Shown: piece after piece, positions 1-42,836 of the stretch
Layout of the letters: each line of letters opens with the position of its first letter
Position numbering within the stretch: the stretch's first letter is position 1
From: Rhizobium sp. Q54
Lineage (GTDB): Bacteria; Pseudomonadota; Alphaproteobacteria; UBA828
Direction of reading: 5' to 3'
Assembly: GCA_945892755.1 (NCBI GenBank)
Contig: CAMDDO010000020.1
Location: 1 to 42,836, forward strand
DNA: 42,836 nucleotides
Position numbers and translations under genes: made by a program
The notes under the pieces: generated by a model
Databases searched by the model: none
What the model saw: the letters and a program-made list of their open reading frames with translations, nothing else
What the model was told of the DNA's origin: nothing

Positions 1-1817
1 TTCCGCTCGATGGCGAGCGCGTCGGCCTGATCAGCTACATGCGCACCGATAGCGTGCAGCTCTCGCGCACGGCGCTCGATGACGCACGCGGCGTCATCCA
101 GGGCGAATACGGCGCCGCCTATGTGCCGGAGACACCGCGCTATTACCGCGCGGCGGCAAAGAACGCGCAGGAAGCCCATGAGGCGATTCGGCCGACCGCG
201 CTGTCGCGTCGTCCGGCGGCGGTTGCCTCGAACCTGACGCCCGACCAGGCGCGGCTCTATGATTTGATCTGGAAGCGCACGCTGGCCTGCCAGATGGTCA
301 GCGCGGAGTTCGACCAGGTGAGCGCCGACATTGATTCGCCGGACGGCGCGCTCTCGCTGCGGGCGACCGGCATCACCTTGGCCTTCGATGGCTTTCTCCG
401 CGTCTATCAGGAAGGCCATGATGATGATGGCGACGATGATGACGAGCGCCGCCTGCCGCCACTGAAGCAGCACGATCCCTTGCGTCGCCTCGCCGTGAAG
501 CCCGAGCAACACTTCACCGAGCCGCCGCCGCGCTTCACCGAGGCGAGCCTGGTCAAGAAGCTGGAGGAGCTCGGCATCGGCCGACCCTCGACCTATGCGT
601 CGATCATTTCGGTGTTGCAGGACCGCCAATATGTGCGGCTCGACAAGAAGCGCTTCGTGCCCGAAGACCGCGGCCGCGTGGTCACTTCGTTCCTCGAAAA
701 CTTCTTTCGCCGCTATGTCGAATATGGCTTCACCGCCGCACTCGAAGACCAGCTCGACCAGATCTCGGCGGGCGAGATCGGTTGGAAGCAAGTCCTGACC
801 GATTTCTGGGCGGACTTCAAAGCCGCCGTCGAAGAGACCGGGCATTTGCGCGTCAAGGACGTGCTGGATGCGCTCGACACGGCGCTCGCCCCGCACCTGT
901 TCCCGGCTTCGGCCGATGGCAAGGATCCGAGGGTCTGTCCGGTCTGCACCGAGGGCCGGTTGAATTTGAAGCTTGGCCGCTTTGGCCCGTTCATCGGCTG
1001 CGCGCGCTACCCCGAGTGCCGCTTCACCCGGCCCTTGATGAGCAATGATGGCAATGGCGAAGACAGCGCTGAGCTGTCCGCCGGACCGAAAGCCCTGGGC
1101 AGCGATCCGGCCAGCGGCCTTGGCGTGACCCTGCGCAAAGGGCCCTATGGCCACTATGTCCAGCTCGGCGAGGCGAGTACCGAGAAGAAGGCGCCGAAGC
1201 CGAAGCGCGTGTCGTTGCCCCGCGGCCTTGCACCCGATGCGGTCGATCTTGAGCGCGCGCTCGGGCTGCTCTCGCTGCCGCGCGAAGTCGGCAAACATCC
1301 GGAGACGGGTGAACCGATCATGGCGGGCGTTGGTCGCTTCGGTCCCTATGTCGTGCACCAGAAAGTCTATAAATCGCTGACCAAGGATGAAGACGTACTG
1401 ACGGTCGGGCTCAATCGCGCGGTCGCGCTGATTGCCGAGGGTAAGCGCGGGGGTGGTTCGAAGGTGTTGCGCGAGCTTGGCCCCCACCCGGAAGGCGGCG
1501 ATCCGATCGTGATCAAGGAAGGGCGCTATGGCCCTTATCTCCAGCACAAGCGCGTCATGGCCACCGTGCCGAAGGGCACCGATATCGCAAGCTTGAGCCT
1601 TGACGCCGCGGTCGCGCTGATTGCCGCGAAGGCCGGCAAAAAAGGGCCGGGCCGGCGCGCCGCGCGTAAATCGGCCGCGCCCAAATCAGCCACGCCCAAA
1701 TCGGCCACGCCTAATGAGGACGCTGCGCCCGCGAAGAAGCGTAGCCCCGCCAAACCCCGCGCGCGCGCGGCGAAAAAGAAACCGGCGGCGGGCGGCGGAG
1801 CGCAGGGCGCGACGTGA
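1..1817 (+). CDS. topA: DNA topoisomerase I, 5'-truncated by window edge
   Basis: This is a type IA topoisomerase that relaxes negative supercoils by cutting one strand through a tyrosyl phosphate. The frame is already open at base 3, so the TOPRIM domain and the start lie outside the window. The first residues read LISYMRTDS, the active-site motif, with the catalytic Tyr encoded at 36-38. The central type IA fold follows. Next come a C4 zinc ribbon (CPVC...GCARYPEC, bases about 940-1020) and three topoisomerase C-terminal repeats of the GRFGPYV type. The tail, after about base 1640, is rich in Lys, Ala and Pro and is typical of alphaproteobacterial TopA. It contains three 15-bp tandem units. 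The stop overlaps the GTG start of rnr, so the two genes are probably cotranscribed and translationally coupled. The identification is secure. Confidence 0.97.
   Translation, partial: PLDGERVGLISYMRTDSVQLSRTALDDARGVIQGEYGAAYVPETPRYYRAAAKNAQEAHEAIRPTALSRRPAAVASNLTPDQARLYDLIWKRTLACQMVSAEFDQVSADIDSPDGALSLRATGITLAFDGFLRVYQEGHDDDGDDDDERRLPPLKQHDPLRRLAVKPEQHFTEPPPRFTEASLVKKLEELGIGRPSTYASIISVLQDRQYVRLDKKRFVPEDRGRVVTSFLENFFRRYVEYGFTAALEDQLDQISAGEIGWKQVLTDFWADFKAAVEETGHLRVKDVLDALDTALAPHLFPASADGKDPRVCPVCTEGRLNLKLGRFGPFIGCARYPECRFTRPLMSNDGNGEDSAELSAGPKALGSDPASGLGVTLRKGPYGHYVQLGEASTEKKAPKPKRVSLPRGLAPDAVDLERALGLLSLPREVGKHPETGEPIMAGVGRFGPYVVHQKVYKSLTKDEDVLTVGLNRAVALIAEGKRGGGSKVLRELGPHPEGGDPIVIKEGRYGPYLQHKRVMATVPKGTDIASLSLDAAVALIAAKAGKKGPGRRAARKSAAPKSATPKSATPNEDAAPAKKRSPAKPRARAAKKKPAAGGGAQGAT
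1668..1712 (+). repeat. three 15-bp tandem units in the topA tail
   Basis: Three consecutive 15-base units (AAATCGGCCGCGCCC and two close variants) encode a repeated Lys-Ser-Ala-(Ala/Thr)-Pro pentapeptide in the basic C-terminal tail of topoisomerase I. The unit length is a multiple of three, so copy-number changes would keep the frame. Confidence 0.85.
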
Positions 1818-4036
1818 GCGCGAAGCGGCCCGAGCGCGGCCGGATGCCGTCACGCGACGAGCTGCTTCGCTACATTGAAGAAAGCCCGAGCTTGGTCGGC
1901 AAGCGCGAGATCGCCCGCGCGTTCGGTCTCAAGGGCGATGCCCGAACCGAGCTCAAGCGCGTATTGCGCGAGCTCAAGGAAGACGGCGCGGTCCGGCGCG
2001 CGGGCAAGCGTGGCCTCCATCCGGCCAGTGCCTTGCCGGCGACCTGCGTGATCGAGATCCATGACATCGACGTCGATGGCGAGTTGAAGGCGCGTCCCGC
2101 GGCGTGGGAGGGTGACGCCGAGCCACCGCCGATCGCGGTCGCGCCGACCGCGCGCGGCGTGCCCGCGCTTGGTGTCGGCGACCGCGCTTTGGCGCGCCTC
2201 CGGAAGCTGCCGGAAGGCGGTTACGAAGCGAGCGTCATCCGCCTGCTCGAGGGCCGCCGGGACGAGGTCATCGGCGTTTTCGAGGCACGCGCCGAAGGCG
2301 GCGTGATCCGACCGACCGACCGGCGCGCGCGCGAGCCGCTGATGGTGCGCCCGACGGATCGGCTGAAGGCGGAAGATGGCGAGATCGTCGTCGCGGAGCG
2401 CCTGCCGCAATCGGGCTACCAGCCGCACGCGCGCGTCCGCGAGCGGCTCGGTCATATCGGCTCGCCGCGTGCCGTAAGCCTCATCGCGATCCATACCCAC
2501 GGCATCCCGACGCGGTTTTCGGACTCGGCCCTTAGTGAAGCTCGCGCGGCACGACCGATTTTACTCGGCGAACGCACCGATCTTCGTGGCATATCGCTGG
2601 TCACCATTGATGGCGAGGACGCGCGCGACTTCGACGACGCGGTGTTTGCCGAGGCCGATTCCGACGCCGAGAACCGCGGCGGCCACCATGTCGTCGTCGC
2701 GATCGCCGATGTCGCGCACTACGTGCGCGCGGGCGGCGGGCTCGATCGCGACGCGCGCACGCGCGGCAACTCGGTCTATTTTCCCGACCGCGTGGTGCCG
2801 ATGCTGCCCGAACAGCTTTCGAACGAGCTCTGCTCGCTAAAGCCTGGAGAGCCGCGGGCCTGCCTCGCGGTTCATCTTTGGCTCGACGCGCACGGACAAA
2901 AGCGGCGCCACCACTTCGTGCGCGGCCTGATGCAAAGCCGCGCGCGCCTGACCTATGGGCAAGTCCAGAACGCGGCCGACGGCCGCGCCGACGACATTAC
3001 CGCGCCGCTCCTCAAGGACGTGATCGAACCTCTCTATGCCGCGTTTCACGCGCTATGGGAGGCCCGGCGCAAGCGTGGCACGCTCGAGCTCGATCTGCCG
3101 GAGCGCAAGGTAAGTTTCAAGCCAGATGGCACCATCGCCACCATCGAACCCGCGCCGCGCCATGACAGCCACCGGCTGATCGAGGAGATGATGATCGCGG
3201 CGAACGTCGCCGCGGCGGAAACGCTCGAAGGCGCCGGCGCGCCCTGCATGTATCGCATTCATGACCGACCCGACGTCGCCAAGCTTGAATCCTTGCGCGG
3301 CTTCTTGAAGGAAATCGGCTTGAAGCCACCGCGGCGCGACGCCTCGACGCCACACGCCTTCAACGAGGTGATCGCGCGGGCCGCGCAATCGAAACACCCG
3401 CATCTGATCAATCTGATGATCCTCAGGAGCCAGGCGCAGGCCGAATACAACCCGCGCAATCTTGGCCATTTCGGGCTCGGCCTGAAGCGCTATGCGCACT
3501 TCACCTCGCCGATCCGACGCTATGCCGACCTGCTGGTTCATCGCGGACTGATCGGCGCGCTCGGCTTTGGCGACGATGGCCTTGGGGCCGAAGCCCGTGC
3601 CGGCTTCGCCAAGCTCGGCCAGCATATTTCTTCCACCGAGCGCCGCGCCCAGCTCGCCGAGCGCGATTCGCTCGATCGCCACACGACAGCCTTTCTGGCC
3701 GAACGGGTCGGCGCGGCGTTCGCCGGCCGGATCGAGGGCGTCACACGCTTTGGCGTTTTCGTCACGCTGGACGATACTGGGGCAAGCGGCCTGGTGCCGG
3801 CAAGCACGCTTGGCGCGGGCCGCCCCTATCATGACGCCGAGCGGCATAGCCTCGAGATCGACGGCGTCGAGCTGAGGCTGGGCGCGCGCGTCCGCGTGCG
3901 CCTGGCCGAGGCCGACATCGTGACCGGCGGCATGGTGTTCGCGCTCCTGGAACTTGACGACAAACCCTTCGACGCCGTCGAAAGCGTGCGCCCCATCCGT
4001 CGCGGTCCACCAGGGCCGCGCGGCAGGCGCCGCTGA
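1814..4036 (+). CDS. rnr: ribonuclease R (RNB family 3'-5' exoribonuclease)
   Basis: Processive 3'-5' exoribonuclease that degrades structured RNA, mRNA fragments and defective rRNA in the cytoplasm. At 740 residues it is near the family's usual length. The N-terminus (about 10-70) is a winged-helix-like segment, followed by cold-shock-type OB folds. The RNB catalytic domain has the acidic motif GEDARDFDDAV at about residues 266-276, which supplies the Mg-binding aspartates. An S1 RNA-binding domain starts near residue 636. The C-terminus is short and very basic (PIRRGPPGPRGRRR). The GTG start overlaps the topA stop in a GTGA arrangement. An in-frame ATG ten codons downstream is possible, but the overlap favours the GTG. 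topA-rnr adjacency is common in Alphaproteobacteria. Confidence 0.95.
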   Translation: MSAKRPERGRMPSRDELLRYIEESPSLVGKREIARAFGLKGDARTELKRVLRELKEDGAVRRAGKRGLHPASALPATCVIEIHDIDVDGELKARPAAWEGDAEPPPIAVAPTARGVPALGVGDRALARLRKLPEGGYEASVIRLLEGRRDEVIGVFEARAEGGVIRPTDRRAREPLMVRPTDRLKAEDGEIVVAERLPQSGYQPHARVRERLGHIGSPRAVSLIAIHTHGIPTRFSDSALSEARAARPILLGERTDLRGISLVTIDGEDARDFDDAVFAEADSDAENRGGHHVVVAIADVAHYVRAGGGLDRDARTRGNSVYFPDRVVPMLPEQLSNELCSLKPGEPRACLAVHLWLDAHGQKRRHHFVRGLMQSRARLTYGQVQNAADGRADDITAPLLKDVIEPLYAAFHALWEARRKRGTLELDLPERKVSFKPDGTIATIEPAPRHDSHRLIEEMMIAANVAAAETLEGAGAPCMYRIHDRPDVAKLESLRGFLKEIGLKPPRRDASTPHAFNEVIARAAQSKHPHLINLMILRSQAQAEYNPRNLGHFGLGLKRYAHFTSPIRRYADLLVHRGLIGALGFGDDGLGAEARAGFAKLGQHISSTERRAQLAERDSLDRHTTAFLAERVGAAFAGRIEGVTRFGVFVTLDDTGASGLVPASTLGAGRPYHDAERHSLEIDGVELRLGARVRVRLAEADIVTGGMVFALLELDDKPFDAVESVRPIRRGPPGPRGRRR

Positions 4037-4110
4037 CTGTGCCGTCGAGCCCGCTGGCAGGCGCGGCCCGCTCAGGCTACGTTCCGGCTCGCTGATCGGG
4101 AGAGGATAGG

Positions 4111-4356
4111 GTGGCGCGGCCGACCGACACGCAGCTTGCTTGGCTTAGGCGCGGGCTTTCGGAGCCGGGCGGCAAACTTCCGCTCTTCGACCGGGACGGC
4201 CGGGCGGTCGACTCGCGCACGGTCCAGGCCTGTCTGAAGGCCGGCTGGGCCGAACCGTGGCGGCGCAATCCGCTCAAGCCCGACTGGTTGGTCTGCCGTC
4301 TGACCGACGCAGGGCGACAAATTGCGATGGTCGAAAACATCGAGATCTCGTCTTGA
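4111..4356 (+). CDS. small conserved-looking protein, possible winged-helix fold
   Basis: I do not recognise a named family. The 81-residue product is rich in Trp, Arg and Leu, with segments such as RTVQACLKAGWAEPW and LVCRLTDAGRQIA. Their spacing resembles the recognition helix and wing of small winged-helix proteins; that is inference only. The GTG start has a good Shine-Dalgarno sequence (AGAGGA, six bases upstream). The stop TGA shares its last base with the ATG of the next gene (TGATG), which argues for real translation and coupling to the transporter. Its place after rnr could mean a link to nucleic-acid handling, but nothing in the sequence proves this. Confidence 0.7.
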   Translation: MARPTDTQLAWLRRGLSEPGGKLPLFDRDGRAVDSRTVQACLKAGWAEPWRRNPLKPDWLVCRLTDAGRQIAMVENIEISS

Positions 4357-5570
4357 TGGAACAAGCGCCCGCATTAAACGCCGACGCCCAGGGTGGCGGT
4401 AGCGAACCCGAGGTGCCGCAGACCACGGTTCGCGCCATCATCTGCGTCATCATCAGCGTCGGGTTCTTTGGCCTGTGTTACGGCTATTCCTTGCCGGTGC
4501 TGTCGCTCATCATGGAGCGCGCGCAACTCAGCGAAACCTTGATCGGACTGAACACGGCGCTGAGCTCGGTGGCGGTTCTGGTGTTCGGGCCGTTCGTGCC
4601 CCGCCTGCTGGGCCGCTTTGGCCTGCGCGCGCCAATCTTCGCGTCGATCATCCTCGGCGTCGCCATGATTCCGCCGATCGCATTCACCGAACCGCTCTAT
4701 GCCTGGTTCCCGCTTCGCTTCGTGCTCGGCGCGGTAATTTTCACCGCCCTGATCGCGGCCGATATCTGGGTGACGCAAGGCGCTAGCGCTCGAACGCGGG
4801 GGCGCGTCGTCGGGTTCTATAGCGCCGCCATGGCCGGCGGCATCGTGGCTGGCCCCAATCTCATTTCGGTTACCGGATCAGAAGGTCTCGCCCCCTTTTA
4901 TTGCGCGGGTGGGTTGCTCGCCGCGGCGATCGTGCCGATGCTGTTTGCCTACGGGCCGGTGCCGAGCGTCGCCCGCTCGCACACGCCAAGGCTGCACAGC
5001 TTCGTGTTCAGCGTGCCGATCGCGGCGATTTCCGTGTTCATCTTCGGCTTCATGAACGCGAGCCTCCTTTCGCTTCTGCCTATTTATGGCCTCCGACTGG
5101 GCGCAAGCGAGACCCGAGCGGCCACCCTTGTATCGCTCGTCATGGGCGGATCGGTTCTGCTCCAGCCATTCATTGGCATGGTGGCGGACAAAATGCCGAA
5201 GTCCCTCGTGCTCGGACTACTCGGCGGGCTCGGCTGCGGCGCAGCGGTGTTGCTGCCACTCTGCTTCGAATACACGGCCGTTGCGTACGCCGCGCTCTTC
5301 GTGCTCGGCGGTTCCGTCGCGGGTCTTTACGCCGTCAGCCTCGCCATTCTGGGTGATCGCTTTGTCGGCGGTGCGCTCGCGGCGGCCGTGACGGTCTATA
5401 CCATGTTGACCGCGGGCGGTGCGACGGTGGGGCCGGTCCTTTCGGGGGCGGCGATGGACCAATTCCGGCCCGATGGCTTCCCCGCCAGCATCGCGTTTGC
5501 CATGCTGCTGGTGCCGTTGATTGGAGTGATAAGCTGGTTCTCCGGTAGGACGGCGCGGGCCCGCCCTTGA
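4356..5570 (+). CDS. MFS transporter
   Basis: Major facilitator superfamily permease of 404 residues with about twelve hydrophobic segments, so an inner-membrane secondary transporter. The first half carries the pattern expected of MFS loops 2-3 (RLLGRFGLRAP after helix 2). A second such element, GMVADKMPKS, sits in the C-terminal half. The substrate cannot be read from the sequence; the overall look is that of YcaD-like drug or metabolite transporters. The reading frame is open further upstream, but the ATG overlapping the preceding gene's stop is the natural start. It is likely the last gene of the topA-rnr run. Its stop codon lies inside the -35 element of the rpmG promoter. Confidence 0.85.
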   Translation: MEQAPALNADAQGGGSEPEVPQTTVRAIICVIISVGFFGLCYGYSLPVLSLIMERAQLSETLIGLNTALSSVAVLVFGPFVPRLLGRFGLRAPIFASIILGVAMIPPIAFTEPLYAWFPLRFVLGAVIFTALIAADIWVTQGASARTRGRVVGFYSAAMAGGIVAGPNLISVTGSEGLAPFYCAGGLLAAAIVPMLFAYGPVPSVARSHTPRLHSFVFSVPIAAISVFIFGFMNASLLSLLPIYGLRLGASETRAATLVSLVMGGSVLLQPFIGMVADKMPKSLVLGLLGGLGCGAAVLLPLCFEYTAVAYAALFVLGGSVAGLYAVSLAILGDRFVGGALAAAVTVYTMLTAGGATVGPVLSGAAMDQFRPDGFPASIAFAMLLVPLIGVISWFSGRTARARP

Positions 5571-5594
5571 CACAAAGATGCCGCCGGCTATTGT
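5567..5594 (+). promoter_or_regulatory. sigma-70-type promoter for rpmG
   Basis: TTGACA is followed after 16 bases by TATTGT, a good housekeeping promoter match about 40 bases before the rpmG start. The -35 element overlaps the stop codon of the MFS gene. Confidence 0.55.
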
Positions 5595-5630
5595 CGCGCC
5601 CACTCAATAGCGGATGGGCGGGGAACGGCC

Positions 5631-5798
5631 ATGGCCAAGCCAAGCAATATTATCGTTAAGCTCGTGAGCTCGGCGGGCACCGGCTTTTTTTACACGACCC
5701 GCAAGAACCCCAAGAACCTTACCGAGAAGATGACGGCGCGTAAGTACGATCCGGTCGCGCGCAAGCACGTCGAATTCAAGGAAGGCAAGATCAAATAG
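5631..5798 (+). CDS. rpmG: 50S ribosomal protein L33
   Basis: L33 is a small basic protein of the large ribosomal subunit near the E site. The 55-codon product begins [20 protein letters not shown] and contains YTTRKNPKN and [18 protein letters not shown], all L33 hallmarks. It is the cysteine-free form without a zinc ribbon. Length is exactly that of the family. A GGGGAA Shine-Dalgarno sequence precedes the ATG. In other Alphaproteobacteria rpmG commonly lies near pleD, as here, although pleD is on the other strand and one gene away. Confidence 0.97.
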
Positions 5799-5838
5799 CA
5801 ACCGCGCGGCGGGCACGGCGCGGTGAGGCTATGGCGGC

Positions 5839-5854
5839 GGGGGGTTTGCCCCCT
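5839..5854 (+). terminator. small G/C hairpin after rpmG
   Basis: GGGGG-TTTG-CCCCC, about 40 bases after the rpmG stop, is followed only by CATTTC rather than a clear T run. A second hairpin (GGCCCG-TTC-CGGGCC, 5886-5900) follows. Together they may attenuate transcription from rpmG into the next gene. Confidence 0.35.
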
Positions 5855-5908
5855 CATTTCGGTGCAGCGGTCAAGTCTTCTGGGCGGCCCGTTCCGGGCC
5901 CCGTTTGA

Positions 5909-6388
5909 ATGAGGATGGCCCTTAGGATGTGGCTGAGTCCGGCCGTGCTGGCCGCCTTGGTGATCACTGCCCTCGCGCTTCCAAGCCTCGCCTCGGCCGG
6001 CGAATCGGCCGGATGGCAAGCCTATCAGGCCCGCGATTATGAGCGCGCCGCGCGCCTTTGGCAGCGCGACGCCAAGCGAGGCGAGCCGAACGCACTATTT
6101 GGCCTCGGGCTGCTCGCCGAGCGCGAGGGCGACGAAGGCGCCGCGGCCGGCTGGTATGAAAAGGCGGCACGTGCCGGGCTTGCCGCCGCCCAGGTCTTGA
6201 TCGCCGATCGTTATATTTCCGGTTGGGGCGTCGCGGCGGACCCGGTCACTGCTTATGCATGGTTGAGCCGCGCCATCGCGGCCGGCGTGCCGAATGCCGC
6301 CGCGATCCGCGACCAGCTCGCCCAGGGCATGACCGCGGATGCCATGCGCCAGGCTGAAGCCCTCACCGAAACCTTGGTCACGAAATAA
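5909..6388 (+). CDS. secreted Sel1-repeat (TPR-like) protein
   Basis: The protein has 159 residues with an N-terminal signal peptide (hydrophobic stretch about residues 9-26, cleavage after ASA), so it is probably periplasmic. The mature part holds Sel1-type helical repeats: ARDYERAARLWQRDAKRGEPNALFGLGLLAEREG, then AAGWYEKAARAGLAAAQVLIADRY, then TAYAWLSRAIAAGVPNA. Sel1 repeats mediate protein-protein contacts; no enzymatic role is implied. The start is uncertain because ATGs at 5909, 5915 and 5927 all lack a well-placed ribosome-binding site. I chose the first because it gives a basic n-region. It converges on pleD, with only seven bases between the stops. Confidence 0.8.
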   Translation: MRMALRMWLSPAVLAALVITALALPSLASAGESAGWQAYQARDYERAARLWQRDAKRGEPNALFGLGLLAEREGDEGAAAGWYEKAARAGLAAAQVLIADRYISGWGVAADPVTAYAWLSRAIAAGVPNAAAIRDQLAQGMTADAMRQAEALTETLVTK

Positions 6389-6395
6389 ATAAAGT

Positions 6396-7793
6396 CTACG
6401 CCGCCGCCGACGCTGCGTCGCTCACCATGACCTGATTGCGGCCCGCGTTCTTGGCCTTATAAAGTGCGGCGTCTGACTGCTTGATGGTTTCATGGATCGA
6501 CGCAGTCTTGCTGTCGTCGAAGCTCAGGCCAATGCTGACTGTTACCTGCAGCTTCTTTTCGATATTCGGCACCGCAATGGCAAGATCGGCGATCGATGCG
6601 CGAAGCCGCTCGGCGACCGCAATGGCCAGCACATGATTTGCCGACGGCAGAACAACGAGGAACTCTTCCCCACCGATTCGCGCTAACAGGTCCCCAGGCC
6701 GAAGCCGAGTGCGCAGCTCATCGGCGACCGCCTTGAGCACGACGTCCCCAACATCGTGACCAAGGGTGTCGTTGACGTTCTTGAAATGGTCAATATCAAT
6801 CGTCAGCAAGGCGATCGGGTCCGCTTCGACATTGTGTGCCAACCTCAAACTTTCGAGATGGCGAATTACATAGCGCCGATTGAACAGGCCCGTCAGCGGA
6901 TCGGTATGGGCCTGGCTGACGCTTTCGCTGAATGCCCCGCGCAGACGGTCACGGTAGTGGTGATGCCGCGCTTGGGTGCGCACGCGAGCGATTAGCTCGC
7001 TCGGATCAATCGGCTTCATGACATAGTCGTTGACACCCAATTCCAGCGCTTTGGTGATCCGCGCCTGGTCGGTTGAATCGGCCAGCAGCAAGATCGAACT
7101 AAAGCGCAACCCATCCTTTACGCGCAGCCCGGCCGAGAGCCGAAGCGCATCAACATCGGCAAGATAAAGATCGATAATGATAAAATTAGGCGTCGCGGCG
7201 TCAATACGCTCGATCAGATCTTTGTCGCCACTCGCACCAATGGCGGTGTTCGTGCATTCGCGCGGCAGAAAAGAACAAACTTTCGACGCGTCGGCCGCAT
7301 CATCAGTCACCACGACGATCTTCAAGCCGGCAAAGAGCTGCTCGGTGGTAGGGGTGAAGGATTCGGTTTCGAAGCCAAGCTTGCGCGAGGTTTCCTCGCG
7401 CAGCTTTAGTTCGTCGAGCACCATCTTAAGCCGTAACAGCGAGCGGATGCGCGAGAACAGCGCCTCGTCCTGAATCGGCTTGCTGATGAAGTCGTCCGCC
7501 CCGGCGTCGAGACCCCGCACTCGGTCCGCCTGGTCGCTCAGCGCGGTCACCATGACGACCGGCAGGTTGGCGGTTTCCGGGATAGCGCGGATGCGGCGGC
7601 AAACCTCGAAGCCGTCAATGCCCGGCATCATGGCGTCGAGCAGCACGATGTCGGGGCGCTCGGTGCCGATCTTTTCAAGCGCCTGCTCGCCATTCTGCGC
7701 GGTGATGACGTGGTAATATTCCGCCGCGAGCTTGGCCTCGAGCAGGCGGAGATTGACGGGGATGTCATCGACCACTAGGACACGTGCGGACAC
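6396..7793 (-). CDS. pleD: PleD-type response regulator / diguanylate cyclase
   Basis: The protein makes cyclic di-GMP from two GTP and in Caulobacter governs the motile-to-sessile polar switch. It has 465 residues in REC-REC-GGDEF order. REC1 has VVDD at its start and the phosphoacceptor Asp53 in LLDAMMPG, followed by a conserved KP. REC2 (about residues 156-275) is an adaptor domain with IIIDLY and MKP. The cyclase has GGEEF at 374-378, preceded by the allosteric inhibitory RxxD site (RPGD, 365-368), so product feedback inhibition is expected. I chose the GTG start (VSARVLVVDD) with a GGAG ribosome-binding site; upstream codons in the open frame do not fit the family. divK, its usual partner gene, is not adjacent. 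Confidence 0.93.
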   Translation of the reverse strand: MSARVLVVDDIPVNLRLLEAKLAAEYYHVITAQNGEQALEKIGTERPDIVLLDAMMPGIDGFEVCRRIRAIPETANLPVVMVTALSDQADRVRGLDAGADDFISKPIQDEALFSRIRSLLRLKMVLDELKLREETSRKLGFETESFTPTTEQLFAGLKIVVVTDDAADASKVCSFLPRECTNTAIGASGDKDLIERIDAATPNFIIIDLYLADVDALRLSAGLRVKDGLRFSSILLLADSTDQARITKALELGVNDYVMKPIDPSELIARVRTQARHHHYRDRLRGAFSESVSQAHTDPLTGLFNRRYVIRHLESLRLAHNVEADPIALLTIDIDHFKNVNDTLGHDVGDVVLKAVADELRTRLRPGDLLARIGGEEFLVVLPSANHVLAIAVAERLRASIADLAIAVPNIEKKLQVTVSIGLSFDDSKTASIHETIKQSDAALYKAKNAGRNQVMVSDAASAAA

Positions 7794-7893
7794 CGGCGGG
7801 CTCCATCGGTCGGAACGGAAAGGTCGGCACGGATGCCGCGCCGAAGCCACGTTCCGGCCCACAGGAAGGCTAAGACCCAAGTTTTAATCAGTC

Positions 7894-8565
7894 ATGAACG
7901 AACCGCTGAAACCGAGCGTCGCCGCGCAACTCGAAACCGTCAAGCTCGACCGCCGGCGGCCATTGCTGATCTGCGACGCCGATGAAGTGCTTTTCGCCTT
8001 CATGGAGGGCTTCGAGCGCTTTCTTCATGGCCAGGATCACTTTTACGTGTGGCGCAGCTACCAGCTGTCGGGGAATATCCGTCGGCGCCAGGGCGGCGGG
8101 GTGATCGACGACGCCGGAATCGCCGACCTGCTGCGCCGTTTCTGGAACGATCACGCCGAGGATATGCCGTTGATTCCGGGCGCCTCGGAGGCCTTGGCGG
8201 CGCTATCCGCTCGCGCCCAAATCCTGATTCTGACCAACGTGCCGTTCGAGCATCTGACGGCGCGCGAACGTGCCTTGCGCCGTCACGGTATGAATTATCC
8301 GACGGTTGCCAATGACGGGCCAAAAGGGCCGGCGGTCAAATGGCTCAAGGCGCGTGTTGGGGCGCCCGCATTTTTTGTCGACGACAGCCCGAAACATCAC
8401 CATTCGGTGGCCGAACATGCCCCTGAGGTGCGGCGCCTCCACTTCGTGGGCGACCGCCGCTTGGCCGGGCTGCTTGGCAAGGCCCCCGAGAGTCATTACC
8501 GAACCGACGATTGGCCGTCGGCCCGCGCGCTGATCGAGGGCGAGCTCGGCCAAGCCGGCCATTGA
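7894..8565 (+). CDS. HAD-superfamily hydrolase
   Basis: A 223-residue haloacid-dehalogenase-fold protein, probably a cytoplasmic phosphatase. The four HAD motifs are visible. Motif I is CDADEVL, with nucleophile and acid/base aspartates (DxD). Motif II is the Thr of ILTNVP. Motif III is a Lys in the GPKGPAVKWLK region. Motif IV is the acidic pair in FFVDDSPKH. The substrate is unknown. Its stop lies two bases before the ATG of the fructokinase gene, so the two are likely one operon, and a sugar-phosphate substrate is plausible but unproven. About 100 bases separate it from the divergent pleD start. Confidence 0.82.
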   Translation: MNEPLKPSVAAQLETVKLDRRRPLLICDADEVLFAFMEGFERFLHGQDHFYVWRSYQLSGNIRRRQGGGVIDDAGIADLLRRFWNDHAEDMPLIPGASEALAALSARAQILILTNVPFEHLTARERALRRHGMNYPTVANDGPKGPAVKWLKARVGAPAFFVDDSPKHHHSVAEHAPEVRRLHFVGDRRLAGLLGKAPESHYRTDDWPSARALIEGELGQAGH

Positions 8566-8567
8566 CC

Positions 8568-9467
8568 ATGCGGATCGGCGTCGACCTCGGCGGCACCAAG
8601 ATCGAGGCGCTGGCGCTCGACCCGACCGGGCACGCGGTCTACCGCCAACGCATCCCGGCGCCGCAGGGCGACTATCGCGCGACAATTGAAGCGGTCGCCG
8701 GGCTGGTCGAACTGGCGGAGCAGACGCTCGGCTCGAAAGGTTCGGTTGGGATCGGCATCCCGGGCGCGATCTCGCCCAAGACCAGGCTGATCAAGCATGC
8801 CAACTCGACCTGGATCACCGGCCATCCGTTCGAGCGCGACATGGCGGCCCGCCTTGGCCGACCGGTGCGGTTCGCCAATGACGCAGATTGTTTCGCGCTC
8901 TCTGAGGCGACCGATGGCGCCGGCGCGGGCGCGCGTGTTGTGTTCGGCGCGATCCTCGGCACGGGTGTTGGCGGCGGCATCGTGGTCGAGGGCCGGCCGC
9001 TCGCGGGGCCGAACGCGATCGCCGGTGAATGGGGTCATAATCCTTTGCCCTGGCCGCGCGACGAGGAGCGCCCGGGCCCACAATGCTATTGTGGCAAGAC
9101 CGGCTGTATCGAGACCTTCCTGTCCGGACCCGGTCTTGCCCGCGACTACGCGACAGCGACCGGCGCTCGGCTTCCCGCCGCCGCGGTCGCCCAACGGATC
9201 GACGCCAAGGAGCCGACGGCGCTCGCCGCGCTCGAACGCTATCTCGACCGGCTGGCACGTTCGCTCGCAACCGTGGTCAACCTGATTGACCCTGACGTGA
9301 TCGTGCTTGGCGGCGGCGTATCGAATATCGCGGCGCTCTATGAGCCGCTGCCAGGTCGTCTTGCCGACCACGTGTTTTCCAAGGAACCGGTCGCGACCCG
9401 GATCGTTCGCGCGCGTTTCGGCGACTCAAGCGGCGTGCGCGGCGCAGCCTGGCTCTGGCCGGCTTGA
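8568..9467 (+). CDS. mak: ROK-family sugar kinase, Mak-like fructokinase
   Basis: ATP-dependent hexokinase of the ROK family, 299 residues. The phosphate-binding motif DLGGTK lies at residues 5-10. The sequence closely follows E. coli Mak (YajF) as I remember it, including IPGAISP, NANSTW-like NSTWITG, the GEWGHNPLPW segment and the terminal GDSSGVRGAAWLWP. The zinc-binding motif CYCGKTGCIE is intact near residue 172. The likely reaction is D-fructose to fructose 6-phosphate, though ROK kinases can accept mannose or glucose. The ATG starts two bases after the HAD gene. It converges on eipB, with a single base between the stops. Confidence 0.88.
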   Translation: MRIGVDLGGTKIEALALDPTGHAVYRQRIPAPQGDYRATIEAVAGLVELAEQTLGSKGSVGIGIPGAISPKTRLIKHANSTWITGHPFERDMAARLGRPVRFANDADCFALSEATDGAGAGARVVFGAILGTGVGGGIVVEGRPLAGPNAIAGEWGHNPLPWPRDEERPGPQCYCGKTGCIETFLSGPGLARDYATATGARLPAAAVAQRIDAKEPTALAALERYLDRLARSLATVVNLIDPDVIVLGGGVSNIAALYEPLPGRLADHVFSKEPVATRIVRARFGDSSGVRGAAWLWPA

Positions 9468-9468
9468 G

Positions 9469-10299
9469 CTAACACTTTGGCTCGGGCAGGCGCTCGAACT
9501 CGGTCAGGCTGGCGCGCACCGAGAACGAGCCATAATCGAGGTCGAACCACTCGGCTACGCCGCCGGCATTGACCATGGAGCCGACCTCGAAAAGCGGTTC
9601 GGCGTCACCGCTGTCGGCTTGAAAGTAACTGGCGCGGTTGGGCCAGAACGTCTCGGACTCGCCCGGCTTGCCGCCCGGTATTGGGCGATTTTCGGCGGGA
9701 CCATAAAAGGTCGTGACCTCATAGGCGCCATCCGCCGTCGAACCATCGAACAGAAACCCGGCGAACAGCGCGTCGCCTGCGACCATGGTGGCCAAGGCCT
9801 GGCCGGTATAGACGCTCGGAAACATCGTGCCGGCGGGCAGCGTCACGTCCTTCCGCTCGGGCAGCGCGATATGCGCAACCCCGCCCTCAGGGCCGAGCTC
9901 GGCGATGCCCTCCAGTTCTTCGGTGATCGCGCCATCGGCCGTTTGGCGCAGTTTGAAACTCATGCGCCGACCATCGGCCGATTCGAACGACGAGAAGAGC
10001 AGAACTGCGACGCTCGATTGACTCTCGCTCAGCGCAAGCTGCATCCGCACATGTTGATTGACGAGATACCCCTCGCAGGTTCTGGCCCACTCGAAATAGG
10101 CCGAGCCGCGCGTGCCGATGATGCCACTCGACGAACTCGACCGCAGCAAGTCGAGCGCGTAGACCGCCCGATGCGGCGTGATTTGAACGCTGGTCGACCG
10201 GCCACTCGCCGCCCAGCCGGGCGCGATCCAAACCGAAACGGTCGACACGAGCGCCAACCAAACAGCCAGCGCAGCGCCAGCTTGTGCGAAATGGCGCAT
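9469..10299 (-). CDS. eipB: EipB/DUF1849 cell-envelope integrity protein
   Basis: Periplasmic beta-spiral protein of the DUF1849 family, needed for envelope integrity in Brucella. The 276-residue product has a signal sequence (hydrophobic stretch about residues 8-30) followed by HRAVYALDL, the typical start of the mature domain. The family's conserved disulfide pair appears to be present: Cys75 in RTCEGY and Cys276, the very last residue. Length and the terminal cysteine fit the family well. The family is essentially confined to Alphaproteobacteria, which supports the taxonomic reading. The exact molecular role is unknown. Confidence 0.85.
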   Translation of the reverse strand: MRHFAQAGAALAVWLALVSTVSVWIAPGWAASGRSTSVQITPHRAVYALDLLRSSSSSGIIGTRGSAYFEWARTCEGYLVNQHVRMQLALSESQSSVAVLLFSSFESADGRRMSFKLRQTADGAITEELEGIAELGPEGGVAHIALPERKDVTLPAGTMFPSVYTGQALATMVAGDALFAGFLFDGSTADGAYEVTTFYGPAENRPIPGGKPGESETFWPNRASYFQADSGDAEPLFEVGSMVNAGGVAEWFDLDYGSFSVRASLTEFERLPEPKC

Positions 10300-10357
10300 T
10301 GGTTAGAGTGCGCGCGCGCTGCCGGCGAGGCTGCGGCGCCGAGACGGGGAGATACGC

Positions 10358-11329
10358 ATGGAACGGAAGCCGGTCCTCCTAGTGACGCGGAGAATGCCGC
10401 CTTTGGTCCATGAACGGGCGCGGCGGGACTATGACGCCCGGCTCAATTTGGCCGACACCTTGTACGATTTGGATGGGCTGGTAAAGGCCGCTGCCGGCGC
10501 CGATGCGATGTTGATTTGCCCGAATGACAAGATCACACCCGAACTGGTCGACCGCCTGCCCGTCGGTCTTAAGATCATCGCCTGCTTCACCGCCGGCTAC
10601 GACCACGTCAATGTCGACGCGGTGCGCCGGCGCGGCCTGACGCTGACCAATGCGCCCGACCGGCTCACCGACTCGACCGCCGATATCGCGCTGCTGCTCA
10701 TTTTGGGCGCCGCGCGGCGTGCCGGCGAAGGCGAGGCCTTGATGCGTCAAAAGGGCGGCTGGAACGGCTGGCACACCTTGTTCATGGCGGGTCACGACGT
10801 CTATGGCAAACGGCTTGGCATCGTCGGCATGGGGCGGATCGGCCGCGCGGTCGCGAAGCGCGCCCGCGCCTTCGACATGACCATCCATTATCATAATCGC
10901 ACCCGACTGCCGGCCGAGCTCGAAGCCGGGGCTTCGTTCCATCCGACGGTTGAGAGCCTCTTGAAGGTTTCCGACTTCGTTTCGCTCAATTGCCCGTTGA
11001 CGCCCGAGACTCGCTTGCTGCTGAACGCCGAACGCATCGCGCTTTTGCCCGATGGCGCGATCGTGATCAACACGGCGCGCGGTGACGTGGTCGACGACGC
11101 GGCCCTGATCGCCGCGCTCAAATCGGGCAAGCTCGCGGCAGCCGGGCTAGACGTCTACAAGGGCGAGCCGAGCCAGATCAACCCGGAATACCCGAAGCTC
11201 GCCAACACCTTTCTGTTGCCCCATCTCGGCAGCGCGACGCTCGAGACCCGCACCGGCATGGGTATGAACGCGCTCGACAATCTCGACGCCTTTTTCGCCG
11301 GTCGCACGCCGCCCAATTTGGTGATCTGA
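10358..11329 (+). CDS. D-2-hydroxyacid dehydrogenase (glyoxylate/hydroxypyruvate reductase type)
   Basis: NAD(P)-dependent dehydrogenase of 323 residues that interconverts 2-keto acids and D-2-hydroxy acids, most likely glyoxylate/hydroxypyruvate and glycolate/D-glycerate. The Rossmann motif GxGxxG is at 157-162 (GMGRIG). The catalytic triad is visible as Arg241 in NTARGDVV, Glu270 in YKGEP and His289 in LPHLGSA. The ATG has a GGGGAGA ribosome-binding site. It is the family's normal length. GyaR or GhrB are the closest named relatives; the precise substrate cannot be fixed from sequence. eipB is divergent, with a 58-base gap. Confidence 0.9.
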   Translation: MERKPVLLVTRRMPPLVHERARRDYDARLNLADTLYDLDGLVKAAAGADAMLICPNDKITPELVDRLPVGLKIIACFTAGYDHVNVDAVRRRGLTLTNAPDRLTDSTADIALLLILGAARRAGEGEALMRQKGGWNGWHTLFMAGHDVYGKRLGIVGMGRIGRAVAKRARAFDMTIHYHNRTRLPAELEAGASFHPTVESLLKVSDFVSLNCPLTPETRLLLNAERIALLPDGAIVINTARGDVVDDAALIAALKSGKLAAAGLDVYKGEPSQINPEYPKLANTFLLPHLGSATLETRTGMGMNALDNLDAFFAGRTPPNLVI

Positions 11330-11498
11330 GCCTAAAGACCCGGCAAATCTTGCCGCGTTATGATGCGAAACCGGCGCTTTGAGCGGTTTGTCGGCGGCGC
11401 GCCAGGTGGCACGCGGTTTGCATCTTCCCCCACGGGATCGCGCACGATGCGGCACAGGCGCGCCGTGGTGCGGATCGAGCTATGGGGGAGTACGCGCG

Positions 11499-12230
11499 AT
11501 GGCGCAAGTGATGCACGCAAGCGGACCGCTTCGGGACCAGGTGCTTGGCCTTAGTATTGGGCTCCTGGTGGATCGCTTTCTTCAAGTGGCGCGCCGTACT
11601 GGTGTCCTGACCAGCGAGAACGACCGCGCCACACTCGGCGATCTTCTGGCGGCGGCGGCCGACGCGGAGGGACTCTTGGCGGCGCAGGCCCGGCGCATCG
11701 CTCTGCTCGAGACCTTGAGTTCGACCGACGAGCCGACCGGTTTGATGAATCGTCGCGGCTTCGAGCGTGAAATGCAGCGCCTGCTCGCCAATGCGCGCCG
11801 CTACGGTGAAAGCGGCGTCATCGCGGTGATCGATCTCGACGACTTCAAGTCGATCAATGATGTCTATGGGCACGCGGCAGGCGATGCCGTGCTCGCGTCG
11901 TTTGGCAGGGCGTTGGGCGCCATGGTGCGGCAGACGGACTTGGTGGCGCGACTGGGCGGCGATGAGTTCGCGCTCGTGCTCGCGCGCAGCGATACCGCTG
12001 GCGCGATGGCCCGCATCGGAGAGATCGAAATCTCGCTCAACACCCTGGTCGTGCCCTATGCGTCGCATCGCATTTCGGTCGCTTGCAGCGTCGGGTCCAC
12101 GAGCATCAAGGGCGACGACGAGTTCGAGATACTGCTGCAACGCGCTGACAACGCCATGTACGCGCAAAAGCGCAGACGCCGCGCGGCACGCGCGCTGCCA
12201 GCCTTCCGTCAGGCCGTTCAGGGTGATTGA
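11499..12230 (+). CDS. GGDEF diguanylate cyclase
   Basis: Cytoplasmic cyclic-di-GMP synthase of 243 residues with no membrane segment. An N-terminal helical region (about 1-70), without a recognisable sensor domain, leads into a complete GGDEF domain. It contains the linker-type DxxTGLMNRR entry (DEPTGLMNRRGF), IDLDDFKSIND and GGDEF at 153-157. The RxxD inhibitory site (RQTD, 144-147) is intact. The frame is open upstream, but the ATG with GGGGGAG eight bases before it is clearly the start. It is the second I-site-bearing cyclase in the window. The input signal is unknown. Confidence 0.88.
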   Translation: MAQVMHASGPLRDQVLGLSIGLLVDRFLQVARRTGVLTSENDRATLGDLLAAAADAEGLLAAQARRIALLETLSSTDEPTGLMNRRGFEREMQRLLANARRYGESGVIAVIDLDDFKSINDVYGHAAGDAVLASFGRALGAMVRQTDLVARLGGDEFALVLARSDTAGAMARIGEIEISLNTLVVPYASHRISVACSVGSTSIKGDDEFEILLQRADNAMYAQKRRRRAARALPAFRQAVQGD

Positions 12231-12343
12231 GCGCGCCGCTTGCGGCGACCCGTCCCGTCGTTTCAGAATGTCCCGTTGCCCTTAGGCGTCGGCGCTTCGC
12301 CGCCGGTCTCGCGGGGCGTTTTGCCTGGGCGGGAGCGCGGACG

Positions 12344-13984
12344 ATGAACGGCGGACAGGCACTGGTCGCAACCCTCTTGAGCCATGGCGTCGAGGCGGCA
12401 TTCTGCTTGCCGGGCGAAAGCTATCTTGAAGTCCTTGAGGCGCTCAGGCTGGCGCAGGACCGCATTCGCCTGATCAATACGCGCCATGAATCGGGCGCGT
12501 CGTTCGCCGCGGCCGCCTATGGCCGCCTAACCGCCAAGCCTGGCATCGCATTCGTGACACGCGGCCCCGGCGCGACCAACGCGTCGATCGGCGTGCACAC
12601 CGCCGCCCAGGATTCGGTTCCGCTGGTTCTCTTCATCGGCCAGGTGCCAACCTCGGAACTTGGCCGCGAGGCGTTCCAGGAAATCGACTATGCGCGTATG
12701 TTCGGCGGCATCGCGAAGGCGGTGTTCGAGCCGCACACGCCAGGGCAAGTAGCGCGGGTCACCGCGGAAGCGCTGGCCATTGCCTGCGCCGGCCGGCCGG
12801 GGCCGGTCGTCGTCGCGCTGCCCGAGGACGTCACCGAGGGCGAGGCCGGCGCGGTCGCGATCCCCAAGCTCCGCCCGCGTGATGCGGTCGAACCCAGCCC
12901 ATCGAGCCTCGATCAAGTCGCCGAACTGATCCGCAACGCGCGCGCGCCGCTCATTATCGCCGGCGAGCAGATCGGTTTCGAAGAGGCGCAAAGCCATTTG
13001 ATCGCCTTCGCCGAGAGGACTGGCGCGGGCGTAGTCGCGGCGTTCCGTCGGCAGGGCCTGATGCCATCCGATCATGCCGCCTATCTCGGCCATGTCGGTC
13101 TCGCGCTCTCGCCCTACCAGAAGGAAATGATGGCGGAAGTCGATCTCATCATCGCACTAGGCAATCGCCTTGACGGCGCGACCAGCATCGACTTCTCCCT
13201 GGTACAACCGCATCAAAAGCTGATCCACATTTTCCCCGACGCCGCCGTGCTCGGTCGTTCGCGGGCCGATATAGGCGTGCTAGGCGATGTTGCGCCGACG
13301 CTCGCCGGGCTCGGCGCTCGACTGACGCAGCCGCCGCCGAACCAGCGTCTCGACTGGCGCGCTCGCTGGCGCGATCGGGCAGTAGCCTTCATGCGGCCAG
13401 ATGGCTCCGACGCGCTTGGCAGGGTCGATCTCACGGCCGTGATGAAAACGCTCGGGGCACGCCTGCCCGACGATGCAACCATCACCAATGACGCCGGCAA
13501 TTTTTCGACCTGGCTGCACCGCTATATGTCGTTTCGTCACCCGACAAGCCAAGCGGCGCCCTGTTGTGGCGCGATGGGCTATGCCGTGGCGGGGGCCATC
13601 GGCGCCCAGGTCGCGCGGCCGGGCAAGACCGTGCTTGCGATGGTTGGTGATGGCGGCTTTCTGATGACGGGGCAGGAACTGATTACCGCGGTCGAGCATG
13701 ATTTGCCGATCAAGATCATGGTTTGCGACAACGCGGCCTACGGCACCATCGTGATGCACCAGCAGCGCCGCTTCGGCCCAGGACACAATCACGCGGTCGC
13801 GATGAAGAGCCCTGATTTCGCAGCGACCGCGCGCGCCTGGGGGGCGGCGGCGTTCACCGTCGAGGAGACCGCGCAATTCGCGCCCGCGCTCGATGAAGCG
13901 CTCGCGTATAGGGGCCCGGCGCTGCTCCATCTCAAGACCGATCTGCGCGACCTCGCCGCTTCGGGGCTCAAGCTCTCGGCGTGA
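12344..13984 (+). CDS. thiamine diphosphate-dependent enzyme, acetolactate synthase-like
   Basis: The 546-residue protein has the three-domain layout of the acetolactate synthase / benzoylformate decarboxylase family. The N-terminal PYR domain has the activating Glu49 in RHESGA. A central domain follows, then a C-terminal PP domain with the GDG of the ThDP/Mg motif at residues 435-437 and its distal Asn in VCDN. The reaction is probably 2-keto acid decarboxylation or carboligation, but the substrate is unknown. It lacks the context (ilvN, ilvC) of a biosynthetic IlvB. The start was set at an ATG with a GGGAG site rather than the upstream GTG. It is followed closely by the acyltransferase gene, so they may be cotranscribed. 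Confidence 0.85.
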   Translation: MNGGQALVATLLSHGVEAAFCLPGESYLEVLEALRLAQDRIRLINTRHESGASFAAAAYGRLTAKPGIAFVTRGPGATNASIGVHTAAQDSVPLVLFIGQVPTSELGREAFQEIDYARMFGGIAKAVFEPHTPGQVARVTAEALAIACAGRPGPVVVALPEDVTEGEAGAVAIPKLRPRDAVEPSPSSLDQVAELIRNARAPLIIAGEQIGFEEAQSHLIAFAERTGAGVVAAFRRQGLMPSDHAAYLGHVGLALSPYQKEMMAEVDLIIALGNRLDGATSIDFSLVQPHQKLIHIFPDAAVLGRSRADIGVLGDVAPTLAGLGARLTQPPPNQRLDWRARWRDRAVAFMRPDGSDALGRVDLTAVMKTLGARLPDDATITNDAGNFSTWLHRYMSFRHPTSQAAPCCGAMGYAVAGAIGAQVARPGKTVLAMVGDGGFLMTGQELITAVEHDLPIKIMVCDNAAYGTIVMHQQRRFGPGHNHAVAMKSPDFAATARAWGAAAFTVEETAQFAPALDEALAYRGPALLHLKTDLRDLAASGLKLSA

Positions 13985-14012
13985 CGCGCGCGTCATGCTC
14001 AAGCGTGCCGCT

Positions 14013-15191
14013 ATGACCGATGCAGCGCTCACGGTCCGCTATCTCGCGACGTTGAAGGACATCGCGGAAATCGAGTGGAATGCCTGCGCCGGGCCTGACA
14101 ATCCGTTCGTCGGCTACGCCTTCCTGAGCGCGCTTGAAGAGAGCGGCTCGGCGACCGCCGAGACCGGCTGGCTCGCCCGTCATGTCGTGCTCGAAACGGC
14201 GGACGGGCGCGCGGTCGGCGTCATGCCCATGTATGCCAAGAGCCATTCCTTTGGCGAGTATGTCTTCGACCACGGTTGGGCCGAGGCGTTCGAGCGTGCC
14301 GGCGGGCGGTATTACCCGAAGCTTCAAGTCGCGGTGCCGTTCACCCCCGTGCCGGGCCCACGCCTCATGGTTCGCCCGGGCAGCGACGCGCCAGCGTTGC
14401 GCGGCGCCCTGCTCGATGCCGCGCTCAAGCTTGCCGAACAGGCCGAGCTATCATCGCTCCACGTCACCTTTGCGTCGGAGAATGAAGCCAAGGAGCTTGC
14501 AGGCCGCGGCCTGCTTTACCGTACCGGCCTGCAGTTCCATTGGACGAACCAAGGCTTTGCCAGTTTCGATGAGTTTCTCGCCGCGCTCGCCGCCCGCAAG
14601 CGCAAGCAGATCAAGCGCGAGCGACGCGAGGCGCTGCAGGCGGGCCTTACCGTCCGCGTGCTCTCGGGCCGCGAGATCGAGGAACGTCATTGGGATGGTT
14701 TTTTTGCGTTCTATGAAGATACCGGCAGTCGAAAATGGGGCGCGCCCTATTTGACGCGCGAATTCTTCAGCCTGATCGGGCAAAACATGGCCGAGGCGAT
14801 CGTGCTGATCCTGGTCGAGCGTACCGGCCGCATGATCGCGGGCGCGCTCAATCTCAAAGGCACGGATGCGCTGTACGGCCGCAATTGGGGCGCCCTCGAG
14901 CATCACCCCTTTCTTCATTTCGAGACCTGCTACTACCAGGCGATCGACTATGCGATCGCCCACGGCCTGAAGCGCGTGGAAGCCGGCGCGCAAGGCGAGC
15001 ACAAACTTGCGCGCGGCTATTTGCCGGTGCCGACCCATAGCGCCCACTGGATCGCCCATGAGGGCTTGCGGAAGGCGGTGCAGGGCTTCCTAGCGCGCGA
15101 GACCCCCTACATCGTCGAGGAAATCGAGCTGTTGGCCGGCCACGGCCCCTTTCGCTGCGCCCTTCCGGCCGACGTGTCGAGCAAGGTCTGA
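14013..15191 (+). CDS. FemAB/GNAT-like acyltransferase (DUF482)
   Basis: A protein of about 392 residues resembling the DUF482 'peptidoglycan biosynthesis / FemAB-like' family, related to the GNAT fold. Recognisable parts are NPFVGYAFLSALEESGSA near the N-terminus, YPKLQVAVPFTPVPGPRL, the basic run ARKRKQIKRERREA, and EAGAQGEHKLARGYLP in the C-terminal half. These blocks are characteristic of the family. The transferred group and acceptor are not known. An ATG six codons upstream (13995) is equally possible, as neither start has a strong ribosome-binding site. It follows the ThDP enzyme by a few bases and may share its mRNA. Confidence 0.82.
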   Translation: MTDAALTVRYLATLKDIAEIEWNACAGPDNPFVGYAFLSALEESGSATAETGWLARHVVLETADGRAVGVMPMYAKSHSFGEYVFDHGWAEAFERAGGRYYPKLQVAVPFTPVPGPRLMVRPGSDAPALRGALLDAALKLAEQAELSSLHVTFASENEAKELAGRGLLYRTGLQFHWTNQGFASFDEFLAALAARKRKQIKRERREALQAGLTVRVLSGREIEERHWDGFFAFYEDTGSRKWGAPYLTREFFSLIGQNMAEAIVLILVERTGRMIAGALNLKGTDALYGRNWGALEHHPFLHFETCYYQAIDYAIAHGLKRVEAGAQGEHKLARGYLPVPTHSAHWIAHEGLRKAVQGFLARETPYIVEEIELLAGHGPFRCALPADVSSKV

Positions 15192-15249
15192 GACTGCCGA
15201 GTGGTCCCGCGCCTTGCTGACGCCGCGTTGGCGGGCCAGTCTTGTTGAC

Positions 15250-15266
15250 CCTCCGGGCTTCGGAGG
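15250..15266 (+). terminator. GC-rich hairpin after the DUF482 gene
   Basis: CCTCCG-GGCTT-CGGAGG forms a six-pair stem about 60 bases after the stop. There is no T run, so an intrinsic terminator role is uncertain. Confidence 0.3.
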
Positions 15267-15283
15267 CCTAGCATGGGACGACG

Positions 15284-15295
15284 CTGTGATCACAG
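15284..15295. promoter_or_regulatory. perfect 12-bp palindrome, candidate operator of the ABC operon
   Basis: CTGTGATCACAG is self-complementary and lies about 140 bases upstream of the binding-protein start, in the only gene-free stretch before the transporter operon. The form suits a dimeric repressor. The factor is unknown. Confidence 0.35.
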
Positions 15296-15433
15296 TGGCC
15301 CGGCGCGCCAAACGATCGGTCGGTCGTAGCCGGGGCGATGGGCGGCGGCCCTTGTTTTCTTTGTTCGCCGCGAACTCGCATCGTGTGGCAAGGGACCGAC
15401 GGAAGCGACGTTCAAACAACTCGGGAGCACGTC

Positions 15434-16651
15434 ATGACGAACAAGCGAATCGGCAAACACCATTATTTTCACCTCTCACGCCGTCACTTCATCAAGGGCG
15501 CGGCGGCGGGCGCCGTCATCATGGGCGCGCCGGCGGTTCTGAAAGGCCTGACGCGCACGGCGAAGGGCGCTGAAAAAGGCACCATTCGCATGCTGATGAC
15601 CGCGCCGACGATTATCCCCGGCGATTGGAAGACCTTCGAAGCCGAGACCGGCCTGAAGATGCAGGACACGGTGATGAAGGACGATCCGGGGCTGTTCCTG
15701 ACCGAAATGCAGGTCAATGACGCAGGCGACCGCTTTGACATCATTTCGACGCTTGCCGGCGTCGAGCGTCCGCTAATCGAGGGCGGCAATATCATCCCGA
15801 TCGAGCACAAGAACATTCCGAACTGGGCCGGCATGCCGGAAAGCATCAAGGCGGTGCCTTATCTCACGCGCGGACTCAAGCCCGAAGGCGGCACGGTGTG
15901 GGGCACACCGCTCGTCATGAACGCCGATTCGTTCGGCTATTTCCCCGACAAGCTCGGCCTGCCCTACCCGCCCGAAGAAGTGTCGTGGTCGCTGGTCTTC
16001 GATGACGAGCGGACCAAAGGCAAGAGCTCGACCGGCACGATGTTCTACTACCTTGAAGAATGCGCGATGTACCTCAAGGGTTCGGGCAAGCAGCAGATTG
16101 GCGATCCCGCCAATATGACGCCGGAAGAGGCCAACAAAGTGGCCGATTATATGATCGAGCGCAAAAAGGCCGGGCAGTTCCGCTCGATCCACACCACGTT
16201 CGATGATCAAGTCCAGCTCATCAAGAATGGCGAAGTGCTTGCCATTCGGTGCTGGGAGCCGGCGGTGAAGGAAGCCCAGAAGGCCGGCATGAAGGACTTC
16301 GTGTATTCCAACGCCACCGAAGGCTACATGAAGTGGATGCACGGTTGCTACGTCCCGGCCCAGGTCGCGGATCGTGGCAATTTCGAAGAGGTCTACAAGG
16401 CGCTAAACTGGATTCTCTCTGGTTCCTACGCGGCGGCGATCAGTCCGCTGCGCGGCTATGTTTCGGGCCGGCCCGACCTCGGCGCTCAATACGCCAAGGA
16501 AAAGGGGTTGGACGCGGCAGCGGCCGCGGCCATTGACGAAGCGCAGGCCAAACTCGGCAAGAAGTTCGCCAAAGACCTGTTCTGGTTCACGGGCGCGCCG
16601 GACCACCTGGCCGAGATCCAGGCGGCGACCGACCGCTTTGTGAACGCCTAG
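15434..16651 (+). CDS. ABC transporter substrate-binding protein, polyamine-type, Tat-exported
   Basis: Periplasmic solute-binding protein of 405 residues feeding the permeases encoded next. The N-terminus carries a twin-arginine signal: S-R-R-x-F-x-K at residues 15-21, followed by a short hydrophobic Ala/Gly segment. It is therefore predicted to be exported folded by Tat. The mature part follows the spermidine/putrescine (PotD/PotF) layout, with hinge-like segments such as GTPLVMNADSFGYFPDKLGLPY and a late KALNWILSGSYAAAISPLRGY. The ligand is unknown; polyamine, opine or similar cations are typical. The ATG has a GGGAG site six bases upstream, which overrides the longer upstream frame. A strong hairpin follows the stop. 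Confidence 0.88.
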   Translation: MTNKRIGKHHYFHLSRRHFIKGAAAGAVIMGAPAVLKGLTRTAKGAEKGTIRMLMTAPTIIPGDWKTFEAETGLKMQDTVMKDDPGLFLTEMQVNDAGDRFDIISTLAGVERPLIEGGNIIPIEHKNIPNWAGMPESIKAVPYLTRGLKPEGGTVWGTPLVMNADSFGYFPDKLGLPYPPEEVSWSLVFDDERTKGKSSTGTMFYYLEECAMYLKGSGKQQIGDPANMTPEEANKVADYMIERKKAGQFRSIHTTFDDQVQLIKNGEVLAIRCWEPAVKEAQKAGMKDFVYSNATEGYMKWMHGCYVPAQVADRGNFEEVYKALNWILSGSYAAAISPLRGYVSGRPDLGAQYAKEKGLDAAAAAAIDEAQAKLGKKFAKDLFWFTGAPDHLAEIQAATDRFVNA

Positions 16652-16672
16652 CCTCCGCTAAACGACCCGTGA

Positions 16673-16710
16673 CCCACCCCGGCCCCGCGCACGCGAGCGG
16701 CCGGGGTGGG
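16673..16710 (+). other. strong RNA hairpin between binding-protein and permease genes
   Basis: A perfect 12-pair inverted repeat (CCCACCCCGGCC and its complement) encloses a 14-base loop that itself contains CGCG-CA-CGCG. No T run follows. In ABC operons such elements protect the binding-protein mRNA 3' end or attenuate read-through, giving an excess of binding protein over permease. Confidence 0.7.
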
Positions 16711-16741
16711 CATACTCTCAAAATTCTCATCACGTGAAGCG

Positions 16742-17659
16742 ATGGCCTTGGCAGAACACGCCGCCGGAATGAATTTACGCCAGTTCCTGCCGCGCATGTC
16801 GGCAGGCATTTGGTCGCTCTCCGGGTTCACGTTCCTCTGGTTCATCGGCATCGTCGTGCCGTTGATCGGCATTCTTCTGTTCTCTTTTTTGCAGACCAAA
16901 GGCATCAAGGTCCAATGGGACCTCACGATCAAGGCCTATGAAAAACTGTTCTTCTATGGCGGCGGGCCGCTGATCGGGCGCACCATTCGTATCGCGGCGA
17001 CCATGACCGTGATCGAACTTCTGTTCGCCTTCCCCTTCGCGCTGTGGCTCGCCAAGGGCGCCAAGAATCAGAATCTCAAGCTGATCACCTTCACGTTGCT
17101 GACCGTGCCGTTCTTCTTGAGCCCGGTCGCGCGCGTCATCGTGTGGCGCTCGGTGATGAGCGTGCAAGGGCTGGTCAATACGGCGCTCCTCGATATCGGC
17201 ATTGTGAGCGAGCCGGTCGAATGGCTGATCTTTTCCGAGTTCGCCGTGCATCTCGGCTATCTCGGTCAATATTTTCCGGCCATGGTATGGCCGATCTTTC
17301 TCTCGATCGCACTGATCGACGATGAATATCTCGAAGCGAGCAAGGATTTGGGCGCGAGCCGGTTCAGAACGCTAGTGCATGTCATCCTGCCCCTCTCGCT
17401 GCCCGGCATCGTCGCTGGTATCATCTTCTCCTTCGTCCCCATGCTGGGCGACACGGTGGTGCCGCAGCAAATGGGCGGCGGCAATGTGATGATGATCAGC
17501 CATAATGTTTATACGATGATCGGCGCCGCGAATTTCGTGATGGCGGCGGCACTTTCCGCCATCATCTTGGCGATCATGCTCGCCTTTCAGGTGGTGCTCT
17601 GGGCCGCGCTCAGGCCGGTCGGCGGGATCAACAACGTGTTCGCGAGTCTACATCGATGA
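16742..17659 (+). CDS. ABC transporter permease, PotB-like
   Basis: Inner-membrane permease of 305 residues with about six hydrophobic segments. The ABC-permease EAA loop, which contacts the ATPase, is seen as EASKDLGASRFRTLVHVILPLSLPGI. The sequence type matches the PotB/PotH half of polyamine and iron importers. An earlier GTG at 16706 lies inside the hairpin stem, so I prefer the ATG. The stop overlaps the ATG of the second permease (ATGA), which implies translational coupling and equal amounts of the two subunits. Confidence 0.9.
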   Translation: MALAEHAAGMNLRQFLPRMSAGIWSLSGFTFLWFIGIVVPLIGILLFSFLQTKGIKVQWDLTIKAYEKLFFYGGGPLIGRTIRIAATMTVIELLFAFPFALWLAKGAKNQNLKLITFTLLTVPFFLSPVARVIVWRSVMSVQGLVNTALLDIGIVSEPVEWLIFSEFAVHLGYLGQYFPAMVWPIFLSIALIDDEYLEASKDLGASRFRTLVHVILPLSLPGIVAGIIFSFVPMLGDTVVPQQMGGGNVMMISHNVYTMIGAANFVMAAALSAIILAIMLAFQVVLWAALRPVGGINNVFASLHR

Positions 17660-18570
17660 CCGTTCTGGCGGAGCAGACCAAATACATTGGCGCCGCGCCG
17701 CGCCAGCTTACGCTCGCGCAAAGAATCGCGGAACGGTGGCCGGCCTGGGGCTCGATCTTCATCGGCTATTTCGTGCTGCTCATTATCTATTTCCCGATCC
17801 TTTGGCTGATGATCCTCTCGGTCAGCAGCGAACCGCTCACCGGTTTTGCGGGCGATTGGACGCTGCGTTGGTATGACGACATGCTCTATGGCACGGGCCA
17901 ACGCGAGGGCGAGGCCTATGCGGTCAATTCGCGTGTCTTCGACCCACTGCTGCTCAGCCTCAAACTTGCCTTCATCACCGCAGCACTCTGCATGGTTGCC
18001 TCATTACTGATCGGACCGATTCTGCCGCGCGTGCGTTTTCGCGGCCCGCTATTGCTCGGCTATTTGATGCCGCTGATGGTGCCCGGTATCGTGGCAAGCG
18101 TTTCGCTCTTTCTGTTCTATCGGCTCGGGCTGCATTGGAAAATGGGCGAATGGTCGCTCGGCCTCGCGCATTTCGTTTGGGCCTTCCCGTTCGCGCTCCT
18201 CGCCATGCTGGTGGTCTCGTCGCGTTTCGACACGCGGCTCCTGGAGGCCGCGGCCGATTTAGGTGCCAGCCCCTGGCGACGCTTTTGGGACATACAGGTG
18301 CCGATTCTGAAACCCGGCATTTTCGCGGCCGGTTTCTTCGGCTTTCTGCTGTCGTTCAACGAGCTGCCCTTCAGCATCTTCATGCGCGCCGGCGACATCA
18401 CCCTGCCGATCTATTTGTGGATCCAATCGGGCGCGCACAATTCCTCGGTACCATTGATCTTCGCGCTTAGCACCCTGATCACGATCGCGAGCATCGTGTT
18501 GACTTTCATAGCGATCAAGGTCGCGTTCGGCGAAAAAACGGTGACCGTCAAGAAGATCAGGACGGCATAG
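17656..18570 (+). CDS. ABC transporter permease, PotC-like
   Basis: Second inner-membrane subunit, 304 residues, six predicted helices. The EAA loop reads EAAADLGASPWRRFWDIQVPILKPGI. It is the PotC/PotI-type partner of the preceding permease, with a periplasmic segment after the first helix (SSEPLTGFAGDWTLRWY) typical of this half. The start ATG overlaps the upstream stop. The ATPase gene begins directly after its stop codon, so all three membrane and ATPase subunits are coupled. Confidence 0.9.
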   Translation: MTVLAEQTKYIGAAPRQLTLAQRIAERWPAWGSIFIGYFVLLIIYFPILWLMILSVSSEPLTGFAGDWTLRWYDDMLYGTGQREGEAYAVNSRVFDPLLLSLKLAFITAALCMVASLLIGPILPRVRFRGPLLLGYLMPLMVPGIVASVSLFLFYRLGLHWKMGEWSLGLAHFVWAFPFALLAMLVVSSRFDTRLLEAAADLGASPWRRFWDIQVPILKPGIFAAGFFGFLLSFNELPFSIFMRAGDITLPIYLWIQSGAHNSSVPLIFALSTLITIASIVLTFIAIKVAFGEKTVTVKKIRTA

Positions 18571-19728
18571 ATGGCGGGCGATGTGGCGGTCATGAACGCA
18601 AGCGGACCAACAACCGGAATCGGCTCGACGCGCGGCGCGGTCGGCGACCAGATCCTCGAGGTCGTCAGCGCCACGCATCGCTATGGCGAGGTGACCGCGC
18701 TCGACAATGTCTCGATCAGCGCGCGGCGCGGCGAGTTCCTGACACTCTTGGGCGAGAGCGGTTCGGGCAAGACGACGCTTTTGCGCATCGTCGCGGGGCT
18801 CGAGCGACCGACCGCGATCAACCGCATCACGATCGACGGCGTCGACGCGACGCTTCTCCCCGCGAACAAGCGCAACACGACAACCGTGTTTCAGCACTAC
18901 GCACTGTTTCCGCATATGTCGGTCGGCGAGAACATCGAATACGGCCTCAAGGTCCGCGGCATGCCGAAACAGGAACGCCGCAAGCGCGCCGAAAAGGTGC
19001 TCGAGCTGGTTCGCCTGCCCGGCCTCTATGACCGGCGCGTGCATCAGCTCTCCGGCGGCCAGAAGCAGCGCATCGCGCTCGCCCGCGCGCTGGTCACCGA
19101 GCCCACCATCCTGCTGCTCGACGAACCTCTGGGCGCGCTCGACGAGAAGCTCCGCATCGACATGCAGGTCGAGCTCAAGGAATTGCACGAGCGACTTGGG
19201 CTGACCTTCATCTATGTCACGCACAGCCAAGAAGAGGCGCTCACCATGAGCGACCGTATTTTGCTGATGCGCCATGGTCGGGTGGTGCAAGAAGGCCCGC
19301 CGACTGATTTATTCGAGCGCCCGGCCGCGCGCTTCGTCGCCGAGTTCATGAATGTCGAGAATCTGCTCGACGGCACGATCGAGAGCATGCGCGACGGCGA
19401 GGCGACGGTGCGCATTGGCTCGCATCTCCTGCGCGGGCCGTGGACCGGGCGGGGCACGGCCGAACGGGGCGCTAAAGCCTGTGTCGCGGTGCGTGCCGAG
19501 CGCATTCAGCTCGGGTCGGCGCCGGCGCAAGACGCGTCATCGATCAACCATGTGCCGTGCCGCCCGGGTGTGACGATCTATAAGGGTAAATATGTAGACC
19601 AAATGCTCGGTACCGAGATCGGCCCGGTCAAGGCGCGCGTCTGGGATCGCAGCATGGAGGTCAGCTCGGCCAGCGCGTTCTGGTGGCGCGTCGGCGATTG
19701 CGCGGTCACGCCGATCGCGGCGGATTAA
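18571..19728 (+). CDS. ABC transporter ATP-binding protein, PotA-like
   Basis: ATPase subunit of the importer, 385 residues. Walker A is GESGSGKTT (61-69), the ABC signature LSGGQKQR near 160, Walker B ILLLDEP near 180, followed by the D-loop and the switch His in YVTHSQEEALTMSD. The C-terminal 110 residues form a TOBE domain, often a regulatory or substrate-sensing element in this subfamily. Its last 55 codons recur as a separate copy after the tetR gene 1.7 kb downstream, at about 84% identity. The 3' end of this gene may therefore have been exchanged by recombination, making the ORF a chimera. The ATG follows the permease stop without a gap. Confidence 0.9.
   Translation: MAGDVAVMNASGPTTGIGSTRGAVGDQILEVVSATHRYGEVTALDNVSISARRGEFLTLLGESGSGKTTLLRIVAGLERPTAINRITIDGVDATLLPANKRNTTTVFQHYALFPHMSVGENIEYGLKVRGMPKQERRKRAEKVLELVRLPGLYDRRVHQLSGGQKQRIALARALVTEPTILLLDEPLGALDEKLRIDMQVELKELHERLGLTFIYVTHSQEEALTMSDRILLMRHGRVVQEGPPTDLFERPAARFVAEFMNVENLLDGTIESMRDGEATVRIGSHLLRGPWTGRGTAERGAKACVAVRAERIQLGSAPAQDASSINHVPCRPGVTIYKGKYVDQMLGTEIGPVKARVWDRSMEVSSASAFWWRVGDCAVTPIAAD
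19561..19728 (+). repeat. repeat copy A: 3' end of the ABC ATPase gene
   Basis: These 168 bases (56 codons including TAA) align without gaps to bases 21301-21468. By hand I count 27 mismatches, about 84% identity, and 9 of 55 residues differ. The copy is in direct orientation and forms the native-looking end of the ATPase ORF. Confidence 0.95.
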
Positions 19729-19774
19729 GGGGCTACGCGGCCGACCCCGAGGCGTGTCTTGGCGCGTCCCTAAA

Positions 19775-20242
19775 TCAGTAGCCCAGCGCGACGAACAAGG
19801 CCCGGCCGGTCATGAAGATGAGAATGAGCGAGCCCATGGTCCATAACGTGGCGCGGGTGTCATGGGTTCGTGCGGTGAAGTAGGCAGCAAAATGCAGCAG
19901 TCGCGACGCCACATAGCCGAAGAGGAGCACACGCGCGAGCAGCAGTGACGGCTCGGTGAGGACGAAGAGAAAGCCGGCGACGAGGAAGAACGGTAGGTTC
20001 TCCAGGTCATTGAGCTGGATACGCCGGATTCGCTCGACGCGCTCGTTGGGCTCGAGCTGTTTCGGATCGGGCACGGGGTTTAAGGGGGTCTTCTTGAGGT
20101 CCTCGGGCGAGCGGAAGCCGCCTTTGACCTGCATCATGCGAACGACGGTCAGCCAGGACATGCTCACGGCCTTGAGAATCATGAGCGTGGCGGCGATGAC
20201 GTAGGTGGCGAATAGCGGGTCGTGCAAGCTCAACGTGTCCAT
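19775..20242 (-). CDS. MAPEG-family membrane protein (microsomal GST-like)
   Basis: The protein has 155 residues with four hydrophobic segments. The MAPEG signature ERVERIRRIQLNDLENLPFFLVAG (about residues 68-91) closely resembles mammalian MGST1. Members are trimeric membrane enzymes using glutathione for transferase or peroxidase reactions on electrophiles and lipid peroxides, so detoxification is the likely role. An AAGGAGG lies 13 bases before the ATG, rather far away. It is transcribed divergently from a TetR regulator and probably controlled by it. The pair sits between two copies of the ABC ATPase 3' end, which suggests acquisition as a unit. Confidence 0.88.
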   Translation of the reverse strand: MDTLSLHDPLFATYVIAATLMILKAVSMSWLTVVRMMQVKGGFRSPEDLKKTPLNPVPDPKQLEPNERVERIRRIQLNDLENLPFFLVAGFLFVLTEPSLLLARVLLFGYVASRLLHFAAYFTARTHDTRATLWTMGSLILIFMTGRALFVALGY

Positions 20243-20613
20243 GGCTTTCCGTCAGCCTCCTTAAAGTCTCGAGTCGTACGCGTCGGCGAGACGGACGAGA
20301 GACTCGCCTCTGACGAGCGTCTGGGCCGTTTCCTCGAAGAGAACGCGAGCCTAGCCTCCCGGTTGCGCGCGGGGCCATCGCCGTGCCGGCCGCGCTCGCC
20401 GCCCAGATCGATGGCCTCGCGGTCGGCGCTCTCGTCGGTGCGCGTGTCCACGCGGTCTCTCCATTCGCGTTGCCGGGGACCCTGCGGACAGGGCGGAGAT
20501 CGGCTCGTTAACGATGGGCCACTTTATAGACCATCGGTAGATAAATAGACCTCTGTATATTTTTATTATCCTGCGATAATCGTATTGGCGATACCCCGTC
20601 CCTGGATCGGCCA
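20243..20613. promoter_or_regulatory. divergent MAPEG/tetR intergenic region
   Basis: This 371-base stretch has no convincing gene. The part next to the MAPEG gene is GC-rich. The last 100 bases are clearly AT-richer and hold a 6-4-6 inverted repeat (ATTATC-CTGC-GATAAT, 20565-20580) and two direct ATAGACC repeats (20526-20532 and 20545-20551). The region most likely carries both promoters and TetR operators. Confidence 0.5.
20565..20580. promoter_or_regulatory. candidate TetR operator
   Basis: Perfect inverted repeat ATTATC-N4-GATAAT about 34 bases before the tetR start, placed where a TetR dimer could repress its own gene and the divergent MAPEG gene. Confidence 0.4.
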
Positions 20614-21300
20614 ATGGCCCCCACGAAGCGCCTCCCCGCCCCTGCCTTGAACGCCGCGGTCGTCAAGCGGCTCGCGCGGCGCGAGCGACGGCGCGATCGA
20701 TCGCGCGAGGAGATTCTCGACGCCACGCGCCGCGTGTTATTGCGGAGCGGCGTCGCCGCGACCACGCTGGACGCCGTCGCCAAGGAGGTCGGGGTGTCGA
20801 AGACGGCCCTCTACTATTATTTTCCCTCGAAGGACACGCTGCTGTTCGAACTCGTCTTCAGAGCCCTGCGGACCCACGCGCAGGCGGTCCACGACGCGGT
20901 CGAGGAGGCAAAGGACGGGGCGGGCGCGCTGCGTGCGCTTGTCCGCGAATCGGTGAAAGCCTTCACGCCGCGCCTCGAAGATTTCCGCCTCGCCTTCCTC
21001 CATGGGCAAGTCGCCAGCCCAGGAGCCGTCCACCTTGATGCACAGCAGTTCGCGCGCCTCCGCCCGCTCAACGAGCTCTGGCTTGCTGGCGCGGCGAAGA
21101 AACTCACTCAAGACCGAAAGAAGCATCCGGGCCGCGCGCAGGTCGAGCCCCGCCTCATGGCGTTTCTCGCTTACCTCTCAGCCATCGGGTTGCTGACCAT
21201 GAAAGGGATGGTCGAGAGCCAAGACGACCCCTTGGTGTATTCGGATGACCAGCTAATCGAGGGGTTCGCAAGAATATTCGAAGCCGCGACGGCGCCGTGA
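20614..21300 (+). CDS. TetR-family transcriptional regulator
   Basis: A 228-residue repressor type. The N-terminal basic lead (VKRLARRERRRDRSREEIL) enters a TetR helix-turn-helix: ATTLDAVAKEVGVSKTALYYYFPSKDTLLFELV (about residues 47-79). The C-terminal ligand-binding and dimerisation domain is divergent, so the inducer is unknown. It is divergent from the MAPEG gene and probably its local regulator and autoregulator. The last codons and stop (GCG CCG TGA) already align with the ATPase repeat (GTG CCG TGC in copy A). The stop codon may thus have been created at a recombination junction, and the natural C-terminus may be altered. Confidence 0.9.
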   Translation: MAPTKRLPAPALNAAVVKRLARRERRRDRSREEILDATRRVLLRSGVAATTLDAVAKEVGVSKTALYYYFPSKDTLLFELVFRALRTHAQAVHDAVEEAKDGAGALRALVRESVKAFTPRLEDFRLAFLHGQVASPGAVHLDAQQFARLRPLNELWLAGAAKKLTQDRKKHPGRAQVEPRLMAFLAYLSAIGLLTMKGMVESQDDPLVYSDDQLIEGFARIFEAATAP

Positions 21301-21468
21301 CGCCCGGGCATGACAATCTATAAGGGCAAATATGTCGATCAGATGCTGGGCACCGAGATCGGCCCGGTCAAGGCGCGGGTCTGGGATCGCAGCATGGAGA
21401 TCAGCACCGCGACCGCCTTTTGGTGGCGCGCCGGCGATTGCGCGATGATGCCGCTCGATGCCGACTGA
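21301..21468 (+). pseudogene. repeat copy B: orphan 3' fragment of an ABC ATPase gene (TOBE domain)
   Basis: This in-frame fragment starts immediately after the tetR stop. It encodes 55 residues matching the C-terminus of the ABC ATPase upstream (shared core IYKGKYVDQMLGTEIGPVKA). Most of the nucleotide differences from copy A are silent, so the copy has not decayed like a dead sequence. An internal ATG at 21310 would give a 52-residue TOBE-only peptide, but it has no clear ribosome-binding site. Its TGA abuts the stop of the convergent VOC gene (TGATCA), a tight junction that suggests this is the older end of the ATPase gene at this locus. Confidence 0.85.
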
Positions 21469-22005
21469 TCAAGGCTTCGGCGGATACCAATAAAGCGGCT
21501 CGGGCCTGACCCAATCTTTCGGCCGTTCGATCACTTCGATCGTGGTCTTGCACAGCGGTTCAGTTTCGAAATAGGCGAATTGCACGCCGGCCCAGTTGCC
21601 TTCCTGCACGGGCTCGAAACCGCGCCCGGCGAATCGGCGATAGGCCTCGGGCCAAGTCATATCCATGTCTTTGAGCATCACGCCGACATGGTGGATGCCT
21701 TCGCCATGGGCCTCGAGAAAATCGTGGTAGATGCTCGGCCCCTCGAGGGGCTGAATGATCTCCCAATTGAGCTGGCCGGTCCAGGCGAGCGCAAGGCGCA
21801 TGGAATAGCCCGCCGGCTTGCCGCGATAGGTTCGGCCCGAAAGCAGCGGCGGCTCATATTGTTGCACCCACCAGGGCCCGATTCCGAGCTTGTCGGCATA
21901 GTGACGCACCAACGCATCGAGATCGCGCGTGACCACACAAATTTGCGCGGTCTCGCGAAACAGCGAAGCCGGCAGATAGCTATCCTTGTAGTCGAGCGCG
22001 CTCAC
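21469..22005 (-). CDS. VOC-superfamily protein (glyoxalase/dioxygenase fold)
   Basis: The 178-residue product has two vicinal-oxygen-chelate halves: one around AQICVVTRDLDALVRHYADKLGIGPW, the other around GEGIHHVGVMLKDM. The latter His is a typical metal ligand. Relatives include methylmalonyl-CoA epimerase-like and lactoylglutathione lyase-like proteins, some of which act in aromatic or lactone degradation. The exact reaction is unknown. The GTG start overlaps the TGA of the dioxygenase gene (GTGA), so the two are coupled and probably act in one pathway. The open frame continues upstream inside the dioxygenase gene, but that part is not VOC-like. Confidence 0.8.
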   Translation of the reverse strand: MSALDYKDSYLPASLFRETAQICVVTRDLDALVRHYADKLGIGPWWVQQYEPPLLSGRTYRGKPAGYSMRLALAWTGQLNWEIIQPLEGPSIYHDFLEAHGEGIHHVGVMLKDMDMTWPEAYRRFAGRGFEPVQEGNWAGVQFAYFETEPLCKTTIEVIERPKDWVRPEPLYWYPPKP

Positions 22006-22862
22006 GCGGCCCGCGCGCCCGCGACCGGCGCGCCGCAACCGACGATGGCGCGATAGAGCGTGCGCGGCTCGGTATAGCCGCCGCTCGCAGTATGGATGGT
22101 GGCGCGGTTATCGCCGCCGACGACATCACCCACGCGCCATTTGTGGGCGTATTGAAATTCAGGGCGCGTGGCATGGGCGTAGAGCGCATGCAACAGATCA
22201 TCGCTTTCCGCCGGCTCCATGCCGACGATACCCCGCGTAAAGCCCGGATTGACGAACAGCGCGCGCCTTCCATCGACCGGATGAACCCGCACGATCGGAT
22301 GCACGACCTCGGGAATCCTGGCCGCCTGTTCGGGCGTCAGCGTGACCTTTGCCTCATAGCCGCGCTTGCCGCCGAACATATGATGGATCGCCGAGCGACC
22401 CTCGATCGCGCGCTTGAGCGATTCGGGCAGCGTTTCATAGGCGCGCACCATGTCGGCGAACACGGTATCGCCGCCGTCAGACGGCACTTCGAGCGCATAG
22501 AGGAAGGTCGCGTCCGATGGGCCCGCCATATAGGACAGGTCGGAATGCCAATAGGCCCCAGCGGGCGCCTTGGTGGTGCGGCTCTTGCCGCCTTCGACCA
22601 CGTTTGAAATGACCGAGACGTCGTGCGTATCCTCGTGGTGGTATTGATCGAGGATGTGAGGCACGAGCGCGCCGAAAGCGCTCCTCATGGCCGCCGCATA
22701 GCTGAGCGCGCTCAGGCGCTGCTCCCGAAATACCAGGACGAGATGCTTGGCCATTGCCGCGCGCAAATCCTTCGCCAAGCCTGGCGTCATAGGCGCAGCC
22801 AGATCGACGCCCTGAATCTCGGCGCCGAGCGGGGCATCAAACGGGATGATCGACAGCGTCAT
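22002..22862 (-). CDS. TauD/TfdA-family Fe(II)/2-oxoglutarate dioxygenase
   Basis: Alpha-ketoglutarate-dependent hydroxylase of 286 residues. The facial triad is visible as His106 and Asp108 in YWHSDLS and His257 in DNRATIH. The 2-oxoglutarate-binding Arg is in EPRTLYRAIV (Arg267 or Arg271). The N-terminal GAEIQGVDL is typical of the family. Substrates in the family include taurine, sulfonates, phenoxyacetates and carnitine-like compounds; this one cannot be assigned. The residue before DN is Gly where Trp is common. It is the first gene of a two-gene unit with the VOC protein. Confidence 0.88.
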   Translation of the reverse strand: MTLSIIPFDAPLGAEIQGVDLAAPMTPGLAKDLRAAMAKHLVLVFREQRLSALSYAAAMRSAFGALVPHILDQYHHEDTHDVSVISNVVEGGKSRTTKAPAGAYWHSDLSYMAGPSDATFLYALEVPSDGGDTVFADMVRAYETLPESLKRAIEGRSAIHHMFGGKRGYEAKVTLTPEQAARIPEVVHPIVRVHPVDGRRALFVNPGFTRGIVGMEPAESDDLLHALYAHATRPEFQYAHKWRVGDVVGGDNRATIHTASGGYTEPRTLYRAIVGCGAPVAGARAA

Positions 22863-23025
22863 TCTTTAAGGCTGCGGCAAGAGAGGCGCGGTTTCAAGGG
22901 CGACGTGAGGCGACACCGCGGTCCGAGTCGATCGCCGGGCCTGGCGGGGCACCGATTTAGCGTAATGTAAAGACCGAGGCGGTTGTTACGACGCCGACAA
23001 GGCTTGGCGAACCGAGGAAATGGTC

Positions 23026-23502
23026 ATGGATGGTCTCGAAACCGGCCGCGCGCTCCACGTGGCGGCGGTTGTCATTTGGATCGGCGGCGTCGCTTTCGTG
23101 ACGCTCGCACTCCTACCGGTGCTCGGCAGGGGCGGCGCAGACCAGGACTGGTTTGCGCGCTTTACGGCAATCGAGAGACGCTTTGCCTGGATTGCACGCA
23201 TTGCGCTGCTCGTCGCTGGCGGCAGCGGCTTCTACATGATCGTCGCGATGGATGGCTGGGACCGCTTCACGATGATTTCGTATTGGTGGATGCACGCCAT
23301 GGTGGTGGTCTGGGTGATCTTCGCGCTCATGCTGTTCGTAATCGAGCCGCTCGGCCTCGATCGCATTCTCGAAACCAGAGCGAATCGAAACCCAGGCCGC
23401 ACGCACGCGCTAGTTTCTGGCGCTCATTGGGTGCTCCTGGTGTTCTCGCTCATCGCAACCTTCGGCGCCGTGGCCGGAAGCCACGGCGCCTTTCTGAGCT
23501 AG
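23026..23502 (+). CDS. four-helix integral membrane protein, CopD-like
   Basis: The 158-residue protein has four predicted transmembrane segments. Histidines lie in or at the edge of helix 1 (RALHVAAVVIWIGG), helix 3 (YWWMHAMVV) and helix 4 (SGAHWVLL). The WIGG motif and this layout resemble CopD/DUF-type small membrane proteins, some of which bind haem or copper. No specific function can be assigned. I chose the second ATG (23026) because GAGGAA then lies at normal spacing, whereas the first ATG abuts it. The last codons encode a perfect terminator hairpin. It converges on the nitrite reductase gene. Confidence 0.72.
   Translation: MDGLETGRALHVAAVVIWIGGVAFVTLALLPVLGRGGADQDWFARFTAIERRFAWIARIALLVAGGSGFYMIVAMDGWDRFTMISYWWMHAMVVVWVIFALMLFVIEPLGLDRILETRANRNPGRTHALVSGAHWVLLVFSLIATFGAVAGSHGAFLS
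23464..23495 (+). terminator. intrinsic terminator embedded in the end of the coding region
   Basis: GGCGCCGTGGC-CGGAA-GCCACGGCGCC is a perfect 11-pair stem with a 5-base loop, followed by TTTCT. It lies before the stop codon (23500-23502), so the hairpin also encodes the last residues of the membrane protein. Confidence 0.65.
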
Positions 23503-23512
23503 TCGGTCGGTC

Positions 23513-25270
23513 TTAGTGGCCGTCGGAATCCTTGGGATCTTGGCTGCTCATATCGAAGATTTCGCGATTCTCCTCGCCCTCGGCGATGAGGAAGCCGACC
23601 AGGCCGCGCTCAAGCCGCCCAAGCGCATGATCGACCAATATGTAGCGGCCGGGCACTTCGATCTTGAAGTCAACGATGCCGGCGCCGCCCGGCGGCACAA
23701 CGATCGTTTGTACGCCTTTGAGCGGTGGACTCATGATGCTCGCCAGATTATAGGCGTCGTCGAAGATTTCGCCGATGACGTGGAAGGCCGAGGTGAAGTT
23801 CGGCCCGCCGACACCGAAATAGATGCGTACGGTCTCGCCGACCTTGGCCTTCATGGCGTGCGCCTTGGTCAGGGCACCGACGGCGCCATTGAAGACGAAA
23901 TACTCGGGCTGTTCCGCCAGCATCTTGTCGACGCTGAATTCCTGGCTGCCCTGCTCGCCAAATGGCGCCTCGGTATACATCTCGCCCTGCATGACATAAA
24001 ACTCGCGCGAGACCTTGGGCATGCCGCCCTCGGGCTCGACCAGGATCAGGCCATACATGCCATTCGCGATGTGATGCGCCACCATCGGCGTCGCGCAGTG
24101 GTAGACGTAGAGGCCGGGCACCAAGGCTTTCCACTTGATCGATTTCTCCTCGCCCGGCGGCACTTGGAGGGCCACGGCGCCGCCACCGGGGCCGGTGGTG
24201 GCGTGAAAGTCGACCGAATGGATCATCGCGCTATCGACGTCGTTCTTCATATGGATGTCGATGGTATCGCCGACGCGGACGCGCAGGAACGGCCCGGGCA
24301 CCGTGCGGTTAAACGTCCAATAGCGGTAAGTGGTGCCATCGGCCAAGCGACCATCGAGTTCGACCGATTCGAGATCGATGCGCACCGTCTCGGGCACACG
24401 TCGCTCGATCGGTGGCGGCAGAGAGGTTGGGTCCATGACAATATCGACCTGCTCGGCCGCCGACGGCGCCGCCTCGGCAACCACGAGCTTGCCCTCAAGG
24501 CCGGCTCCGCGTTGACCGGGCAGGGTTGAGAGATACGCGAAAGTACCGCCCTTCGTGGCCCGAAATGAGATGGTCGTTCCCGCGCCAATTTTGGTCACGC
24601 TTTCCGAGGTCACCTTCTGATCCGGAAACGCGAGATTGTGTTCATCGCCTTCGCCATTGATCAACGTGACCTGGATGACGTCACCGACCGACGCGTTGAG
24701 GACCGGGTTGGCCTGGCCATCGATCACTCCACCGACGCCGATGAAGACGATGCGGCCTTCGTGCTTGGCGGTCCGCAAGGCGAAAGCGACGTCGGGCACA
24801 TAGGTCACCGCCGCGCGTTCTTCCGCGGGGAGAGCCGCCACTGTGGTGGTCTTGGATGGAGCGGCGCTGACGGTCGATGCCTTGAGATAGGCGATAACAT
24901 TGGCGCGATCACCCGCATCGCGCAGCCCGTTGAAGGTCATCTTATTGCCAGGCAGGGCGCCCTTGGGATCGGCGAGGTAGGCGTCGAGAGTTTTGTCATC
25001 CCAGACAATCCCGGACTCCGTCATTGGCTTCGAGAATTTGAAATCGGGCAGCGTGCCCGCGGTTCGGCCAAAGATCCCCGCGAGATTGGGACCAACTTTT
25101 TTCTTCCCCGGCTCCATCGAATGGCAGGCCTGGCATTTTTGAAAGACCTTCTTGCCGGCTTCTGCGTCGCCCGCCGCAAAGGTGTCCGTGGCTCCAGCGA
25201 ACCCGGCACTCGCGATCATGATCAACGCAAACGAGATTTGGCGTGACGATTTCCCTTGATTCCTAGGCAT
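23513..25270 (-). CDS. nirK: copper nitrite reductase with N-terminal cytochrome c and degenerate cupredoxin
   Basis: Periplasmic enzyme reducing nitrite to nitric oxide, 585 residues after an ATG with a GAGGA site. The signal peptide is about 1-33. The class I cytochrome c domain has haem site C46-QA-C49-H50 and probable axial Met111. The cupredoxin domain (about 160-265) keeps His211, but the expected Cys, His and Met ligands are Ser248, Gln253 and Leu258, so it should not bind type 1 copper. The NirK core is class II (AniA/Hyphomicrobium type). Its type 1 ligands are His351, Cys392, His400 and Met405, its type 2 ligands are His356, His391 and His548, and its catalytic residues are Asp354 and His497. 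All are present, so the core should be active. The fused cytochrome is a likely electron feeder. An FNR-type box lies upstream. Confidence 0.93.
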   Translation of the reverse strand: MPRNQGKSSRQISFALIMIASAGFAGATDTFAAGDAEAGKKVFQKCQACHSMEPGKKKVGPNLAGIFGRTAGTLPDFKFSKPMTESGIVWDDKTLDAYLADPKGALPGNKMTFNGLRDAGDRANVIAYLKASTVSAAPSKTTTVAALPAEERAAVTYVPDVAFALRTAKHEGRIVFIGVGGVIDGQANPVLNASVGDVIQVTLINGEGDEHNLAFPDQKVTSESVTKIGAGTTISFRATKGGTFAYLSTLPGQRGAGLEGKLVVAEAAPSAAEQVDIVMDPTSLPPPIERRVPETVRIDLESVELDGRLADGTTYRYWTFNRTVPGPFLRVRVGDTIDIHMKNDVDSAMIHSVDFHATTGPGGGAVALQVPPGEEKSIKWKALVPGLYVYHCATPMVAHHIANGMYGLILVEPEGGMPKVSREFYVMQGEMYTEAPFGEQGSQEFSVDKMLAEQPEYFVFNGAVGALTKAHAMKAKVGETVRIYFGVGGPNFTSAFHVIGEIFDDAYNLASIMSPPLKGVQTIVVPPGGAGIVDFKIEVPGRYILVDHALGRLERGLVGFLIAEGEENREIFDMSSQDPKDSDGH

Positions 25271-25346
25271 GACGGTCCTCTTCCGGGCTTCTGCATCGGC
25301 GGTCGCCGAAGCGGACTCATGAAATCTGATTGCGCCATGGTTCGCC

Positions 25347-25360
25347 TTGACCTGAGTCAA
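25347..25360. promoter_or_regulatory. FNR/NnrR-type binding site upstream of nirK
   Basis: TTGAC-CTGA-GTCAA is a perfect 5-4-5 inverted repeat of the CRP/FNR superfamily type, centred about 84 bases before the nirK ATG. At the usual -41.5 position it would give a leader of roughly 40 bases, a class II activator arrangement for low oxygen or nitric oxide. Confidence 0.75.
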
Positions 25361-25371
25361 AGCGGGTGAAT

Positions 25372-26511
25372 TCACGGGCTCTTGCCGCCATCCCAGGCCG
25401 TGACGATCTCGGCGGCCTTGCGCTTCGTGATGACCGTGCGCGCGGGCTCCACCGCGCCGTCGATCCGCGCCGGAAACAGCACCTCGATGAACGGGTCGCG
25501 GCCCTCATGGCGTCGCACAAAGCCACGCGCGGCGGTCTGCGGGTGGTCGACCATCTCGGCCAGCTCATGGACCGGCTCGAAGCAGCAATCGATCGGCTCA
25601 AGTCGAGCATTCCACACGGCTAGCGTCTCGGTCTCGAACAGTGCGGCGACCTCGGCGATCAAGGCGGTCTGCGGCGTGGTCTCCCATTGCCGCGCCACCC
25701 AATCGGTTCGGCCGACCGCGGCGCAAAAATTCGCCCAGAATTTATCTTCGAGCGCGCCGAGCGACACGAAGCGGCCATCCTTGGTGCGATAGATTTGATA
25801 GAACGCCGCGCCACCGGTGAGGAAGGCTTCACCGCGCACGACCTCATGGCTCGGCCGGGTCAATGCGGTCAACGCCCATTGGCTCCAGGGCAGCGGGCTC
25901 TCGGCGATCGAACAATCGATATAACAGCCTTGGCCCGCACCGCCCGGCCGGTCGCGCCCGATCAACGCGCCCTGGATCGCGAGCGCGGCGTGCATGCCGC
26001 TCGAATAATCGGCGACCATGGGAAAGCTCGCATAGGGCCGCGCGGCGCTGCCACTCAAAGCGAGCGCGCCGAACAGCGCCATATAATTGATGTCGTGCCC
26101 GCCCTTCAATCGGTAGGGACCGCTCGCGCCCCAGCCCGACAACGAACAACGGATCAGCCGTTTGTTGAGCGCGGCGAGCCGCGCATCGGCGAAGCCGAGC
26201 CGGTCCAACACACCCGGCCGATAGGACTCGAGAAAGACATCGGCGCGCACGACGAGCGCTTCGAGATCGGCCTTGCCGGCGGCTGATTTGAGGTCGAGCT
26301 CGACATAGGATTTGCCGCGATTGATCACCTTGTACCAGGCCGAGACGCCGTCGCGATCGAGTGGGCCGATCTTGCGCATCGGCTCGCCGCCCGGTGGCTC
26401 GATGCGGATCACATCGGCGCCGAGATCGGCCAGGATCAGCGAGGCATAGGGCCCCGGCGCGTACTGCGACAGATCGAGGACGCGAACACCTTCGAGAAAG
26501 CGGAAGGGCAC
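25372..26511 (-). CDS. CoA-transferase family III / alpha-methylacyl-CoA racemase-like protein
   Basis: CaiB/BaiF superfamily enzyme, 379 residues. It begins with the family block GVRVLDLSQYAPGPYASLILADLGADVIRIEPP. GGHDINY (His139) and MVADYSSG (Asp168) match the catalytic His and Asp of alpha-methylacyl-CoA racemase, so epimerisation of 2-methylacyl-CoA thioesters is more likely than CoA transfer. At about 380 residues it is close to racemase length. The substrate is unknown. It lies upstream of nirK on the same strand, but the FNR box and promoter region separate them, so nothing ties it to nitrite reduction. Confidence 0.87.
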   Translation of the reverse strand: MPFRFLEGVRVLDLSQYAPGPYASLILADLGADVIRIEPPGGEPMRKIGPLDRDGVSAWYKVINRGKSYVELDLKSAAGKADLEALVVRADVFLESYRPGVLDRLGFADARLAALNKRLIRCSLSGWGASGPYRLKGGHDINYMALFGALALSGSAARPYASFPMVADYSSGMHAALAIQGALIGRDRPGGAGQGCYIDCSIAESPLPWSQWALTALTRPSHEVVRGEAFLTGGAAFYQIYRTKDGRFVSLGALEDKFWANFCAAVGRTDWVARQWETTPQTALIAEVAALFETETLAVWNARLEPIDCCFEPVHELAEMVDHPQTAARGFVRRHEGRDPFIEVLFPARIDGAVEPARTVITKRKAAEIVTAWDGGKSP

Positions 26512-26534
26512 GGACGGTTAGGCGCGGCCAGCGC

Positions 26535-28847
26535 TCAGCGTGCGTATTCCGGCACTTTGGGCTTGGGCTTGCCGCCCTTGGGCGCCCTTGGTTCCGACGG
26601 TGGGAAGCTGAAGCGCAGCGCACCCTCGTCGAGCTCGACCACGACACGCCCGCCCTTGGCGAGCTTGCCGAACAGCAGTTCATCCGCCAGGGCCTTCTTG
26701 ATGTGCTCCTGAATGACGCGCGCCAAAGGCCGCGCACCATTCGCCTTGTCGTAGCCCTTCTGAGCGAGCCAGTGGCGCGCCGCCGGGCTTACCTCGATCT
26801 CGACATCGCGATCGGCGAGCTGCAATTCGAGCTGAATGACGAATTTGTCGACCACGCGCTCGACCACCTCGGGCTCGAGCCCCTTGAACGGGATGATGGC
26901 GTCCAGCCGATTGCGGAACTCGGGCGTAAACATGCGCTTGATCGCCTCTTGGTCTTCGCCCTCGCGCTCGCTGCGGCCGAAGCCGATTGCGGCCTTGGCC
27001 AATTCGGAGGCCCCGGCATTGGTGGTCATGATCAAGATCACGTTGCGGAAGTCGACCTTCTTGCCGTTGTGGTCGGTGAGCTTGCCGTAGTCCATGACCT
27101 GCAGAAGGATATTGAACAGATCGGGATGCGCCTTCTCGATCTCGTCCAACAGCAACACCGCGTGGGGATGCTGGTCGATCGAATCGGTCAGCATGCCGCC
27201 CTGGTCGAAGCCGACGTAACCGGGCGGCGCGCCGATCAGGCGCGAGACCGAGTGGCGCTCCATGTATTCCGACATGTCGAAGCGAATGAGCTCAACGCCG
27301 AGCACGCTCGCGAGCTGGCGCGCGACCTCGGTCTTGCCGACGCCGGTCGGGCCCGAGAACAAATAGCAGCCGAGCGGCTTCTCGGGCTCGCGCAGGCCCG
27401 CGCGGCCCATTTTGACCGCGGTCGCGACCGCCTTGATCGCGTCGTCCTGGCCGAACACGACGCGCTTCAAATCTTCTTCGAGGCGCTCGAGCGCGGCCTT
27501 GTCGCCGCGGCTTACGCTCTTTTGCGGAATGCGTGCGATCTTGGCGACGATCTCCTCGACCTCCTTGACGCCGATCACCTTCTTGCGCTTGCTCTCGACC
27601 TTCAGCATCTGCGCGGCGCCGACCTCGTCGATCACGTCGATCGCCTTGTCGGGCAATTTGCGATCATTGATGTATTGCGCCGCAAGCTCGACCGACGCGC
27701 GGATCGCCTCCTGCGTGTAGCGCACATTGTGGTGCTTCTCGTAATAAGGCGCGAGGCCGCGCAGGATCTTGACCGCGTCTTCCACCGTCGGCTCGTTGAT
27801 GTCGATCTTTTGGAAGCGGCGGACCAGGGCGCGGTCCTTCTCGAAGTAGTTGCGATATTCCTTGTAGGTGGTCGAGCCGATGCAGCGCAGCGAGCCGGCC
27901 TGGAGCGCGGGCTTCAGGAGGTTCGAGGCGTCCATCGCGCCGCCCGAGGTGGCGCCCGCGCCGATCACGGTGTGGATTTCGTCGATGAACAGGATCGCCT
28001 TCTCATGCGACTCGATCTCGGCGAGTACCGCCTTGATGCGCTCTTCGAAGTCGCCGCGATAGCGCGTGCCGGCCAGGAGCGCGCCCAGGTCGAGCGCGTA
28101 GATCGTGGCATCGGTCAGAACGCCTGGCACGTCGCCCTCGACGATGCGGCGCGCCAGACCTTCAGCGATCGCGGTCTTGCCGACGCCGGGATCGCCGACA
28201 TAGAGCGGGTTGTTCTTGGTGCGCCGGCACAGAATTTGAATGGTGCGCTCGACCTCGGCCTCGCGCCCGATCAAGGGGTCGATGCGGCCGTCGCGCGCCT
28301 TTTTGTTGAGATTGACGCAATACGAGGTCAGCGCGTCCTGGCCCTGCTTGACCACCTTCTCGGCGGCGGCGCCTTCATCGCTGCCGCTGACCGGCTGGCT
28401 CGCGCCCCGGCCCGGCACCTTGGCGATGCGGTGCGAGATATAATTGACCGCGTCGAAACGCGACATGTCCTGCTCTTGCAGGAAGAAGACCGCGTGCGAT
28501 TCGCGCTCGGAGAACAGCGCGACCAGCACATTGGCGCCCGAGGTCTCGCCGCGCCCCGACGACTGCACATGCAGCACGGCGCGCTGGATGACGCGCTGGA
28601 AGCCTTGGGTCGGCTTGGCGTCGCTCAGGTGCGGCAGGACGAGCGATTTGAGTTCGGTGTTGATGAAGCCGATCAGATCATTCTTGAGCTTCTCGACGTC
28701 GACCCCGCAAGCCTTGAGAACCGGCACCGCGTCGAGGTCGTCGGTCAGCGCGAGCAGAAGATGCTCGAGCGTGGCGAATTCGTGGCGTCGCTCGGTTGCG
28801 AGGCTGAGCGCCCGATGAAGCGATTTTTCGAGGTTGGGCGACAACAT
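26535..28847 (-). CDS. clpA: ATP-dependent Clp protease ATP-binding subunit ClpA
   Basis: AAA+ unfoldase that feeds substrates, including N-degron proteins brought by ClpS, into ClpP. It has 770 residues, the family's usual length. The N-domain (about 1-145) begins [14 protein letters not shown]. The first AAA+ module has Walker A GDPGVGKT at 218-225. The second has Walker A GPTGVGKT near 500 and [11 protein letters not shown] as Walker B. There is no ClpB middle domain, which distinguishes it from ClpB. clpS lies nine bases upstream on the same strand, giving the standard clpS-clpA operon. Confidence 0.97.
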
Positions 28848-28856
28848 GGGACTGGC

Positions 28857-29183
28857 CTACTCCTTTTCCATCGTGCACTGCAGGGGATGCTCGTGCCGAC
28901 GCGCAAAATCGCACACCTGGGTCACCTTGGCTTCGGCGACCTCATAAGGATACACGCCGCAGATGCCAACGCCACGCCGATGAACATGCAGCATAATCTG
29001 AGTAGCCTCTTCCTGGCTCTTGGCGAAGAAGCGCATCAAGACGATGACGACGAACTCCATCGGCGTGTAGTCGTCGTTTAGCAGCAGCACTTTATACATG
29101 GACGGCTTTTTGGTCTTGGGCTTGACCGCCGTCACGACGCCGGTCTGCCGCCGCGTCTCGCCGTCCTTGTTATCGCCGCTCAT
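28857..29183 (-). CDS. clpS: ATP-dependent Clp protease adaptor ClpS
   Basis: Adaptor that recognises N-end-rule residues and delivers the substrate to ClpA. It has 108 residues, with a flexible N-terminal tail (about 1-30) and then the core [16 protein letters not shown], where the NDD acidic residues contact the substrate amino terminus. [21 protein letters not shown] carries the conserved HxxG-type His of the pocket. The start ATG (MSGDNKDGE) was chosen because residues further upstream do not match the family. A perfect TATAAT -10 element lies about 40 bases upstream. Confidence 0.96.
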
Positions 29184-29225
29184 CACGTCTGGGTTGTGCC
29201 GCTCACCAGGGTCGCCGCGCCGCGC

Positions 29226-29231
29226 ATTATA
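29226..29231 (-). promoter_or_regulatory. -10 element of the clpS-clpA promoter
   Basis: On the minus strand the sequence reads TATAAT exactly, 42 bases before the clpS ATG. The -35 region at 17-base spacing (CGACTT) is weak, so activation or an alternative spacing may apply. The 281 bases between ndk and clpS hold no gene I can support. Confidence 0.5.
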
Positions 29232-29464
29232 CACGGGCCATCCGTTCAAAGTCGTTAAGCTCGAGGCAAGACCCGGAGGGCATGACGGAATATGGGATGC
29301 GGCGGGGCGCGTGACCAGACGCGATCGCTGCCCTTTGCGGTTTGCCACGGCAAGGGCGTGACCTACATTCGAGGCCGCGCGTCGGGGCGGAAGCGCGTTG
29401 CGGGCCCGCCCGAAAGGACCGGCCCAGGCGTGGTCTGCGAGGCTCGGTGCGTCCGCGCCCCGGA

Positions 29465-29887
29465 TCAGCCGACGATCTCGATGTCGGCGAAAAAGAAACG
29501 GATTTCGCTCGCGGCATTCTCGGACGAATCGGAGCCGTGCACGGAATTGGCCTCGACCGATTCGGCGAAATCCTTCCGAATCGTGCCGGGCGCCGCATTG
29601 GCCGGGTTGGTCGCGCCCATGATTTCGCGATTGCGCGCGACCGCGTTCTCGCCCTCAAGCACTTGGACGACCACGGGACCCGAAATCATGAATTTGCAAA
29701 GGTCGTTGTAGAATGGCCGCGCCTTGTGGACGGCGTAGAAGGCTTGGGCCTGTTCCAGCGTCAGGCGGAGGCGCTTCTGGGCGATAACGCGCAGCCCGCC
29801 CTTCTCGAGCCGGGCGACGACCTCGCCGGTCAGATTACGCCGGGTCGCGTCCGGCTTGACGATGGAAAACGTGCGCTCGATCGCCAT
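29465..29887 (-). CDS. ndk: nucleoside diphosphate kinase
   Basis: Transfers the gamma-phosphate of ATP to NDPs by a phosphohistidine intermediate, balancing NTP pools. It has 140 residues, the standard length. The active-site His117 lies in the invariant NSVHGSD. The N-terminal block [11 protein letters not shown] and the [18 protein letters not shown] segment are diagnostic. The start at [13 protein letters not shown] is preferred over the nine-codon longer frame. A TATAAG element about 35 bases upstream may be its own promoter. It lies between clpS and holC on the same strand, each well separated. Confidence 0.98.
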
Positions 29888-29954
29888 GGCGAGAAGTCCC
29901 CATTCATTGTGCAAGCGGTCTTATAGGGGTTCGCGCCGCGCCGGGCAACCGAAC

Positions 29955-30404
29955 CTAAGCCTTCTTTTCCCAGCGCCCGCCATCGGCCTGCTGCCAATAG
30001 GTCACGGCATGGCCCTCGGTCTTGCGCGCCTTCCAGCGCTGCCGCGCGGCCTCGACCGCCGCGGCGTCACCGCCATCGAACATGTCGAGGCAACGCGCAA
30101 AACCTTGTAGATGCTCGGGCTCGACGCCGTCGATCAGCACCAGCACATCGGCCGAGTTGGGATTCTCCGCCTTGGCGGTCAAGTAGATCGGCTGGCGCTC
30201 GGGCCTGCCGTCGCGCTCGGTGCCGTGGGCCAGGAACGAGCCCGGATCATAGCTCCAGAGCGTCGCATCGAGCCAAGCCACACGCTCCGCCGAGCCAGCC
30301 ATGACGAGCGCGCGGTGGCCGCCCTCGATCACCTTCTCGAGCAGGCGGGGCAGCGCCTTTTCGAGCGGCGTGGTACGCAAATGATAGAAGCCGATCTCGC
30401 TCAC
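29955..30404 (-). CDS. holC: DNA polymerase III chi subunit
   Basis: Accessory subunit of the DNA polymerase III clamp loader that links it to SSB. It has 149 residues, matching HolC: EIGFYHLRTTPLEKALPRLLEKVIEGGHRALVM at the start, LDATLWSYDPGSFLAHG in the middle and the DVLVLIDGVEPEHLQGFARCLDMFDG block. Its GTG start overlaps the TGA of pepA (GTGA), the widely conserved pepA-holC arrangement, so translation is probably coupled. Confidence 0.95.
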   Translation of the reverse strand: MSEIGFYHLRTTPLEKALPRLLEKVIEGGHRALVMAGSAERVAWLDATLWSYDPGSFLAHGTERDGRPERQPIYLTAKAENPNSADVLVLIDGVEPEHLQGFARCLDMFDGGDAAAVEAARQRWKARKTEGHAVTYWQQADGGRWEKKA

Positions 30405-31906
30405 TTCGCCTCGTAATAGTCGTGCACGAGGCGCTCCAAGAGGCGCACGCCATAGCCGCTGGCGCCCTTCGGCACCAAAGCGCTATCGCCGTTCTTCATC
30501 CAGGCCATGCCGGCGATATCGAGATGCGCCCAGGGCACGTCATTGACGAAGCGCTGGAGAAATTGCGCCGCGGTGACGCTGCCCGCCTCGCGACCCTTGC
30601 CGACGTTCTTCATGTCGGCGATCTCGGAATTGATGTCCTTGTCGTATTTGTCGCCGAGCGGCATGCGCCAGAGTTGTTCATCAACCGCCTTGCCGGCCGC
30701 GATCAGCCGATTGGCGAGCTCGTCATTATTGCAGAAGAGCCCGGCCTGATAGGTGCCGAGCGAAATCACGATCGCGCCGGTCAGCGTCGCGAGGTCGACC
30801 ATGAATTTCGGCTTGTAGGTGGCCTGCGCGTACCACAGCACGTCAGCCAGCACGAGCCGGCCCTCGGCGTCGGTATTGATCACTTCGATGGTCTGACCGG
30901 ACATCGACGTCACGACATCGCCGGGGCGCTGCGCCTTGCCGTCCGGCATGTTCTCGACCAGGCCGACCAGGCCGACCGCGTTGAGCTTGGCCTTGCGCCC
31001 GGCCAGCGCCTTCATCAGCCCGATCACACAACCGGCGCCGGCCATGTCGTATTTCATCTCTTCCATGCCGGCCGCCGGCTTGATCGAGATGCCGCCGGTG
31101 TCGAAAGTCACGCCCTTGCCGACGAAGCAGACCGGTTGCTGGTCGAAACCGTCGGGCGCGCCGTTCCAGCGCATGATGCCGAGCTGAGATTCGCGCGCGC
31201 TGCCCAGACCGACGCCGAGCAGAGAGTGCATGCCCAGCTCCCTCATGCGCGCCTCGCCTAGAATTTCCACGTCGATGCCCATGGCGGAGAGCGTTCGGAT
31301 GTCGGCGGCGATCGCCTCGGGGTGCTTGACGTTGCCTGGCTCGGAGACAAGGTCGCGGGTGAAATAGACCCCCTCGGCGATCCTCTCGAGCGGGCTATAG
31401 GCGGCGCGCGCGCCATCGACATCGGCGCACATCACGACGATCTCGACCAACGAGGGCTTGTCATCGTCCTTCTGCTTGGTGCGGTATTTGTCGAAGCGGT
31501 AACTGCCAAGATAGGCGCCATAGGCCGCCGCCGCCGCCATGCGCGCGACAGAGAGCGAGCCGCCCTCGATCGGGTCGATCACGATCGTCGCGCTGCGCTC
31601 GCCCGCCTTGTTGAGCGTGCCGATGACGCTGCCGCCGAGCTGCTCGAGCTTTGGCACATCAACTTCGGAGGCCTTGCCAAGCCCGCAAAGCAGAATGCGA
31701 TCCAATGTAAGTCCGTTCGGCGCGACAATGGCGAGTTGCTGGCCCTTCTTGCCCTTAAATCGGCCGGTTGCAATCGCACGCGACAGGGCGCCACCGGTCC
31801 GGCCATCGAGTAACCGGCCGGTCGGCCCAAGCACCCGTTCCTCGAGCACGGCGACCACGATGGTGCCCTGATTGGGCACGGCGATGCCGGCAAAATCGAT
31901 CTTCAT
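30401..31906 (-). CDS. pepA: leucyl (cytosol) aminopeptidase
   Basis: M17-family, two-metal aminopeptidase releasing N-terminal residues from peptides; the E. coli enzyme also binds DNA. It has 501 residues, the usual length. The catalytic domain shows GKGVTFDTGGISIKPAAGMEEMKYDM, with Lys and Asp metal ligands, and the family signature NTDAEGRLVLADVL. The ATG has a GGAGG site five bases upstream, so the longer open frame is not used. It is divergent from lptF and upstream of holC, exactly as in many proteobacteria. Confidence 0.97.
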   Translation of the reverse strand: MKIDFAGIAVPNQGTIVVAVLEERVLGPTGRLLDGRTGGALSRAIATGRFKGKKGQQLAIVAPNGLTLDRILLCGLGKASEVDVPKLEQLGGSVIGTLNKAGERSATIVIDPIEGGSLSVARMAAAAAYGAYLGSYRFDKYRTKQKDDDKPSLVEIVVMCADVDGARAAYSPLERIAEGVYFTRDLVSEPGNVKHPEAIAADIRTLSAMGIDVEILGEARMRELGMHSLLGVGLGSARESQLGIMRWNGAPDGFDQQPVCFVGKGVTFDTGGISIKPAAGMEEMKYDMAGAGCVIGLMKALAGRKAKLNAVGLVGLVENMPDGKAQRPGDVVTSMSGQTIEVINTDAEGRLVLADVLWYAQATYKPKFMVDLATLTGAIVISLGTYQAGLFCNNDELANRLIAAGKAVDEQLWRMPLGDKYDKDINSEIADMKNVGKGREAGSVTAAQFLQRFVNDVPWAHLDIAGMAWMKNGDSALVPKGASGYGVRLLERLVHDYYEAK

Positions 31907-32078
31907 CCAGGCCTCCGCATTAGCGCATGAAAGGGAGCTCCGGCGCGACGACACGCCGGAAAAGCGTGCGACAAGCTATAACGAAGCTGCCTCGCCCGTG
32001 AAGCCATTATGAACGCCCGGTTGTGCCGGGCCGAACGGGCCTGTTTCGGGGCGCTGGCGCACGATTCCTCCGAGCCGC

Positions 32079-32090
32079 TATACTGACTTC
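32079..32090 (+). promoter_or_regulatory. -10 element implying a leaderless lptF transcript
   Basis: TATACT ends six bases before the lptF GTG. A start point at normal distance would fall on or next to the first codon. No Shine-Dalgarno sequence precedes the GTG. The -35 at 17-18 base spacing is weak. Confidence 0.4.
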
Positions 32091-33224
32091 GTGCGCCGCT
32101 ATCAGATTTACCTCGCCCGCCAGCTCTTAGGCCCGTTTCTGCTGGTCGCGTTCAGCCTGACGGCGGTCATCTGGCTGTCGCAGTCGCTTCGTTTCATCGA
32201 CCTGATCGTCAATAAGGGGCTGTCGCTCGGCACGTTCCTCTATCTCGGCATGTTGCTCATGCCGTCTTTCCTCGGCGTCATCCTGCCGATCGCCTTGTTC
32301 TGCGCGCTGCTTTTCGTCTTCAATCGGTTGACGCTCGATTCGGAAATGATCTCCTTGCGCTCCGCCGGCCGCGGACCCTGGGGCATCGCCGCGCCGGCGT
32401 TGGTGCTGGCCACCTTGGTCGCGCTCCTGGTCTATGCGATCAACTTCTACTTCACGCCGGCGAGCTACCGGGAGTTCAAGGATCGCCAGTTCGTCATTCG
32501 CGGCGACTATTCGACGCTTTTGCTGCAGGAGGGCGTTTTTACGCCGCTCGGCAGCGGCCATACCGTCTATGTCCGCGCGCGCGGCGAGGGCGGCGTCTTG
32601 CTTGGCATTCTGGTCCATGACGAGCGCGACCCCGAGCGGCCGATTACGATGATGGCCGAGCAGGGGGAATTGGTGCGCAGCGACGAGGGTCCTCGATTCG
32701 TTCTGCTCAACGGCAACCGGCAGGAGATCGATCGCGAGCGAGGCCAATTGTCGTTGCTCTATTTCGACCGCTATGCGCTGGACCTTGGCGAACTCGCCGA
32801 GAAGCCTGGCGCGCGCTGGCGCGAGCCGAGAGAACGCTTCCTGCACGAGCTGCTTTACCCATCCTCAAGCGAGGACGATCAGCGCAACCTTGGCAAGTTC
32901 CGCGCGGAACTCCATCAGCGACTGGTCTCACCGCTCTACGCGTTCGCGCTGGTCTTGATCGGACTGGCGGCGCTGGTGACGGGCGAACACAATCGGCGTG
33001 GCCAGTGGCGACGCATCTTGATCGCGACCGGCGCCGCCTTGGCGTTCGAGGCGGGCGGCCTCGCCTTGATCAATTTGATCGCGAAGAACGCCGCGCTGGC
33101 GACATTGCTCTACGCCAATCTCGCGGTCGGATTGATCGTTCCGACGATCGTGCTGGGCCGCGGCGGCAAATTCCTGCCGCGCCGCCGGTCGGCGTCGCGC
33201 GACGCGCACGCGACGCCGCTTTAG
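32091..33224 (+). CDS. lptF: LPS export ABC transporter permease LptF
   Basis: Inner-membrane subunit of the LptB2FG complex, which extracts lipopolysaccharide from the inner membrane and pushes it along the Lpt bridge. It has 377 residues with three N-terminal helices, a large periplasmic beta-jellyroll (about residues 125-265) and three C-terminal helices. The N-terminus RRYQIYLARQLLGPFLLV and the FNRLTLDSEMISLRSAGRG coupling segment are typical. GTG start, with no ribosome-binding site. It opens the lptF-lptG-lptD-surA-rsmA operon and is divergent from pepA. Confidence 0.95.
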   Translation: MRRYQIYLARQLLGPFLLVAFSLTAVIWLSQSLRFIDLIVNKGLSLGTFLYLGMLLMPSFLGVILPIALFCALLFVFNRLTLDSEMISLRSAGRGPWGIAAPALVLATLVALLVYAINFYFTPASYREFKDRQFVIRGDYSTLLLQEGVFTPLGSGHTVYVRARGEGGVLLGILVHDERDPERPITMMAEQGELVRSDEGPRFVLLNGNRQEIDRERGQLSLLYFDRYALDLGELAEKPGARWREPRERFLHELLYPSSSEDDQRNLGKFRAELHQRLVSPLYAFALVLIGLAALVTGEHNRRGQWRRILIATGAALAFEAGGLALINLIAKNAALATLLYANLAVGLIVPTIVLGRGGKFLPRRRSASRDAHATPL

Positions 33225-33242
33225 GTCGGGGACAAAGCCTCG

Positions 33243-34337
33243 ATGCGCCTCTCGGGTACGCTCTCGATCTACATCAGCCGGCAGTTTCTGATCGGGCTCG
33301 GTATCGTATTCGGTTTGTTCGTGGTCACCGCCTTCGTGTTCGACACGGTCGAGTTGCTTCGACGCGGATCAGGCAAGGAAGCCGCGGCGTTCACGCTATT
33401 GATCGAAATGGCCCTGCTGCGAATTCCGTTCATGGCGCAAAAAGTCCTGCCCTTTGCCGCCCTGATCGGCGCGATTCTGTGCCTGACGCGCCTGACTCGA
33501 ACGCAGGAGCTCATCGTGGCGCGCGCGGCAGGCGTATCGGTTTGGCAATTCCTGCTGCCCGCACTCGCCATTGCGCTGGTGATCGGCGCGTTTGTCGTCA
33601 CGGCGTTCAATCCCTTCGCTTCGGCCATGGTGTCGCGTTTCGAGCAGATGGAAGCGCGCTATTTGCAGGGCAAGTCGAGCCTGCTCACGTTGTCGGACGC
33701 TGGTATCTGGCTCCGCCAAAACGGCGGCACGACGACCGATGTTGTCCACGCCCGGCGCATGACGCGCGAGACGCTTACCCTGCACGCCGTCGTGATCTTC
33801 CGTTTCGAGGCCAATGACCGCTTTGTCCAACGTATCGACGCCTCTGAGGCGACGCTCGAACAAGATCACTGGGATTTGAAAAACGCCATCATCACCGGGC
33901 CTGACCGGCCAGCGCAGAGCTTCGCGCATTACGCGGTGTCGACCGACCTTACGCTCGAACAGATCGAAAACAGCTTCGCGCCGCCCGAAACGCTTTCGTT
34001 CTGGGCTCTTCCCGGCTTCATTCGCGTGCTCGAGGAATCCGGCTTCTCGGCCGTTCGCCATAGGCTGCACTGGCACGCGACGATGGCGATACCGCTGCTG
34101 CTCTGCGCCATGGTCTTGGTCGGCGCGACATTCTCGCTGCGATTGACGCGGCGCGGCGGGATCTGGCTGCTCGTTGTCGCCGGCATATTGACCGGCTTCT
34201 TGCTTTATTTTCTTTCGGATCTCGTCCTGGCGCTTGGCTTGTCGGGCAAGATTCCGGCATGGCTTGCAGCTTGGGCGCCAGCCGGTATCTTCTCCTTGCT
34301 TGGAGTGGCTAGTCTCTTCCATCTCGAGGATGGCTAA
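33243..34337 (+). CDS. lptG: LPS export ABC transporter permease LptG
   Basis: The second permease of LptB2FG, 364 residues, with the same three-helix / periplasmic jellyroll / three-helix plan as LptF. SIYISRQFLIGLGIVFGLF begins helix 1, and the cytosolic coupling segment LTRTQELIVARAAGVSVWQFLLP contacts the LptB ATPase, which is not in this window. The ATG lies 18 bases after lptF, and lptD starts three bases after its stop. Confidence 0.95.
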   Translation: MRLSGTLSIYISRQFLIGLGIVFGLFVVTAFVFDTVELLRRGSGKEAAAFTLLIEMALLRIPFMAQKVLPFAALIGAILCLTRLTRTQELIVARAAGVSVWQFLLPALAIALVIGAFVVTAFNPFASAMVSRFEQMEARYLQGKSSLLTLSDAGIWLRQNGGTTTDVVHARRMTRETLTLHAVVIFRFEANDRFVQRIDASEATLEQDHWDLKNAIITGPDRPAQSFAHYAVSTDLTLEQIENSFAPPETLSFWALPGFIRVLEESGFSAVRHRLHWHATMAIPLLLCAMVLVGATFSLRLTRRGGIWLLVVAGILTGFLLYFLSDLVLALGLSGKIPAWLAAWAPAGIFSLLGVASLFHLEDG

Positions 34338-34340
34338 ACT

Positions 34341-36533
34341 TTGACTCGCTGCCGTACTCTGATCGCGACGTTCGGCTTGCTCGGTCTGATCGCCTCCGCG
34401 GCGGCAGCCGCTGCTGCCGAGCCGGATTCGTTCGGCCCCGAGATCGACGCAGGCCAACCGGTCGTGCTGATCGCCGATCACATCGAGCGCAACGACGAGC
34501 TCGGCATCACGACCGCGGCCGGCAATGTCGAGCTCGCGCAAGGCTCTCGCCTGATCCTCGCCGATGCCATCACCTACAACGAGCGGGATAACGTGGTCTC
34601 GGCAAGCGGCAACGTCACGCTGCTCGAGCCTTCGGGCGACGTGTTGTTTGCCGACTATGCCGAGCTCAAGGACGATCTGCGCGAAGGCGTGATCAGCCAG
34701 TTTCGCGCGCAACTGACCGATGGGGCCCGCCTGGCGGCCAACGGCGCGCGGCGCACCGGCGGCAACCGCACGGTGATGAGCCGCGCGGTCTATTCACCCT
34801 GCGAATTGTGCCTAACCGACCGCGAGCGAGCGCCGCTTTGGCAGATCAAGGCAAACAAGGTCGTGCACGACGAGGTCAGCCACGACATCGCCTATTATGA
34901 CGCGTGGCTCGAATTGTTCGGCGTACCCGTTCTCTATACACCGTATTTCGAGCATGCCGACCCGACGGTCAAACGGCGTACCGGCTTTTTGGCGCCGATC
35001 TATGGCAGTTCCTCGACCCTCGGCACGACCTTGACCACCCCCTATTACGTCGTGCTCGAGCCATGGCGCGATCTGACCATCGAGCCCACCGGCACGACCG
35101 ACGAAGGCCCAATTCTTGGCCTGCAATATCGCGAACTTACCGCGAATGGGGGCTTTGAATTCACCGGCAGCATCACGCGGCCAACCACGCAGGATCCCGA
35201 GTTCGGTGCGAATTTGGGCGATGAGATCATTCGCGGCCACATCGCTGGCAATGCGGAATTCGAGATCGACCAGATCTGGCGCGCCGGCCTGCAACTGGAG
35301 CGCGCGTCTGACGCCACGTACCTCAATCGTTACAGTGTGCCCAAGCTGAGCGGCCGGCGCACCCTGGTCACGCGGCCGTTCGTCGAAGGCATCAGCGATC
35401 GCAATTACTACGCCGCCTCTGGTTACTACTTCCAGGGCCTCGACGAGGATGACCGACGGGCGCAGATTCCGTTCGTCCTGCCGCTGGTCGAATTAAGCCT
35501 GGTTGGCGAGCCGGGGCGCCTTGGCGATTATCTGTCTTTTGACGCCAACGGCTTGATCCTGGATCGCCGCGAGGGGGCCGACAGCCGGCGCCTTTCTTTG
35601 ACCGGCGGCTGGCATCTACCCTATACCACCGAGGACGGACACGTTCTTGATCTGACCGCGTCGCTGCGCGGCGATCTCTACCATGTTGGCGATGTCGCCG
35701 ATCCTGACGATGCGCAGGACATAGAAAACGGCGTGACCGGGCGCATCGTGCCCGAGATATCGACTCAATGGCGCTATCCGCTGATCGCGCGATATGGTGA
35801 AACCCGCGCGCTGATCGAGCCGATCGTCCAGGCGATCGTCAGCCCATATGCCGGCAATTCGGAAAGCATACCGAACGAGGACAGCGAGGATCTTGAGTTC
35901 GACGACACGAACGTCTTCTCGAGCAATCGCTTCACCGGTCTCGATCGCATCGAGGTCGGCCCGCGGGCCAATTATGGCGTGCGCCTTGGCGTGTTCGGCG
36001 CCGGCGGTGAGCAAGCCACGGCCCTGCTTGGACAAACCGTGCGCCTCAAGCAAGACGACGCGCTGACCCGCCAGAGCGGCCTCGATCGCCACATTTCCGA
36101 CTATGTCGGGCGCTTCTATTTTTCGCCCGGCCCCTATCTCGATGTCGGCTATCGTTTCAGAATGGACAGCGAAGAACTATCGGCGCGACGCTCCGAGTTG
36201 GATATTGTTGGTGGACCCGATTTCCTTCGGCTCGGCCTGAGCTATCTTCAAGTCTCGGAACAAACCAGCGAGGACAACGCGACCAGTTTCGCGAACCGCG
36301 AGGAAGTGCTGGCCAGCGCGACCCTGAAGGTCACCGAATATTGGCGATTGCAGGCGGGAACGCGCCGCGATCTGACCGGCGATGGTAGCCCCCTGAGCCT
36401 CGATGGCTCGGTGACCTACGAGGATGAATGCTTCATCGCGGCGCTGCTTGCATCGCGTTCCTATACGCAGACGCGCGATGTAGAACGCGATACGACTTTC
36501 ATGGTTAGAGTCATTTTCAAGGGCGTCAGCTGA
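34341..36533 (+). CDS. lptD: LPS assembly outer-membrane protein LptD
   Basis: Outer-membrane beta-barrel that inserts lipopolysaccharide into the outer leaflet. It has 730 residues. A signal peptide (about 1-26, ending in a poly-Ala stretch) is followed by the OstA-like periplasmic jellyroll (about 45-150), with ADHIERNDELGITTAAGNVEL. The barrel carries the conserved block KANKVVHDEVSHDIAYYDAWLELFGVP... A CxxC motif (SPCELC, near residue 155) and a late Cys (DECF) may form the assembly disulfides. TTG start, with GAGGA ten bases upstream in the lptG end. surA follows without a gap, fitting SurA's role as LptD chaperone. Confidence 0.94.
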   Translation: MTRCRTLIATFGLLGLIASAAAAAAAEPDSFGPEIDAGQPVVLIADHIERNDELGITTAAGNVELAQGSRLILADAITYNERDNVVSASGNVTLLEPSGDVLFADYAELKDDLREGVISQFRAQLTDGARLAANGARRTGGNRTVMSRAVYSPCELCLTDRERAPLWQIKANKVVHDEVSHDIAYYDAWLELFGVPVLYTPYFEHADPTVKRRTGFLAPIYGSSSTLGTTLTTPYYVVLEPWRDLTIEPTGTTDEGPILGLQYRELTANGGFEFTGSITRPTTQDPEFGANLGDEIIRGHIAGNAEFEIDQIWRAGLQLERASDATYLNRYSVPKLSGRRTLVTRPFVEGISDRNYYAASGYYFQGLDEDDRRAQIPFVLPLVELSLVGEPGRLGDYLSFDANGLILDRREGADSRRLSLTGGWHLPYTTEDGHVLDLTASLRGDLYHVGDVADPDDAQDIENGVTGRIVPEISTQWRYPLIARYGETRALIEPIVQAIVSPYAGNSESIPNEDSEDLEFDDTNVFSSNRFTGLDRIEVGPRANYGVRLGVFGAGGEQATALLGQTVRLKQDDALTRQSGLDRHISDYVGRFYFSPGPYLDVGYRFRMDSEELSARRSELDIVGGPDFLRLGLSYLQVSEQTSEDNATSFANREEVLASATLKVTEYWRLQAGTRRDLTGDGSPLSLDGSVTYEDECFIAALLASRSYTQTRDVERDTTFMVRVIFKGVS

Positions 36534-37868
36534 ATGGAGCGCTTGAGCTTGAATGCCGGGGCCTCGACATTGCCCCGCCGTCGTCGCACGCGGCGACAGG
36601 CCTCGCTATGGCGCGCGGCACTGTTGGCCGGACTCCTCGCCTTGCCGGTGGTGGCAGGCCTCGCGCCGCGGGCTGCGGCGGCGCAACAGGACGTGATGCG
36701 GATCGCCGCGGTGGTCAACGACGACGTCATCTCGATCTTTGATCTGGCGGTGCGGCTGGCCATCGCGATTCGATCGTCGGGCTTCGACGACACGCCGCAA
36801 CTCCGGCGCCAGCTCGCGCCTCAGGTGCTTCGGGCCATGGTCGACGAGCGGCTCCAGGCCCAGGAAGCGCGGCGGCTGACCGTCGTCTCGAGCGAAGACG
36901 AGGTGAAGGGAGCGATCGAGCGAATCGAAAGCCAGAACAAGTGGGAGAAGGGCAGCTTCGATTCGCAGATCGAAAAGTCCGGCCTCGATCGAAACGTGAT
37001 CATCGAACAAATCCGTACCGAGGTTTCCTGGGGCAAAATGGTCCGTCGGCGCTTTGCCACGACCCTGACGGTCAGCGAAGAGGAAATCGATTCCTCGGCC
37101 ACCCGGCTCGAAGCCAATCGCGGGAAGCCAGAGCACCGCGTCGCCGAGATATTCCTGCCGGTTGACGACCCCGACCAAGACGCCACGGTGCGCGGCACTG
37201 CCGAAGATCTGGTGGCGCAGCTTCGCACCGGCGGCTCGTTTGCCGCGGTGGCGCGTCAATTCTCGAAGGGCGTGACGTCGGTTCAGGGCGGCGAAGTCGG
37301 CTGGGTGGTCGCGGGCCAGCTCGCGCCGGAAGTCGAGCGCGAGGTGGTCGCGCTAAGCCCCGGCCAGGTCTCCGAGCCGATTCGCACCTTCGACGGCTAT
37401 TATGTCGTCACCGTGATCGAACGACGGCTCGCGCTGAGCGGCGGCGGCGGTGATCCGACCTTCAGTCTCGCTCAGGTCGTGATCGATTCGAGCGCGACCG
37501 ATGCGCCATCGACCCAATCTCTGATCAATGAACTCAGGGCGGCGGGCGATTGCGCGCGCTTCCTAGCCGCCGCCGGGCGGGCCTCGCCGCTTTCGGGTGA
37601 ATTGGGCACGATTGCCCTGACCGATTTGCCGGAAGATCTGCGCGCGGTGCTGCTGCCGCTCCGAACCGGCCAAACCACGGCGCCCCTTCCCTATGACGGC
37701 GCGCGGCGGGTGATCATGGTGTGCGATCGCAGCGAGCCCGAAATCGCGCCTCAGAGCGTCGATCGCGAAGCCTTGCGGCGCGACCTTGGCACACGCAAGA
37801 TCGAGCTCGCCGCGCGACGCTATTTGCGTGATCTTCGCCGCGCCGCGTTCGTCGATATTCGCATCTGA
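36534..37868 (+). CDS. surA: periplasmic chaperone / peptidyl-prolyl isomerase SurA
   Basis: Chaperone for outer-membrane protein assembly, especially LptD. It has 444 residues. A long basic n-region precedes the signal hydrophobic core (about 27-50). The SurA N-domain (RIAAVVNDDVISIFDLAVRL) follows, then one clear parvulin domain (about 200-300: HRVAEIFLPV, GGSFAAVARQFSKG, GGEVGWVVAGQL, FDGYYVVTVIERR). The second parvulin region is degenerate, which is common in alphaproteobacterial SurA. The ATG directly follows the lptD stop. The next gene is rsmA rather than the expected pdxA. Confidence 0.92.
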   Translation: MERLSLNAGASTLPRRRRTRRQASLWRAALLAGLLALPVVAGLAPRAAAAQQDVMRIAAVVNDDVISIFDLAVRLAIAIRSSGFDDTPQLRRQLAPQVLRAMVDERLQAQEARRLTVVSSEDEVKGAIERIESQNKWEKGSFDSQIEKSGLDRNVIIEQIRTEVSWGKMVRRRFATTLTVSEEEIDSSATRLEANRGKPEHRVAEIFLPVDDPDQDATVRGTAEDLVAQLRTGGSFAAVARQFSKGVTSVQGGEVGWVVAGQLAPEVEREVVALSPGQVSEPIRTFDGYYVVTVIERRLALSGGGGDPTFSLAQVVIDSSATDAPSTQSLINELRAAGDCARFLAAAGRASPLSGELGTIALTDLPEDLRAVLLPLRTGQTTAPLPYDGARRVIMVCDRSEPEIAPQSVDREALRRDLGTRKIELAARRYLRDLRRAAFVDIRI

Positions 37869-37870
37869 AA

Positions 37871-38767
37871 GTGAGCGAATCCGCGGCGCTGCACCTTGAT
37901 CTCGATCAGCTGCCCAGCCTGAGCGAGACGGTCGCGAGGCACGAACTCGCCGCCCGAAAATCGCTGGGCCAGCACTTTTTGCTCGATCTCAATTTGACCC
38001 GCCGCATCGCACGGGCCGCTGGTCCGTTTGAAGGCGCGACGGTGATCGAAATCGGCCCGGGGCCCGGCGGTCTCACACGGGCCCTCCTGCTTGAGGGCGC
38101 GGCGCGGGTGATCGCGATCGAACGCGACCGGCGCTGCGTCGCGGCGCTCGGCCCGCTGGTCGATGCCGCGGCCGGCCGACTCACGGTGATCGAGGCCGAC
38201 GCATTGACGATCGACGAGGCGAGCCTCGGCCCGGCGCCGCGCCTGATCGTCGCCAATCTGCCCTACAACATCGCGACGCCGCTCCTGATCAAATGGCTCG
38301 ATAGGAGCGACGCCTTTCGCAGCCTGACGCTCATGGTGCAGAAGGAAGTCGCGCAACGCATCGTCGCGCGCCCCGGCGATGACGCTTTTGGCCGCCTCAG
38401 CGCACGTGTCGGCTGGGTTTGTCAGGCGGCCCTTCTGTTCGACGTTTCGCCGCGTGCCTTCACGCCACCGCCCAAGGTGACCTCGAGCGTGATCAGGCTT
38501 GAGCCACGCCCGGCGCCGCTTTGCGCCGCCGATCCTGCCGCCTTCGAGGCCGTGCTCGCGGCTGCCTTCGGCCAGCGGCGGAAAATGCTGCGTGGCGCGC
38601 TGCGGACGCTCGGCGTCGACACCGCCACGTTACTGGCGGCCGCCGGCGTCGAGCCCACCGCGCGCGCCGAGACACTCGAAATCGAAGGCTTTTGTGCCCT
38701 GGCGCGCGCCTTGGTCATGCTTCGGAAGGCGCGAAATCCTGTTGCGAGCGGGGCGCTTCGGGAGTAA
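37871..38767 (+). CDS. rsmA: 16S rRNA (adenine(1518)-N6/adenine(1519)-N6)-dimethyltransferase
   Basis: KsgA/RsmA dimethylates two adjacent adenines in helix 45 of 16S rRNA late in 30S assembly, using S-adenosylmethionine. It has 298 residues. SLGQHFLLD is the N-terminal signature, VIEIGPGPGGLTRALL is the SAM-binding motif I, and NLPYNIATPLL is catalytic motif IV. GTG start two bases after the surA stop, so cotranslation is likely. In many proteobacteria pdxA lies between surA and this gene; here it is absent. Confidence 0.96.
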   Translation: MSESAALHLDLDQLPSLSETVARHELAARKSLGQHFLLDLNLTRRIARAAGPFEGATVIEIGPGPGGLTRALLLEGAARVIAIERDRRCVAALGPLVDAAAGRLTVIEADALTIDEASLGPAPRLIVANLPYNIATPLLIKWLDRSDAFRSLTLMVQKEVAQRIVARPGDDAFGRLSARVGWVCQAALLFDVSPRAFTPPPKVTSSVIRLEPRPAPLCAADPAAFEAVLAAAFGQRRKMLRGALRTLGVDTATLLAAAGVEPTARAETLEIEGFCALARALVMLRKARNPVASGALRE

Positions 38768-38909
38768 TCAGCGCCATCATGCTGGATTGGGTGGATACAC
38801 GACGAGGACCGGCGGCCTAGGCGCCGCAGCGCTGAAGCGCCCGGTAACGCGCGCGCTTCGCATCGGGTTCGACAGTCTCACCGAAGCGCAAATCGACAGG
38901 TCCCGCGCG

Positions 38910-39431
38910 ATGATCACGATCAGAAACGAACAGCCGACCGACGGCCCCGCGATTGAAGAGCTTCTAGACACAGCCTTCGAGCTGGGGCGGCACAGTCGCC
39001 CGTCCTACCGACTGCGCGAAGGCGTCGCGAAACGGGACGATCTCTGTTTCGTCGCCGAGGATGGCGCACGCTTGGTTGGCGTGGTGCGCTTTTGGCCCAT
39101 CCTCGCGGGTGGCAGACCGGCGCTCCTGCTTGGACCGATCGCGGTTCATCCCGATCACACGGGACACGGCACCGGCAGCCGGCTGGTGCGGGCTGGCCTC
39201 GAGGCCGCGAAGGCCGCCGGTTATGGCATCGTCGTCGCGGTCGGTATCATCGACTATCTCGGCCGCTTCGGCTTTCGTCGGGCGAGTCTTTTGGGCTTTC
39301 GCTTTCCCGGCCCGGTTGATGACGCGCGCTTCTTGGTACGGGAATTGATACCCGGCGCGCTCGATGGCGTTTCCGGCGCGATCGAAGCCGCCCAACCGGC
39401 GACCAGGCATCCCGGCCGTCGCGCGGGATGA
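38910..39431 (+). CDS. GNAT N-acetyltransferase (YhbS-like)
   Basis: Acetyl-CoA-dependent acyltransferase of 173 residues. ITIRNEQPTDGPAIEELLDTAFELGR at the start and LLLGPIAVHPDHTGHGTGSRLVRAGLEAA, the acetyl-CoA-binding motif A, are typical of YhbS-type GNATs, as is DYLGRFGFRRAS near the C-terminus. The acceptor is unknown. The start was set at an ATG with a weak AGG site; the frame is open far upstream across rsmA, but that part is shadow coding. The stop overlaps the ATG of the glycosyltransferase gene (ATGA). Confidence 0.85.
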   Translation: MITIRNEQPTDGPAIEELLDTAFELGRHSRPSYRLREGVAKRDDLCFVAEDGARLVGVVRFWPILAGGRPALLLGPIAVHPDHTGHGTGSRLVRAGLEAAKAAGYGIVVAVGIIDYLGRFGFRRASLLGFRFPGPVDDARFLVRELIPGALDGVSGAIEAAQPATRHPGRRAG

Positions 39432-40465
39432 GCCCGCCGCGCCTCCTTCTGGTCGGCTACGAGTTCTACCGAACCGGCGCGAGTCTCTGCCTTTATCGTC
39501 TGGCGCGCCACCTCGCGGCGAACGGCTATGTGCTCGATCTGATCGCCATGACCGGGCAGCCGGGCGCGCTCGAGGCCGACTACGCGGCGCTCGGCGTAGG
39601 CCGGCTCGGACGCTATGAGCCGATCGTCACGCGGAACTATGCGGCCGCGATCATCAATTCGCTGTCATGCGGACCGGCATTGCCGAAAGTCGGGCCCGAT
39701 GTCCCGTGCCTCTGGTGGATCCACGAGGCCGAGGCCGGGCTCAAGATGATTCTCGGCCACCCGTCGCTTGCCGAGGGCTTCAAGCACGCGCGGGCCATCG
39801 TGTTGCAGTCCGAGCATCAGCGCGCCGTGCTCGGCAGCTTCCTACACGAACTCGACGCACCGGTGCTGGTGATTCCCAACGCGCCAGCCGATACCCCGCC
39901 TGTACCGGTTCCCCGCTCCGCGCGGACTCGGATCGTCTCGATCGGCACGGTCGAGCCGCGCAAGCGCCACGAAGATCTGATTCGGGCCGTCGAGGCCATG
40001 CCGACCGGAGAACGCGATAGCTTCGAGGTCGTCATCATCGGCCGCCACGAGGCGCCCAATGCCGAGGCGCTAACGCTTGCCGCGCGGCATCCGACGCGCT
40101 ACCGGCTGCTCGGCGAATTGCCGCATGAAGACGCGCTCGGCTGGCTCGCCTCGGCTGATATTTATGCCCTGCCGAGCGGCTCGGAATCGCAGGCGATCAG
40201 TGTGCTCGAAGCGATGCGCGCGGGCGTACCGGTCTGCCTGTCCGACCTCAGCGTCTACCGTTCGCTTGGCATTCGCCACGGCGACCTCGCGCTCATGCAT
40301 CCGCCTAGTGACGTCGAGCTCTTGGGTGCCAATCTGCGCCTGCTGCGCGATGTCGCTCGACTACGTAACCGCCTGTCGGCAAACGGCAAGGTCTATGCCG
40401 CGCGTTTTACCGAGGCGGGGTTTTTCGGTGCGCTCGAAGCGGCGATCAAAGCCATCATGCGCTGA
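39428..40465 (+). CDS. GT4-type glycosyltransferase
   Basis: Retaining glycosyltransferase of the GT-B fold, 345 residues. The N-terminal domain begins LLLVGYEFYRTGASLCLYRLARHLAANGY, with the glycine-rich acceptor loop. The C-terminal nucleotide-sugar domain starts at IVSIGTVEPRKRHEDLIRAV and has the E-x7-E element in GSESQAISVLEAM (about residue 255). The sugar and acceptor are unknown; cell-surface polysaccharide or lipopolysaccharide is the natural guess given the lpt genes upstream. Start codon overlap with the GNAT gene suggests a three-gene unit with the following glycosyltransferase. Confidence 0.88.
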   Translation: MSPPRLLLVGYEFYRTGASLCLYRLARHLAANGYVLDLIAMTGQPGALEADYAALGVGRLGRYEPIVTRNYAAAIINSLSCGPALPKVGPDVPCLWWIHEAEAGLKMILGHPSLAEGFKHARAIVLQSEHQRAVLGSFLHELDAPVLVIPNAPADTPPVPVPRSARTRIVSIGTVEPRKRHEDLIRAVEAMPTGERDSFEVVIIGRHEAPNAEALTLAARHPTRYRLLGELPHEDALGWLASADIYALPSGSESQAISVLEAMRAGVPVCLSDLSVYRSLGIRHGDLALMHPPSDVELLGANLRLLRDVARLRNRLSANGKVYAARFTEAGFFGALEAAIKAIMR

Positions 40466-40482
40466 GCGCCGGAGCCACGAGC

Positions 40483-41292
40483 ATGAGCGGCCTGTTCCAG
40501 AATTTCGGCGACGTGAATTCCATACAAGAGCCATTCGATGTCGCGGTCGTGATGCCGACGATCGCGCGCCCGACCTTGGCGCGCGCGCTGGCCTCGATTC
40601 TCAACCAGAAATTTCTGGGCCGCGTTCAAGTTCTGATCGGCGTAGACCGGCGGCTGACGCCGCTCGAGCCGCTGATCGACGCTCTTGCCAAACTGCCGCC
40701 GCGCCGCGTGGTCAGCCTGTTCGACCCTGGCTACTCGACCTCGATCCGTCATGGCGGGCTGCATCCGACCCGGGATGGCGGCGCGTTACGTTGCATCCTG
40801 ACCTATCTCGCCAATGCGCCTCATGTCGCCTACCTCGACGACGACAATTGGTGGGCGCTTGACCATTTGAGCCGCATGCGCCAGGCGATTGAGGGCAAGG
40901 CGTGGGCGTTCAGCTTGCGCTGTTTCACCCACCCCGAGACGCAAAGAACGGTGGCGATCGATGAGTGGGAATCGATCGGCCCGGGTCGCGGCTTCTATGC
41001 CAGGACTTTCGGCGGCTGGGTCGACCCCAATTGCCTGATGATCGACAAGCTCCGCTGCGAGCCGGTGATCCGGCGCTGGGTACTGCCGCTCAGCATCGAT
41101 CCGAGCGGCCTGTCGGCCGATCGCAATGTGTTTCGCGCGCTCAAGCGCTATCCCTGTGGCGAGACGCACGCGGTCACCACCTTCTATCAACTGAACCCGA
41201 AAGACACCATGCACCCGAACCGCATGAAGCGTTTCGGCGCGGCCTATGAGCAGGCCGGTCAGAAGGACGCGCCGGCGGAACCGACGGGCTAG
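40483..41292 (+). CDS. GT2-like glycosyltransferase
   Basis: The 269-residue protein has a GT-A-type start: FDVAVVMPTIARPTLARALASILNQ, the usual nucleotide-binding strand and helix of family 2 transferases. The metal-binding acidic motif is in VAYLDDDNWW (about residue 125). The C-terminal part (GRGFYARTFGGWVDPNCLMIDK) is less familiar. Donor and acceptor are unknown. It follows the GT4 gene by 17 bases and probably acts in the same glycan pathway. It converges with gmk, with ten bases between the stops. Confidence 0.82.
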   Translation: MSGLFQNFGDVNSIQEPFDVAVVMPTIARPTLARALASILNQKFLGRVQVLIGVDRRLTPLEPLIDALAKLPPRRVVSLFDPGYSTSIRHGGLHPTRDGGALRCILTYLANAPHVAYLDDDNWWALDHLSRMRQAIEGKAWAFSLRCFTHPETQRTVAIDEWESIGPGRGFYARTFGGWVDPNCLMIDKLRCEPVIRRWVLPLSIDPSGLSADRNVFRALKRYPCGETHAVTTFYQLNPKDTMHPNRMKRFGAAYEQAGQKDAPAEPTG

Positions 41293-41302
41293 TCGCGGCG
41301 CG

Positions 41303-41932
41303 TCAGCTCGGCCCGAGCAGCTTGGCGACGAAGGCGGCAAGCCAGGTCTGTCGCACGCGCTTCAAGCGCTCGGCCACGAAGATGCTTTTGACATCCGCGA
41401 CCGCGCGCTCGATCTCGTCATTGACGATCACATAGTCGTATTCGTCATAGTGGCTGACTTCGTCGACCGCCTTGGCCATGCGCGCGAGCACGGTCTTTTC
41501 GCTATCCTTGGCACGTCGGCGCAGGCGGTCGTGCAATTCGGTCATCGAGGGCGGCAAGACAAACACGCTGACGAAGTGATCAGGCAGCCGGCGGCGCACC
41601 TGTTGGGCACCCTGCCAGTCGACGTCGAACACCATGTCACGCCCGGCACCGAGCGTGGCTTCGACAGGCGCGATCGGCGTGCCGTACCAATGCTCGAAGA
41701 CCTGCGCGTATTCGAGCAGCGCGCGCGTCGCGACGAGCTCGTCGAACGCCGGTTTGTCGATGAAATGATAATCGCGGCCGTCGACCTCACCATCGCGCGG
41801 CGGGCGCGTCGTCACCGAGACCGACATCGAGAGAGCTGGATCGTCGGCCAGCAGGCGGCGGGTGATCGTCGTCTTGCCCGCGCCCGATGGCGAGGACAGG
41901 ACGAAAAGAAGGCCGCGTCGCGAATGGCTCAT
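41303..41932 (-). CDS. gmk: guanylate kinase
   Basis: Phosphorylates GMP to GDP with ATP, essential for guanine nucleotide supply. It has 209 residues. P-loop SSPSGAGKTT at about 13-22; the GMP-binding region holds VTTRPPRDGEVDGRDYHFI and EYAQVFEHWYGT; VFDVDWQGAQQV is the Walker B-like strand. A TAGGAG site lies 11 bases before the ATG. In related genomes gmk is often close to the lpt-rsmA block, as here, but on the opposite strand with the GNAT and glycosyltransferase genes between. Confidence 0.97.
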   Translation of the reverse strand: MSHSRRGLLFVLSSPSGAGKTTITRRLLADDPALSMSVSVTTRPPRDGEVDGRDYHFIDKPAFDELVATRALLEYAQVFEHWYGTPIAPVEATLGAGRDMVFDVDWQGAQQVRRRLPDHFVSVFVLPPSMTELHDRLRRRAKDSEKTVLARMAKAVDEVSHYDEYDYVIVNDEIERAVADVKSIFVAERLKRVRQTWLAAFVAKLLGPS

Positions 41933-42186
41933 GCCGGAATCGGCTCCTACTCGATATTCTGGACTTGCTCGCGGGCAATTACGTTAAGTAGTTGCAATAA
42001 CATATATATAAGGTCGATACCTCTTCGTCAGCTACACCGTCAGCTACGCCGCGCGCCGCAGCCGAGCCGATTCGATGAACGAAGAGTAGCCGACCGCGCT
42101 GCTACCCCCAAACACCACGACGCCCGCCCGACACCCCCAATGCTGCGTGCTAGAATCCGACCAGTCCTTCGATCAAGGAGTCCACC

Positions 42187-42387
42187 ATGGAATTCGGCGT
42201 TGGCATTGCGGTCAACTTGGTGATGCAGCTCCTGATGACCACGGCGGAGCTGGGGGAGCGGAACGCTGACGCCGTACCGTCCTGCGAAAGTCCACCCGCC
42301 TATGAGCGCCCTGCCCGGCCGGGCGAGGCGGCGCCGGCGGTGCGCACCGAGTGCAAGGACGAGGCGAAGAGCGACGGCGGGACCTGA
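42187..42387 (+). CDS. doubtful small protein of 66 residues
   Basis: I do not recognise it. The ATG has an ideal AAGGAG site six bases upstream and a TAGAAT -10-like hexamer about 35 bases before it. The N-terminus is hydrophobic (FGVGIAVNLVMQLLM), and the rest is Pro/Ala/Glu-rich and low in complexity. It could be a small membrane-anchored peptide or a chance frame in a decaying region. Confidence 0.3.
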   Translation: MEFGVGIAVNLVMQLLMTTAELGERNADAVPSCESPPAYERPARPGEAAPAVRTECKDEAKSDGGT

Positions 42388-42499
42388 ACCGCACCGCACC
42401 AGTTTCCCGTCTCGCTTGGGCTCGTTTTCGCCCCGCGCAATTCCCACTGCCTCTGGCATTGGCCTGACCATCGGCGCACAGTTGGCCGATCGAGGGAGG

Positions 42500-42701
42500 G
42501 TCGCCATGCAAATACCCCTGCAACGGGTGACGCGCATGCAGGTGTCGGTGCTGGTCGCCTCGATCACCGCCGAACCGGAATAGGTCGAGCCGTCGGCATT
42601 GGTCCGCTGATCTCGTAGAACTTAACGATAGCCTGGGCCCACAGGCGCGCGCTGGGCGCGGCCAGTAGGAGAAGAGCGAGGATGCCGGATTTCGTGTGGA
42701 T
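42500..42701 (-). pseudogene. remnant of a small secreted protein gene
   Basis: Read on the minus strand from 42701, the frame gives a strong signal peptide (HTKSGILALLLLAAPSARLWAQA) and then IVKFYEISG. There the frame breaks. Skipping one base near 42604 continues as TNADGSTYSGSAVIEATSTDTC and later RGIC, which I recognise as the style of small secreted proteins with a Y-x-(V/I)-x-G-x-N-x-D-G-x-x-Y-x-G pattern. The codon at the expected start is ATC rather than ATG. Missing start plus frameshift indicates decay. The 3' end is not defined. Confidence 0.4.
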
Positions 42702-42836
42702 CCGCCCACGCGGTTCTGCACGACGCGGGCGAGAATATTGGACATCGGCCGGCGATCAACAAGGCGAGTGTGGAGACACACGCGCAGCGGCCGGCGATTA
42801 CAGCCTCGAAGGGAAATCTTTCTGGATATGGGAACT

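Follow-up and report, generated by a model that had tools for sequence, protein, structure and literature searches.

Four-domain copper nitrite reductases (NirK), in which a cytochrome c and a cupredoxin are both tethered N-terminally to the catalytic core (PMC8301774), have been described in Rhizobiales, for example in Bradyrhizobium sp. ORS 375 (PMC7775769, PMC8301774). The enzyme of that strain, BrNiR (core structure 6the; Sasaki et al., FEBS J), has a class II core and the same domain order as the NirK analysed here. The three-domain enzyme of Hyphomicrobium denitrificans, HdNiR (2dv6, 6tfd, 6tfo), is homologous to it throughout the cupredoxin and core (59% by structure alignment), but lacks a cytochrome domain and holds a type 1 copper in its cupredoxin. 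In RpNiR and PhNiR the class II NirK core likewise carries a tethered haem and the tether likewise contains a tyrosine, although there the cytochrome is C-terminal and a third cupredoxin is absent. The role of the extra redox domains is disputed for some nitrite reductases.

Within the window, the whole 42,836-nucleotide stretch of alphaproteobacterial DNA analysed here, an open reading frame supported by profile matches encodes a four-domain NirK of 585 residues plus stop on the reverse strand (23513–25270). All of its parts lie on that strand. A signal peptide recognised by eye (residues 1–33; 25172–25270) precedes a class I cytochrome c domain placed by profile match and alignment (residues 34–131; 24878–25171), a flexible linker set by alignment and disordered in the predicted model (residues 132–156, 25 residues; 24803–24877), a cupredoxin delimited by alignment and predicted fold (residues 157–267; 24470–24802), and the two-cupredoxin class II core with its linker, assigned by TIGR02376 and the match to 6the (residues 268–577; 23540–24469). 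The profiles behind these assignments are Pfam Cytochrom_C at 36–131, with a CycA-like cytochrome c550 also matched in NCBIfam, and the TIGR02376 copper nitrite reductase model at 274–577, which scores 325 bits (cut-off 296). The ATG at 25270 was chosen as the start because it fits both the signal peptide, which is N-terminal only from this codon, and the start of the sister gene described below, which uses the homologous ATG; an in-frame GTG further upstream, at 25375, was rejected on these grounds. From its signal peptide the protein would be exported to the periplasm. A Pfam scan shows a single NirK.

The design of haem, cupredoxin and NirK core had been called uncommon when the sequence was first read by itself, a view that the homologues do not support: the architecture is the known BrNiR kind, with cytochrome c, cupredoxin and NirK core in this order in one chain. 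Besides being published in Bradyrhizobium and other Rhizobiales, it was found with an intact cupredoxin in 35 homologues from several alphaproteobacterial families (L006, L007, L051, L081 and 31 in or from a search of one large family, f172), to which the window NirK is homologous over all its parts and among which it is nested in the tree. Matches covering the core occurred in 36 of 391 f172 genomes and nearly always took in the cupredoxin too; the identity of four-domain cores from this search to 6the reaches 87%, which makes f172 the probable family of Bradyrhizobium. No additional four-domain copy came from the families f58, f68, f73 and f88, and the matches listed from a plasmid collection were core-only NirKs apart from a few that covered cupredoxin plus core (Deinococcus). 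Within the four-domain set no linker is as short as that of the window NirK, which has 27 residues when counted from residue 130, against a median of 42 and a minimum of 32. The nearest relatives of BrNiR have longer linkers, a longer region before the haem and an intact cupredoxin site, whereas in the window the linker is short and the site is lost. Four-domain NirKs of a Bradyrhizobium-like clade (L081, L082 and L085–L114) are rich in Ala and Pro over long segments of the linker and of the region that precedes the haem motif; the window, L006 and L007 have only short segments of this kind or none.

At the meeting point of linker and cupredoxin lies Tyr157 (24800–24802), a position that is Tyr in 35/35 intact four-domain NirKs and that aligns beside His27 of HdNiR, the residue that reaches the type 2 copper. 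By analogy, Tyr157 may parallel the gatekeeper Tyr323 of RpNiR (PMC6038957).

The catalytic core is complete. Alignment places the type 1 copper (T1Cu) ligands at H351, C392, H400 and M405, the type 2 copper (T2Cu) ligands at H356, H391 and H548, AspCAT at D354 and HisCAT at H497, so that residue by residue the core bears out the initial reading that no copper ligand and neither catalytic residue is missing. This His2-Cys-Met and His3 arrangement with both catalytic residues is that of class II (clade II) NirK, and across 82 aligned rows all of these positions are invariant except M405, which is kept in 79. The predicted core superposes on 6the over 299 residues at 0.7 Å with 69% identity, and 6the is among its best structure matches. 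The haem ligands of the cytochrome domain are also complete, with CxxCH at 46–50 and the axial Met111.

The N-terminal cupredoxin is different. When its site positions were set by alignment to HdNiR (6tfd and 2dv6), the His, Cys, His and Met positions of HdNiR were found to hold H211, S248, Q253 and L258, confirming the replacements that had been proposed from the sequence. The Ser248 codon is TCA (24527–24529), where all intact homologues have Cys; the Gln253 codon is CAA (24512–24514), where they have His; and the Leu258 codon is CTT (24497–24499), where they and the sister gene have Met. The H/C/H/M set is present in 53/53 other homologues that have the cupredoxin, 35 of them four-domain and 18 three-domain, and among the homologues aligned only two proteins depart from it: the window NirK (HSQL) and L034 (HSQM), from the same genus. 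The loss of the cupredoxin copper site is therefore well supported at the sequence level. The window NirK thus lacks N-terminal type 1 ligands that 35/35 other four-domain NirKs possess, although these are a common trait of the group and lie outside the architecture-based definition used in papers such as PMC7775769 and PMC8301774. It also lacks the ligands of the second type 1 copper that marks HdNiR-type class III enzymes, which carry two type 1 coppers in each subunit and form hexamers, two trimers joined by their cupredoxins.

L034 comes from the MAG Baikal-deep-G55 (matching locus L005 in genome G001, of the same genus as the window) and is syntenic with the window across ClpS, ClpA, CoA-transferase, nirK, a small membrane gene, TauD and glyoxalase. 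Conservation of the three replacements holds for Ser and Gln, which both genomes share, and fails at position 258, where Leu is specific to the window genome. Homologues of the same order with an intact site, which the sequence-only reading had taken as the sign of a single-genome anomaly, are in fact the rule (35), but with Ser and Gln also present in the sister MAG the loss is no such anomaly. The two genomes encode these residues with different synonymous codons (TCA/TCG for Ser and CAA/CAG for Gln), which marks the change as inherited and not as a sequencing error. Although the window comes from a draft of 117 contigs, the open frame, the second assembly with its differing codons and the strong purifying selection described below make a sequencing or assembly artefact scarcely credible.

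In a tree built from the core only, the window and L034 group together (100/100) inside the intact homologues, with the intact L006 nearest to the pair (96/62) and the deeper four-domain branches not resolved. This nesting makes one loss of the site, in the ancestor of the window's genus, the best reading of the alignment and tree, and as far as seen the lost-site four-domain NirK is confined to this one genus of uncultured Alphaproteobacteria.

Is copper, or something else, bound at the altered site? The window cupredoxin contains no Cys and no Met, and His211 is its sole conserved His, His170 not being conserved; no replacement copper site is therefore visible. A residue comparison likewise found no His, Cys or Met gained in both the window and L034 cupredoxins. 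On this chemistry the domain would be copper-free, in line with the metal-free cupredoxin first suggested, although the absence of other ligands excludes a normal type 1 site and not every weak site. His211 and the polar Ser/Gln pair still stand at the former site and could in principle hold another metal or ligand, but given the same dearth of conserved or newly gained ligands we consider such a remodelled site very improbable.

Cupredoxin folds without a type 1 or CuA site exist elsewhere, in the CuA-less CyoA of bo3 oxidase and in the second of the two cupredoxins that make up each NirK core; those losses are ancient and affect other proteins or positions, whereas the loss in the window is recent and restricted to a genus. 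A partial literature search found no published description of a copper-less tethered cupredoxin in NirK. What is new here is the loss of the N-terminal copper site in a four-domain NirK, the architecture itself being already published.

The copper-less domain is predicted to keep the cupredoxin fold. Its model has a mean pLDDT of 92.8 and matches the copper-loaded domain of HdNiR at 1.0–1.1 Å over 110 residues (Z 22), the next fold matches having Z under 14; AlphaFold cannot show the absence of copper, and its input alignment consisted mostly of intact homologues. Between the window and L034 the cupredoxin has a dN/dS of 0.089 (bootstrap 0.043–0.162), compared with 0.095 for the cytochrome and 0.030 for the core, an estimate that represents one comparison of two genomes. 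Among close relatives with a copper-loaded cupredoxin, compared in 42 pairs with core dN under 0.06, the median for the domain is 0.068; values over deep pairs were discarded because dS was saturated. The two copper-less cupredoxins are 83% identical at a dS of about 1, without indels, and retain Glu207 and His211; Tyr157 is kept in the window. Cupredoxin dN divided by core dN, however, is 4.36 for the window and L034, against a control median of 1.03 (5–95% 0.34–2.55, maximum 3.08; 42 pairs), and the corresponding ratio of protein distances, taken against intact homologues, is about 1.9 rather than about 1.4. Sequence comparison thus indicates that the copper-less cupredoxin is under purifying selection and is less constrained than the core; a dN ratio above all 42 controls fits relaxed constraint and was counted against our best reading.

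These ratios are what would be expected of a cupredoxin in decay, its ligands lost once copper had become dispensable and the domain persisting only as a piece between two useful ones. The disagreement at position 258 points the same way, as does the interruption of the sister copy: L034 (6001–7759) carries a frameshift near the Tyr157 codon, next to the junction of cytochrome and cupredoxin, which splits the gene into a pair of overlapping ORFs; the second of these lacks a signal peptide. This may be a MAG error or a real split, and a break at this place counts against the reading as a working enzyme. Decay nevertheless sits poorly with a dN/dS whose upper bound of 0.16 is far below 1, with the lack of indels at that divergence and with the three retained residues, and we regard it as unlikely. 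That the window copy is a pseudogene was rejected, the core dN/dS being 0.03.

The reading that we favour, with moderate confidence, is that of a four-domain NirK of the BrNiR kind that lost its cupredoxin site once, whose haem supplies the core T1Cu without a cupredoxin relay and whose cupredoxin is structural. The enzyme would probably reduce nitrite to NO at the core T2Cu, with electrons most likely entering at the tethered haem and passing to the core T1Cu and on to the T2Cu. The step from haem to T1Cu could be direct, by docking of the cytochrome on its flexible linker, or could run through an outside donor; no relay through the window cupredoxin would be possible. The cupredoxin would act as a structural spacer that positions the linker with its invariant Tyr157 and, by analogy with HdNiR, would probably make trimer–trimer contacts. 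With haem and core ligands complete and the site between them lost, the first proposal of a scaffold cupredoxin and a haem as direct donor thus stands as the best reading, its electron route being conjectural.

Data from related enzymes bear on this route in both directions. In HdNiR the N-terminal copper is about 24 Å from the core T1Cu, the trimers meet through their cupredoxins, and pulse radiolysis suggests that the N-terminal copper takes electrons first (PMC7201279); its loss could therefore slow the enzyme, which was counted against the favoured reading. An HdNiR mutant in the N-terminal T1Cu is reported to have activity above wild type (cited in PMC4770552). For BrNiR, a review of the work of Sasaki et al. 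(PMC12117333) gives a fall in rate from 9.38 to 1.67 nmol/s on removal of the cytochrome. This fall, together with the full retention of the haem ligands in the window, argues against a soluble donor that delivers electrons to the core T1Cu directly while haem and cupredoxin regulate by tether gating, as has been proposed for low-activity tethered enzymes. Tethered CuNiRs are indeed slower than two-domain ones (PMC13324648), and the conservation of Tyr157 beside the His27 position would suit such gating, but on balance we think this route rather improbable.

Whether the tethered cupredoxin has turned from an electron carrier into a structural adaptor between haem domain and NirK, with the N-terminal type 1 copper dispensable in nature, is a proposition on which we are evenly poised. 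The window's genus amounts to a natural knock-out, with the copper site gone and both domain and haem kept, and so tests the need for that copper in electron delivery; if the proposition is true, tethered nitrite reductases can in nature do without their N-terminal type 1 copper.

Upstream of the gene, 77–90 bp from the ATG, lies the perfect palindrome TTGACTCAGGTCAA (25347–25360, reverse strand), a candidate operator of FNR/Dnr type and the sole occurrence of TTGACNNNNGTCAA in 42.8 kb (expected 0.03). It looks like an FNR/Dnr-family box. An equally spaced TTGACCCAAATCAA (−91) precedes the nirK of L034. Such a candidate box fits an expressed nirK that is anaerobic or NO-responsive.

On the other side of nirK and convergent with it, the forward strand encodes a 160-residue membrane protein (23020–23502) with weak UPF0093/HemJ-like Pfam matches only. 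Genes for homologues of this protein immediately follow nirK elsewhere (L055, 955–1440; L011, 2426–2893), a placement that suggests a partner of nirK.
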